The notes under the pieces were generated by a model. It worked only from the letters and a program-made list of their open reading frames with translations. It searched no databases and was not told the origin of the DNA. The position numbers were made by a program, and so were the translations under genes. Positions 1 to 64,000 of a stretch of 64,000 bases of DNA are shown in pieces. This stretch comes from Rhizophagus irregularis (lineage: Eukaryota; Glomeromycota; Glomeromycetes; Glomerales; Glomeraceae). Location of the stretch: positions 4,183,001 to 4,247,000 of the forward strand of contig NC_089446.1 in assembly GCF_026210795.1 (NCBI RefSeq). The letters are read 5' to 3'. The first letter of the stretch is position 1. Each line of letters begins with the position of its first letter.

Positions 1-1701
1 ACATACATCAGAATATAATTCAATCAATTTCTCCTTTGCCCAACCATCAGTTGCAACCTGTTTAAAAGTTTCAAGATATTCTTTAAAAGGTGCACATGGT
101 GCTGAGCCAAACATTCTATGAAAAAATAGGGGAGGAAAAATATAAATTTATTGAAAAAGTAACAATTTAACCTTTATACATTTATATACTTACCCAAGTA
201 ACTGACTAATATTTTGTTCCGGTACTCGATTAACACTCTTTCCGGATTTAAATTCACGTCCAAAAGACCACGTGGGTATCCATGCTAAAAAAAAAAAATA
301 AATGAAAAATATAAGTTGGTAGAAAATTGTCAAAATTTTTTATCGCTCAAAAATAAAGTTGTCTTACCACCATGTTCTTCACTACCAATTTCAAATGGCG
401 TAAATTCATACCAATCGTAATGTTTTTTTAATCCCACTTTCTCTGTTTCCGCTTTATGTGATTCCACCCTAAATTAGGTTAAAATTTTAGATACTTTTCC
501 CTTTAACACCATCTTAAAAATACGTACGCAGTGTATATAGGCATCATTTTCTTGCCATCTTTAAAAAATCGTTTTTGTTGACTTAATTTAAAATCCTGAC
601 GTTGGGGTTCCAGATCTTTCTCAAGTAATAGCTTGGCAGTTAATAAAGATCCAAAGGTATCAATTACTCTTGCTTTCAAATTTGCATGTTCTTTTTCAAC
701 CAATCCACCAAATGACAACTCAATCGCTGTTTCAAGTTGTGAAGTTTTTGATATTTCTTTTAAAAAGCCGAATGGATTTGCTATATGATCCGTTAAACGA
801 ATTTTAAAATCATCTAATAAATCTTGGATAGGATTGTCTTTTGTAGCGTGTAATGAAGAATATTGTTGCGCTAAACTCAAACAACATCCACTTACTCCTA
901 AAAAAATATAATGGTGCGATTATTAAATGGAATAAAATAAACTTAATGATCTTTGGACTGGTTTATTAACTTACCAGCGAAATAAGTACCACAATCATAT
1001 AATCCGGAGTCTTGCGTTGCTCTTATATAAGCTAGATAAAAATTTTTAAACTCTTAATCAATAAAACATTAGAACATCTTTTTTTCCTTTTACCTGTGTT
1101 GGCAATCATAGCTCTAAATCCGCCACCACTTCCAGCAAACGCAATTACAGGGATATCATCAACATCAATTTCTTTAACATCAACTCCAACATATTTTGCA
1201 AAACTTTCTTTTATATATTCTTTCCTCACTTTCAGAAAATCTTCTTCTTCTTTACATAAATCATTAGATTTTCTAATTTCTACATCCTCTTTAATTTCAG
1301 GATGAACTAATTCATCTTTAAATTTATCCTTAACTGTTGATTCTAATTTACTAAATGCATTAATAATATCAGAAAGATTTGAAATGCTTTTAACTGTACT
1401 TGTAGCTACTTCCATAGCTGCATTTTCAACATTTTCAACTATATCAGTCACTGCATCAGCTGCTTCAGCTACAATAGCCGCATTGGCTATATTTCCAGCT
1501 GCACTTTCAGCCACACTAGCTACATTTTCAGCTGCATTTTCAGCTGCATTTTCAGCTACACTAGCTATATTTCCAACTGCATGCATAGTTCGATCAAGTA
1601 CACCAGATTCTGTTGTTTCCGCTGTTGTGGTAGTATTTTCATCTTTATCTTTGTTGGTTCCTGTTTTTCCATTAATGATGTATCTGCCTTTTTCCTTCGT
1701 T
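1..1701 (-). CDS. Cytosolic phospholipase A2-like protein, multi-exon, 3' part cut by the window edge
   Basis: Putative lipase that cleaves acyl chains from membrane phospholipids (cPLA2/lysophospholipase catalytic family). Exons on minus, joined by GT..AG introns of about 59-83 nt, are 1094-1701, 975-1031, 528-897, 368-468, 194-284 and 1-115, and the frame stays open through all junctions. Family landmarks appear in order: the oxyanion-hole motif GSGGGFRAM, the nucleophile elbow as GVSGCC (Ser is the presumed nucleophile), then WYEFTPFEIG, WIPTWSFGREF and GMFGSAPCAPF. The catalytic Asp would lie off the left edge. The N-terminal third is Ala-rich with repeated NIASVAE/NAAEN units, likely amphipathic helix, and is not part of the core family domain. 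The start is uncertain: the first in-frame Met is at 1586, but the frame is open up to a possible acceptor at 1701, so an upstream exon is likely. No lesions seen. Confidence 0.88.
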
Positions 1702-1915
1702 CTGGAATAATTAAATGAAAAAAAAATGCATTTAAAATTTCTTGATCCATTTCAACGAAAAATCATGTATATTATAAATACCCTTCTTTATCCGGGCTTA
1801 TTTGCGAAAATATGTTAGAAAACCATGAATTTTTTTTGCTTCTGGAATAAATTCAATAAAAAAAAAGTTTTAGGAAATTCCTTGGTCAATTTGACGAAAA
1901 ATTTATAAATACCCT
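1701..1915. repeat. Diverged direct duplication upstream of the phospholipase gene
   Basis: A stretch of about 85 bp starting TCTGGAATAA at 1701 recurs in diverged form from 1841, about 140 bp away. The first copy holds the possible 3' splice site (CCAG, read on minus) of the phospholipase exon. The second copy could be a duplicated splice-site region or simply an intergenic repeat. The rest of the interval up to 2194 shows no gene. Confidence 0.5.
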
Positions 1916-2194
1916 TTGTCGGCCATGTTATTTAATCAATGCCTGATTAAATAAAAAAGAGAATGATGAAAAATTTTTTTTAGGGTATATTTATGTAAAA
2001 AATTTCTCGCGACTGTCGATCATCATCTCGCTGTACGACGCATATTTAATGTAATCCTTATCATAATCAGTGATGTACACTTGGAAGTTTGGAAGCACTT
2101 TTGGAAGCACTTTTGGAAAGATTGGAAACATAATTTTATAATAAATTTATTTGGATTGGAAGCTTCTAATCAAATTTTTGTACTAATTGGAGAA

Positions 2195-2430
2195 CATCAC
2201 TGCTTATGTTAATTTTCAATGAGTATTTTTTTTAGTCCGAGACATCACTGCTTATGTTAATTCTCAATGGGTATTTTTTTTAGTCCGAGACATCACTGCT
2301 TATGTTAATTCTCAATGAGTATTTTTTTTAGTCCGAGACATCACTGTTTATGTTGATTTTCAATAGATATTTTTTTTAGTCCGAGACATCACTGCTTATG
2401 TTAATTCTCAATGAGTATTTTTTTTTAGTC
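2195..2430. repeat. Tandem repeat, 48-bp unit, about 5 copies
   Basis: The word CATCACTG recurs at 2195, 2243, 2291, 2339 and 2387, exactly 48 bp apart. Each unit ends in a T-run followed by TAGTCCGAGA. Point differences between units are few, so the array is young. It lies about 190 bp upstream of the membrane-protein gene, in its likely promoter region. Confidence 0.9.
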
Positions 2431-2620
2431 AAGAAGCATGAAGGGCCCACAAAAAAAGCCTAGGTAGTACAATTGGAAGGGTTGCAGTTTTTAATAATTG
2501 ATAAACTGATCATCTAAATTAAAACCGGTTAAAAGATAGATTAGATTTACAATATTATGTAAAAAAAAAAAATATTATATATATCATGTATACACAAACA
2601 AAGTAAAAAATTGAGAAAAA

Positions 2621-3664
2621 ATGAATAGGAAATTTGTAACTATTATTGCTATCATAACAGTTTCTGTTTTATTTCTAATATTGTTAATAAGTTCTGGAGG
2701 AGATGCAGGAAGGATACATATACCACAAGACAATGGAACTCACACCGGATTACCTGTTTGGCATCCTCCTATGGAAGGATACGACTACCAAAAAGTACAA
2801 GCAACGGTTATTTTCTCGGCGATAATGATGACCATTGGAGCGCACCTTTCATTTAAATGGACAAGCAAAGTTTCCAAAGAGTTTATAACATATTTCGTTG
2901 ATGGGGAAGCAAACAGAACTCCTACTATTGAATTTGATCGTTTATTAGGATGGTATTCAGCAATTACATCCATAACGGGAATCGTAAATTTTATGGTTGA
3001 TGTTGGTAAACTTTGGGTTACGGTTGGAGTATTACATAATGCCGTCGAAGTTACTATTTTATATACTTTGCATCAAGGAGGAAAGATTAAGTCTACAACA
3101 ATTCCAGCTTGGATACTTTCATATATTATGCTTGCTGCGAGCTTAAGTTTCTTTTTAGATTGGCCTTTTGATGCACTTTGGTTTAAAATGCAAGGACTTG
3201 TTATTGATTACATATTATTCATTCAGTTTACACGTATGTACTTTGATACGCATAAAGGGTTCGGTGACGAAACTCAACGACTTGTTGATGTAGAAAGTAC
3301 GAGCCGTGACCACTCAAGTGTAGAAAGTGATATTAATGATAAACCCGTTGGATATTTCCGTCCTCGTTATATTTTACTATTAGTGTTTGCTTCTTTCTTT
3401 CATATTTTTGGAAATGTTTATGTTACAATTTTGTTGTATAGCTCTCACGCATATCTTCTATTTGTCTTTTCTTATTGTATCACATTCCCCCTCTACACTT
3501 ATTTTGTTTATTTAGATACTCATACAGTATCTATTTCTCCTGCTCAAAAACATATTGTATTACCTGATTCGAGTAAATTAAGTGTTATTTTTGTAATTTT
3601 ACTCGCTCTTTTCCTTTCTGCTTTAACTGGAAAAATAAGTGTAATTTATCAAGGTTTTCATTAG
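2621..3664 (+). CDS. Polytopic membrane protein of unknown function, 347 aa
   Basis: Single uninterrupted reading frame. A signal-anchor-like hydrophobic segment lies at about residues 7-23, followed by a polar loop with an NGT sequon, then about eight hydrophobic segments (near 60-78, 108-126, 131-150, 162-180, 184-205, 250-272, 276-297 and 320-340). A charged, Ser-rich hydrophilic loop between about 210 and 245 separates an N-terminal block of five or six segments from a C-terminal block of three. I do not recognise the family. The layout suggests a membrane receptor, transporter or scramblase-like protein, but no diagnostic motif was seen. A TATA-like AT stretch lies near 2573-2586. The ATG is the first in frame and is preceded by an A-rich context. 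Codon use is less AT-extreme than the flanks, supporting a real host gene. Confidence 0.8.
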   Translation: MNRKFVTIIAIITVSVLFLILLISSGGDAGRIHIPQDNGTHTGLPVWHPPMEGYDYQKVQATVIFSAIMMTIGAHLSFKWTSKVSKEFITYFVDGEANRTPTIEFDRLLGWYSAITSITGIVNFMVDVGKLWVTVGVLHNAVEVTILYTLHQGGKIKSTTIPAWILSYIMLAASLSFFLDWPFDALWFKMQGLVIDYILFIQFTRMYFDTHKGFGDETQRLVDVESTSRDHSSVESDINDKPVGYFRPRYILLLVFASFFHIFGNVYVTILLYSSHAYLLFVFSYCITFPLYTYFVYLDTHTVSISPAQKHIVLPDSSKLSVIFVILLALFLSALTGKISVIYQGFH

Positions 3665-6070
3665 TTGTTTGTTTTATTCTTAAATTATATCTTGGCGATA
3701 AGCAATTTATAGTTTTTTTTTTATCTTATTATATATTTTTTTAAAATGATATCGAAAGAAATATTTAAAAATAAATGTATTGGATAATTTAACGTTAATG
3801 GATTATCTATCAGGCGTAATATTGCAAAAATTTAAAAATTTAACAAAATACTTTTCCGCAAACTTACGAAATATTATCCACGTAATTTCGTAATACTTCG
3901 AATTATTTATGCTTACGTTTTTTTCTGAAAGTTTACAGGACTTTCCGTAAAGCATAATATTTTCGTAAATTATAAATTTAATTATGATAAATATTGTTTA
4001 ATACTTAGTGGGATTGCCGCGGGCAGGGATTTTTTTTTCTATATATCGGTACACTCACTCATCTTCACTCCAAAGTCTCACCTCAGTTTTTTTTCATTTT
4101 TTGCGTCAATTCAGTTTGCGTACATATTGTTTGACATTAAACACCATATTGTTTGAATTTGAAGTACAAAGCATTTGGGATCCACCCGTTATTTTGCTAT
4201 ACAAACTTGCCTTTTTGAATTGATCGGGTCCTAATACAGAATCCAAATCAGAAAATAATTATTATTTATGTAAGGTCTAAATGACCAATAATATTTTTCA
4301 TTGAAAATTCCCAAATCAGTTAAACTAAGAACTTGTGAGCTAACCATATAGTTAGTGATGACAATGCAAGATTACATGCGATGTACAAAATTCTAAATAA
4401 TTGGTTTATTCCTATTTTGTAAATATTAACTAATGTACTTTGAGGCTAAAACCAGCCATGATTAGCACCGAGACTATTTTAGTAAAAACAAAGCCTCTTG
4501 CCATTTTCTTTTTATCAAAAAAATTTTTTCGAAAATTACATTATCATTATAAATAACGATAACCAAATATTTCGGATTTAAAAAAAAAATAATTTTTCTA
4601 AAAAGGGAAATTTTACACTATTTGAATTTTAACTAAATATGGAAATTTATTTCCACTTCGTCAAACTGTTTGACAGTATAAAGGTAAAGTTAAACTGTTT
4701 GGTAGTATTACAAAGTATTTGACAGTAAATCATTTGAATTTCATAGTTAACCTTAAATGTCAAACAACTTAGAATGAAAATATGTCGAATGTACACTTAT
4801 TTTCATGCAGTCGGCAGTCGTACAGTCGCACAGATGACAATCATTTTTGCATTGGTGATTGTTTATTTTTCGGAAAATATATGCGCTATGGGTCGCACAA
4901 ATGTATCAATTCAAAGTAAAATTCTTTATTATATTTTTCATAAAGAGAAAGGACCGGTCGGATAAGTAAAAGTGAGGATGGAATAATTAAGCAATAAAAA
5001 AAATATATAGGTTTCGTATATGTGTATAGTGGCGTATTGTGGTTGTGCAACAGAAAACTCTAGACTTTCCGCAACATTCTTGCTCACGAAAGAGATTACA
5101 TTCTGGAAATCAATAAATGAGAAAGAACTCTAACCAAATCATCTGCGCACATTGGGATAACACAAATAGAATACGATAAAAAAATGCAGTAAGTGGTGAT
5201 GACAGGAAACTTAATCGGAGAAGTCATATCGGTCACGTCGAAATGGAAACATGTGGGATATTTAACGAAGCTGAAGATCACGCCTCAATATATGGTGAAA
5301 TGCTATGATATTTTGGTAATGAATAAAGATGCACCACGCAATTTCCTTTATTGTTGTGTACCATACTATGTGTTTGTGTGTCATTTTACATACTAAATTT
5401 TTCCATAATAATAAAAGCCTGTTTTAAAAATATATATATATATTTATTTTTTTACGATCATTAAACTTGAATAAATTTTTGAGTTTCGCAAACGTAGATT
5501 TTTATTCAACTTAATCAAATGATTATCTGTCAGATTATAATTTTTTTTCGGCTAATTTAATAATGATTCGGTTATTATATTCCCTTTTTTTTTTACTACG
5601 TGAATCATCATTCGTCATAATTTGTTTATGCTTTAATAATTTACAGAATTATGGCTTTTTTAACCATATGAAATTTAACCTTTTATGTCAATTATTACGA
5701 AAGTTTGAAAAATCGGCATCACGGGAAATATTTTTTTTGGACATTTTAAATCATTTATAAATATTTCTCTACCCTTAATATTAGTGCATTGCATACATAA
5801 ATTTACGTTGAATTTATGACTCTCTTTATTAACATCGCAGATAATTTATTACTTTATAGTATTAGTAAAAATTTTGACCAGCTTCACTCATGTTACAATT
5901 CAATTTATTTATACACATGTTATTAATATATAAAGGTAGCACCATTGAATTTTCTATTTTTTATTGGTAACTGGAAATCAACTTTGAATTAGATAGTGTA
6001 ACACTTCTCCAAATATGTCATTTCTAATTATAAACTGCGATTAAACATGTTTAAAAATCCTAAATAAATA
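3665..6070. other. Intergenic AT-rich DNA without a recognisable gene
   Basis: Open frames here are short and none has a recognisable motif. About 3840-3970 contains TTACGAAATATT/CGTAATTTCG words like those in the subterminal arrays of the 47.5-57.2 kb element, so it may be an old solo fragment of that family. Copies of GTTTGACA in both orientations lie at 4120-4170 and 4660-4770 and could be decayed MITE ends; no target duplication could be matched. Confidence 0.5.
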
Positions 6071-6124
6071 GCCAATAGAAATTATGATCTTTTTTTATAA
6101 ACTAAGATCATAATTACTATTGGC
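6071..6124. repeat. Short hairpin, 20-bp arms
   Basis: Arms 6071-6090 and 6105-6124 are inverse complements with one mismatch around a 14-nt A/T loop. There is no adjacent gene for which it would be an obvious terminator, so it is probably a small foldback repeat. Confidence 0.75.
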
Positions 6125-7217
6125 TAATTTATTATGTATAGATTTTAGGATATTTAACCATGCTCTACGATTAGCTATACCAAAGGTAGGTAGATTATGT
6201 GGGTTAAAAATTCTTTGTTGTTCGTTCACTGAAACAAATTTGGTCCTATTATTCAATATCATGCTGTACGGCAAAAGTATTGGACTTGACCCTTCTGGGG
6301 GTGTCATATATTTTACAATACTCTATGAATAGGATTGACAACATGCATGCAGGAGGGTCAAGTTAGCACCACGCCAGGCACTATAGATAATCACGATAAT
6401 CACTAGGTTAGATTATTTATCGTGAACCGCGTAAAAAAAGTTATTTGAAACATTAACTGGTTACACGCTGTGCTGTGTGTAAGGATGGTCATCGGTCCTA
6501 CCGGTCCTACTCGGTCCTGGACCAGTCAGTCCCAGGACTTGTAGGACTGGACCACAGTCTTGCATTTTTTTGTGGCACAGTAAGACCGGTCTTCATATAA
6601 TAAATGATTTTTATATTGAATAAACCTATTAATCTGACAAAGGTCTTCATAAAATAATATAAAGACCGGCCATTTCCAAACCAATAAATAATGACAATCA
6701 CTCTTCCCACTTGTAAAGTTGTTTGTCAAAACGCTGAAACTCCGAAACTCCAAAAAAAGCATTTAAGCGAAATATCTCGTCATCCAGTGATCATAAAAGA
6801 ATGAAACTACCACCATTCGAATCGTCTCAGTGAGATGTGTCAAATGGTAACTAAATCATGATTTTGATACCATTTGATGTGCCGCAGTGAGATGATTCGA
6901 ATGGTGGTAAAATCATCCTTTTACAATCACTGGATAGCGAGATATTGTGTTTTGAAGTATTTTTTCTCAAAGCTTTAAATTTTGCATGATGTTGTGATGA
7001 TATCCAGGTGATTTGTAAAAAAAAAATTTATATTAAAAATCATCCCAATTAGTGTTCATTTATAAAACAAGGCTATTCCTAATAAAGTTACTAGGGAAGA
7101 AAATCTTTTTTTATTTGCAAAAAAAAGAAAAAAGACTGATCGGTTTTAAAAAGACTGCGATCCTTAAAAAGACTGATCGGTCTTAAAAAAACTGCGGTCC
7201 TTAAAAAGACCAACGGT

Positions 7218-7882
7218 TAGGGATGGTAAAGTCCTAGGTCCTGGACCTAAAGACCTGGTCCTAGGACCTGGTCTGCAGATCTTTAGGTCCAAATTTTGGA
7301 CCAGAAGCGGACCAGGTCCTAAAAAGTCCTAGCCAATAAGGTTATAAGAGATCTATATGTTTAAATTATATATGTATAATTTGCTGTAAATTTGATTTTA
7401 AGTAATTATAAATTATAAAAAAGTGCACTGCAATATTGCAATACAATTTTTATATTATTAAAATCATATAAAAAATGAGTTGCGATATTGCGATTCACAT
7501 TTTTATATTAAAATCAATATAAAAAAGTGAATCGCGATACCAAAACTCACTTTTTTTATATAAAATCAATATAAAAAAGTGAATCGCGATACCGCAACTC
7601 ACTTTTTTTATATAAAATCAATATAAAAAAGTGAATCCCGATACCGCAACTCACTTTTTTTATATAAAATCAATATAAAAAAGTGAATCCCGATATCGCA
7701 ACTCACTTTTTTTATATTTAATTATTACTAAAATTCATAAAATCTATAAATAACTTAGTCAGGACCAGGTCCTGGGACCAGGTCCAGGACTGGTCCTAAC
7801 AGGACCTGGTCCGCAGGTCCGTTCAATAGGACTTATAGGTCCTAGGACCAGGACCGGACCAGGACCGACCTAACCATCCCTA
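7218..7882. mobile_element. hAT-like MITE nested in the 6480-8008 element
   Basis: Ends TAGGGATGGTAA and TTAACCATCCCTA-type inverse repeat (TAACCATCCCTA at the right edge) are flanked by the perfect 8-bp duplication CCAACGGT (7210-7217 and 7883-7890). The subterminal zones are dense in GGTCC/CCTGG words on both sides. The middle is the 52-bp tandem array. No coding capacity. Its presence inside the outer MITE fixes the order of insertion. Confidence 0.92.
7515..7722. repeat. 52-bp tandem repeat, 4 copies, each unit palindromic
   Basis: Units start with CAATAT at 7515, 7567, 7619 and 7671. Each unit carries AAAGTGAATCSCGAT and its near inverse complement, so single units can fold. A more diverged unit precedes them from about 7430. 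The array forms the core of the nested MITE. Confidence 0.9.
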
Positions 7883-8016
7883 CCAACGGTCTTATTATAT
7901 GTAATACAGGACTGAAAGACCGCGATCCTACACTAAGACGGACTGGTCTGTCTTTTTATGGTATAGAACTGTAGGACCGCAGTCTTCTAGGACTAATGAC
8001 CATCTTTAGCTGTGTG

Positions 8017-9359
8017 TCAGACAGAATATTGGAAATTACTAAGTATTATGATGCGCAAAACATATATATCCACCAGGACCCCGGATATCACATATATAAC
8101 TCATATTTGGGTTTTAGCAAATTCAATCAAAATTAGGTTAAACTCATAATTTTAGATAGAGCAAATTGATTGAAAATTAATTAATAGTCATAATTATGAG
8201 TTTTAGCAAATTGTGTTAATTTTACAAAGTTATATTTTATATTTGAGCAAATTGGTACTTTTTTTTGAATTTAACTTATCCTTTTTTTAACTTTTATTGA
8301 TAATGTTTTTAAAAAGATTTTTACTTCAAATCACCAGAGGTGATCATCACTGTTGGCCAAAATTATAAATTTTTACCGGCACTATATTTTTTAATGCTGG
8401 TCAATCATCATAATTTCAGTCACCAGTGATCATTACCTCTGGTGATAGTTAGAAAAATTCTTTTAAAAATATTAATTTTAGGGTTCAGGTTATATTTTGG
8501 CCAAAATTAAATATAATTCTGGCTAAAATTAAGCATAATGCAGGCTAAAAACCGTCTGATTAGTTTCACAACATTTTATTTTTTAATAATTATTTATATT
8601 TAATTTATTATCTTTATTAAGAGTGAATTTATTTACCGCATCCTGCATTACATATAATGCATCCTTCCTTTTTTATAAATTGTTTATGTCGATCTTTAGT
8701 TTATACATCACACCCCCTTAAAATGGCAAATGATAAACATAAAAATATATATAAATTTGTAACGCAAGATGTAATAAATACATTATTTCTTTTATTAATT
8801 ATTATTTTATCTATAATTTACACATTTTTAATTATAAATTATAAAAATTAATAGTTTAATTTATATTATTAATTATCTATTTATTATTGATAATAAAAAA
8901 AAAAAAATATTAAAAACTCTTTCTGCTACCATTCATGACCATTTTTTTACAAACATAAATTTTTTATCTTTTTTATTTTCACTTATATTTCTTTACTTAA
9001 ATACACTTATACTTCAAGTTTATCTTGACAGAAATATTCTTTACGAATTTTAGTATAGTTATTTTATTATTTTTTCTTTTTTTTTCCCTTTTATTTACGT
9101 ATTTTTACCTTGTACTTTGGGGCTTCTGTTCGTATCGATTATCTTTCCGTAGCAAAACAAGACAAAGATGACAACTTAAATATGTGAAAACTTCAAGAAT
9201 ATTAAGCAAACTCACCCACACGAACGGAAGCGATATGAAAAGATATACTCCTAATGAACTTTTCTTAGACGAAAAGTTTATACAATACACAAAATTGAAT
9301 ATGATGCGTAACATCTAAAGTCATCAACAGTCCAAAATTTCAAAATAATGATTATTACG
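8017..9359. other. AT-rich intergenic stretch with one hairpin and a solo TIR
   Basis: An AGGACCCCGGATATC word near 8075 matches the terminus of the MITE at 21320-29853 and looks like a truncated end. A small ORF at 8657-8851 (64 aa with one hydrophobic segment) is probably chance in AT-rich DNA. No other gene seen. Confidence 0.5.
8331..8445. repeat. Foldback repeat with 22-bp arms
   Basis: The arm TCACCAGAGGTGATCATCAC (8331 on) pairs with an inverse copy at 8424-8445 with two mismatches. The loop of about 70 nt contains GGCCAAAATTAT words that recur elsewhere in the window. Probably a miniature foldback element; no target duplication resolved. Confidence 0.65.
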
Positions 9360-9882
9360 TGACACTGGTCGAAATAGGACAATTCGACCTAAATTTGACC
9401 AGGTCGAATATAGGTCGAATGACGATCTAACCTGTGTCAAATTAAGGTCGAATTTTCGGGCGCATTTAGGGTGCCAATCGTCTCAAATTCAGAAAGGATA
9501 TTCGGCTAAAATTAGACTCAAATTCGGAAAGGATATTTGGCTAAAATTAGACCTATATTAGGACGTTATTACATATTTGTTCGACCCTAAAAAAAAACCA
9601 TATTCGACTACTATATGTAACCCGAATATTATTGATAAATAGAGTTTTCAAGGATGAATAATAAACCATAGTATAAGCAAATAAAACCCGTTTATTTTAT
9701 ATTTTATATATATTGACGTATAGTAATATAATTATATAAATCAACCCATGTACATAATAATATATAAACCCCAATAAACCAACCATATTAAGCCAAAAAA
9801 AGAAATATAAAATATACTAATAATACCATATAATAAAAAATAAACCCAATAAACCAACCAAAAAAAAGAAATATAAAATATA

Positions 9883-12354
9883 CTAATAATATTCGTCGGC
9901 TTCAAAGATTTCATAAATTTCCTCGTCTTCTTTTGCTTCTTTTGTGGCTTTTTCTTTGCCTTTTCGACTCCTTTCGGCTCTTTGTTGCTAATATGATATA
10001 AACAAAATTAATTAGCGATATTTGCGATGTAAAAATATTAAAAACAATTCAACTTACTGTCGTCGAACTTTCACCAATCTCATCCAAATCTTCGGGTCTA
10101 ATCGAATTCATTTCCGCTGAATTTAACAAGAAATCTGAATATGGCTCCGTTAAATTCGGCTCCATTGGCTCACAATCTTCGTAAGATTGAATCAAATCAT
10201 CAATCACATCATCAGCTGCATCATATTCGCTAACGTCGTTTGTTTCGTTGGTTTCATCAGTTTCGTACATTTTCACTTTATCGAGCGCCCATTCGGGCGC
10301 ATTCTTGAGAGGTTCACTAGACGTAAAATACATGTCATCATCATAAATTCTCTCTCTTTGCTTTTTTGCGTGTTGAATATATTCTGCTTCAGGGTCCAAT
10401 ACGTTTCGTAATAGGTGTTTTAACTATTTAAAACAAAAATAAACTTTATATATCGAATAAATATTAAAATAGGTTAATAGCAATAATCACTTTAATACTT
10501 TGTTCGAATGCCATTTCCGATCGTATACATGCAGGAACCGCTTGTTATTAGGCAATTTCTGTCTTGATTCGTCTTCGGAATCCGATTGCTCAATCGAATG
10601 ACAATCATTCTGTAGGAGCATTGGTAATAATTCATCTTTATCGAATTCCTGTATGTTGGCATCATTTCTTTAGTATAATTTTATTGCGGCCTTTACTCGT
10701 CTATTTTTTTTCTGTCGAATATATAAAGATTAATTTCAAATGACTAAAAAAAAAAGAAGTGTATTAAAATAAAATACTTCTCACTTCGGACAATCGCGCA
10801 TTTACATGCATTCTTCGATCTACTTTGTCTAATTGGCCTGATTGTCGTTTCCATTATCTATCTCTTTTATGCTTGTGCATCGATCGTAACCAGTCTGACA
10901 ATTGGGTTACCGACGGATTATAATGTCCACTCATCAACTTCTTTAATTCAGGTATCAATTTTTCGTATATCTTTGCTGTCTGTTCACTGAAAGTCTTACT
11001 ATAATCCAACCGATATTCTTCGGGTATTTGACCTTTCAAGAGGTTCTTCATTTCAGCCTAAACAATAAGAGGAAATAATAAAATAATAAAAGCTGTATAT
11101 ATACATTAACACAATTCGGCTGCAAATAGTCTTGTAAAATTCTTACTCTTGCATCTGTAGCGGCAACTTCATCAGGAGATTCCTCTTTCGATTTTAATAT
11201 TTTATTGGGACGTTTTGGTGAATATTGCTACGGAGGATTAATAATCTTTTGAGGTATGTGAAGTTGTTTGGATTGTTGAAGTTCTTCTCGGAGAGCTTTA
11301 TTTTCTTCACATAATTCATTCGATTCGTTACTAAAAATTTCATTAAAATCACGTAACATGGAGTTCTCCTCCTCGATCCTACAAACATGGTCTTCTAAAT
11401 TATCTATTTTTCATTTCATTCCAGCTACTTTGGACTTTTCTTGTTTTAATTCGTTCTGTAGTCGAAGGGTTTCTTTTTTTAAATTTCCTAACTCAAAATT
11501 ACCTATTTTAAATTATAAGGATATGTAACAAACAGATGTAATATAATAAATATCAAAATATAAAAATAACAAATTCGATTTACCCGCTTCTTCATTACTT
11601 GGTCGATCACTTCTTGGTGTTCCTTCTTCGTGATGTGAACGATAACTTTTTGGTACATTAATATTAGGATATTTTTAATAATATCTGAAGCCGTTAAATT
11701 TCGTTGAGATTGAGATTGAGTTCGACCTATTGAGGCTGAAATATCTGGCGGAATAACGAGTTTAAAGGGAGATGAAGAAACTGTAGTATTAGTATTTTGT
11801 GGTGTTAGTGTTGACGAAGTGGTAATATTACGTGTTGAAGAAGCAATATTTCGTGATGCTGATGCTGACGATCGTGATGCCAGTGTTGAAGTGGCAATAT
11901 TTGGAGGTGTTGGTGTTGACGAAGTGGCAATATTTGGAGCTGTTGCTGTTGAAGAAGCAATATTTTGTGGTGTTAGTGTTGACGAAGTAGTAATATTTCG
12001 TGATGCTGATGTTGACGATCGTGATGCCGGTGTTGAAGAAGCAATATTTCGTGATGCTGATGCTGACGATCATGATGCCGGTGTTGAAGTGGCAATATTT
12101 GGAGGTGTTGGTGTTGACAAAGTGGCAATATTTGAAGCTGTTGCTGTTGAAGAAGCAATATTTTGTGGTGTTGATGTTGACGAAGTGGCAATATTTCGTG
12201 ATGCTAATGCTGACGATCGTGATGCCGGTGTTGAAGTGGCAATATTTGGAGGTGTTGGTGTTGACGAAGTGGCAATATTTTGTGGTGCTGGTGTTGACGA
12301 CTCAGCAATATTTGGTGGAGGAGTATTTGGTTTCGATGGTTTCTTACGAGTCAT
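9883..12354 (-). pseudogene. Second gene of CACTA copy 1: Ser/Thr/Pro-repeat and coiled-coil protein, decayed
   Basis: Starts MTRKKPSKPNTPPPN at 12354. The first exon encodes about 15 repeats of the type NIATSSTPTPP / PASRSSASRN, then a Ser/Gln-rich linker. After an intron at about 11503-11583 comes a predicted coiled coil (ETLRLQNELKQEKSKVAG ... ENKALREELQQSK). Later exons give a conserved-looking segment (SEQTAKIYEKLIPELKKLM), an acidic segment (about 10399-10067) and a Lys/Glu-rich tail ending with a stop at 9883-9885. Lesions include an in-frame TGA near 12070 where sister repeats have CGA, a frameshift near 11660, and TGA/TAG stops near 11415 and 11228. It is not the transposase. By position it corresponds to the accessory (tnpA-like) protein of CACTA elements, which binds subterminal repeats; that role is inference, with no homology recognised. 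Confidence 0.72.
11819..12340. repeat. Coding minisatellite of the CACTA accessory gene
   Basis: About 11-12 imperfect units of roughly 40-48 bp with the plus-strand core GTTGACGAAGTGGCAATATT. Read on minus they give the Thr/Pro/Ser repeats of the accessory protein. Long open frames on both strands here are by-products of this repetition. Confidence 0.85.
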
Positions 12355-12440
12355 TATTGGTTTTTTTTTTCAAAAAAAAAAGAAAGAGATTTTTTGTACG
12401 GACGAGGAAATTGGTCCACCTTTTATATCTATTTTTTACT

Positions 12441-12540
12441 ATCAAATTAGACTCTCAACAATCAACGATCAATTACACTTAAACATTTGTATCAAATTAG
12501 ACTCTCAACAATCAACGATCAATTACACTTAAACTTTCGC
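12441..12540. repeat. 50-bp direct repeat in the CACTA intergenic promoter region
   Basis: Two near-perfect 50-bp units start ATCAAATTAG at 12441 and 12491, followed by two or three degenerate half-units up to about 12650. They lie between the two divergent CACTA genes, where shared promoter elements would be expected. Confidence 0.85.
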
Positions 12541-12914
12541 ATCAAATTAGACTTTCAATTAATTAAACAGATCAAATCAGACTTAAACTTTTTCATTAAT
12601 CAGACTTAAACTTTCGCATCAAATTAGACTTTCAATTAATGAAACTGTTAAATCAAATTAAATAGTATGGTGATACGTATGTTTTATTTTTAAATTCCTA
12701 TACTTATTCAATTTTCGTTCAATTTTTTGTCTATTTCGTCCAATTTTCGTATGGTTTTTTTAATTATACCATCAATATCACTTTAAAAATGGAATATAAA
12801 AAATCACAATATTACTAAAAATTCGACATCACTAAAAATTTGATATTAATAATTACAATTTTATTCAACGTAAAAACATATTACAACTTTATCATATCTG
12901 ACTTTTATCAAAAA

Positions 12915-15900
12915 ATGAATGACGAATATAATAATCTGAGTTCTTCAACCTCTGAACGAACTTATGCCGAATTTACAACCAGAAAACCAAGATCGAAGGT
13001 TCCATGCTATTGCAGCAATTGTAATGGGAAAATGATTGATCCGCGCACAAAGGAGAGACACGAGCAAATGAATTCTTTAGAACCATTAAATTCCGATAAG
13101 GCTCCAATGTCTCAAGAGTTAGTAGAACTGATTGATTTGACAATATCGTTAGAAGAACCACAAGATACGACAATACCGTTAGTAGAACCACAAGATACGA
13201 CAATATCTATTGATACATATTCTGATAATGATACGTATGAGGAACAACAATATGTATTTCTTCCACGTAAAAAAAGGTCAAAAACAGGCATACTTCGTCA
13301 TATTACTGAAGTTAAGCAAGTCGCTGAATCAACTGAATATGACACGGATGATATCTACACTAGTGAATCTTCGGCACAAGAAGATTCTCCTAATAATGAT
13401 GATAACGAATTTTCAAGTAATTTTGAGAATTATTCTCATCCTATGTTCGACATACCAGATATTTCAGACACACCGAATATTTCAGAATTACCAACAGATG
13501 AACTAATTAAGGGAATTTTGATATGGATTATGAAGTTCAGGTCGAGTCGTAACATACCAAATACCGCAATTGAAGAATTAATACAATTTATTAAAATAAT
13601 ATTGAAAGTGTGTAAAAATATCAATCCCGAATCATTTCCAAATTCATTATATATGTTAAGAAAAGCGTTAGGACTTATCGATCGATTTACGCAATTTGCA
13701 GCTTGCCAAAAATGCCACAAATTATACAAAAAAGAGGATATAATATCAAATGATGATAATACTATTATGAAATGCAGCCATGTCAAATTTCCAAATTCGG
13801 CCACAAAGAGATTAAAGCAATGTCAAACTCCTTTAGGAAAGAAAATTTCTTTAAATAATAGTATATCAATTGTTCCTGAATTAATTTATCCGGTCTCGAG
13901 TATACAACAGCAGCTTTCTAGTATGTTCAAGCGACCAGGATTTGAAGAATTATTGCGGCATTGGACTCATCGTTCAGTAATTGATAATATTTTATCAGAC
14001 ATATACGACGGGCAAATTTGGCAAAATCTTAAGGAATCAAACGAACAAGGGTCAAATAACTTTTTCCGACCGGACAAGGCTGATACTCATCTAGGATTAA
14101 TGATAAATTTGGATTGGTTCCAGCCGTACGAAGGAACGATTTACAGTACAGGTGTAATATACGCAATAATATGTAATCTACCTCGGGATGTTCGATTTAA
14201 GCCTGAAAATATGCTTATACTTGGCATATTACCGGGACCCAATGAGGTTAAATTACATAGAGTAAATCATTACCTTTCACCAATAATCACAGAATTAGAA
14301 TCACTTTGGGAAGGCGTGATTCTTAATCGCACTTATGAATGTCCAAATGGCAAAGATATTCGAGCTGCATTAATAATTGCTTTGTGCGATATTCCTGGAG
14401 CTCGAAAATTATGCGGGCACATCTCTGCCCTTGCATCATGCCATCGATGCAAAAAAAGGGCCAATAATCGCAATTTTGGTGGTATGGCGGATATGAGCGA
14501 CTGGTTTATCATGAAAGATCCAGTCGAGCATCATCAAAAGGCTTTAGAATGGCGACGATGCAAATCTAACGCAGAAAGAGAGAGATTCGTCAAGGAGAAT
14601 GGCGTAAGGTGGTCTGAAATATTAAGACTGCCGTATTTTGATTTGATTCGTTTTGTTGTTGTAGATCCGATGTATTGCCTTTTTCTAGGAATCGCTAAAT
14701 GGATAACAAAACGAATATGGATTGACGAAGGTGTATTAACAGAAAAAGATCTTCAATCAATTCAAAAGAAAATAGATGAATTTAAAGTACCATCAGATTT
14801 GGGACGAATTCCTGGTAAAATCCATTGTGGTGAAGGGTTTTCTAACTTTACCGCTGACCAATGGCGCAACTTTTTCCTAATATATGCCACTGTTGCTTTA
14901 TGGAATCATCTTCCGGGTAAAGATCGCAAAATTCTTACGTATTTCGTAAGAGTTTGTACGATTTTGGTTAGACGAATTGTGGAGATTAACGATATGAAAG
15001 AAGTCCATGAACTTTTGATAAAGATAATTAAATTGATCGAAGAATGCTATGGCGAAGAAAAAATAACGCCAAACCTCCACCTATCATTACATCTATGCGA
15101 GTGCTCTTACGATTACGGACCTCTGTATTCGTTCTGGTGCTTTAGCTTTGAACGAATGAATGGCTTATTAGGTAATTCAAATTTAATTGTGTCGATTTTT
15201 CGAATTATATTATTTCATTTAGCAAAGATTAATAATAAATTATTTATTAGGATCTTTGCCTAATAGCCACCGCCAAATCGAACCTGAACTAATGCGTCGA
15301 TTGATGACCGAAGCGCAAATAAATGATATTATTAATAGTTCAAGTTCAGAAGTAATAGGACTCGAATTACTCGATAAATGACCTTCTGTTGGTTCTCTTT
15401 CTGAATTTCCAACAGATGAAATGTATCGATTTTTGATGAATTCCAGAAATATATCAGAGTCACCAATTACTGGTTGCGAGGAATTTCCGGATAAATTTTT
15501 AGCACCGCAATCCAAAGATATTCATCTTGAGGAACAAATCTACGATTTACTTATCGAATATTATGAGGATACATATGTAGATTCTATATTCAGAAAACTG
15601 TTCACGGAAAATTTACCCAATTCAACGATCATTATCAACAGAGCGAATCGATATGGAAGATGTCAAATCTGTGCAGAAACTTTTGGATCTGCTGCTGCAA
15701 CATGACATATTAAGAGCTCATTCGTCTTAGCTAAATTTATTAATCGTGATGGGAATAGCTTTGATACTTACCCAGGTCAAATCCAATTTTTTTTCGAACA
15801 TAGCGTTCATTTATCTTCCCGTAATTTGACACACAAATTGGCTTACATCAAATGGTACAAACTGGCAAATTTGACATCTCGATTCCATTTCAGTATTGAC

Positions 15901-16089
15901 GATGATGTCGAAACTTGCAACGTCGAATTATGGGAAGATAGTTTCTACCCAAGCAGTAGAGATAATATAATCCTGATACACAACATTTTAGGTCAGTTTA
16001 TACCTCTAAAATACAAAAAATCGGATCAATCTAATGCCAGGGAATATTTAGCCGTTATTCCTATAAATAGAAAGTTCCATTTGCGTTGA
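12915..16089 (+). pseudogene. CACTA (tnp2-type) transposase, two exons, broken by stops in exon 2
   Basis: DDE-type transposase of the CACTA/CMC superfamily. The Met at 12915 (MNDEYNNLSSS) is preferred to the one at 12840 because the intervening residues look non-coding. Exon 1 (12915-15171) holds an N-terminal CYCSNC..H zinc-like motif, an acidic low-complexity region, a second CxxC knuckle (CQKCHKLY), then the catalytic core: LGLMINLDWFQP (first Asp, about residue 395), ALCDIPGARKLCG (about 490), a CHRCKK knuckle, and RFVVVDPMYCLFLGIAKW (about 580), ending in a GPLYSFWCFSFERMNG motif. A 79-nt GT..AG intron (15172-15250) joins to SLPNSHRQIEPELMRR. Exon 2 runs to 16089 but has TGA stops at 15379 and 15703. 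Its end (LAYIKWYK ... CNVELW ... IILIHNILG) matches the C-terminus of copy 3 at 59.4-60.9 kb. Confidence 0.9.
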
Positions 16090-16569
16090 TTTAATATAAC
16101 ATTCGAACTGGTATTTACACCAATTCGAATTTCAAAACATTTTTTAACAAATTATTTTTTTATTATATTTAGTATTATTAATATAGTATAACCACTATTT
16201 TATCTAGAAAAGTGAATAAAAAAAGCATGCAATTCGGCCATTATTTTTTATATTTTTTGTAAAAAAAAAAGTTATAGTTCGACCATTATTCTGTTAGGTT
16301 GAATATAGTTTAATTTTATTATACGCATTTCGACCATCATTCTGCAGGATCGAATCAGTGTCGAATATAGATTGAATTGTATATCATTACTAATTTAGGT
16401 CGATTTTTTTTAAAATTGGCCGAATTTAGGCTGAATTTTTTAAAGGTCGAATATTCCTATTTCGACTAGTGTGATTTATCATGTGCAACAATTTTTATTG
16501 GATAAAGATAGCTTATACAAATGAATTTCGTTACATCGTTACATAAAAAAAAAATCATTAAAAACAAAT

Positions 16570-18110
16570 TTAATCATTTGTAAATTTATTTAACTCTTCC
16601 AAAACACACTCTGGAATTCTTCTGTAAGATTTATATTTTTTTATAGTATACTCCACCAATTTTCCATCAATACCTTTTCTATAAAAGTCTATATAACGCC
16701 AAATTTTTCTTGAGAACTTTCTAATAGTTGTTAAGTTTACCAAATTAAGACTTTCAGGAACAATTTTTTGTAACCTCTCCCACAAATAATCACAATTTTC
16801 ACGCGAATATCTTTTAGCAGCATCCCAATACCTCTCAATAAAGTTTAATTCGCAGTGAAATTTAGGGAAAAAAATGCATTTATGGCCTGCATTTTCAATT
16901 AATTCCTCAATAGTGCCTTTTTGAGCAATAAAATCTGGTTCCAAAGATATTACCCGATGTGCACAACAGGTAGTTCTTGAAATGTCTTGAATCTTTTCTT
17001 TGCATTCTTTGCAGTCTAATATTAATTCTCCAGGTAACCATTTTCACGCTCTATTAATACTTGTTTAATTCCCTTAGGTTTACCATAAAGTTTTTCATCA
17101 TGATATGTTATTGGAAACACCATTGTTTGTAACTGATTATTTGGCCCAAAGTAAGTATTTCGCATAACTGGTTGTTTACCGCCTGGGTTTAGGTTCATTC
17201 GGCTTGCAACTAAGGCATCTTTGCTAAAAGCAGTATGATTGGAAATATTATCAAAAGCAAACACAGCTATGCAATCTGGATATAAAGCTTCAAAAATAGG
17301 GATTGCTTTACATTCAATTTGTTCAAGAAGATGTTTTGCTGTCCAATAACCCTTTTGATTTATGCCAGGTTTTAAAAAACATTGTGCTTCTTCAGTTATA
17401 TAGGGATGCTTTTCTATATCAGCTTGTTTCAAATGTAGGCATCCATCAATCTCAGTTAGAAATTCACTTACCATTATAGATCTTCAGTTTCCTTTTTTTC
17501 GAAGTGGCATCTTACCATTTTTAGTCCATAATTCATGTTTTCTATCATTTAAATAAAAAATGCATTCATCATGAACTACAAGAACTCTTTCTTTTTCTCC
17601 TTCAGGTAAGTTAAGGTATATCTGATCCATAAATTCACCTTCATATTTGGACATGTATTTCTCATGATTAAATATATTTTCTAGAAATTCTTTTCGATAT
17701 TGTAAAACATCTTCTCTTTCATGTCCATCATAGTAGATTCCACAATGGTATTGTTGAAATGAGTAACCAAGAACCTTAAGCCCTTTATTTTTATATAACC
17801 AACAAATTTATTAATATTAATTAATATAATACTTGCATATTTAATTTTAGAATACTTACACCTCGTTGCAGTCATTATAGTAAATTAGTAATAGATTTTT
17901 TTCTAGCAATTCCAATAGCAGGAAATAATTCATTTTCAACAAATTTTTTAAATGTAGCTGGTGTAGTATTGAAGTTTTGTTTTCGAATCCAAATACGACA
18001 TCTTTCTACAACATCTTCATCATCAATTACTCTGATCGTTTTTTGATGTTTTTCACGTCTAAATTCTGGAAGTTTATTATTAAGTAACCAGTACTTTGTA
18101 AAGTTTCAAA
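16570..18110 (-). pseudogene. Tc1/IS630-type DDE transposase, decayed
   Basis: From high to low coordinates: a helix-turn-helix-like N-terminal segment (PEFRREKHQKTIRVIDDEDV, ATFKKFVENELFPAIGIARK), then YYDGHEREDVLQYRKEFL, the first catalytic Asp in VVHDECIFY, the second in AVFAFDNISNH, and the Glu in CELNFIERYWDAAKRY. Gene-like order is preserved but broken in at least three places: degenerate sequence near 17750-17890, an in-frame TGA at 17484-17486 between KKGN and RSIMVSEF, and a one-base frameshift near 17039 (frame resumes as WLPGELILDCKECK). The motif set fits the large DDE family abundant in glomeromycete genomes. It abuts the right flank of CACTA copy 1, which may have inserted into this element's 3' flank. 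Element ends were not identified. Confidence 0.8.
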
Positions 18111-18170
18111 TTTTTCATACTATTGCATGTCTGAAATGTGTGTTAAGTTGATGGCGCAATGTGGCACAGC

Positions 18171-18918
18171 TAGTGTTCTGAACGGGTCAGATTAATTCAG
18201 ATAACCTGTCAAATTGACCTGAAAATTTTGGGTCAAGTCATTAAATTCATGACCTGACTTCAGGTCAGGTCACAGTTTGACCTAACCTGTTTGACCTATT
18301 TAACCTGTTACTTAAAAATGTTAAACTTGACGCTTTCATTAGTTTGATGTTTTCGTTAAAAAAGAATGGATTTTTTTAATTGAGAATGTCAAACCTGATG
18401 TTTTTAATTAAAAAAACCAAAAAAAAAATTTTTTTAATGAAAAACGTCAAATCTGACATTTTTATTAAAAAAAAATAAAAAAAAATGGTTTTTTTAATTG
18501 AAAACATCAAACCTGATGTTTTTAGTTAAAAAATAAAAAAAAATCAGGGGTTTTTTAATGAAAAATGTCAAATCTGACATTTTTTTAGTTAATGGAAAAA
18601 TAAAAAACTAATCAAAAAAAAATGTTTTTAGCGTTTTTTTTTAATAATATTATATGAAAAAATGCCAAAAACGTTTTCAGCATTTTTTTTAAATAATATT
18701 ATCCAAAAACATTTTTTTATAATAATTAATACAAAAAAAAACGTTTCAGAATTTTTTTTACATATTTGTTCCATCTGATCTGAAATATTATGTTAGGTCA
18801 AACAGGTCAAGCGGATCAGGTTAGGTAAGATGTGTTACTTAACCAGATCTGACCCAATTTTTTTTTTAGGTCAGGTAAGACGAATTACCCGACCTGACCT
18901 GACCCGTTTGGAACACGA
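18171..18918. mobile_element. hAT-like MITE, 8-bp target duplication
   Basis: Ends TAGTGTTCTGAACGGGTCAG and (inverse, right) TCGTGTTCCAAACGGGTCAG are flanked by the perfect 8-bp duplication GGCACAGC (18163-18170 and 18919-18926). The subterminal zones are rich in CCTGACCT/AGGTCAGG. The interior consists of repeated AAACATCAAACCTGATGTTTTT-type palindromes in A/T runs (about 18360-18600). Non-coding. Confidence 0.92.
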
Positions 18919-18965
18919 GGCACAGCAATTTTCCAAAAAAATTAAATTGCAATTTTTTTTTATTT

Positions 18966-21060
18966 AAAATAAAACTTTTAAATTTCTGCATTAGAGCATG
19001 TACAGGTGGTTTAGAAGGTCATTTTCGAGTTATTTAACAAAAACTGTTTTTTCAACAAATCCAATTTTAGAAATGATTGGCAAAGACGATAAAATTGGTT
19101 GTTATATATTAAAGTCACAATCTACTCCCAAAACTAGAGATGCGATCCAAAATCTGAAAATTCAGATCATCTGCCAATTCATCTGATCCAAACAGATAAT
19201 GGATACATCTGGATAGATTAATATCCGTTTTAATCCAAAATAGCATTCAATGATCGTATAGAGATGCACAATAGCTCATTCGAATCATCGTAATGAGACG
19301 ATTTGAATGAGCTATTGTGCATCTCTGTACGATCACTGGATGCCAAGATATTCGGCAAAATGTCAAACATCAGCATTTTCATTTTATGATTATGCAAAAT
19401 TTTACATTTTTCTGAATATCTCAGCATCCAGTGATCGTACAGAGATGCACAATAATTCATTCAAATCTTCTCAATGCAACAATTCGAATGAGCTACAGTG
19501 CATCCCTGTACAATTATTGGATGCCAAGATATTCGGCAAAATGTCAAAAATCAGCATTTTTATTTTATGATTATGCAAAATTTTACGTTTTGCATGATCG
19601 TAAAATAAAAATGCTGATATTCCACATTTTGCCAATTATCTTGGCATCCAATGATCATACAGAGATGTACTATGGCTCATTTGAATTGTCTCATTGCAAC
19701 GATTCAAATGAACTATAGTGCATCTCTATACGATCATTGGGTACCAAGATACCCAAAAATTTGAAGTTAATCTGAATTATTCAGATTTAATCTTATGATA
19801 ATCTGGATTGATCCGGGCGGATCACGGATTGTAAAATTTCATCTGGATCGCATCTCTACCCAAAACCTCCTTTCATTTATAAGTGAATTTTGTAAAACAG
19901 ATGAAAATACATCTTATGTGTAAATTTGAAAGCTTTACATTAAAAAAAAATCTTTAACTTAAATCTTTTTGAAATTACTGCACCACACTGCACCGTCAAC
20001 CTGGCACACATTTTAGATATGCTATACTATTTTCTTATGATAAAAAAGTACTTTAACATAAATTCCTTTATCATTTGATATATGTGAAACGTGTGAATTT
20101 AATTATTCAGTTAATCAGAATGTACATTATCATATAAGTGAAGGGTTCATAAAAGTGTGTAAGATGTATTAATTTGGGAATAATAAAATATAAACTTTCA
20201 TAACGAGAACTATCAACGTTTAGAAGTTGAAAGAAAGATGAAATATCATGGTAAGAGCTATCGCAGTTTGAAAATTAAGTAGAAATATAAATCTAAACCA
20301 AGCATATTAACATTTTGTTGAGAGTAAATATAATAGAGCAATTTCTTCTATTTATCAACGGATAGCAAATATTGAATTTCCCTATTATATTTACTTTTAA
20401 CAAAATGTTAATATGCTTAGTTTAGATTTATATTCCTATTTAACTTTCAAACTGCGATAGCTCTTGTCATGATATTTCATTCTTCTTTCAACTTCTAAAC
20501 GTCAATAGTTCTCGTTATGAAAGTTTATATTTTATTATTTCCAAATTAATACATCTTATACATTTTTATGAATCCTTCACTTATATGATAATATACATTC
20601 TGACTAACTGAATAATTAAATTCACACGTTTCACATATATCAAATGATAAAGAAATTTATATTAAAGTACTTTTTTATCATAAGAAAATAGTATAGCACA
20701 TCTGAAATGTGTGCCAGGTTGATGGCACAGTGTAGCGCAGTAATTTTAAAAAAATTTAAGTTAAAGATTTTCTTTTTAATGTAAAGCTTTCAAATTTACA
20801 CATAAAATGTATTTTCATCTATTTTACAAAATTCACTTATAAATGAAAGGAGGTTTTGAAAGTAAATTGTGACTTTAATATATAACAACCGATTTTATCA
20901 TCTTTGCTGATCATTTTCAAAATTGGATTTATCGAAAAAACAGTTTTTGTTAAATAACTCAAAAATGGTTTTTTAAACCATCTGTATATGCTTTAAGTAA
21001 ATTTGCAAAGTGGACGAAAATACATCTAGTACAGGAATTTAAAAGTTTTATTTTAAGAAA
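18966..21060. repeat. Giant imperfect palindrome, arms about 650-690 bp
   Basis: The left arm (18966-19134 continued at 19859-20340) is the inverse complement of the right arm (about 20381-21060), around a loop of about 40 nt. Examples: GAAACGTGTGAATTTAATTA at 20086 against its inverse near 20615, and CCTCCTTTCATTTATAAGTG at 19867 against 20835-20854. A 724-bp MITE sits in the left arm only. The left flank, around 18130-18165, repeats a segment found inside the arms (CTGAAATGTGTG..TTGATGGC), linking the palindrome to the neighbouring transposase pseudogene. It may be a non-autonomous foldback derivative of that element. Confidence 0.85.
19135..19858. mobile_element. hAT-like MITE inside the giant palindrome
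   Basis: Ends TAGAGATGCGATCCA and (inverse) TAGAGATGCGATCCA are flanked by the perfect 8-bp duplication CCCAAAAC (19127-19134 and 19859-19866). The undisturbed right arm of the palindrome shows the empty site. The interior consists of three or four palindromic ATCCAGTGATCGTA..AGAGATGCAC blocks (about 19230-19745). Short open frames there are repeats of one another, not genes. Confidence 0.93.
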
Positions 21061-21617
21061 AAATGTATTTGTAACAACCTATTACATATTTTATTTGTAA
21101 CATCCTTTTTTTATTTTTTTTTAATAATAAATTTAATATATGTTTCACAAATAAAATTTTTATATGCAAAATTTAATTTGGAAAACTTTTACTTAATGTA
21201 TTTAAGACAGTTTCATAAACAAAATTTTAAGTTATAAGCAGTTTCTTGAAATTTTTTAAAAAATTCTTTTGTCTTAGTTATACAACTGATCTTTTGTTTT
21301 GTTTACATTATGCCTGATCAGGACCCCGGATATCTCCAAAACAGGTCATAAGTCACACTTTCGAGCAAACATGGCATAGCAGCCTTTATCTTTATTAATT
21401 ATTTATCAAACTTTACCAAATTACATAAGAGAAAAAGAAAAATAAAATAAAAACTAACTAAAAACAAAGCTATATAGTCTCCTAGAAAGAAATTAAAATT
21501 AAAAGAAAATTCAAAAGAAAAATCGCTAATACTAACACTTCCTAGATCTCCCCTTGATATATCCCAATCAAAGTAGAAGCAACTATGCTAACATAATAAC
21601 GAATGATGCGTCCACTA

Positions 21618-24600
21618 TTAAAATCGACACTCCATCCTGCAAAAGCGGTTATTAAGTAGCACCGTTAGACGACCCATAAAACCCGAAATGTGATTAAACC
21701 AAGATAATCCATATTGCATCGAGTTTTTTAACCAATCGGTTCCAGAGTCACGTGAATCAATTTGGGTCGGAGGTGGCAAAGATGAGTAAGGTAGATAAGA
21801 AGATTTAGACAAACCTTTAGGCCTTGGAGACTGTTTAAGTGTTGAAGTAATGTTCATCGCATGTTCCCATAATCCTTTATCATACGAACGCGGATTCCAA
21901 ATTCGTTTACGGAATTTGTTGATAAAATTGTTATGTATGGCGGCAACCACATTCATAGCAGCGAGGCGAGGAATACATAAGGTTTCAAAAACTTCCAGAA
22001 AGGCGGTGGGCAAACAGCCATGAACCAGACTATAGGATGACCAGTTACGAGATGAGAAAGACCAACAAGGAAGGGAAGTGATTCTATCCACTAGAGAAGA
22101 ATAGTCACAATTGGCATTATCACCCGCTTCTTTGATTTTTTGGGTAAGGTGGTGAAGATAAGATGTTAAGAGTTGATGTAATCTATCACGACGCTTATTG
22201 CATAAAAATAAATGCATAAAATCTTCTAAATGGTCTTCACAGGAACGACAAGTTAGAATTTCCACGTATAAATCAGGTCGTGTCCTTTTCAGTGATTCCA
22301 AAGTGGGTAGGTCTTCCAGAAAGAGTTGGAATTTTAATGTATGATGTCTAGAAACATTTTCCTTAGTGAAAGAGTTATCAAATTTGGGTTGAAACATTAA
22401 CGTATGCCAAGTAAGAACCCAGTCAATCATATATCCAGAAGGATCCGTTAAGAGAGAAATAAAACGGAAACGCGAAAGAGCTAAAAGGTCTTTCATATAC
22501 AACATTTGATGATATTGTTTAAACAAATGTCTGGGGTTGGATTCGCAGATTATGTCATCATAGAACATAATATAATCATGAACTGCTGCGAGATCGAGAC
22601 GGGAGATGAGAACAGCATCATCAGATGTATGGGCAGTATTGGCAAGAGAATCAGCAAAGTCATTCCAGTAAAAATTAGAGTGAGCTTTAACTTTGAAAGG
22701 CAAAACCGAGAGTTGTTTATCCACAATTAGTTGTTGGATGACAGCCCAAAGTTCAAAATTGGTAGTCTTATAATAAAGACGAGAATCTGAATAAGCAGAT
22801 AAGAAACAATGTTTCAAATCCTCAATGGAAGACTGTGAATCTGTATAAATATGAACAACAGAGTTGGCAGGGGAGGCTGATAAAGCAGCATAAATAGCAG
22901 CAGCTTCAGCACGCGAAGAAGAAGGCCAATCACGAATAATACCCGCTTATAAGTGGCAATAGAATTAAGAAAGCCAGAGTCTTTGACAATTTGAACCCAG
23001 CCCCATCCCATAGAAACATCACTAGTTCCTAAATTAATAAGAGAGCCATCAGTGTAAAAGGTGTAATGTGAATCTGGAGAAAGCACAACCGATGATGATG
23101 CAGCAACATCGCCAGCTGTAAATAAGCGTGGAGTAGGTAAAGCTATATCGACAGTGTTGAAAGAGGAATTGAGAATATCAACAGCTAACACTGAGTCAGT
23201 TGAAGGATTGTAATTTGAAGTAACAAAATCCTTGATTTCCGCCCATGACACTGTAGCAGTCAAGCTGGAAGTATGACTCGTAATGGATGATTGCTTCATA
23301 GGTAAAATCCATGAGTGACTAAGAGAGACCGAGTAAGAGCAGGACACAGAGCTAGTGGCAACAAATTTCTTTGAATACGAAGATTTATTTATATTCAAGT
23401 TGCAGCCAGGACAAAGTTGTAGAGTGATCAAATCACTCGGACGAAATAAGCAGTCTGAGATCCAATGCACAATAGTACAGGTGGAATGCTTGGGTTGAAG
23501 CTGAATCTGTTTACCGAATATGGGGGAGCTATCATCATTCATCGTGACAATCCAATTCTTCTTATAACCAGAAGGAGGAGTACAAGGAGAAAGTTCTTTC
23601 GCGATATGACTCACAGGGCATTGATTAGTCATAAATTGATCTTTTAATAAACCAAATTTATCTGGAACTGTGACATTAACAGAAAGATTTTTGTACCAAT
23701 TGGGAAGACAGGCATTACCACGCTTTTGAGAAGAATTAGCATATATGACAGGCCAAGAAAGTAAATGTGTTCCCTGGGGTGTCAACAGTTGCGAAAGGTA
23801 GAAAAGGCAACATTTTCGGAGTCTTGTTAAATTGGCCTTAAATACATCCAAAGAAAGACATTCGATAAATGGGAGTACAGACCATAGGACAAGCTTAAAT
23901 CAAAAGGCACAGGCGATAAATTAGCACGTGACAGACGGAAAGGAGTTGAGAGCAGTGAAGCTAAAGTATTAGCAATATAATCTTGTTTAAAGATTATAAG
24001 AGAAGACCAATAAGACCAATCCAAAACCATCAAAGGAGAAATAGGAATTAAACAATAAAATTGAATAAACCTCAATCTATAATTAAAAAGTAACTTCATA
24101 AAAACAGAAGAAGAATTTGCTAACAAAAATAAATTAGTAAAATGACTTTGTTGTTGAAATGAAAATAAATTGATCAAACTCAAAGCTTGTGTTAAATATA
24201 ACACCACATTAGGAACAGAACGTGATAGTTTGGCCTTATGTTTAACTAAAGCACGAATTGGAGAAGTAATAGTAGAACATTCAACCTCAGATAAATGCGT
24301 AACTTGCATACGATAATCCAATTTCGGGATCAAAACAGTATTATAAAGATAAACCACTTGTTGAACAGTCAATTTCGCCGGGCGGAGAATTGCAGAAAAA
24401 GAATTACATTCTCGTTTGAGCTGTTGTCGGATAAAATTCCTAGAGCCGTTAATATTAAACCAAACGCCCAAAAAATGGAAAGACGAGGACATAAGGATAG
24501 GAGTAACTGTAATATTGGTTGTAGTGTTGAGTGATGAAGTCAATAAATTAAAGGCTATAGGAGATAAATCTCGAGAAGTAGCAACTGCATTGGTGGCTAA

Positions 24601-27281
24601 AACATATTTGTTATGGTTGGCTGAGGTGTTGTTCAAACGATAAAATTCTTCAGTGATGAACAACATATGTTCCATTTCCTTTTTAGAAGAAGAAATCAGA
24701 GTAGAATCATCCATAAACACCAAATTATTAATCTTTAAAACATCCAAAGAACGAGAGTTTGGTGAAACAAGATCGGAAGCCATAGGAGAAACCAAACAAT
24801 AAGGGTCTTTCTTTTCATTTTTCAGGACTGTGAGCAAAGGGTCTAAATAAATAACCCATAAAAGCGGAGAGATAACTTCACCTTGGTCTATACCAATTCT
24901 AACTCTATATGGCGGAGTAGGGCCATGTGCAGTAATGACACGATTAGAATGTGACATAAATAAAGAAAGTAAGAATTGAATAGCATTTTCTGGTAGACGT
25001 AAGCGTTGGAGAGCAAAACGCAACATGGATAGATCAACAGAATCAAACGCCTTTGAAATGTCTTGAGAGAGAATCCATAAGGGTTGTTTAGTGACTACTG
25101 AATCGTGGATAATAGATTCCAGTGTAATAATAGGATCGTGGCAAGAACCTCCAGGTAAACCTGCGAAGTTTCCTCCTTGAAGAACATGGTGGGAAGCGAG
25201 CAAAGGAGCAAGGCGATTGTAAAAGAGCTTAACCAAAGCCTTGCGAATCACTTCTAATAAAGTAATAGGATGAGTATTTTTGAGTTGGCATTTCCATTCA
25301 TGCAGTTTCGGAATAGGAAAGACAGTAGCTTGTCTCCATAAATCAGGGATATTTGCATCTGATAGACAGGCACAAATTAGGTTAAAAAGAAGAGCAGAAG
25401 CAGAGAATCCTAAATGTTTCAACATCTTATATGAGATCATAGAAGGTCCTGGGGCTTTATAATTAGGCATGGAGGAAATCGTTAAAGACCATTCATCAAG
25501 GGTAGGAGGATCCATAAGTGAATCAAAAATAGCTGGAGAGACTTCAGCAAGCGGCGCATAAGCGTTAGACCATCGATCTGGCAAATCCTGTATGGAAGAA
25601 GGAGGAGTGGAGGTAATTGGAACAAAATTTTGAAAATGTTCAATGACTTCTTGATCAATAGCATCTGGAGAAGTTAATAAAGTAGGGCGTGTTGGATGAT
25701 CAATAAAGACACGATCAAGAATGATTCGTCGTCTGGTTCGTGACAAGGCAGATTCAATAAAAGTAGAGATATCATTGGTGAAGTTATCATTCCGAGCATC
25801 AATTTTTGCCTGAATAGAAGAAGCTTGAAATTCTTTTTCTTTAAGCAAAAGTAGGCTTCGCAAAAGCAAAGTCATATTCTCTAACATTTGAAGTAAATTA
25901 GCAAAATCATCAATTCGTTCATCACGAAGAGAGGAAGGAAGAACAGTAGAAGTAACAAAAATTTGTTTATAACTAAAAAGGAGTTGATTAAGACGTAAAT
26001 AATATGAAGACCATTTGGACTCAAAACGAACAGAATATAAAGCAGGGTTTTTGTGAAGGGAGCGAATAATCTTCGCCACTTTAGACAAAAATCGATAAGA
26101 TTGACATAAAGTTTCTAGATCTTTAGGCTTTTTCGGAGCATAGGTATTGCCCACAGTAACTGAGGGCAGCTGGGATTTTGCAGCTTTAATAATTCTAGAA
26201 TGAAGATATTCACATTTCTGATTAAGAGGCCAAGTATCGAAGACAAGTGGATCAATTGGGCATAACTTATCCAAGTCATCAGCAAAGGCAGTCCACTGTT
26301 CCATAGAAATAGAATCATATTTAAAAATGCGTCAAGTATTATGACCAAGTTGACGAGCACGAGCAGATTTAATAGCATCTGACAGTAAAGAGATGTCAAA
26401 ATAGGTGATAATAGGGTTGTGATCAGAAATGTGTAAATCGTAGGCATCAAAGATAGTTGATGTTAACATATAACGGCAAAGAAGCGGGCAGGACCAAACG
26501 AAGTCAATACGGGTAATAGTGTCCAAGTGGTAATAAGTACCCAAGGTACTAGATAAATTAAGGGGAGTACAATCCTCATAATTATGAGAAAGCAAATAAT
26601 GAAATAATTTATGAACTTTTTTAGCGGCAACCTGAGGTTGATGCAAAAATATGGGGTAAAATTTCTCCAAATTCATGTTGAAATCACCACAAATAGCATG
26701 GTGGAAATTTTGTGAAGAAGTTTGAGAAATAAGAGAAATTAATTGATCAATGACTTCGTATCGAAGAACAAGATCATTTGTAGGAGGAATATAAACTACA
26801 AATATACGCAATTTAACATTGCCTTTAAAAAATAAGTCTACAGAGAGAATTCGGGAAGAATGGGATTGATAAAACTGGACATGAGTAGCTAAAGAGTTGT
26901 GTATGAACAAAGAGACACCACCAGAAGAACGGCCGTGTTTAGTAGAATCCAAATCAGAATGGAAAGAAGTATAATCACAAACACGCTTAGATAAAAATTT
27001 CATTTGTTTAGGTGATAAATGAGTATCAACAATACCACCAAAAGAAATATGGTTATGGGAAAAAAAGGAAAAAATTTGGTCCATTTTAAACGAACTATGA
27101 CCAGGAGTTTTAAGACTATTAACATTGAAGGAAGAAATATTAAAGGAATTGGGGATGGGTGAAGTAGAAGAAGAAGAAGAAAAGAATGTATCAGATAAAG
27201 GATCATTAAAAATATCACTAAAATCAACAGGGTTGGGGGGTTTCGCACAAAGGTATCATAATCTATGTTATTGTTCATCAT
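21618..27281 (-). pseudogene. LINE ORF2: AP endonuclease, reverse transcriptase, RNase H, zinc knuckle
   Basis: The replication enzyme of the LINE. The start is near 27281 (MMNNNIDYDTF). Endonuclease: FNVNSLK, SGGVSLFI, ICGDFNMN, RIDFVW and SDHNPI, covering about 27160-26390. Reverse transcriptase: SQDISKAFDSVD, GIDQGEVISPLLW and the active-site box VFMDDST (Met where Ala or Val is common). RNase H: FYTDGS, RAEAAAIYAAL, IYTDSQSS and VKAHSNFYWNDFAD (Asp, Glu, Asp, Asp). C-terminal zinc motif: CRSCEDHLEDFMHLFLC. Lesions: indel near 27240 in a C-run, in-frame TGA at 26332-26334 between the endonuclease and RT parts, one-base deletion near 23885 and another near 22948. All domains are otherwise present in the usual order for RNase H-bearing LINE clades (Tad/I-like group); clade placement is inference. 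Confidence 0.92.
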
Positions 27282-27600
27282 TATTACACTATGATAGAAA
27301 CTGCGGGGTGAAAGAGGAGGATAACAAATTAATCAGACGAAGTCTTATTGACTAAGTCCGAGGAAGAGCCACCAGAAATGGAGCTAATAAATCTATTAAT
27401 AGAGCCGGATAAGTGATCAAATTTGTTATCTAGAGATCGTTGGAAGGAATAAATTTCAGCACGTTCTTTATTGATGGTAGCTTCATCGGCAGTTTCAGGG
27501 ATGGGGGAGGAGGAAATAGTAGAACGGGAAACAGGGGACCATTGGTGGAGGGAGAACCGGGCCGGAAAAGGGCTTGGTCGAGGGGGCGGGTTGGATTGTG

Positions 27601-29484
27601 TTATATAAGGGGGGTGCGTTGGTGATCGTCAACAAGCATATGTGAAGAATCATTGGGATCAGGTGGGAGAACATCATCTTGCATATGTCCAAAAACACGG
27701 AGTTCCAGCCGAGACATCCTCTGATCAGCTAGTTCAAGAGCATGAATTCTAGCACGTACACTAGCCATATCTTCTTGAAGGCTTTTAAGCACTGAAAGGA
27801 TCTCTTGAATTTGGGAACAATTAGGATCCACCAAGGGAGGTTTATGACCAGATGAATTGGGAGTAAAGGTACTATTACGTTGGAAAGTGGAAAAAGAAAC
27901 TGAATGCTCTTTGCCTTTACGCTCGTTAGATCGAGGTCGTGGTGCAGATTGGGTAGAATTATTGGAGTTAAGAGAATTGGGCGAAGAAGCATTATTATTA
28001 TAATTATTGTTTCATCCAGTGTTATTGGCTGAATGATTACGTTGTCGAGAATTGGAACGATCTTTGGATTGAGAACGGGAATGATGTCTACTGCGATTAG
28101 CAGAAGAGTTTTGGTTGTTTGATTGTCCAATATTAAAATGTTCTTTTAAGTGTGCGACAGGATTACGGGTGCGCGAGCGACCTCGAGAGTTGTTCAACGG
28201 GCAAGCAGTAGGAGCGCAACCAAGTTTACCGCATCTATGGCAAAGCTTGTTTGTATTCTCAGGAAGTTCCCATTGGAGCCTATGGCCTTGCAAAGCAATT
28301 GATTGTTCCATTGCATTGTCCATCATTTGCTGTGATTTAAAAGTAATATAAGCCCATCATTTAGGTTTATAAGAATTAAGAGACAGGGTGATATTAACAG
28401 CCATAGCACCAATTGCTCGCACCAAGGGTGCTAAATGCACGTCTTTAGTGTTAGGAGGGAGCTGAGATAGTACAGCGACGAATTCACGTCGTGATTTCTT
28501 TTGATCAAGGAAGAGAGAGCACGGCGTAATGCGCAAACAAGTGGAATAACAATAGATCGCCCACTGTTTGTCCACGAAACGTTGAATGGGTGAAGCATCA
28601 TCATAAATGATACGAGCCTGTTGGACCTTAGCATTGGCACATGTATGGAGGCGACAGGATTGTATGTTACCATACTTTTTGAAAAGAGCAATGATATCAT
28701 CTTTTTTGATGAAAAATGGGATGTCAGTAACTTGAATAGCCTGGAGATCTTCATCGGTTCGGAGTTGCTGAGGGTCGTGCAGAAAAAATTTTAGATCAGC
28801 AAGATCATCATGTTAGAGGGAAAGGCAGGCGTTACGTTCAGTGGTCGAATTAAAATGAATAACCAATCATTTAAGGTCACCAGAACCAGGACATGCGAGC
28901 ACGGCCAGTGTAAGAATGATAAGTTTCCAAAAGGAGATTGTTGACAGCATCAATCATAGCCCGATTGGTAGGATACTTTTTGACAAATTCGGGAGAAGTA
29001 TTAGGCGCCGCAGCAGCCTGATAATCATGCCTAAGAATAGTAATAGTGGGCGTGTCAGGGGGAAGAGGAGAAGTATCATTGGTATCCATAATATCCTTAT
29101 TAGGAGACACGTTTAAGGGGGAAGTTTCTTTGTCTTTTGGAGCATGCATGGACGCGTCAGTACCAGATGTAACAGAACCAGGCGCAGAAGGCGCAGTATT
29201 ATCTTCAGGAGGAGGAGACGAAAAATTGTCAGCATTATTTTGTTGAGGAGGAGTAGTATTGCTACCTCCAGCATCAGCCGCTGAGTCGGCGACGTAGTCT
29301 TCTTCCATAGGATTATCAGGAAGCGTACGGGTACGTTTGGAAGGTTGTTTTTATTGTTTGTTTGTTCATTATCAGAGTTTGAAACGTCAGAGCCAGAGTC
29401 TTTATTTTTGTTCCGTTTGTCTTGTCGCTTGGCAGGTCCCCATTAGGGTTATTGCCAGCTTTTTTGTTACCTTTGGGAGGCATT
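27601..29484 (-). pseudogene. LINE ORF1: gag-like RNA-binding protein with RRMs and zinc knuckle
   Basis: Starts MPPKGNKKAGNN at 29484. After a low-complexity Ser/Pro/acidic N-terminal region (to about 28870), the frame carries an RRM-like domain (IQVTDIPFFIKKDDIIALF, about 28745-28560), a second RRM-like fold (WAYITFKSQQMMDNA, about 28430-28270), and the knuckle CHRCGKLGCAPTAC, in which the usual His is replaced by Cys (CCCC spacing 2-4-4). Then come Arg/Ser-rich sequence and a short leucine-heptad coiled coil (ILSVLKSLQEDMASVRARI, about 27800). Frameshifts near 29440, 29345, 28880, 28500 and 28015, and stops near 28875 and 28350, break it. The protein would coat LINE RNA. Confidence 0.83.
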
Positions 29485-29861
29485 TTAATAGTAAAATAAG
29501 AGATGTGTTGATATGAAGAATAAAAAATTTCTTCCGCGAAATTTTTGACCAAGGATCTACAAGAAAGAGTTGGCAGATCGGGATCAAGTCACACTTTCGG
29601 CAGATTGGCCCATTTTTCAAGGGGCTCAAAAAATCGTTTTTTGTAAATATCTCGGCATCCAGTGGTCCAATTTTGATGAACTTTTTTTTAAATTGTAGAG
29701 CTAAATGAGGGCTACAAAATAAAAAATAGTTCATTAAAATTGAATTACTGGATGCTGAGATATTTACAAAAAACGATTTTTTGAGTTTCAGCAAAAAGGG
29801 GTGTTTTTGGCCAAAAGTCCATTATGACCTTTATATTAGATATCCAGGGTCCTGCCTGATC

Positions 29862-30186
29862 TTAAATTTTAATTGGATAAAATTGGGAATTGTTACAAAT
29901 AAGATGCGTAATAGACTGTTACAATTAGATTTATCCTTATTTTAAATAAAAAAAAAGAGAATTATAATTTGTCGCATATGCGATTTATCGCTATATCCTA
30001 TTTGTCATGTGATTTAGTCAATTTGATTATATAATAAGATTAGCATAATCATTTTATTGTAATGATGTAAAATAAACTATAATCACATGAATTATATTTT
30101 TAATAAACTTTTGATTATCAAGTAGATCAGTATTTTCCACGGCTTTTTCTCTCTCTCTATCGAAATATTTTCATTTTAACTATACC
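29862..30186. other. AT-rich spacer with a repeat shared with 21.07 kb
   Basis: A segment at about 29888-29935 (GTTACAAATAAGATGCGTAATAG-like) is an inverse near-copy of 21071-21115, on the other side of the LINE-bearing MITE. The pair may be the ends of a further, older element. No gene seen. Confidence 0.4.
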
Positions 30187-30429
30187 TAAAGTTGCTTGCT
30201 GAAACCTAGGGTTTTAGGCAAGATGGCATTTCACCGAAAAGTGAAATTCTGCCAAAACTATATTAAAGTTATATTAAAAAACTGTTGAAACTTTGGAGAA
30301 TGGCGAAACTGCCAAAACTTATTATAAATGCCGAAACTGCTGAAACTCTCCAAAACTATAATAAATCTATAGTAAAATTTTGACGAAACTAATCGTATGA
30401 TTTTGAAGAGGTTTAGACAAGCAACCTTA
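30187..30429. mobile_element. TAAGGTTGCTTG MITE, copy A
   Basis: Starts TAAAGTTGCTTGC and ends GACAAGCAACCTTA, 243 bp. Flanks ACTATACC (30179-30186) and ACTATACA (30430-30437) match at 7 of 8 positions. The interior is composed of GCCAAAACT/GCCGAAACT words. It is about 90% identical by eye to copy B at 41186-41429. hAT-like by its 8-bp duplication. Confidence 0.88.
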
Positions 30430-30540
30430 ACTATACATTTTATTAATATTTAAACATAAACTCTGTTTTTTCACTAATATTGAATATAAACATACCTTTT
30501 TTTCATTAATATCGAATGTAAACTACTTTATTACTACTTT

Positions 30541-32830
30541 ATGGAAAATATGGAAGAAGAGTTGAGCGAAGATATTCAAAACTCAGAATTTACATATGGT
30601 ATGTATAGCTTAGGGTTAGAGGTTAGGATTAGGGTTAGGTTAGGTTGGATTAGAGTAGTTTTTGGGTTTGAGTTAGAGTTAGGGTTAGGTTTTGGGTTAT
30701 TAGGGTTAGGTTAAGTTAGGAATGCAGATTTAGAGTCAGATTTTAGTATTACTATTTCTAATTTTGTATTTTTTTTTTGTAGATAATTGTAATAATAAGG
30801 CAATTTTGTCTAATGAAGATGAACATGTACTACTATATACAGGGAAGAGATTTGAATTATGGGATGATTGTGAAGATTTTGTAAGTGCATGGGCTAAATA
30901 ACAAGATTTTCGAATTATTAAAGATCGTGTAGTTGGTGATGGAGGAGTTATTCACCACTGTACATATATTTGTTCTCATGGACGTACCTATGATTCCACT
31001 TCAGCTAAAGATACTATTACAAAAAAAATTGGTTGTCTATTTATTATCAATGCTTCATACCCGAAATTAAAGAATCCTGAAGGTTTTGTAATTACCAACA
31101 AAATTGTTGACTAACATAATCATCTATTAAATGTATCAATAATTGAATTTGAGGATTCTAGAAAATTTACCAATTTAATGTTTGAGGATATTAAATTTAT
31201 GACTATGTCTTGCAAATTTGGAGCAACGGCACAATGAAAATTTCTTGAAGGTAAATATCCAACTCATCCAGTATATTCACAAGAACTTTATAAAGCTATT
31301 TAAAAATTTCGGCCTACAAAGAATTCATTATCAAGTGATGCTACTGATATTTCAAATTGGCTTGATAGTTAAAATAAAGCTGATTCTAAATGGGTTGTAT
31401 ATTGAGGTTGGGATGAAGACAATACTCTCACTCACTTACTCTGGATGACGCCTTCTCAAGTTGAGAATTGAGTACAATATTCTAATTGCGTTATAAATGA
31501 TGTTATGCACAAGACTAATTGATATAGTATGGCGTTATTTTTGATTGTTGGATTTAATAATGACTGCTAAAATATATTGTTTGCTCAAGAGTTATTAATC
31601 GATGAAAGTCTTGACTTACACACTTAGATGTTTAGCAATATTATTAAAGCTACTGGTATACAACCTGTTGTTATTATCACAGATTCTGATCCAGCTGTAG
31701 ATGCAGCAATCTGTCAAGTACTTCCATTTACTTATTCGATTCACTGTACCTTTCACATTTCTCAAAACTTGAATAAAAATCTGAAAAAATTATTAGATAG
31801 TGAATACCAGAGTTTTATTCATGATTTTTATAGCTGTCGTAATTGTATTGTTGAAAACATTTTTCAACAACGTTTTAACAAGCTCATAGAAAACTACCCT
31901 AAAGCAAAGAATTATCTGGAACATCTTTATAAAACAAAAGAATATTGGGCTCATTGTTACATTAAGCATCATTTTACAGGAGAAATGATAGCCAGTTTTA
32001 GGGTTGAATCAGTTAATGCTTGTTTAAAGCGTTTGTTGAATAATTCTAATATTTCATTATACGTTCTTATGTTTGAAATTCATCAATAGGATAAAGAAAA
32101 GGAATATGAATATTGGCATTTATCAATTCCTAATATAAGAAGGCAAACTAATACGAATTTTTTATTTACAAACATTATTCAGCTAAATGTAATTATTGTG
32201 CTTAAACATGGTTTAGAGAAAAACCAAAAATTTTGAAATTATATTTAGCATATATTGTAATGAAACACCATTTAATGTTAAATTAGAACATATGAAAATA
32301 TTGGCAACCCCAAGTGCATCTACTAATAGAAGATAGATTTCTGATATCAATTCATTAACTAAAGTTAGTTTTTGTAGAAGTAATAATATTGATCAAACAT
32401 TAATTCAATTTTTTGTATGTTGTAAAATTCCATTCTTTACTATTGGTCACCTTTATTTTATGAATTTTATTCAAAATCTCTGTTTTTGTTATAATTCTTC
32501 TAAAAAACAACTCTTTTAATAGCTACTTTAAATAAAGAAATTTCTGTAGTTTTAGATAAAGTTAATGAAGAACTGAACTTAAATATAAAGAAAATTTAAC
32601 TTTAGATTTAATATTATATATTATACTTCATGAAGCTTTTAAAGAACATGTTTGGAAATCGCGATGTAAAATGATGAATGAACTAGAAGAATCATTGCAT
32701 ATTACACCTTAGGACAAGTGTAAGACCTCAAGGACACATAAGGAGGACGTAGAAACTCAACGCGATCACTATCGATATACTCTAACTGCATTTCGTAAAC
32801 GAAAGGCATCAAAATATAATGAAGGCTTAC
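30541..32830 (+). pseudogene. Mutator-like (MULE) transposase with FAR1-type zinc domain, decayed
   Basis: Exon 1 starts MENMEEELSED at 30541 and ends near 30598. An intron (about 30600-30780, GTATGT..TTGTAG) leads into a FAR1/WRKY-GCM-like DNA-binding domain (FELWDDCEDFVSAW, CTYICSHGR, IVD*HNHLLN). The MULE core follows at about 31628-32090: VVIITDSDPAVDAAI (catalytic Asp region), the CTFHISQNL Cys/His motif, and GEMIASFRVESVNACLKRLL (candidate Glu). Stops at 30898, 31112 and others, plus indels between 31230 and 31620, make it a pseudogene. C-terminal sequence can be followed to about 32830. Element ends were not found. Confidence 0.82.
30606..30722. repeat. Telomere-like TTAGGG-derived repeats inside the MULE intron
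   Basis: A degenerate array of GGGTTAG, AGGTTAG and GGATTAG words on plus, within the first intron of the MULE pseudogene. The G-strand reads in the direction of transcription. It looks like an interstitial telomeric sequence or a G-rich intronic satellite. Confidence 0.75.
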
Positions 32831-32913
32831 GTTGATGCAAAGATCATCTATACCATTTGGAATAACTGGTTTATTGCCTCCCTGGAAGTCTAGAAAAATT
32901 TCTGTTTAACATA

Positions 32914-32915
32914 AA

Positions 32916-32945
<30 letters not shown>
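32914..32945. repeat. (AAT)n microsatellite
   Basis: About nine AAT/ATA units in a row. The stretch after it, to 33133, holds slightly GC-richer sequence without a recognisable gene. Confidence 0.85.
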
Positions 32946-32947
<2 letters not shown>

Positions 32948-33133
32948 TTATGATAAAGTTGCAGCGTAGTGGGTCCCGTGATCACCAGACATTGAAGATA
33001 AGGCCTTTATGGCTAAGATAACCTATTACTAAACGAAGTCTACCTACGGAGTCAAATGATCACTCGACAGTGCACACGTGGGGTACTACCAGTATGACGA
33101 GTGGTTTGTAGTTTAATTATATTAGAGTAGTTA

Positions 33134-34240
33134 AAGTCAACTCCCTCTATAGTCACTCCCATTATAGTCACATTTTACTATATAGTCACACCAGTTGAAT
33201 GTTCAAAACACTTTATTATTAAAAACTATCCTATATAGTCACAATCTATCTATAGTCACTATCACACCTATCCTCAAAAATCTTATATTAAAAAGAATCG
33301 TTTATAATCACAGTTATATAAAAAATATATTAAATAACTTGGCATTTAATAATCGTACAAAGATGTATCATAGCTTGTTAGAATCGTCTCACTGAGATGA
33401 ATCGAATGGTGGTATTTTTATCCCTTTGCGATCACTGGCTGATGAGTTATTCAACAAAATGTTAAACATCAGCATTATTATATTTCTTGATTTACGTTTA
33501 CTGTGCCATTTAACATTTTGCTAAATTTCTCGGTACTTAGTGATTGTAAAAGGACGATTAATAGCTCGTTGGAATCGCCTCATCAAGACGAATCGAATGG
33601 TGGTAAGCTCATCTCTCTGTGATCAATATTGACGGAGTTACTACTTAAAAACTATTTAATATTTTTTAATTTTGGAAATTGATCTAGTGATTGGATTTCA
33701 ATGTATTTTATACCATTAGATTCGCCGCATTAAGATGAATCGAATAGTAGTAAGATTGTCTCTCTAGAATCAATATTGGCAGAGTTATTACACAAAAACC
33801 ATTAATATTTTTTTAATTTCAGAAATTAATCTAGTGATTGGATTTCGATGTATTTTATACCATTAGAACCGTCTTATTAAGACGAATCGAATGGCAGTAA
33901 AATCGTCTCTCTAGAATCAATATTGGCAGAGTTATTACACAAAAACCATTAATATTTTTTTAATTTCAGAAATTAATCTAGTGATTGGATTTCTATGTAT
34001 TTTATACCATTAGAACTATTTCATCAAGACGAATTGAATGGAGTAAGATCATCTCTCTACAATTAATATTGGCAGAGTTATGATACAATAAAGTTTTGAG
34101 TATAATTTTGGCTAAAATTATGTTAATTTTTGGCCGGAATTATGATATACTAATATAAGAAATTTTTTATATAGTCACATCTTTTTATAATCACCAAATA
34201 TGGACTATCCCAAATGTGTGACTATAAAGAGAGTTGACTG
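33134..34240. mobile_element. pogo/Tc1-like MITE, TA target duplication
   Basis: Ends AAGTCAACTCCCTCTATAGT and (inverse) CAGTCAACTCTCTTTATAGT, each bordered by TA (33132-33133 and 34241-34242), as in pogo/Fot1-type elements. Subterminal regions repeat ATAGTCAC in both orientations. The interior (33340-34080) is three or four tandem, partly palindromic blocks containing GATCACTGG/CTAGTGATTGG and GACGAATCGAATGG. No transposase. Confidence 0.85.
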
Positions 34241-35669
34241 TATTAGGAAATTTTACTTTGTATATATTTTTTATTTTTTTTACTTTAATAAAACTGCAAA
34301 TGTGCTGCGGAAAAAAAAAAAAAAAAAAATATTATATATTATACTTATGTGTTTTTTTTAATAATTTTAATTTAATAAATTCTATTTTATATACTAGCTG
34401 TTGATAGATGGTCTGATTTTTTAGGAAAATCTATCTATACCCTTGTAATTATTACTTCAAGTAAAAAATAATACATTCACACTTTAATCGATGTCTCAAA
34501 CAAGCTTATACTAATTCCTTTAATACAACTGAAATTGAAAAAGTTTTATCATCAATTGGTCTAAAAAAATTTGTAGCTGTGGTATCAGATGCTGAAGCAG
34601 GTAGCTATGCAAATGGCAAGACGATTAATTAGTGAAAAATATCCTAATATTTTATCCATATACTGTATGGCATACCATTTAAATCTTGTTACAACAGATC
34701 TTATTAAATTGAATTTTACTAAAAACATGTTAAGAAAATGTCAAAATATTATAACTTTTTTTAAATCATATCATGCAGATGCACTCCTTTATGATAATAT
34801 TATTCAATTTATAATAAAAGGTGATAGTTTAAAAACATCAGTTAAAATAAAGTGGTCTACAGCATAAGATTGCTGTGATTTAATTTTTTGTTTAAAAAAT
34901 AGCCTTAAAAATGTAGATAACATTTTTACAATTAAAAATTAAATTTAGTTAAATTTCTTATATTATATTTATTATTATTATAATTTAAGTTTTTAAAATT
35001 CAGCCTAAAATTTTTTGTGTCAGTTTTAGCAAAATGTAGAGCAAATTTGAACAGTAGTTCTTGCCTGCTAAAAGAGTAATTAAAGCTGTTGAAGCTAAAG
35101 CAAGCAATATAGCATCAGTTTTTTTAGAATTAATCAAAATGGCAATTGCTATCAAAAGCATTTCAAACTCCTTAAATTCTGATTTAGAAAATAATGCATT
35201 GGTATTTTTAATAAACATTGGGCGCAATTTGATATTAATATATTTTTTCTTGCTTTTTTTTTTCATCCAAAGTACTGAGGTAAATTTAATTATTTCAAAT
35301 TTTCATTTATTATTAGTTTATTTAATTTTTATTTAAAATTATTTAGATAAAGGCTTTACAGATAGTACATTTCATAAAGTATGTTTAAATGCTATGAAAA
35401 TCTGAAAAAATTTTGCAAATGGTGGTGAAAACAGTTGCTGTATTTTATTGCATATGGGCCGATCCTTGGAATCTAATTTTTTTACACAAAAATAATTTTA
35501 TTAAAGCAAATATAAATTATCATTTATATAAGAATAATAAATTTATACTAGATAATGCAAAAAAAACTAATTAATTATATAATTTTTAATTTTTTTTTAA
35601 TATAAGATATCATTAAAATTTAAAAGATCAAATATAACCCTCATGACAAAATCATTGATAATTCTTCAT

Positions 35670-36250
35670 AGAAATAAGCTATACAAATAAATTTACATTC
35701 ATTTGAAAGAGAAAATCGAGATCTATCTAATGAATCTAAAATCAAGTAAATTGAATCACTAGTTGTTCAGTAATCACGTTCAGTATATTTATTGAATTTT
35801 ATCTAAATTTGATCATTAATTACTTCACATGTAGTGATTCAATTTGAATGATCTTTGCTCCCTAAGGTGATGCCAACTTTTATCTTTAAAATAAATTTAA
35901 AATAATTCGTTTAATATATGTAGATGTTTAGGAATTATCAATTATATTATTAATATAAAATTTTATAAGTTTGATAAAATCTGATATAAAAAAATTTATT
36001 AAATACCTGTAGATGCAAGCTACACGAATGAAATTATATTCATTTGAAAGAGAAAATTGAGGTCTATCTAATAAGCCTAAAATTGAATGAATTGAATCAC
36101 TGGATTGTGAATAATTATGTCTAATATATTTATTTTAATTTTTAAATTTGATTTGACTTTGATCGTTAATTACGCCTCATCCAGTGATCCAATTTTCCTG
36201 ATCTTTGATTCTTACGATAGAGCAAATTCTCAGCTTTCAAATGAATGTAA
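35670..36250. repeat. Diverged direct repeat pair within the hAT pseudogene
   Basis: Two units of about 240 bp (from about 35680 and about 36010) share ATTCATTTGAAAGAGAAAAT, GATCTATCTAAT-like and GAATCACT words. The second ends in CATCCAGTGATCCAATTTTC, the dispersed palindromic core discussed in the findings. Non-coding. Confidence 0.6.
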
Positions 36251-36978
36251 AATGATGACGTTAGCATATCTCCAGGAATAATAATGCATGATTTTGTCAC
36301 CTGCATAAAGTCCGATCTGAAAATTTTATTTCTTACCAAAAAATGCTTTTATAAGAGAATCCCAAATTCTTTTACTTTATTTAAAAGATTTTATTTGCCA
36401 TTTAAGGATTTTAATAGAATAAATCTAATAAAATAATTTTAAAAGATAAAAAACAAATATATAATTAGTTATTTTGAAAAAAAAAGAATATCTTATTATT
36501 CATTTTACAACTATTTTACATTATAATTATTTTTTATTTGCATGTATTTTTTACAAAGAAAAAACAATAAATTAAAGCTAAAAATTATGAAAAAATATGT
36601 CTTATCTATGTATATAAAATATTAAGTTTTTTCTTTTACTTACCACTTAAAAATAACTGCTATATTTGCTTATAAACTTTTTTGTCATATTTAATAAAAG
36701 TGAATAGAAAAATGATGGAAAAGTGATGGGCAGTGATGGGGAAAAAGAAGTGGTTATTACCGTTATTTTTGAATATTGATTAAAAAAATTTTTTTTATTT
36801 TTTATTAAATCTGAGTTACGTAAATATGTAACACATATTTAATTTAGATTTGTGTAATGTTAATCTTACTAAAATATTAAATTTTATAAAAATCTTAATT
36901 TAGACTAATTCCAAAAATCGGCACATATGGTTTTAACTTCAAAAATATTCTAAGTATAAACCTCCTTATGATATGGAA

Positions 36979-37255
36979 CACTGGTAAAAAAATGATTTAT
37001 CTTACACATATTTTACACATATTGGACACTCAAAATGTAGAAAATCATACACAAATAATACACATATCATACACATATCGGGTACTAATATATATATCAT
37101 ACATATATCAGGTACCTGATAGGTATACTATATATAAGTACCCGATATGTGTATGATATGTGTATTATTTGTGTATGATTTTCTACATTTTGAGTACCCG
37201 ATATATGTAAGATATGTGTAGGATATGTGTAGGATAGACCATTTTTTTACCAGTG
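36979..37255. mobile_element. CACTG-ended MITE, 277 bp, 3-bp duplication
   Basis: Ends CACTGGTAAAAAAATG and (inverse) the same 16 bases, flanked by GAA (36976-36978 and 37256-37258). The interior is a long palindrome of ATACACATATC/GATATGTGTAT words. The CACT ends and 3-bp duplication suggest a CACTA-type MITE, although the flanking sequence is low in complexity. Confidence 0.82.
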
Positions 37256-37734
37256 GAATATACTAATGATTATGATATATCTGAAATTTGGTGGCCAACT
37301 TGCCAACAGTTAGATAATTATATTCAAAAATTAGTTTTAAAGATATTTGCTATTACTTCTTATCAACCTGTATGCGAATAGATCTTTTCGATATTAAATT
37401 GGATGACAGGAAAAAGAAAAATAAAGTATTCTTTATATTTATAAAATTTTTATAAATGTTATTGAATAAACTAATAAAGTATGATTTAAACATGTTATTT
37501 TAGATTAGATATCGCACAGCTTAAATCTATGGTCCAATTACACTCATATTACATCACAAATGCAAAATCTGAATTAAGATTTAGTAGCAGTAATATGAAC
37601 GTTGATGAACTTGAAACTGAAATCCAGAAAGTTATTACAGCTATGATCAATAATAACGATCTTAGTAATGTTTTTTGTCTTTTTATAAGCCCAACTATAC
37701 CACCAGTTGTTACTAATTAGTAAACATATCTGAT

Positions 37735-38779
37735 CCTGAACTTTCTTTTCCACTCTATAGCATTTTAATAAAATGAGATTTTCATTTAATAAGTTTTCAG
37801 ACTGCATAGGAATTAACTCAAATGAAATATCATCGAGTATTACAATATGATCTTCCTGTAAATCTGGTAAATTATTCTTTTTTGATTGTTGTTTATCCTG
37901 TTTTGAATGGTTAATCTCATCAGCAAGTTTTAAAAGTGTTGCTTTACATAATTTTAATGTTAATTAACATTAAGAAGTTATTTAATATGATATAACCTAT
38001 TGTTTAATACTGTATACTGTAATGATTAACACTGAATGGTGTTATATACGTATAATTTTACAAGTTTTTTTATGTTGTTTAATGTCAAGTATAGTTCAAT
38101 ATGATATGCAATGTAGTTTAATGTCATCAATCAATGTAAACAAACACAAAATGTTGTTTTATTAAAATTTAGTATAAAAAAACACTAGTTATTATTTCTA
38201 TTTATTAATACTATACATATTTTTCAACACATAATGTAGTTTAATATATTGTTAAATGTTAATAAGCGATATATATAAATACAAAGTTTGTTATATTGCA
38301 ATTTAATATAAAAATACATCCATTTTTATTAGTGTTTTTTAACATTATATATATTTTTTAATATCAGGTGTAATTTAATATGTATATTGTGTTGTTTAAT
38401 ATTAATAATTAATGTATATAAATACACATCAAACCTTACTACTGAAGACTCCCTTTTTTTATCACTATATATAAAATAAAGCTGAGGAGAGCAACGTGCT
38501 CTCCCCCTATAGGTACATTTCCTTTTTATGACTTACCTATTTATAGAGGAGGGGCTTTTCGTAAAGTATTAAAGTTAATAGATAGATATATATATATATA
38601 AGCATATATATATATCTATTAAAAAAAATATAAAAAAAAAATTTTGGGAAAAAGCCTCCTATTTATATAAATCCACATATTATGTGTATCACGTGATACT
38701 GAATTAATAATTACCGCTGCGCTTGCTGCGGTGCTGTGATATTGCGAAAAAAAAAATTAAGCTTTTTTTAGTAGCAAAT
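37735..38779. other. AT-rich region with repeated TTTAATRTT words
   Basis: From 37960 to 38440 the words TGTTTAATGT/TTTAATATG recur about a dozen times at irregular spacing. Related AACATTAAAC/TTAACACTA words lie at 41490-41690 on the other side of the plus intron array, so the two may be decayed ends of one element; no target duplication was found. Also present are a GGAGAGCAACGTGCTCTCC hairpin at about 38486 and an AT microsatellite palindrome at about 38582-38620. No gene. Confidence 0.45.
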
Positions 38780-39694
38780 GCTTAATTTTTTCCTCATGAC
38801 TTTTCTTTTCTCTTTTTCGTTCTCCCCTTCCCTTTCTCTTTTATTATCCCCTTCCCTTTTCTCCCACTTCCCAAATGGTAAGTTTTGAAGCGTTTGCTTC
38901 AAAACTTTTTTTAAGCTTTTTTTTATAATTTCTTTTTTCTCCCTTTTGTTTCCCCTTCCCTTTTCGCTTCTCCTTCTCTTTCTCTTTCGTTCTCTCCTTT
39001 TCTTTTCGCTTTTTCTCCTTCCTTCCATTTCCAAAATGGTAAGTTTTGAAGCATTTGCTTCGAAACTTTTTTTAAACTTTTTTTAAAAATTTCTTTTTTC
39101 GCCCTTCATTTTTCCTCCTCTCCTTTCCTTTCGTTTTCTCTTCTCTTTTCTTTTTCTCTTTCGTTACTCTCTTCCCTTTCATTTTCTCGTTTCCCAAATG
39201 GTAAGTTTTGAAAGCTTCAAAACTTTTGTAAATTATATTTTTTTAATCCTTTTAGTTTAGGAAACTGACGTTTCCTATAATTTTTTTTTGTAAGACTTAG
39301 CGTATTCAATTAAAAAACGAAATGGTAAACTTTTTTTAAAAAATTTTTTAATTTCTTTTAGAAAATGGCACTAATGTATCCTATAATTTTTTTTGTAGGT
39401 GTTCGACTTCAGATCTTGGATATAGTAGTGGAATGGTAGGTTTTGAAAAGTTTCACTTCAAACCTTTTAAAATTGATTTCGAAACTTAAATAACTTTTTA
39501 AAATAGAATTTTTATTAGGAACTGTTTTAACTGATCCTTTATTTTTTGTAGGTTCAAGAATATCCAGTATTGGATACGGGTTTTAAAACGGTAAGTTTTG
39601 TACGTTTCGTTACGAAACTACTGTTGTTTGTTTGTTTTTTTTAAAAATTAGGAAATGTTTACTAATATTTCCTTTTTCTTTTATTTATCTAGGT

Positions 39695-40152
39695 TAGTGT
39701 TCCAATCTGAGGATATCTGTCACCATTTTATCCGATCTGATTAGTATTATTCAGATCATTCAGATCATCCTTAAGGATTATCTGAATTATCCATTAATAC
39801 CATTAAAATTTGTATATTATATAATTCCAGCCAGCATTAACTGATCAGCACCAGAATTTCCTTTTTTAGATACTTGTATAACAAGAATTCCAATTTTCAC
39901 AGAAATTAAAATTTTCTTTTTTGGAAATTTGTGTAATGTTATATGATTTGGCGGGATCTGAATCATTATAAATTAAATTTGTCAGATATCTGTCAGATGA
40001 ATCTGTTATTATCTGTAATCTGAGAAATCTGATCTGTTATTATCCGTCATCTGTGTGATCTGATCCGTTAACTTATCCGTTATCTGTATAACTGCCAATA
40101 TCTGGATATTTGTCAAAAAATCCAGATAGCGGCTAATCGAATTGGAACACTA
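39695..40152. mobile_element. hAT-like MITE inserted at a splice acceptor
   Basis: Ends TAGTGTTCCAATCTGAG and (inverse) TAGTGTTCCAATTCGATTAG. Flanks ATCTAGGT (39687-39694) and ATCTAGAT (40153-40160) match at 7 of 8 positions. The duplication contains the CTAG acceptor of the plus intron array, so the acceptor now exists on both sides of the MITE. The interior is rich in GATCTGA/TCAGATC words. Confidence 0.87.
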
Positions 40153-40522
40153 ATCTAGATATATAATAGAATTCGTTGGTTTAGTATCAGATAGTAAGTT
40201 TCGAAGAGATTCACTTTGAAACTTTTAAAATCTATTTTTTTTTTAAATTTTTATTAGGAAACGTTTACTAACGTTTCCTTTATCTTTTTTGTAGGATCAG
40301 ATCGGAGTGTTATCTCAGATCGGGAATGCGCTGAAAACGTTTAAAATGTAAGTTTCACAACATCCTGTTGTGAAGTAATTGTTTTTTTTTATTTATTTAA
40401 TTAGAAATGCTAGCTAACGTTTCTATTTTACTTTCTTTTGTAGGTTTCAAATATGGAATGCGTTAGAATGCATTGGGAATGTTTAAACTGCAAATTTTGT
40501 TGCGAAAGAGACAGAAATAGCT

Positions 40523-40718
40523 ACCTGCTAGAACTGGTAAAGATAATAATAATAGAATGACTGTCACTAATACAGCCAATGCAAACAGAGGCATACGGTG
40601 AAATGAAATACCCAGAGTTCGCATATTTAAGATGGTTGTTATGAAGTTTATGGCACCAAGCATAGAAGAGATACCAGCAAGGCGAAACGAATTATAATCA
40701 GTTCCGCCTTCAGGATGG
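40523..40718 (-). pseudogene. cox1: Nuclear copy of a mitochondrial cox1 fragment (NUMT)
   Basis: Read on minus, 40681-40523 gives [20 protein letters not shown] followed by a stretch with [20 protein letters not shown] and LPVLAG. This is the conserved transmembrane VII-VIII region of cytochrome c oxidase subunit I. Similarity stops abruptly after LAG on one side and weakens beyond the first LAG on the other (possibly to 40718). It is about 53 codons, without stops. Lying inside an intron-like array, it cannot be a functional gene. The exon of the plus array that contains it is read antisense to cox1. Confidence 0.85.
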
Positions 40719-40930
40719 TAAGTTTCAAATTTTAAAATAAAACTTATTTTATTTTTTTTATAAGAAACTTTTTCAATGTTTCTTTTTTTTTATTTTTATT
40801 ATAAGTCCTGAAGTTTCGAATCAGTGTATTAGAACTGAAACCGTAAGTTTCTTTATGAGACTATTTTATTTATTTTTTTTTATTATTATTTTTAATGTTT
40901 TTTTTTTCTTTTTTTTTGTAGGTTTCAAAT

Positions 40931-41185
40931 AGAATTTTTAGTAAGATATTTTTTGATTAGTGTGATTTGTTCTAACAATCTACAAAAATCAGTGAAAACG
41001 TGAAAATGATTATCCAACAAAAGGGCTTTAAATCAGATACCTGGAAATTGGTACTTCTGAAAACTTAATTTTTTTATTTTATTATATATATATAGATTTA
41101 CATTAGATATTTATATTAGTTAAATAATTAGATAATTTAATAATAAACAATACATATTTTCATGTAAATAAATGTATAAATCAAC
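40931..41185. other. Spacer between the intron array and a MITE
   Basis: AT-rich, with a short TATATATATAGATTTA run near 41085. It may contain the last exon of the plus array (from 40922), but no further donor is evident. Confidence 0.4.
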
Positions 41186-41429
41186 TAAGGTTGCTTGCTG
41201 AAACCTAGGGGTTTAGGCAAGATGGCGTTTTGCCGAAAAGTGAAATTCTGCCAAAACTATATTAAAGTTATATTAAAAAACTGGCGAAACTTTGGAGAAA
41301 GGTGAAACTGCCGAAACTTATTATAAATGCCAAAACTGCTGAAACTCTGCCAAAACTATAATAAATCTATAGTAAAATTTTGACGAAACTAATTGTAGGA
41401 TTTTGAAGAAGTTTAGACAAGCAACCTTA
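41186..41429. mobile_element. TAAGGTTGCTTG MITE, copy B
   Basis: Starts TAAGGTTGCTTGCTGAAACC and ends GACAAGCAACCTTA, 244 bp, with the perfect 8-bp duplication AAATCAAC (41178-41185 and 41430-41437). Close sister of 30187-30429, showing recent activity of one family at two sites in the window. Confidence 0.94.
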
Positions 41430-41954
41430 AAATCAACACTTTTTTATGCATTTTTCAACTAAAATATACACGTAAATAGATGTATTTTTCAATACTATAT
41501 GTTTATTGTACAATACAAATCAATTAACACATGATATATGTCATTTAACACTAATCTGCATTTTTATACACGTTTTTTGATAGTGTTAGTCATTATAGGG
41601 TTAGCTTTTCTACATTTTAGAGCGTTAAACAACACTAGTATCAATTGGCATTAATTAACACTAGTATACACTGACCACCCAAAATCTTACTAATGGAGAA
41701 TGCTAGGAAAAATCAAGCAGATACTATTATAGCAAAAAAATAAAGAAAATCTATCATTATTCAAGATATAAACTCTACAAAAAAGTGAAAAAGGGCATTA
41801 AGTCCTTGTCCTAATTCTTCCCAACAAAATAATGTCTTTGATCTTTCCAATAAAGAAACTGATTCATCCAAACCAAATAATAATAAAAACATACATACAT
41901 TATTTTCATTATCGCCATTATTGCCAAATCCTTTTTATTTTTATATTTCAGTAA
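41430..41954. other. AT-rich region, possible 5' end of CACTA copy 3
   Basis: TTAACACTA words at 41490-41690 echo 37.96-38.44 kb. A frame from 41693 (MENARKNQADTII) is interrupted by stops but has the Ser/Asn/Pro-rich style of CACTA transposase N-termini. Assignment is weak. Confidence 0.35.
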
Positions 41955-42415
41955 AGTTGTCTGCCAAAATTAGGGAGTTTCAGCATGTCAAAATTGTCAA
42001 AACTATTTCAACATTTTGACATTGGCTCTCTGATTTGTCGAAATACTGAAATAGTTTCGACATGTCAGAATTGAAACCTAAAAATATTACGTTTTACGTA
42101 ATAACTTGGCATCCAATAATCGTGAAAAGATGCACCATAGCTTGTTGGAATTGTCTCATAATGACGAGTTGAATGGTGGTTAGATCATCTTTCTATGATC
42201 ACTGTATGCCGAGATATTGAGTGAAATGTCAAAAATCAGCATTTGTATTTTGCAATACTGCGCCATTTGACGTTTCACTTAATAACTTGGCATCCAATGA
42301 TCGTAGAAAGATGCACCATAGCTCGTTGGAATCGTCTCATAATGACGAGTCAAATGGTGGTTAGGTTGTCTTTCTATGATCACTGGATGCTGAGATAATA
42401 AGCGAAATGTCAAAC
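41955..42415. repeat. Block of ATCCAGTGATC palindromic units
   Basis: Two units of about 170 bp (42095-42230 and about 42285-42400) carry TTGGCATCCAATGATCGTAG, GATGCACCATAGC, GTCTCATAATGACGA and the inverse GATCACTGGATGC. A flanking GTCAAAA/TTTTGAC foldback lies at 41975-42060. It separates the putative N-terminus of CACTA copy 3 from its core. Confidence 0.8.
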
Positions 42416-42816
42416 AACACAGTATCATATACCAGCCATACAAAAGTTATTTAAACATGGATCTGCATTGATGAAATGCTATAGGTGTGAGAAACGTAGT
42501 GTTTATAGTAAAGAGTATAGAAAAAATCACTATGGGAAAGATCATACCTATAAGTCATAGAATCACATAGAAAACATGCATATGAATTGTTGCAATGCAA
42601 CTCAAAAAATTTTAGGGAAGATTATTTCAAAAAGTATGGTGTACGCTGGTCTGAATTGCTTCATCTTTTATATATGAATCCTATACGTTTTGCTGCAGTA
42701 GATCCAATGCATTGCCTTTTTCTTGGTGTAGCAAAGTGGATAATTAAATCTATTTTTGTGAGCTAGCACTAGTCGAAAAAGGACAATTCAGCCTAAATTT
42801 GACCAGGTTGAATATA

Positions 42817-43699
42817 CACCCACCTGCCAAAAGTATCCGGGCACTTCTAAAAAATGACCATTAAATCACATTAATTCGACATCCAGTGATCAGAATTTAA
42901 TGATTTATGATTCATTGGATTCATCTAATTGAGACGCATCTAACCGCAGTATTTTTAAGTCTGTAAGTTCAATAGATCAGAAGTTATCGTTAAATGTCTA
43001 AAAACAGTAAAATGCAAATAACTTTTGATCCATCAATCCTAGAGACATGAAAATAATAGATACAATGTACCTTAACAAGACAAATCAAATGAGTCATAAT
43101 TCATCTTACTAGGTTTAATAGGAAAGAAAACGTTATAAAATTTGTATTTGCTAAATTTTTAAAGATGAAAAATGAATTATTTGCATTTTACTGTTAAGAA
43201 TAACATCTGATCCATCAAATTTAGAGACAGAAAAATACTGCAATTTGATGCATCTTGATAATATGAATTCATTGAATCATAAATAATTAAATTCTGATCA
43301 CTGGTTATTGAAATAATGTGATTTAACTTTATGAAGTAATTCATTTTTCATCTTTAAAAATTTAGCAAATACAAATTTCATAACGTTTTCTTTTCTATTA
43401 AACCTAGTAAGATGAATTATGACTCATTTGATTTGTCTTGTTAAGGTACATTGTATCTATTATTTTCATGTCTCTAGGATTGATGGATCAAAAGTTATTT
43501 GCATTTTACTGTTTTTAGACATTTAACGATAACTTCTGATCTATTGAACTTACAGACTTGAAAATACTGCGGTTAGATGCGTCTCAATTAGATGAATCCA
43601 ATGAATCATAAATCATTAAATTCTGATACCTGGATGTCGAATTAATGTGATTTAATGGTCATTTTTTAGAAGTGCCCAGATACTTTTGGCAGGTGGGTG
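42817..43699. mobile_element. Palindromic Tc1-like MITE, TA duplication
   Basis: Ends CACCCACCTGCCAAAAGTAT and (inverse) the same motif, with TA on both sides (42815-42816 and 43700-43701). The arms are nearly perfect inverse complements for about 360 bp, around an unpaired middle of about 160 bp (43190-43345). The AAAAGTATCCGGGCAC terminus resembles Tc1-family ends. Copy 1 of CACTA shows the empty site (GAATATAGGTCG). The arms include a CATCCAGTGATCAGAATTTA core. Confidence 0.93.
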
Positions 43700-44099
43700 T
43701 AGGTCGAATAATGATCTAATCTATGTCAAATTGAGGTCAAATTTTCAGGCGCATTTAGGGTGCCAATCATCTCAAATTTGGAAAGAAAATTCAACCATCA
43801 TTACACTACAATTTAATCTAACTTTGACTAGGTTAAATTTAGGTCGAATTATTGCGTCAAAATGAGGCGCAGTTCGAATGATTATTTGACACAAAATTTT
43901 AAGGTCTCATTAATTTAGTTTCAATTTCAAATTTATTAATTTATTAAAACACTTAAATATACAGTACATGTATATTAGCATCTATCTAATATATAAATAA
44001 AATAATTATACACAATTTTACAATTACATGATCGCATCTTGAAAAGAACGAATGTTTCACTATAACTAAAAAAAAAATAAAGTTCAAGTCCGATCTGAA
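43700..44099. other. CACTA copy 2 subterminal region
   Basis: GGTCGAAT, TTGAGGTC and GCGCATTTAGGGTGCC words match the left subterminal region of CACTA copy 1 (9410-9500). The rest is AT-rich and without genes. Confidence 0.7.
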
Positions 44100-47000
44100 A
44101 TAAAAATTCAGAAAAATAAAACTTTAAAAAAAAAGTTTCAAAACGAACCGTTTTGAAACTTACTAATCGATCCTATTATCCAGGATAAGGAAGCCGAAAC
44201 TACAAAAAAAGATAATAAAAAAATTAATTAATAATAAAAAAAAAAATTTTAAAAAAAATTTTTTAAGTGAAAAACTTTACCAATTCGATCCAGGAAGTGT
44301 GAAACTGTTGATTTCTACAAATTATAAGATAAAAAAAATCAATAAAAAAAAATCAAAATTAATAATAAAAAAAAAAACTTACCAATTCCAAGATGCTGAT
44401 CTACACGTCCTACTAAAGAAATCTACCGAAGCTGAAGAAAATTCCAAGAAAACGTCTTACAAAAGTAAGAGATAGAGGAATGGCAGGAAAAAACGAAAGA
44501 GGAGAGGAAAGGTGAGAGGGGAAGAGAGAAAGAAAGCCCCAGAATTCCTATAAAATAAAGAAATAGAAACGTTAATACAGTATAACGTTTCTTTTTTAAA
44601 AAAAAAAACTACTAAGATTCGTAATACTTACAAATCTTAGTTCTTTTCGTTCTTCAGAAGCCCACCAAAACCTATAAAAAAAGAATAAGAACGGTTAGTA
44701 ACCGTTCATAATAATAATAATAATAAAAAATAATAAAAAAAACCAAGATTCGTACTTACTTACGAATCTTGGTTCCTTCGATCTTCAGAAGCCAACTGAA
44801 CCTATAAAAATAAAAGAAAAAAAATGGTTAGAAACTGTTTATAATATTAAAAAAAAAATCCAAGGTTCGTAATGAACCTTAGTTCTCCTTTTTCTGATCC
44901 TCAGAAGCCCACCTAAACCTATAAAAAAAAAATAGAAAAAAAAGAAATAGAACCAAGGTTCGTATTTACTTACGAATCTTGATTCCTCCGTTCTTCAGAA
45001 GCCCACCTGAGACACAGAACCTATAAAAAAATGAAAAGAACAGTTAGTAACTATTTATATAATAAAAAAACTAAAAAAACAAGTTACGAAACTTGGTTTT
45101 TTTCGTTCCTCAAAAGTTTACCTGAAACGGCCAAACCTATAAAAAAAATGAAAAGAACAATTATTAGCAACCGTTTATTAATATTAAAAAAAAAATTAAA
45201 AAAAATAAACCAAGATTCGTACTTACGAATCTTGGTTCCTCTTTTCCTGAAGGTCAGAAGCCCACCTGATCCTAAAAAAAAAAAGAACAGTTATTAGTAA
45301 CTGTTTGTAATATTTTTTTTAAAAACAATAAAAAAAAATCCAAGATTCTTACGAATTTTTGGAATTTTCCCATTCTTCGGAACACGGAAGCCCACCTGAA
45401 CCTATAAAGAATAAAAGAACAGTTATTAGTAACCGTTTGTAATATTTTTTTAAAAAAAAATAAAAAAAAAATCCAAAATTCTTACGAATCTTGGAATTTT
45501 CCCGTTCTTCAGAATACAGAAGTTCATCTGATCCTAAAAAAAAGAAAAAGAACAGTTATTAGTAACCGTTTATTAATATTTAAAAAAAATCAAAAAAAAA
45601 TAAAACCAAGATTCGTACTTACTTACGAATCTTAGTTTTTTCCGTTCTTCAGAACAAGAAAGCCTATCCGATCCTAAAAAAAAAAGAAAAAGAACGGTTA
45701 TTAGTAACTGTTTATAATATTAAAAAAAAAAATAAAAAAAATAAGATTCGTATGTGAATCTTTGGGTTTTCATTCTTTGGAAGCCCTCCTGAATCTATAA
45801 AAAAAAATACAAGAACCGTTAGTAAACCATTCGTAATAATAAAAAAATAACAAAAAAAAATTAAAGATTCGTATTCGTACTTACAAATCTTTGGGTTTTC
45901 CGTTCTTCAGAAGCCCACCCAAACCTAAAAAAAGAAAGAACGGTTAGTAAACCGTTTATAACGATAATATTAAAAAAAAAAAAAAAATATTTGATTCGTA
46001 ATATAATACTTACGAATCTTAAAATACCCTTTCAGAAATCTATCTCCTTTCATTTTACTCTTCCCCTTTCGTTTTCCCCTTTCGTTTTACCCTTTCGTTT
46101 TCCTCTTTCTTTTCTGTTTTCCTTTTCCTTTCGTTTTATTCTATCCCTTTTGTTTAACCTTTTTCTTTCGTTTTTAGCTTCCACTTTCATTTTTAGCTTC
46201 CCCTTTCGTTTTTAGCTTCCCTTTCATTTTTAGCTTCCCTTTTGTTTTTAGCTTTCTCTTTTGTTTTTAGCTTGCCTTTCGTTTTTAGCTTCCCTTTCGT
46301 TTTTAGCTTTCCCTTTCATTTTTAGCTTTCTCTTTCGTTTTTAGCTTCCCTTTCGTTTTTAGCTTCCCTTTCGTTTTTAGCTTTCCCTTTCGTTTTTAAC
46401 TTCCCTTTTCATTTTTAGCTTCTCCTTTCATTTTTAGCTTCCCCTTTTATTTTTCGCTTCCCTTTTATTTTTCGCTTTTCCTTTTATTTTTCGCTTTTCC
46501 TTTTATTTTTCGCTTTTCCTTTTGTTTTTCGCTTTTCCTTTTGTTTTTCGCTTTTCCTTTTGTTTTTCGCTTTTCCTTTTGTTTTTCGCTTTTCCTTTTG
46601 TTTTTCACTTTTCCTTTTGTTTTTCGCTTTTCCTTTTGTTTTTCGCTTTTCCTTTTGTTTTTCGCTTTTCCTTTTGTTTTTCGCTTTTCCTTTTGTTTTT
46701 CGCTTTTCCTTTTGTTTTTCACTTTTCCTTTTATTTTTCGCTTTTCCTTTTGTTTTTCGCTTTTCCTTTTGTTTTTCGCTTTCCCTTTCATTTTTCGCTT
46801 TCCTTTTCATTTTTCGCTCCCTCTTTCATTTTTCACTTCCCCTTTCATTTTTTCGCTTCTCCTTTCATTTTTCACTTCCCCTCTCATTTTCTCTTCCCCT
46901 TTCATTTTCACTTCCTCTTGAAACCTATAAAAAAACAAGAACAGCTGGTAAACCATTCTATAATATTAAAAAAAATCCACTATTCGTAATAATACTTACG

Positions 47001-47150
47001 AATCTCAATCACGTCTTGGATCTACAAAAGCAAAAAATGAAAACGTTAGTAAAACGTTTCATTAAAAAACAACAAAATAAAATTTGAAGGTATATATATA
47101 CCTTCAAAATAGGAGTCTGGCCTTCTAAATGGGCGTCTTAGACCTACAAA
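44100..47150 (-). other. Array of intron-like modules with mini-exons (minus strand) inside CACTA copy 2
   Basis: On minus, predicted mini-exons include 47102-47143, 47000-47021, 45885-45924, 45627-45673, 45486-45533, 45353-45401, 45227-45271, 45088-45136, 44974-45020, 44764-44801 and 44632-44671. They are separated by introns with GTAAGT-type donors and TTTTATAG or TTTTTTAG acceptors. Mini-exons in the 44.6-45.7 kb part resemble each other (GGTGGGCTTCTGA near the start, CCAAGATTC at the end), so exon-plus-intron is the amplified unit of about 135-160 bp. The donor lies inside a palindrome formed by exon end CCAAGATTCGTA and intron start TACGAATCTTGG. Before the acceptor a second hairpin (AACGGTTA..TAACTGTT) carries TACTAAT. 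Two units (about 44869 and 45758) have lost the donor GT. An exon of up to 911 nt (46014-46924) covers the GA-rich minisatellite. No known protein is encoded. Confidence 0.62.
46040..46915. repeat. 19-bp minisatellite and related CT-rich repeats
   Basis: From about 46440 to 46800 the unit CGCTTTTCCTTTTGTTTTT repeats every 19 bp, nearly perfectly, about 19 times. From 46150 to 46440 a looser unit, TTTTTAGCTTCCCTTTCG, occurs. Because 19 is not a multiple of 3 and the unit lacks stops in several frames, overlapping open frames of 100-175 codons appear on both strands. On minus they give Lys/Arg/Glu-rich repeats (KGKAKNKRKSEKQKEKR). They are not evidence of a gene by themselves. Confidence 0.92.
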
Positions 47151-47485
47151 AGAAAAGAAAACTGAGGGATGAAGGGAAAGGGAAAAGGGAAAAAGGATAA
47201 GAAAAGTAAAGGGACGAAGGGAAGTGAAAGGAGGGAAAGGGGAACGAAGGGAAAGGGAAAGGGGAAGAAAGAAAATTAAAAAAAGTTTAAAAAAGAATGC
47301 AATAAGATGATCCTTTTTTAAACTTTTAATATGCATAACATATAACACGTAATGTTTAATTAACATAATTCAACAAGGTTAAATATATGTCTAATCGTAG
47401 ATTATTACTAATTGAAGTCAAATTTTTTAATTTTAGTCGAATATAGGCCGAATTGTATTAAAGCCGAATATTCCTTTTTTGACTA
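47151..47485. other. Polypurine stretch and right-end fragment of CACTA copy 2
   Basis: 47160-47285 is GA-rich on plus, so CT-rich in the sense of the minus array, and would serve as the pyrimidine tract of its first acceptor. 47385-47485 carries the CACTA right subterminal words (GTCGAATATAGGCCGAATTG) and the terminus interrupted at 47485. Confidence 0.65.
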
Positions 47486-47650
47486 CATCAGGAAATTTTA
47501 TAGCGCGAAAAATTGCGTAAGTTTACGATTTTGTAAGTTTACGAAAGTTTATGGCATAATATTTCGAAAAATTTCAAAATATTACGTAAGTTTACAATTT
47601 CGTAAGATTTATGTGATATTACAGTTAAAATATTATGTAAGTTTTCAATA

Positions 47651-48110
47651 TCGTAAGATTTATGCAATATTACGGTCAAAATATTCTGCAAATTTACAAA
47701 ACTGTAAACCTGCGTAATATTACGGTTGAAATATTTCGAAAATTTATGAAACTGTAAACCTGCGTAATATTACAGTTGAAATATTTCGAAAATTTACGAA
47801 ACTGTAAACCTGCGTAATATTACAGTTGAAATATTTCGAAAATTTACGAAACTGTAAACCTGCGTAATATTACAGTTGAAATATTTCGAAAATTTACGAA
47901 ACTGTAAACCTGCGTAATATTATGGTTAAAATATTTCGAAAATTTACGAAACTGTAAACCTGCGTAATATTACAGTTGAAATATTTCGAAAATTTACGAA
48001 ACTGTAAACCTGCGTAATATTACGGTTAAAATATTTCAAAAATTTACGATACTGTAAACTTGCGTAATATTACGGTTAAAATATTTCAAAAATTTACAAG
48101 ATTGTAAACT
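47651..48110. repeat. 50-bp tandem array, subterminal repeat of the large transposon
   Basis: ACTGTAAACC recurs at 47701, 47751, 47801, 47851, 47901, 47951 and 48001, and as a variant at 48051, exactly 50 bp apart. The unit includes TGCGTAATATTACRGTTGAA and ATATTTCGAAAATTTACGAA, both near-palindromic. The likely role is as transposase or accessory-protein binding sites. There are no unique spacers, so it is not a CRISPR. Confidence 0.93.
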
Positions 48111-48482
48111 GCATATGCAGTAGAACGTATACAAGGGGCATGTAATACTATTGAATAATCAAAAATAATATAAACACCTTTTCTTTTATATAAACACCTT
48201 TTTTTTAAGTTTGGGAAAGCAAATTTATTTTTATTTACGAATTTTTTATTATTTACAATTTTTATGTTAAAAATTAAAGTAAATTCTAATTTTTATTATA
48301 ACTTAATAAAAAAAATATACATTTGATACTTGTTCGCTACTATTTTATAAAATAGTACCCAGGCTGTATGGCGTGGACGTCAGTATCAGTCACAGCCCAA
48401 AAAAAACGTGAGTCTCCAGCCGATATTTGGTACGGACTGGGCCTAGCTACTCACTTAATAAATAATAAAAAAATAAAAATAA

Positions 48483-49107
48483 TTATCTTCTTCTACGATA
48501 CGTAGGTAAGTTTGTCCTTGCCCTACGATCATCACGCGTGACTAAAATTGATCAAATTTATCAAATTTAAAATATGAATGTAAATATTAATTATAAATTT
48601 TATTATAGTATAATTACCCAGCCTCTCCCAAAATCTTGTTCTAAATTCACGATAATATCTTGCGCCAGTACGCGTCCACAGCCGCTGTCCAGGGTTACCA
48701 TTACGATAAAGGACATAGTTCTAAATATCAAAATCAGTTTGAATATTCGGTAAATACATTTAATTTATATGAATGTAATTTTATTTATTTACTTACATGG
48801 TAATCCCTGACGAGGTTCCTCCACTTTTGGCTGCACTGTTGCCCGGAAATCCTCGTTCGAAATATTCTATTTATTCTGATTCAATTAAATGGATTGGTTA
48901 ATTTGAATTTAAATTCTTTCTTAAAGAAATTATAGATATTAGTCATATGAACCTATTGGCAACAGAGTCCCAAAAATCTTGGCGGCTTCTACCATTAATA
49001 TTGTGGTAGGTGCGGTTTCTGTCTCGGCGTATGTCAACAAGTTTGTCCATCATAGCCCAGTTCCAATAGACGTTATAGTGGGAACGACGACGTGTGTGGC
49101 GAGGCAT
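48483..49107 (-). CDS. SANT/Myb-like DNA-binding protein, 128 aa, four exons
   Basis: Start MPRHTRRRSHYNVYWNWAMM at 49107. Exons 48953-49107, 48797-48866, 48618-48720 and 48483-48541 are joined by GT..AG introns with the frame intact (155+70+103+59 nt). The product contains a trihelix/SANT-like domain: WNWAMMDKLVDIRRDR, RSRQDFWDSVANR, GQQCSQKWRNLVRDYHNYV (the recognition-helix region), then YYREFRTRFWERL and a basic tail RDDRRARTNLPTYRRRR. No stops or shifts. It lies between the left subterminal array and the transposase gene of the large transposon, so it is most likely the element's own accessory DNA-binding protein. It might bind the 50-bp repeats or regulate transcription; this is inference. 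The tryptophan spacing supports the family; the exact family is not certain. Confidence 0.72.
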
Positions 49108-49599
49108 TATTAGATTAGATTTGATTTTTATAATTTGATTTTGGGATGAGTAAAAATTTGAAAGAAAGTCGTAAAATGTCACTTTAAATAAAATTTGAAC
49201 AATACCTTTTTGGTTTGATTTTATTTCTCGTTTCAATTAAAATTTAATTTATTAGACTTTTCATCATTAAACATATTAATTAAATCTCATGCGGATATGG
49301 ATTATCTAAATATAAATATCATGATTCTAAATATAAATATAAATCACTTAATTTATTTTAATTTTTTTTTAAAAAAAAATCTTAGTTTGATTTCAATTAA
49401 AAATAATTAAAAATCATGTACATGTTTTGGTTATTTAAATATAAATATCAATATATTATATTTAAAAATAAACCAATTTATTATTAGCACATTCTATTGA
49501 ATTTTAAAAAAATCAATTTTTTTTTAAAAAAAAATCATCAATATATCATATTTAAAAATAAAACAATTATATTCTGATTAAATATTTTGCGTACATTTC
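49108..49599. other. AT-rich spacer between the SANT-like gene and the internal repeat
   Basis: The SANT gene promoter should lie just above 49107. Near-repeats of AAATATAAATATCA and CATCAATATATCATATTTAA at 49310-49580 are the only structure seen. No gene. Confidence 0.5.
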
Positions 49600-49860
49600 T
49601 TAAAAAAATCATAAAAAAAAATCTTGTACGTCGTACATGCAATTACTAAATATCATCCCCTTGTGATAAATAAAAAATTACGCAACACAAATTCAACACA
49701 AACTCAACACAAATTTAACAAATTTAATGAAATTTGGCCAAAATTAATAATTTTTTACCAGAATTATCAACACAAATTGAACACAAATTGAACACAAATT
49801 TCAGTCACGATTTATTTATATCACACCCGTGTTGTTAATAATTAAATAAATAAATCTGCA
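49600..49860. repeat. Internal long inverted repeat, left copy
   Basis: The stretch AATTACTAAATATCATCCCC through AACACAAATTGAACACAAAT to CACACCCGTGTTGTTAATAA is an inverse near-copy (about 85-90% by eye) of 55365-55600. It lies just downstream of the transposase stop. Several GAACACAAATT words repeat within it. Confidence 0.88.
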
Positions 49861-49946
49861 TTTTATTTATGATATGGGAAACGTGACCATAAATTCTTTA
49901 AGGATATAATTTTATTAAAATAAATCAAAACTCCTATATCAAGTGA

Positions 49947-52776
49947 CTAAAAAATATATTTATTTACGAAATATTCATTTTGTTTATCAAATCGGGGTAC
50001 TATGTGAACGACACCATGTATAGACTCTATAGCTACAAAGTTATATAATTCTATCAATTTTAAGTGAGGACATCCATATAAATATGGGTTCCTTTTAGAT
50101 TTAAAATTGTACCATTGAATTAATGCGAGATTTAGTGGTGGGTCTGTTAATACTTCTGCTAACAATAAGGCCTATAAATAATAAATATTTATTAATACTT
50201 TATAATAAATTATTACATAAATTGGAAAAATACCTGTCCATAACAAAGTCCTTTGTCTGATATATAATCATTTGATTCTTCAGAATCCATTGAAATAGCT
50301 ATGTCGCTAAACCATACTTTATTATGATACCTGTTTGTGGCATGCATTATGGCACCATTTTCCAGTGTTACCGATCCGTATATGTTTATTCGGGTTTCAC
50401 CAATAATTGTGAACCCATCAAGTAAATCTAGATATGAATCCAGACAACTTATAAATCTAGCAAAACCGGTCTGCATTTTATTGTCTACAGAATCTTTTTT
50501 TCATTAAAAAATGTATTTGCATCTTGTAAAGAGAAATCAAAGAGTCTTGCAGAAAATTTACAAGTGCGAGGTGTTTTTGCCAGATTCACCGAATGTTGAG
50601 ACATTCTAATAGATATTGCTTGACGTTTTATCTATTAATTTAATTTCCATCTTAAGTTATATAATAAATATATACAATAAATAAATTTCCAAATACTTAC
50701 AGTTCGTAAAAGCTGAAGTTCGACATCTTTTTTATTGCTAATTTGGTAGGGTATTTTAACGAAATATTTGTGAAGACTTTCGTAAGTTTCTGTGGTATAG
50801 CCATTTATTGCGCCATAAGATCGTATTGAGTCAATAATGTGATAAACCCATGAATGCAATTTAGGCAACTTCAAATTAGAAGGAGAAACAAATTTAAAAG
50901 CCTTGACAAACATCTGCGCCCATCTATGTATTGCATCCTAAAATTTAAATGTTAATTTAATTTATTTAATTTAAATTTTCGATTTTACTAAAATTTTAAT
51001 ATATACATTAAATTTCTCCAAGTCACTTTCACTAAATTCTTCATATCTACTTAAAATATACATTTCATTCCAATATTCGTACAATTTCACAAGATCATCA
51101 TTATTTACAAAATTATCTACTTCGTTATTATTTTCATTATATAAATTATCAATAACAAATATCATGACTTTCATCAAACTTCGATATTCATTAGCAGTTA
51201 ATCTTGCAATTGACTGCAGTCCATTGGAAAAAATTTTAATGGCGGGAAAACGTGGGATTGCTGCTAGACGGCGATCTACTTCTTCAACTAATTTATTACC
51301 ATTAACATGTTGCAATTTTAAGATATCGCACGTGAAGATAATTTGATAACGAAATAAACCCAAATCTAAATGATGCATTCTGTCAGGAACAGTAGCCAAG
51401 TAGATATTTACATTCCTTGATAATATAAATATTTATAATTAATATATATATATGTTATTATAATTATTTCTACTTTTGCATACTTACGGCAAATCCCAAA
51501 AAAAATTAGGTATCTGCAATAATAGTTGAAACTCTAGGATAAAACCAGGTATTTTCATTATTTATAAAAAGGTCTATACCATCTTTTAATAAAATAATTG
51601 GTTCTAGTAAATGACGTAAAGATTTATGAAAGGTATCACGAACCAGATCTTTATTTGCAGCTTCTAAAATTGGTAAATATCCCAAAAGTTGCTTTGCATC
51701 CTGTTTATTACGACGCCATATTGGGATATTACCTAATGAAATATATATTGGATGCAATTGACTTTTTCCTAATGTATTTGTAGTTGTTGCATCTGAATAT
51801 AAAATAATTGATAATAATTTGGAACCAGTAGGTAAGGATTCTTGTGTAGTTTTCCACCATTTTCCAGTGGTTTGTTCACTGTAAATACTTTCTCTATTAT
51901 ACTATAAAATAATATAAATAAATTAAAATAAATATTATTTAAATTATTGAATTAACTAATATTTACTATTTACCTCATAGTTTTCGTAAGATAGCGCAAA
52001 ATTTTGTGTTATGTCAGGAACAGTTAAGATATTTTTTATGCACTGTATTAAGTTTTGATAATAAAGAAAATAATCTTTATCCTTATGTTTTGTTATAAGA
52101 ACTTTACTAAATTCTAAATTAGAAAACTTCATATTATTCATAAATACTTGTCCCTGTTCAATATTTTTTGGTAATGGTGATTCTGTAAGATTTGAATGTT
52201 TATTAAAAAAACGTATTATTTCATTACCACCTTTATTGTTTATTTTATATTTCATTACTAATAACATTAGATCTTTATAAGCATCATTAGGAAATTCTGT
52301 GCAAGTTTTGGTATTGAGATTTTTGGGTTCTTCAAAAATTTCAGGCTCTTCAGATGAATCTAATATATTTTCAAAGTTACTATCTTCAAGGCTCATCTCT
52401 GATATTGCACTTCCAATACTGTCAAATGACATATTTTGTACATTATTATCATCATCCACCTAAAATTATAAACCAAAATGAGTTAGTATAATTTAAGCTT
52501 TTTCTTTAAAAAGAATAATCTGGAATAACATAATTATTGAGCTTTTTCTTTAAAAAGAATAATCTGGAATAACATAATTACCTCAACTTTATCATTTTCA
52601 TATTCACTACTTAGATTACTTCTTGTATCCATTTCACTGCTATATTTTTCACTATCATTATTATCATCATCATTTTCTACTTCTACTTCTACATTTTTTA
52701 AGCATTTTTAGGCGTGTTGAGTATATGCAAAGTGTTGACTGAATATTCGCATACAAAGGGGGCATTTGAAACTCAT
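49947..52776 (-). pseudogene. Plavaka-type transposase, seven or eight exons, lightly damaged
   Basis: Putative DDE transposase of the Plavaka family. Exons on minus: 52582-52776, 51974-52459, 51488-51901, about 51007-51409, 50701-50937, 50234-50631 and 49947-50171. The N-terminus MSFKCPLCMRIFSQ..H is a C2HC-like finger, followed by an acidic linker. Core motifs: LLSIILYSDATTTNTLGKSQ (first Asp), HPIYISLGNIPIWRR, AKQLLGYLPIL, YPRVSTIIAD, VPDRMHHLDLGLFRYQ, and AINGYTTETYESLHKYF (Glu). The C-terminus ends VVHIVPRF..NEYFVNKYIF. Damage: TAA at 52708-52710, TAA at 51506-51508 (with apparent loss of sequence around 51420-51490) and a one-base insertion near 50500. The first intron carries a 45-bp tandem duplication (52496-52580). 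It is divergent from the acidic gene at 53878. Family naming rests on motif order, not on a search. Confidence 0.72.
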
Positions 52777-53877
52777 GTTACTAAATTAACGTGTCAAATT
52801 TGATGAAAAGTATCAATTCACTATTTAATTTATATGAGATTATGTGTGCTAATAAAATTATATTGCAAATTCATTGTAAAAATTTAATGAATTAATTGAA
52901 TGGATTACAATTGATTGAGTTATTTGAATAGACACGACTACGCAAATTTACGCATTAATGAATGGAACTGGCTGTAAGAATCTGGTGGCTAATATCGCAG
53001 AATCATTCGCAATTTTACGCATTATAGCAAAATTTAAAATATGCGAAACACTCAGCAATTTTGCTGTCGGGAACTTGCCGAGTTCGTGGATTGGCAAATC
53101 TAAAAATAAATGTAACAAGTCTATGATGTACCATATAAATATTGTTTATTATTTTATTTACTATTTCAATTTGCCGGCAACCTGCCAAGTGAATCTGACA
53201 GCAAAAGTGCTGAGTGTTTCGTATATTTTGAATTTGCTGTAATGGGCTGTAAGAATTCAGATGGCTTATTCAATCGGCTAATCATCTGATAATCAGCCGC
53301 AAATTTATTGGCTTAACACGGCAAATTACTTTTACAATAATGGACGGATGATCAGCCACAAATTTATGCGATAATCAGGTTATAAGCGCTCAAGATCACT
53401 ATCAATCTGATCAGCCAAATAAGTTCACTGGCTGCAACTTTTTTTTTCCATGCATAAAAGCCCCAACATGTGTAACATGTTATTTTTTTATAAATTGGAT
53501 TTGATTAATATTTCGATTGTACTATGTGCTTTCACGAGAGTTTTTTTTAAAAGTTCTCTTATGAAAGTGTTACAATATTTTTTCGTAATATTACGATGCA
53601 AAATTTTTGCATTAGTACATTCATTTTTCGTAATATTTCGTATTAGTTCATCCATTTTTCGCAATATTTCGCAAGCTTTTTTTCTTTTTTAGTATAAAAT
53701 GGCGGAAATTACCTTATGACAGCTTGCCTCCTTTTTCTGAATTTCTGATTCATGTATTTTCCCCTTTTTCCTCATCCTTTTCAAATTTTCTAGTTCACCT
53801 TTTTCTCATATATTTCCTCTTTTTTCTCATATATTTCCTCCTTTTTCTCATATTTTCGTTTCAAATTTATTATCATA
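52777..53877. other. Divergent promoter region inside the large transposon
   Basis: Lies between two divergent genes. It contains GCTGATCA/AATCAGCC and TTGCCGG words in both orientations (52960-53430) and a cluster of CGTAATATT and CGCAATATTTCGC words (53570-53680), like the subterminal arrays. A CT-rich tract with three CTCATATATTTCCTC units (53800-53860) precedes the ATG at 53878. Short frames here look fortuitous. Confidence 0.55.
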
Positions 53878-55287
53878 ATGGCTACAAAGCGTGGCGAGAA
53901 ATGAAGAATTGACGATAATGAAAGATTTTCAAAACGTAGTACTGAGGGTAGCGAAGCTGAGAAGCAAGTGAGAATATCTGATGATAGCGTTGATAGTATA
54001 TATGACATGATATGTATCATATTCTTTATAAAAGAAATTATATAATATATAGTTAAATTATATTTTATTGTTAAAGTTAATAAAAAAACAATAGAAAAAC
54101 TATTAAGAACTAATTCGCAGATAATTTCTAAGCTTGAAGTTCTTATCACCAGACAAAAAAATCTCAAAACTCATCTCTCGAGCATAGAAAAAAAGCTCAA
54201 CAATAATAACAAAAATAATAATAATACAATAGATCCAGAGTATGTAAAGGTAATAAAGATGAATATTATTTAATGTAAACCTGAAATGCTAACCTCGTTT
54301 GATTAGGAGCTTGTTAAGAAGGTGTCAAAAATTTTATTTGAAAATTTTGTTTATCCTTCGCAAGACGAGTACAAACTCGCTACCAAAAAATATTTAAAAG
54401 ACGAAAATCCGGAATTTATGAGCCAGTTCAAAAAAAATCAATGGATTATTTTTTTTGAAAAAAAAATTGCCCTGGCTGTAAGTTAAAGCAATTATGAATT
54501 TTATTAAATTTCATACTAACATTTTTTTTTAATAGTTAGTATAACAACATAGAAGCATACGAGGGACGTTCACGTCTAGAATTAAAGACGTTATATATTT
54601 TGTTTTCGAAGCGACTGGGCATAAATTACCGTCTATTAACACTCAGGCTAGTCCGTCAAAAATTCAGGAATGGAAGAGTAAGGCGGAGGTGAAAAAATGT
54701 TACAACAACCTATTTAAAAAGGTTAAAGATGGGCAACTTACGACATATATGTTGCTGATAATTGATAAGTTGCGAAAAGAAAATAAAAATCCCTCAAAAA
54801 CACAAATAGCGTATGCAATTAGCATATGTGAAACGTACTTAAATCCTAATAATCAAAACATTTAAATGAGCGAAAGTATAATGAAGTCGAAGATAATCAA
54901 CAACTTAGTAAGTTTTTAATTTACAATTTGCAAAATGTGAATTATTTGAATTACAGTTTATTTATTTATTTATTGATTTTTAGCAAAAGTTGGAAAATAG
55001 GGATAAATTTACACATTCGGACGATGATTCTCATGATGGTAATGATGTAGATGATGGTGGTGATAGAGCAGCTGACGATAGAGCAGGTGCGGCTGATGAT
55101 GGTGTGACTAACGATGGTAGGCCTAACGATGATGCGGCTAACGATGATGCGGCCAACGATGGTGGCGGCAGCCAATGATGGCGGCATAGCTGACGATGAT
55201 ATACTTTCTATTGACTCTTATAACACGGAGGAGGAAGGTCAGTATGTAAATAGTTTATTAGAGAATTATGAGTTGCATAGGAAATAA
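53878..55287 (+). pseudogene. Acidic coiled-coil accessory protein of the large transposon, lightly damaged
   Basis: Starts MATKRGEK at 53878. Codon 9 is TGA (53902-53904), after which the frame continues RIDDNERFSKRSTEG. After an intron (about 53995-54073) comes a likely coiled coil, KTIEKLLRTNSQIISKLEV and LKTHLSSIEKKLNNN. The next exon, from 54308, reads ELVKKVSKILFENFVYPSQD..FEKKIALAV; then SRIKDVIYFVFEATGHKLP and NNLFKKVKDGQLTTYMLLII to a TAA near 54865. A last exon from about 54984 gives an Asp/Ala-rich tail and, after a one-base shift near 55160, ends EEEGQYVNSLLENYELHRK at 55287. Gene order and splicing are inferred from GT..AG sites. No known family; it is presumably an accessory factor of the transposon. 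Confidence 0.6.
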
Positions 55288-55364
55288 ATATTATTTTTTA
55301 TATATATCACACGTAATAGCATTTTTTTTTACCATAATTAATATAGTTTTAATAAATAAAATGG

Positions 55365-55600
55365 TTATTAATTCTTAACAACACGGGTGTGACATAAATA
55401 AATCGTGGCTGAAATTTGTGTTCAATTTGTGTTCAATTTGTGTTGATAATTCTGGTAAAAATTTGTTAATTTTGGCCAAATTTCGTTAAATTTGTTAAAT
55501 TTGTGTTGAATTTGTGTTGATAATTTTTAATTTATCACGAGGGGATAATATTTAGTAATTGTGCATATACAATTTCTGTGATTTTTTAAAATGTGGATTT
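55365..55600. repeat. Internal long inverted repeat, right copy
   Basis: Inverse partner of 49600-49860, immediately downstream of the acidic gene's stop. Together the two copies bracket the divergent transposase/acidic gene pair but exclude the SANT-like gene. They may be ends of a smaller, older element captured by the larger one, or shared 3' processing regions. Confidence 0.88.
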
Positions 55601-56436
55601 CCGTAATTTTATGATATCGTATTTTCTGGCCAATCAAAAGTAGGCTGATCCTTGCATGTGATTTAATCATTTAATCATTTAATCATGCACGCGTTTTTGT
55701 CTTATTTATTTTTGTTTCTTATTTCTTTATTCTTTTGTTCAATATTTTTAATTTTTTTGTCTCTTCTTTCTATTATTTCTTTAATTATATACAATATATT
55801 TACATATATTTCATAATTTATTGCTTTGCAGGTATAGAAATATTTGTTTATTAATACTAATTATTTTCATTTTTTTTTACCTCTTTGTTATTTTGTATCG
55901 TAATACTAACAATAATATCCATGTTTCCTTTATTCCTTTTTACTTGTACTTTAATACTAAAGATACTAACAATACTAACAACATGTTTATTTTTTCCTTT
56001 CTCTTTATTTCTTTATTCTTTTGTTCAATTACTTTGCAGATATAGAAATATTTATTTATTAATACTAATTATTTTAATATTAACGCATTTTTTTTTTACC
56101 TCTTTGTTACTTTATGTCGTAATACTAACAATACTATCTACGTTTCCTTTATTTCTTTTTACTTGTACTTTAATACTAACGATAATATCCATGTTTCTTT
56201 TACTCCTTTTACTGTTTCTTTAACTCTTTTTACCTTAATACTAACAATAATAACAATATTTCTTTTATCTTTATATCTAATACTAACGTTACTATAGCTG
56301 TTTCTCTTCTTTTTACGTCTAATAATATTGTTACTCTACTCTTTCTTTTTTTTACTTTTATGTATTCTGTATATATTAATAAATACTTGTAATTTTTTAT
56401 GATTATATCTAATAAAACATACATTATATAAACTTA
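55601..56436. repeat. AT-rich region with a tandem duplication of about 209 bp
   Basis: A unit starting near 55826 (TTTGCAGGTATAGAAATATT) is repeated from about 56035 (TTTGCAGATATAGAAATATT) with few changes. Within units TAATACTAACAATA and CTTTACTTGTACTTTAATAC recur. Open frames rich in Phe/Ile/Leu are a product of base composition. Confidence 0.75.
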
Positions 56437-56734
56437 TAGTGCTACGATCCGTAATCCGGTCAATTCGGATTGATCCGTTCATCCGAATTGAAATCGGATA
56501 TCCGTATCCGATTATTTTTGACGGATTGATCCGATTTTTAATTCTGACCAGCATTATAGTTAGCTTGGGCCAGTACTAAAAGTTTAGGCAGAGCTAACTC
56601 TCGTTCAATTCCGCCCAAAATTACAATTTCGGCCAGAATTAAGATTAGTTTGACGATCCGGATTGAATCCGGATGTGCTAATGAGCATCCGAATTCAATC
56701 CGGATGGTCTTTTAGAATTCGGATCGTACCTCTA
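56437..56734. mobile_element. hAT-like MITE, 298 bp, 8-bp target duplication
   Basis: Ends TAGTGCTACGATCCG and (inverse) TAGAGGTACGATCCG are flanked by the perfect 8-bp duplication TAAACTTA (56429-56436 and 56735-56742). The interior contains GGATTGATCCG/CGGATTGAATCC foldbacks. It is nested in the large transposon. Confidence 0.92.
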
Positions 56735-56749
56735 TAAACTTATAGTACA

Positions 56750-57235
56750 GAAAATGAAGTATTATTTATCGAAATATTTTGAAATATTACGAAATATTAA
56801 GTTGTGTAAAATCACAGAATATTACGAATTATCAAATTATAGAACATTACGCATCATAGAATTTCAAAATATTTTAAAAAGTTGCGAAGTATTACGCAGT
56901 AAAATTACGGAATATTACGAATCGTAAAATTACGAAGCCTTGCATACAGTAATATTTCGAAATATTTTAAAAAGTTACAAAATATTACGCTTACGCAAAC
57001 TTGCGGCAGGTCTGAAAACTTATGAAATATTATGTAAAATTACGAAATATTGCGAACCGCAAAATTATGGAATATTACAAATCGTAAAATTACGAAGCTT
57101 TGCATATCATAATATTTCAAAATATTTTAAAAAGTTACAAAATATTACGCTTACGCAAACTTGCAGCGGGTCTGGAAGCTTACGAAATATTATGATGTGT
57201 AAACTTGCGCAACTTTTCGCACTATATAATTTCCT
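56750..57235. repeat. Right subterminal repeats of the large transposon
   Basis: Two units of about 160 bp (TGCATACAGT at 56941 and TGCATATCAT at 57101) built from AAATATTACG, GTAAAATTACGAA and CTTACGCAAACTTGC words. This is the right-hand counterpart of the 50-bp array at 47651-48110. Confidence 0.85.
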
Positions 57236-57510
57236 GATGTAGTGCAGAAAAAATTAAGTATGAAACAACTTCGAGTGGCACAAAATAGAATGGACCATAT
57301 TAAATTACCTTCTGATATTGGTTGTATTCCTCCAAAAATTGCAATTGGAAGTGATGGATTCTCAAACTTAATTGCTGATCAATGGAAGATCTTTATTATA
57401 ATTTATTTTACAACTATCTTGTGGGATATGTTGGATGATAATGATAGAAAGATTTTAGGATATTTTGTTTGGACATATAATCTTTTAGTAACAAGAATTA
57501 TTACAGGATT

Positions 57511-58543
57511 CCGCTTACTTCTAATAGAGGTCACCGTAAAATTTTTAAGATTTATATGTAAATTTACCATACTCCAAATTTTCCTTCTACTAAGTAATTC
57601 TACTAGCTTTCCAGTTACATTTTTAAATCACATATATTTTTACCTTACAAGTTCAGTAACATTTATAATTATAGATTATATAAAACAATTTATTTTATAC
57701 ATTTAGTACTTTTTATTTCTTTTAAAATTGGCCTAATTTTTAGATATAATTATTTTAAAAAAATGTAAAAAAGTTTCTATTTAAAATAAGTTCAAAATTG
57801 ATCAATAGTTACAGATATATATATTATTTTTTGACAAAAAAAAATAAAAAAAAATAATTTTAATTTATCCCACCTACTGCCCCAACCACCCTTTCCATTC
57901 TTTACTTTATTTTATAATTTTTTATATTACATGGATATCCATAAAAAATTCTTTTTTACATATTTATTTTTTTAATTTTATGTGTTTGTGTAATAAATTT
58001 TTATGTGTCTGTATTTGTGTAATAAAATTTTACGTGTCTGTGTAATGAATTTATGCTAAAAATAATATAATAAATTTTACGTGTTAATGTAATGAAATTT
58101 TACGTGTCTGTGTAATGAACTTATGCTAAAAATAATATAATAAATTTTACGTGTCTGTGTAATAAACACTAAAATAGTATAATAAATTTTACGTGTTTAT
58201 ATAATAAAATTTTACGTGTCTGTGTAATAAACTTGTAATTAAAAATAGTATAATAAATTTTACGTGTCTGTGTAATAAACTTTATGCTAAAAATAGTATA
58301 TACTAATAAATTTTACGAAATCATAAATTTTACCTTATCTGTTATAATTACAAGTTACATTTTAAAATCCTGTTTAATTTTACCATATACTTAACAGTTA
58401 CATAAAAAAAACTTACCACAGAAATACATTTACTTTTTTTTAATTTATAAAGAATTTTACCTTATGAATTCAACTAGTTTTTTTGACTTTTCTATGTAAT
58501 TTTTATCTTAAGCTTGTGGGGGACCTCTATTAGAAGTAAACAG
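57511..58543. mobile_element. TIR element inserted in CACTA copy 3
   Basis: The left end CCGCTTACTTCTAATAGAGG and right end (inverse) CTGTTTACTTCTAATAGAGG lie exactly at the break of the copy-3 transposase frame (IITG | GPIITEV). I could not match a clean target duplication, so the exact ends may be off by a few bases. The interior is non-coding and contains a repeat block at 58010-58300 with TTTTACGTGTCTGTGTAAT recurring about seven times. Confidence 0.75.
58010..58300. repeat. Interspersed TTTTACGTGTCTGTGTAAT repeats
   Basis: Seven or eight copies at variable spacing (about 25-65 bp), separated by AATAAACTTATGCTAAAAAT-like linkers. It forms the core of the TIR element at 57511-58543. Confidence 0.8.
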
Positions 58544-59516
58544 GGTCCTATTATTACTGAAGTTGATTTAAAAGAAGCACAAGAGAGATTAAAAAATATG
58601 GTTTATCTTATAAAAAATACATATGGACCAGAATTCATACCAAGTAACATACATCCTGCACTTCATATTTCTGATTACTGACGTGATTATGGTCTTATAT
58701 ATAGTTTTTGGCTTTTTCCATTTGAGAGATTTAATAGGTATATAGGTAAGGTACTTGATTATTTTGTTGCCTTCTGATATCTTTTTTTTTAAAAAAAAAA
58801 ATAATAATCCATTATTTTTAGAATCATATTCCAACAGTAACCAAAAAATAGAGCCTAAATTGATGAAAATTGTCCTTAAAAATACTTTGGTTGATTATCA
58901 TCTAATACGTAAATGAACATCTGGCCTTTTAGACAAATCTCTTTACTTTCTTGTAAAAAAAAAAGATGTAGGTAGTTTGGCACTTATAGCAGAAAGAGAA
59001 GAGTTATAATATTTCCTATCCATGAGACATAGCATATCTAAAATATATGGTACTGAAGCAATACCAGATCAACTACTTAAACCATCATATTTAAGAGTTA
59101 TTATTTTTTCAGAATTGCAAATGTTTATATGTAAATGATACAAAATGTTATACAAGAAAGATCATAATGAAATATTAGGATTTATGGACTTACAAATTAA
59201 CCAGTATGCAAAATTACAAATTGGCTCAGAAATATTTAGATCTGTGGTTGCAGGTTGTCATGAAACAAATTCAACTATTCTTGCGAAATGAAAAGCATTT
59301 AGTGATGAAACAATTAACATATATCTAAGGGAGGTTCAATATTACTTTGAACATACACTTAGATTACCTGAAGAGTTAAGAACCCATCTTTTAGCATATG
59401 TCAAATGGTATAAGAATGCACCATTCTTTGATATTCAGTTTAAACATAGATTTATAGAATCAGAATTATTAAACACTGAATTATGGAAGGGTAAATACTA
59501 TAAGGAAGGTTGTAAT

Positions 59517-60795
59517 AGGACCCCGGAAAATGCTTATATATGTAAGGTACCAAGGTGCTTAGCCAACATAGTAAAGTTTTATGATGTAAGAATTTTATAA
59601 TGCTTAATTTTAAGAAAATTTTATACTATGTAAGATAATTAAATTGCATATTTTTGGTATTATTTTAAAATACTAAGAGTTTTTAGTTGCTTATTTTTCA
59701 TATTTATATAACTTTTTAAAATATTATATATTGAATTTATAATTAATTTTTATTTTATTTTTACTAACGGTGAGTGTTAATTTTGTACTACATTTCACAA
59801 TTTTATATAAATACATAAACAAATTAATTATCTGTCAATAGTATCTTTTTAATTTTTATTAAACTCAGTGTATTATTTTTAATATAAAATTACTATATTA
59901 TACATGTTTATTTTGTTAAATAAAATTACTATAAATATGTTTTACTTTAAAATATAATTTTACTACTCACCACTTTGGTTATATCAAATTATCTTTTATG
60001 CTTAAGTAAGTTTGTTCAGCAAGTTAAATCTACTTGTATTTTAATTTTCATAAGACTAATAAGTATGATATTTATATAGAAAAGCATATTTTTTTTAACG
60101 GTAATAACTTTTAAATTTTTTACTTTTTCGTTTATAACTTCAGAGCGTAATTACACCACTTCAGTCAAATGAAATCGACTTCCTAAATTAATTAAAAGTT
60201 GTTCAGCAAGGTCGAAACTACTTATATATTAATTTTCATGAGTGTGGGTATAATACTTATGGAGAAAAGTGCATTTTTCATAACAGTACTAACTTCCGAA
60301 TTTTTCATTTCTCCGTTTACAACTTCAGAGCGTAATTACGCCTCTTTGGTCAAATGAAATCGACTTTCTAAATTAATTGAAAATTGTTCAGCAAGGTCGA
60401 AACTACCTACATATTAACTTTTATGGGTGTAAGTATAATACTTATGGAGAAATTTACATTTTTTGTAATAGTATTAATTTCGAATTTTTCTTTTACTGTT
60501 TATTAACTTTATTAATTGAATATTGTTAACCTACTTGTATATTATGTTTAGTTTAGCTTCACAACATATTTAAAATTGGATTTAATAAAATATATTAATT
60601 AATAAATATATTTTATAAATTATATGTGTTATAATAAAAATTTAATTAGGTTAGAAGATTGATTTGCTTATTTTTATATAATTTTTAAGGTTAGATATCA
60701 ACAATGCTTAGCGATTATAGTAAAAACCTATGCTTAGAGTTACTAATAAAAAATATTTTTGGGACCTTACCTATATAAGTATTTTCCGGGATCCT
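59517..60795. mobile_element. AGGACCCCGG-ended element, 8-bp target duplication
   Basis: The left end AGGACCCCGGAAAATGCTTA and right end (inverse) AGGATCCCGGAAAATACTTA are flanked by the perfect 8-bp duplication GTTGTAAT (59509-59516 and 60796-60803). Removing it restores the copy-3 CACTA frame (KEGCN then SLIAIHRIL). The interior has a tandem repeat of about 181 bp (TTCAGAGCGTAATTAC at about 60139 and 60322). Non-coding. It shares its first ten bases with the LINE-bearing MITE at 21320. Confidence 0.93.
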
Positions 60796-61014
60796 GTTGT
60801 AATTCACTAATAGCGATCCATAGAATATTGTATAGAGCCACAAAAATTAGAAATATTCAAGTCGGTAAATAAAATTAAATATCAATAACGCCGTTAAATA
60901 GAAAATTCAATTTATAAAGATTAATTCAGTCCAGATTGAATATGTGTTTTACAATTACAAATAATAAAACGTGGTAAAATATAGTCAACTGAAACATTTC
61001 TTAATAGTTAAACC

Positions 61015-61367
61015 TAGTGTTGTTAAGTCTAAGTTGCACTGCAGCTTGCTGAACCGCGCCGATGGGATTGATCAACTTGCACAAGTTGCAACTTTAGGCT
61101 GGCTAAATTGAAGCAGGCTGATGAAACCAATAATCCAGCTGGCATTACAAAAAATTACAAAAATTTTAGCCCGCGTTATGAATCAGTGCACAAAGATTTT
61201 TCCTTGTGTAATTTATGATTCTGGCTGGCACTACAAATTTGACCAAAATAACAGCCACCCATCGGTTCTATCGGTCTGTTGCAATTTCAATCGGTTCAGT
61301 CTGGCTTGGCACGACTTCTATCGGCTTAACTTAAAAGTCAGACTGAGTCAGACCATTAACAACACTA
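61015..61367. mobile_element. hAT-like MITE, 353 bp, 8-bp target duplication
   Basis: Ends TAGTGTTGTTAA and (inverse) TAGTGTTGTTAA are flanked by the perfect 8-bp duplication GTTAAACC (61007-61014 and 61368-61375). The interior is GC-richer than its surroundings, with GGCTGG/GCTGGC and CAACTTGCACAAGTTGC foldbacks. The 83-aa frame inside is fortuitous. Confidence 0.93.
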
Positions 61368-61375
61368 GTTAAACC

Positions 61376-61841
61376 TAAAACTAAAAATAGTTAGTCTAGT
61401 TAGTCAACATGTACATCCCGTCACATGCAGCACATATGAATTCTTTCATCTCAGTATGTCAAATATATCATTATACTGAAATTATTGATATTACTTTTCT
61501 TATAGTAAATAAGTATATATCAAATTAGATCTTAATTTAATATTAATCTACACTGTAAGTATGGAACTTAATTTGATCTTAATTTATGCTGTTTTAGAAT
61601 AATATTGAACAATTAGACAAATGATCCTATAAAATTAATTACACATGACATTTGTATTGTTTTCAGTTGATATACTGATATTTAATATACCAATATATAC
61701 CAACTATCCATTGCATCAAAATATTGTTTGTCTTTTGACGTTCCAGATACATGATTGTTTAAATTAGTCCACGTTCGTGGATTGAAATCTCGTTTTCATC
61801 TATCAGCTTGTCCTGACTTTTTAGTTGTAATCTCTTTCCAG
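61376..61841. other. AT-rich spacer
   Basis: No repeat or gene of note. CTTAATTT words near 61530-61575 repeat a few times. Confidence 0.4.
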
Positions 61842-62030
61842 GACCCTGGATATCTAATATAAAGGTCATAATGGACTTTTGGCCAAAAACACCCCTTTTT
61901 GCTGAAACTCAAAAAATCATTTTTTGTAAATATCTCAGCATCCAGTGATTCAATTTTAATGAACTTTTTTTTATTTTGTAGCCCTCATTTAGCTCTACAA
62001 TTTAAAAAAAGAGTTCATCAAAATTGGCTA
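61842..62030. mobile_element. Truncated copy of the AGGACCC MITE
   Basis: From AGGACCCTGGATATCTAATA onward, about 187 bp match the inverse complement of 29660-29853 almost base for base, including TGGACTTTTGGCCAAAAACA and CATCCAGTGATTCAATTTTA. The other end is missing; similarity stops at about 62028. Confidence 0.9.
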
Positions 62031-62990
62031 AAACTAAAAGACAACTACAGGTTAGCCAAATATCTAGAAAAAGAGGTTATTACTATACATGAAGTTGAAA
62101 TTAAAGCCCAAAAGTAGAAATATTTTGACTTGGGAAGGTCAAAAGTTGAAATTTAAGTCGAAATGGTCAAAATTACATCATAGTCATGTGATTTTTATAA
62201 TTATAATTTAATATAAAATTTTAAATGTGAATAATTGCATCAATATTGATGCTACAGATATGAAATATATATCATTGGAATCCTCTCGATGAGCTGAATC
62301 CAACCGCGTAAAGATCATAAAATCGAATCACTGGATGCGAAGATCGTTAACTTTGAATTTTAAAATTATTGTTTACTATAAAAATTATAAGACTATTTAA
62401 TACCAAATTTTAAATGTAAATAACTCCGTCAATATTAATGCTACAAATATGAAATACATATCGCGTAAAGATCATAAAAATCAAATTACTGGATGCGGAG
62501 ATCGTTAACTTTGAATTTTAAAATTACTGTTTACTATAAAAATTACTATAAAAATTATAAGACTATTTAATACCAAATTTTAAACGTAAATAACTCTGTC
62601 AATATTGATGTTACAAATATGAAAATACATATCATAAGAATCTTCTTGATGAGCTGAATCCAACCGTGTAAAGATCATAAAAATCGAATCACTGGATGCG
62701 GAGTTCGTTAACTTTGAATTTTAATATTATTGTTTACTATAAAATCATATGACTATAATGTAATTTTGACCATTTTAACTTTTGGAGGGCTCAAGTCAAA
62801 ATCATTTCGACCATTTCGACCATTTCAACTTTTGGAGAGTTCAAGTTGAAATCATTTTGACCATTTTGACCATTTTGACCATTTCGACTTTTGGAGAGCT
62901 CAAGTTGAAATCATTTTGACCATTTTGACCATTTCAAAGGTCAAAATTAACCAATTTCAGTTTCATGTATACTATATACCCAATTTTTAA
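62031..62990. repeat. Foldback block with three tandem units and GACCATTTTGACC repeats
   Basis: TCATATGACTATAATGTAAT-like arms at 62175 and 62745 are inverse, with AAAAGTTGAAATTT/CATTTTAACTTTTGG outside them. Between them lie three units of about 170-190 bp (starts near 62220, 62407 and 62577), each with GTCAATATTGATG and AATCACTGGATGCG. On the right, CTTTTGGAGAG and TTTTGACCATTT repeat about three times every 60 bp. Probably a MITE; no duplication was identified. Confidence 0.7.
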
Positions 62991-63174
62991 GAGATTTACT
63001 AATCAGATTTTAATGAAATTTATATCATTGGATTTGTCTTGATGCAAGGAATTTAATGGCAGTGAAACTATATTCCCAACATTAATATTGACTAAGTTAT
63101 TATAAAAAATGTATTTTTTTTTTTTTTTTTTTGCAAGGTAGTGCAATTTGTGAGTTTATTAATTATATAAAAGA

Positions 63175-63994
63175 CAGAAAGTTCTGTTACATGTATAATT
63201 AATTTATTTAAAACTCCAAACCAGTCCCCCATCTATAAGATTGCTTCCGTACCCTACTATCACCTTATGAAATTCACCTATATCCTCCCATAGTAGCTAT
63301 CAGATTATATAGGATCATTATCATCATATGGCTTTAGTAAATGCTTTCACTATCCTCTAAACAAAAAGAAGAACTATATTTGTATTTATATAATTTGATA
63401 TTATTATATGCCTTCCAAATTACCCTATTTCCATTTTTAACAAACTGACTCATATATTGTCTTGTTTTTTCTAAAGCAACTGACCACTGTTCACTATATT
63501 TGAAAATTTTCCTTCCCTTCAGGTCATATGTACCATCTTCCACTTGCTAGGTTGGAATTCTTTCATATGCAATACATTGTTGTGCTAATATTCTTTTCCT
63601 TAAATCTTGCTTTTTAATTCCTTTTGTACGTTCCCAATCTGCAACTAGGTCACAACGTGGTTGCCAAATAACCTTATAAAATTCAGTAATAAACATTTCT
63701 AAAAAAATGGAAGTAATTGTTAGTGTGGCTTTTTTTGACTTGACAATAGACCTGAGTTCTCTATATCTTCCTTTTGGGAAAAAATTCCTTAACATTAGAT
63801 GTACAAATGGGATAGGTAACTCTCGGTTAAAACCTGTTATATGAATAAAGAAATTTCTATTCCATAAATATAATTGTTGTGTGTCCTCTTGATTTAGTTG
63901 AATATATTCTTTTTTTGAGAGAAAGTTTTTAAGCATATGTTCACATTTGTTTATAGTATTGTTAGCCACTATTAACCATTTATCTCTGAGTTGC
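63175..63994 (-). pseudogene. Unrecognised protein, broken by a stop, upstream part outside the window
   Basis: A continuous frame on minus reads QLRDKWLIVANNTINKCEHM from just inside the right edge. It passes LFLWNRNFF-like residues (LYLWNRNFFIHITGF), RELRSIVKSKKATLTITSIF and FYKVIWQPRCDLVADWERT, meets a TAG near 63547-63549, and continues in frame VEDGTYDLKGRKIFKYSEQW to a stop at 63334. A TAG near 63990 lies upstream. The composition (aromatic and basic, with W/R clusters) and one-stop damage suggest a transposon-encoded protein, but I recognise no domain and assign no function. Confidence 0.5.
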
Positions 63995-64000
63995 TAGCAA

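Follow-up and report, generated by a model that had tools for sequence, protein, structure and literature searches.

The window analysed here, a stretch of 64,000 nt from the Rhizophagus irregularis genome, contains two arrays of short, structured, intron-like units. The best account, which we hold with slightly better than even confidence, is that transposons carry arrays of structured introns. Splice-type sites, hairpins, covariation, a repeat structure, inverted termini, and target duplications were all directly observed. One of the arrays had been noticed in a preliminary description; the observation is real, and larger than first described.

Two Arrays of Intron-Like Units

Direct reading, an intron caller, a covariance model (R1), and folding located ten donor-type sites in a plus-strand array at 38.88-40.92 kb of the window (Table 1). 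Eight of these donors open donor-to-acceptor units of about 74-116 nt, and most of the units form a hairpin at each of two places, the donor and the branch motif. The preliminary description had announced eight or more GT..AG units; eight donor-acceptor units do exist, but in two of them, at 39201 and 40718, the acceptor is a degenerate TAAG, the six others being clear GT..AG units. The hairpins that it had quoted, i.e., AGGAAACGTTTACTAACGTTTCCT at 40256, AGGAAATGTTTACTAATATTTCCT at 39650, and AAGTTTTGAAGC..GCTTCAAAACTT at 38880 on the first donor, are all present. The common plan of a donor and a branch hairpin holds in most units, but the first two, at 38878 and 39039, have a donor hairpin only, with neither a branch hairpin nor a clear acceptor, and the structure is weak in the units at 39325 and 40843. 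Likewise, mini-exons of 30-53 nt had been proposed: the clean ones measure 37, 39, and 53 nt, but two long "exons" are interrupted by insertions, one (501 nt) by an element with inverted termini (about 39687-40160) and the other by a minus-strand fragment of mitochondrial COX1 (PF00115, E 2.3e-13).

Upstream of arrays there is a 95-nt leader that has features resembling a promoter and of which at least 40 copies, each near full-length at 90-98% identity, occur in the genome (40 of 137 candidates scored). The window leader is a diverged copy of this dispersed leader, sharing 79% identity over 377 columns with the leader of the element on contig C2 described below and 77.6-80.0% over 114-207 columns with six further copies. 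The layout of the pyrimidine-rich segment before the first donor is identical in six other copies. Neither of the known carrier termini was found in the window, and a search for inverted termini around its plus-strand array gave no acceptable pair.

A second array of like plan, absent from the preliminary description, runs on the minus strand from 47.1 to 44.1 kb, and the two arrays converge with about 3 kb between them. Its donors sit within hairpins that extend from exon into intron (CCAAGATTCGTA-AG-TACGAATCTTGG). The branch hairpins differ from those of the plus-strand array in both arms and register (AACAGTTA-CTAA-TAACTGTT, GAACGGTT-ACT-AACCGTTC). Seven of the nine exons between its caller introns at 44548..46013 are 40-49 nt long. 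The purine-rich stretch that lies inside this array (46020..46930) is, in its type of sequence, the complement of the pyrimidine-rich 5' segment.

Table 1. Coordinates of the array features in the window. The first coordinate of each plus-strand unit is its donor; R1 scores are those of the covariance model.
Position	Strand	Feature	Evidence
38431..38795	+	Leader: promoter-like stretch, TATTTATATAAA, CACGTG, imperfect short palindrome, long hairpin	
38796..38877	+	Pyrimidine-rich 5' segment, AAATG at its end directly before the first donor	Sequence
38878..38941	+	Degenerate unit: donor and 5' hairpin, branch hairpin absent	R1 48.1 bits, E 4.5e-6
39039..39102	+	Degenerate unit: donor and 5' hairpin, branch hairpin absent	R1 46.7 bits, E 7.9e-6
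39201..39292	+	Structured unit, branch hairpin TAGGAAACTGACGTTTCCTA, degenerate acceptor	R1 46.2 bits, E 9.9e-6
39325..39398	+	Intron-like unit, clear GT..AG, 74 nt, weak structure	Sequence; R1 20.3 bits, E 0.65
39436..39551	+	Structured unit, clear GT..AG, 116 nt	Intron caller; R1 31.5 bits, E 0.0054
39591..39692	+	Structured unit, clear GT..AG, 102 nt, branch hairpin GGAAATGT..ATATTTCC	Caller, folding; R1 61.9 bits (in training set)
39687..40160	.	Inserted element, inverted termini of ~20 bases (19/20 bases match), splits a mini-exon	
40194..40294	+	Structured unit, clear GT..AG, 101 nt, branch hairpin AGGAAACGTTTACTAACGTTTCCT	Caller, folding; R1 80.4 bits (in training set)
40348..40443	+	Structured unit, clear GT..AG, 96 nt	Caller, folding; R1 57.1 bits (in training set)
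40718..40805	+	Structured unit, degenerate acceptor TAAG	R1 30.3 bits, E 0.009; sequence
40843..40921	+	Last unit of the array, clear GT..AG, 79 nt	Sequence; absent from R1 matches
44106..44163	-	Array end: donor with 5' hairpin	R1 42.8 bits, E 4.3e-5; outside training set
44548..46013	-	Ten caller introns, 67-111 nt	Caller; R1 matches, none in training set
46020..46930	-	Purine-rich stretch inside the array, tandem repeat (period 19, 44 copies)	
47022..47101	-	Upstream unit (GTATAT..GTAG), donor hairpin across exon boundary, branch hairpin GAAACGTTTTACTAACGTTTTC	R1 32.7 bits, E 0.003

Chance Controls and Comparison With Ordinary Introns

The R1 model, built from 36 introns of which three came from the plus-strand array of the window and none from the minus-strand one, recovers both arrays. 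All its window matches with E <0.1 lie in the arrays on the expected strand, and up to E 1 only three fall outside expectation: a match at 7557-7654 and a further two that neighbor array units but lie on the other strand. A stringent setting of the caller yielded 4 introns on the plus and 8 on the minus strand, 11 of these 12 within the two arrays, compared with 1 and 1 in the reversed window.

The genome search covered the 146.7-Mb assembly (32 contigs). The 24-base branch hairpin, allowing up to two mismatches, occurs 53 times, and its reversed pattern 0 times. Two intron patterns that carry no hairpin requirement were also enriched, i.e., GTAAGTTTN{30,60}TACTAACN{12,28}TAG, with 204 occurrences vs. 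12 in the control, and its variant with CTAAC, a strict intron pattern, with 874 vs. 122 in the reversed control. Among 66 distinct introns typed from 100 listed matches to the first pattern, a branch hairpin reaches p <= 0.05 in 29, counting Watson-Crick pairing against local shuffles. The 80 distinct introns from 100 listed matches to the second include 49 with a donor hairpin, 47 with a branch hairpin, and 33 with both; one or both hairpins are present in 63 and neither in 17.

In the array units, the donor, the branch motif, the pyrimidine tract, and the AG are ordered along one strand. The sequence features of U2-type introns were all found in this order, with GT..AG ends, a GTRAGT donor, a CTAAC/CTRAY branch, and a pyrimidine tract, and the median distance from the branch A to the acceptor is 25 nt. 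The median length is 35 nt for array exons (n = 87) and 92 nt for array introns (n = 146). Minor (U12) introns were discounted from the donor and branch sequences. In a stwintron, an internal intron splits a splice element of an outer one. The donor, branch, and acceptor read as uninterrupted in the units inspected by eye.

As a baseline of ordinary introns we have used seven chaperonin (CCT/Cpn60) genes; 20 introns were placed by reading frame, partly approximately, and 19 of them were used. In 61 array introns, five of them from the plus-strand array, the mean folding z for the donor and the branch site was -2.00 and -2.57, respectively. The 19 chaperonin introns gave +0.14 for the donor and +0.22 for the branch region. 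The five plus-strand introns alone gave -1.39 and -2.14, respectively. On ten chaperonin loci, R1 found a single weak match (E 0.085).

Divergence Between Copies of the Arrays

Substitutions were pooled over five pairs of array copies, with exons classed in four of the pairs and one copy used in two. They amount to 83/720 positions (11.5%) in exons vs. 154/2600 (5.9%) in the rest of the introns, and the exons diverged more than the introns in all four pairs with classed exons. The same counts are 4/204 in the donor hexamer (5'), 1/102 in the acceptor (3'), 19/238 in the branch heptamer, and 190/3046 in the flanks, so that the splice sites are conserved among these five pairs and the branch heptamer is no more so than its surroundings. 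Two comparisons within the L010 family gave 10/359 and 2/364 substitutions in exons vs. 27/930 and 13/929 in introns; its splice-site letters changed in 5/108 and 0/108 cases, i.e., in the first comparison more than the introns. The generalization that exons always evolve faster than introns was dropped, since the exons of this family are as conserved as the introns or more so.

The introns themselves might be the product, the arrays being host genes for small structured RNAs encoded in the introns and the exons mere spacers. The excess of exon substitutions over the five pairs and the defined two-hairpin folds of the introns are what such genes would lead one to expect, but the arms differ widely between units, and the exons of the L010 family do not follow the excess. 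SnoRNA host genes are spliced transcripts where introns can matter more than exons; the arrays differ from these in that the window has no match to any Rfam family at the gathering score. We consider this explanation unlikely. Stems of 8-13 bp are short for Dicer, which argues against a simple source of hairpin siRNAs.

Hairpin Placement, Covariation, and Accessibility

Perfect stems of at least 8 bp were mapped in ten stretches containing arrays. There are 40 at donors in 4064 nt (9.8/kb), 38 at branch sites in 2910 nt (13.1/kb), and 0 in the 1616 nt of remaining intron sequence. For comparison, exons contain 8 (4173 nt; 1.9/kb), adjoining DNA 10 (8522 nt; 1.2/kb), and other DNA of the window 17 (0.29/kb). 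With the stems clustered at donors and branch sites, palindromes do not seem to be in excess generally. The first hairpin starts at donor position +3 or crosses the exon-intron boundary, and the second holds the branch motif in or at its loop, with many arm sequences and several registers.

That the arms vary while the pairing stays had been stated in the preliminary description, which proposed a covariance analysis across genomic copies, and two alignments bear it out. In A1, with 30 introns of one unit family, 99.7% of the cells of the donor helix and 90.3% of those of the branch helix are paired, with changes on both sides in 4/13 and 1/11 pairs, respectively. The 30 two-sided cells of A1 were reached by 0/500 shuffles, its 5/24 pairs with two-sided changes by 76/500, and its 12 further pair types by 292/500. 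In A2, with 36 diverse introns that were chosen, aligned, and annotated with the tested structure in mind, 12/22 pairs have two-sided changes, in 58 cells; none of 500 shuffles equals either figure, and slid structures all score far below. The units of both alignments are related, and thus the two-sided changes are not independent events.

Under selection at the RNA level, G.U is expected to be better tolerated than A.C in the sense strand. The G.U:A.C ratios are 28:12, 17:1 (within A1), and 16:12 (genome sample) in donor hairpins, and 10:31, 12:25 (7:11 outside the branch letters), and 9:7 (genome sample) in branch hairpins, where the fixed branch letters explain the A.C excess partly, not wholly. 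These counts support an RNA-level constraint at the donor hairpin and speak neither way at the branch hairpin. Wobble bias was discarded as a proof of RNA selection, as four tallies were mixed and G.U did not consistently exceed A.C.

Palindromes could also arise from mechanisms at the DNA level, such as template switching that perfects imperfect palindromes, and then be copied, with no RNA function and perhaps no splicing. The excess of A.C over G.U in two of the three branch tallies would agree with such an origin, as would the other palindromic tandem repeats of the window (consensus units as read by the author). However, it does not account for the concentration of hairpins at donors and branch sites, for splice-site letters conserved between most of the compared copies, or for G.U clearly exceeding A.C in two of the three donor tallies. 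These points make a purely DNA-level origin distinctly unlikely.

Accessibility was compared in predicted ensembles of 146 array introns and 19 ordinary introns. The predicted openness is 0.49 vs. 0.32 for the GU, 0.20 vs. 0.46 for positions +3..+6, and 0.65 vs. 0.45 for the CTAA loop region, with no difference from ordinary introns at the branch A (0.41 vs. 0.53, p 0.14). In many families, the predicted hairpins thus look like devices that display the branch motif and the GU while partly masking the rest of the donor. The idea that both sites are sequestered was weakened, the GU and the CTAA loop being predicted to be more open and only +3..+6 more paired. Even the latter is not true of the introns of the window, where the predicted openness of +3..+6 (0.44 for 15 introns) is about that of ordinary ones. 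Placing both the donor and the branch site in hairpins is an unusual intron design, hard to explain unless folding aids splicing.

Coding Potential of the Arrays

The lengths of 87 array exons leave remainders of 0, 1, and 2 on division by three in 20, 40, and 27 cases, respectively. Open frames of joined exons were compared with letter shuffles in the 11 arrays that have three or more exons in a row; the plus-strand array of the window, which has two, was left out. They were longer than in the shuffles in two arrays, i.e., L010, with 99 codons the longest frame (p 0.01), and the minus-strand array of the window, with 63 codons (p 0.02); the remaining nine gave p 0.08-0.79. The 99-codon frame is kept in a close copy (L048), and in a third copy (L047) it is broken upstream by 1-base deletions in two exons. 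The mixed results for open frames, exon lengths, and deletions led us to regard the units as probably non-coding. None of the 37 matches to joined-exon queries is a processed (intron-less) copy, each being confined to a single exon or running past its end by no more than a few bases.

The arrays might instead be multi-exon protein genes, or remains of them, whose mini-exons encode a repeat protein, perhaps of a transposon or effector-like. The two long frames, one of them preserved in L048, are the reason to consider them as such; on the other side stand the nine arrays without a significant frame, the minority of exons with a length divisible by three, and the deletions in L047, and the depletion of stops may itself stem from avoidance of TAG acceptors. 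Protein genes seem quite improbable to us.

Dispersal and Growth of the Arrays

Array copies on contigs C16 and C2 have about 2.65 kb in common between inverted termini (CCCAGTAAATAG..), and their target duplications are ATA and CAA. Copies of another family, on contigs C2 and C3, have 5.2-5.5 kb in common, with termini CACAGGTCGAA../CACAGGTCAAA.. and target duplications TAA and TAG (2/2 copies). Inverted termini and 3-bp target duplications were found in 4/4 array copies checked, from both families. The dispersal unit seen is the whole array inside an element with inverted termini. The terminus of the C2/C3 family has at least 40 matches in the genome (40 of 90 candidates scored), and their identity of 97-100% each suggests recent activity of this family. 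Within the same units, the pyrimidine-rich 5' segment could pair with the purine-rich exon segment, both in the C2 copy, where they show 86% complementarity over 42 nt, and in the window.

CACTA/EnSpm transposons have termini that start with CAC(A/T)(A/G) and generate 3-bp target site duplications. Both traits were found in the C2/C3 carriers, whose ends begin with CACAG as in the CACTA/EnSpm/CMC superfamily. The carriers examined differ from that superfamily in holding an intron array and no transposase, whereas Tnp2 matches are abundant in the genome. In the C2 carrier copy no transposase was found, with no ORF of 100 aa in L037 and none of 80 aa in L033; the one ORF of at least 100 aa in L038, from the same copy, is a hAT fragment that lies beyond the element. 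Neither a transposase nor an ORF of 80 aa was found in the middle of the C3 carrier copy. The genome has at least 155 matches to the Tnp2 family, with 150 of 393 candidates scored. Among the listed Tnp2 (PF02992) matches none lies inside a listed terminal-repeat element, the overlap being judged by eye with elements taken as 5.5 kb.

Arrays also hold runs of near-identical exon-plus-intron units, i.e., they have been copied in tandem, and the copying of the structure that had been suspected is supported in this form. The head-to-tail runs are partial, with units of about 124-140 nt, and many adjacent units differ. Tandem copying enlarges the arrays, and this satellite-like growth is real but secondary to the dispersal seen, that of whole arrays within elements.

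The introner reading first proposed, in which host genes gain introns through transposition of single modules, would fit the near-identical introns at dispersed sites but is very improbable: in a limited sample from the genome, 6/6 hairpin-bearing matches lay in arrays of 3-12 intron calls, inverted termini and target duplications were found not around single introns but around whole 2.65-kb and 5.2-5.5-kb elements, and such folds are missing from the introns placed in the seven chaperonin genes, apart from the weak R1 match mentioned above. None of seven ORFs from the six sampled loci matched a Pfam family at the cut-off. One ORF outside the array of locus L041 resembles two Pfam families below threshold.

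Discussion

On the favored account, in which transposons carry arrays of structured introns, we infer that the arrays would be transcribed and spliced as units, probably non-coding, of many very short exons between short U2-type spliceosomal introns, most of these introns being two-hairpin modules. Transcription would start from the leader, and each donor hairpin and branch hairpin would fold on emergence, a short U/A-rich linker then being bridged as the donor pairs with the branch site of its own intron. The micro-exons, too short for exon definition, would be joined through intron definition, the folds keeping each donor near its own branch site and neighbors being joined in order. We propose this role for the folds because the exons are of 30-50 nt and many similar signals stand in a row. 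The arrays would be the cargo of DNA transposons with inverted termini, one family of them CACTA-like, which disperse them and for which we infer a mobilizing transposase, none being found inside the carriers. Tandem duplication of units would lengthen the arrays.

A more tentative possibility, clearly less probable than the carriage of intron arrays by transposons, is that the arrays constitute a new class of genetic element, the "splicing-module arrays," a transposon cargo under selection for being spliced. Many micro-exons would be joined via introns whose donor and branch site are both built into hairpins, and structure would replace sequence as the conserved splicing code. Such introns would number in the hundreds to thousands in the genome.

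Several known systems resemble parts of this arrangement. Introners are spliceosomal introns spread by DNA transposition, many families having inverted termini or target duplications (PNAS 2022, PMC9860276). The arrays share with them the spread of spliceosomal introns, predicted ones here, through DNA transposition; however, introners are single introns inserted in genes, whereas here whole arrays move and no insertion into a host gene was found. The main text of that study does not mention Rhizophagus, Glomer-, or hairpin. The introner-like elements of fungi and the stwintrons of Hypoxylaceae are repeated introns with inverted repeats and predicted stable folds (PMC8469720), as are the introns of the arrays. 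They have their inverted repeats at both intron ends and no target duplication, in contrast to the two local hairpins, on donor and branch, and the 3-bp target duplications of the array carriers. In yeast, the "zipper stems" and "downstream stems" shorten the path from donor to branch and favor splicing (PMC12350175). Zipper stems lie between the two sites, whereas the array stems include the donor (from +3 on) and the branch motif.

We recognized no report of such arrays in the open-access literature searched, nor did this literature yield any paper that combines introner and arbuscular mycorrhizal or joins arbuscular mycorrhizal fungi, introns, and microexons. The main text of a study on the transposons of R. 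irregularis (PMC11075540) contains neither "intron" nor "splic."

If the arrays are spliced, a single genome would offer one structured intron design in hundreds of natural versions, and covariation among these could reveal what RNA folding does at the donor and at the branch site, a role that could also be tested directly. They would also be rare transposons with an intron-dense, apparently non-coding cargo, and would raise the question of why splicing persists when the exon sequence seems unimportant in some families. In arbuscular mycorrhizal fungi, such arrays may explain part of the unclassified repeats and would confuse gene prediction.

Additional arrays, repeats and transposon genes

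Two highly regular intron arrays lie on other contigs of the same genome assembly, and their period of about 112 nt corresponds to an intron of about 80 nt plus an exon of 32 nt. Within the window, a lone intron-like unit is found outside the arrays; no clear hairpin was found in it, and it is possibly an ordinary gene intron. The covariance model built from 36 array introns gave a weak match to the array of palindromic 52-nt units (E 0.11).

Features identified in and beyond the window (window coordinates unless a contig or stretch is named)
Feature	Location	Strand	Details
Regular intron array	G000:C11:3266907-3267876
Regular intron array	G000:C12:4451583-4452439
Lone intron-like unit	54478		GTAAGT..TACTAAC..TAG
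Palindromic 52-nt units	7414-7717		Tandem
Inverted repeat	42815-43186 / 43331-43701		372 bp; arms 97.8% identical
TTAGGG tandem repeat	30610-30710		Degenerate; 17.8 copies; 69% matches
Tnp2 transposase ORF	12840-15263	+
LINE-like reverse transcriptase and endonuclease ORFs	23827-27084	-
MULE/Mutator transposase fragment	31628-32089	+
hAT transposase dimerisation fragment	L038 3583-4152	-	Adjoins the array-carrying transposon copy on contig C2
COX1 fragment, mitochondrial	about 40480-40720	-	PF00115
Pyrimidine-rich segment	38796-39195	+
Purine-rich exon repeat	46020-46930	-	Read on this strand

The large inverted repeat is sited between the two converging arrays. The TTAGGG repeat is internal to the contig and telomere-like by motif only.

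The COX1 fragment, which is a nuclear mitochondrial insert, has an open frame and is located within one "exon" of the plus-strand array. In transcripts of the arrays, the pyrimidine-rich stretch at the 5' side could pair with the purine-rich stretch in the interior.
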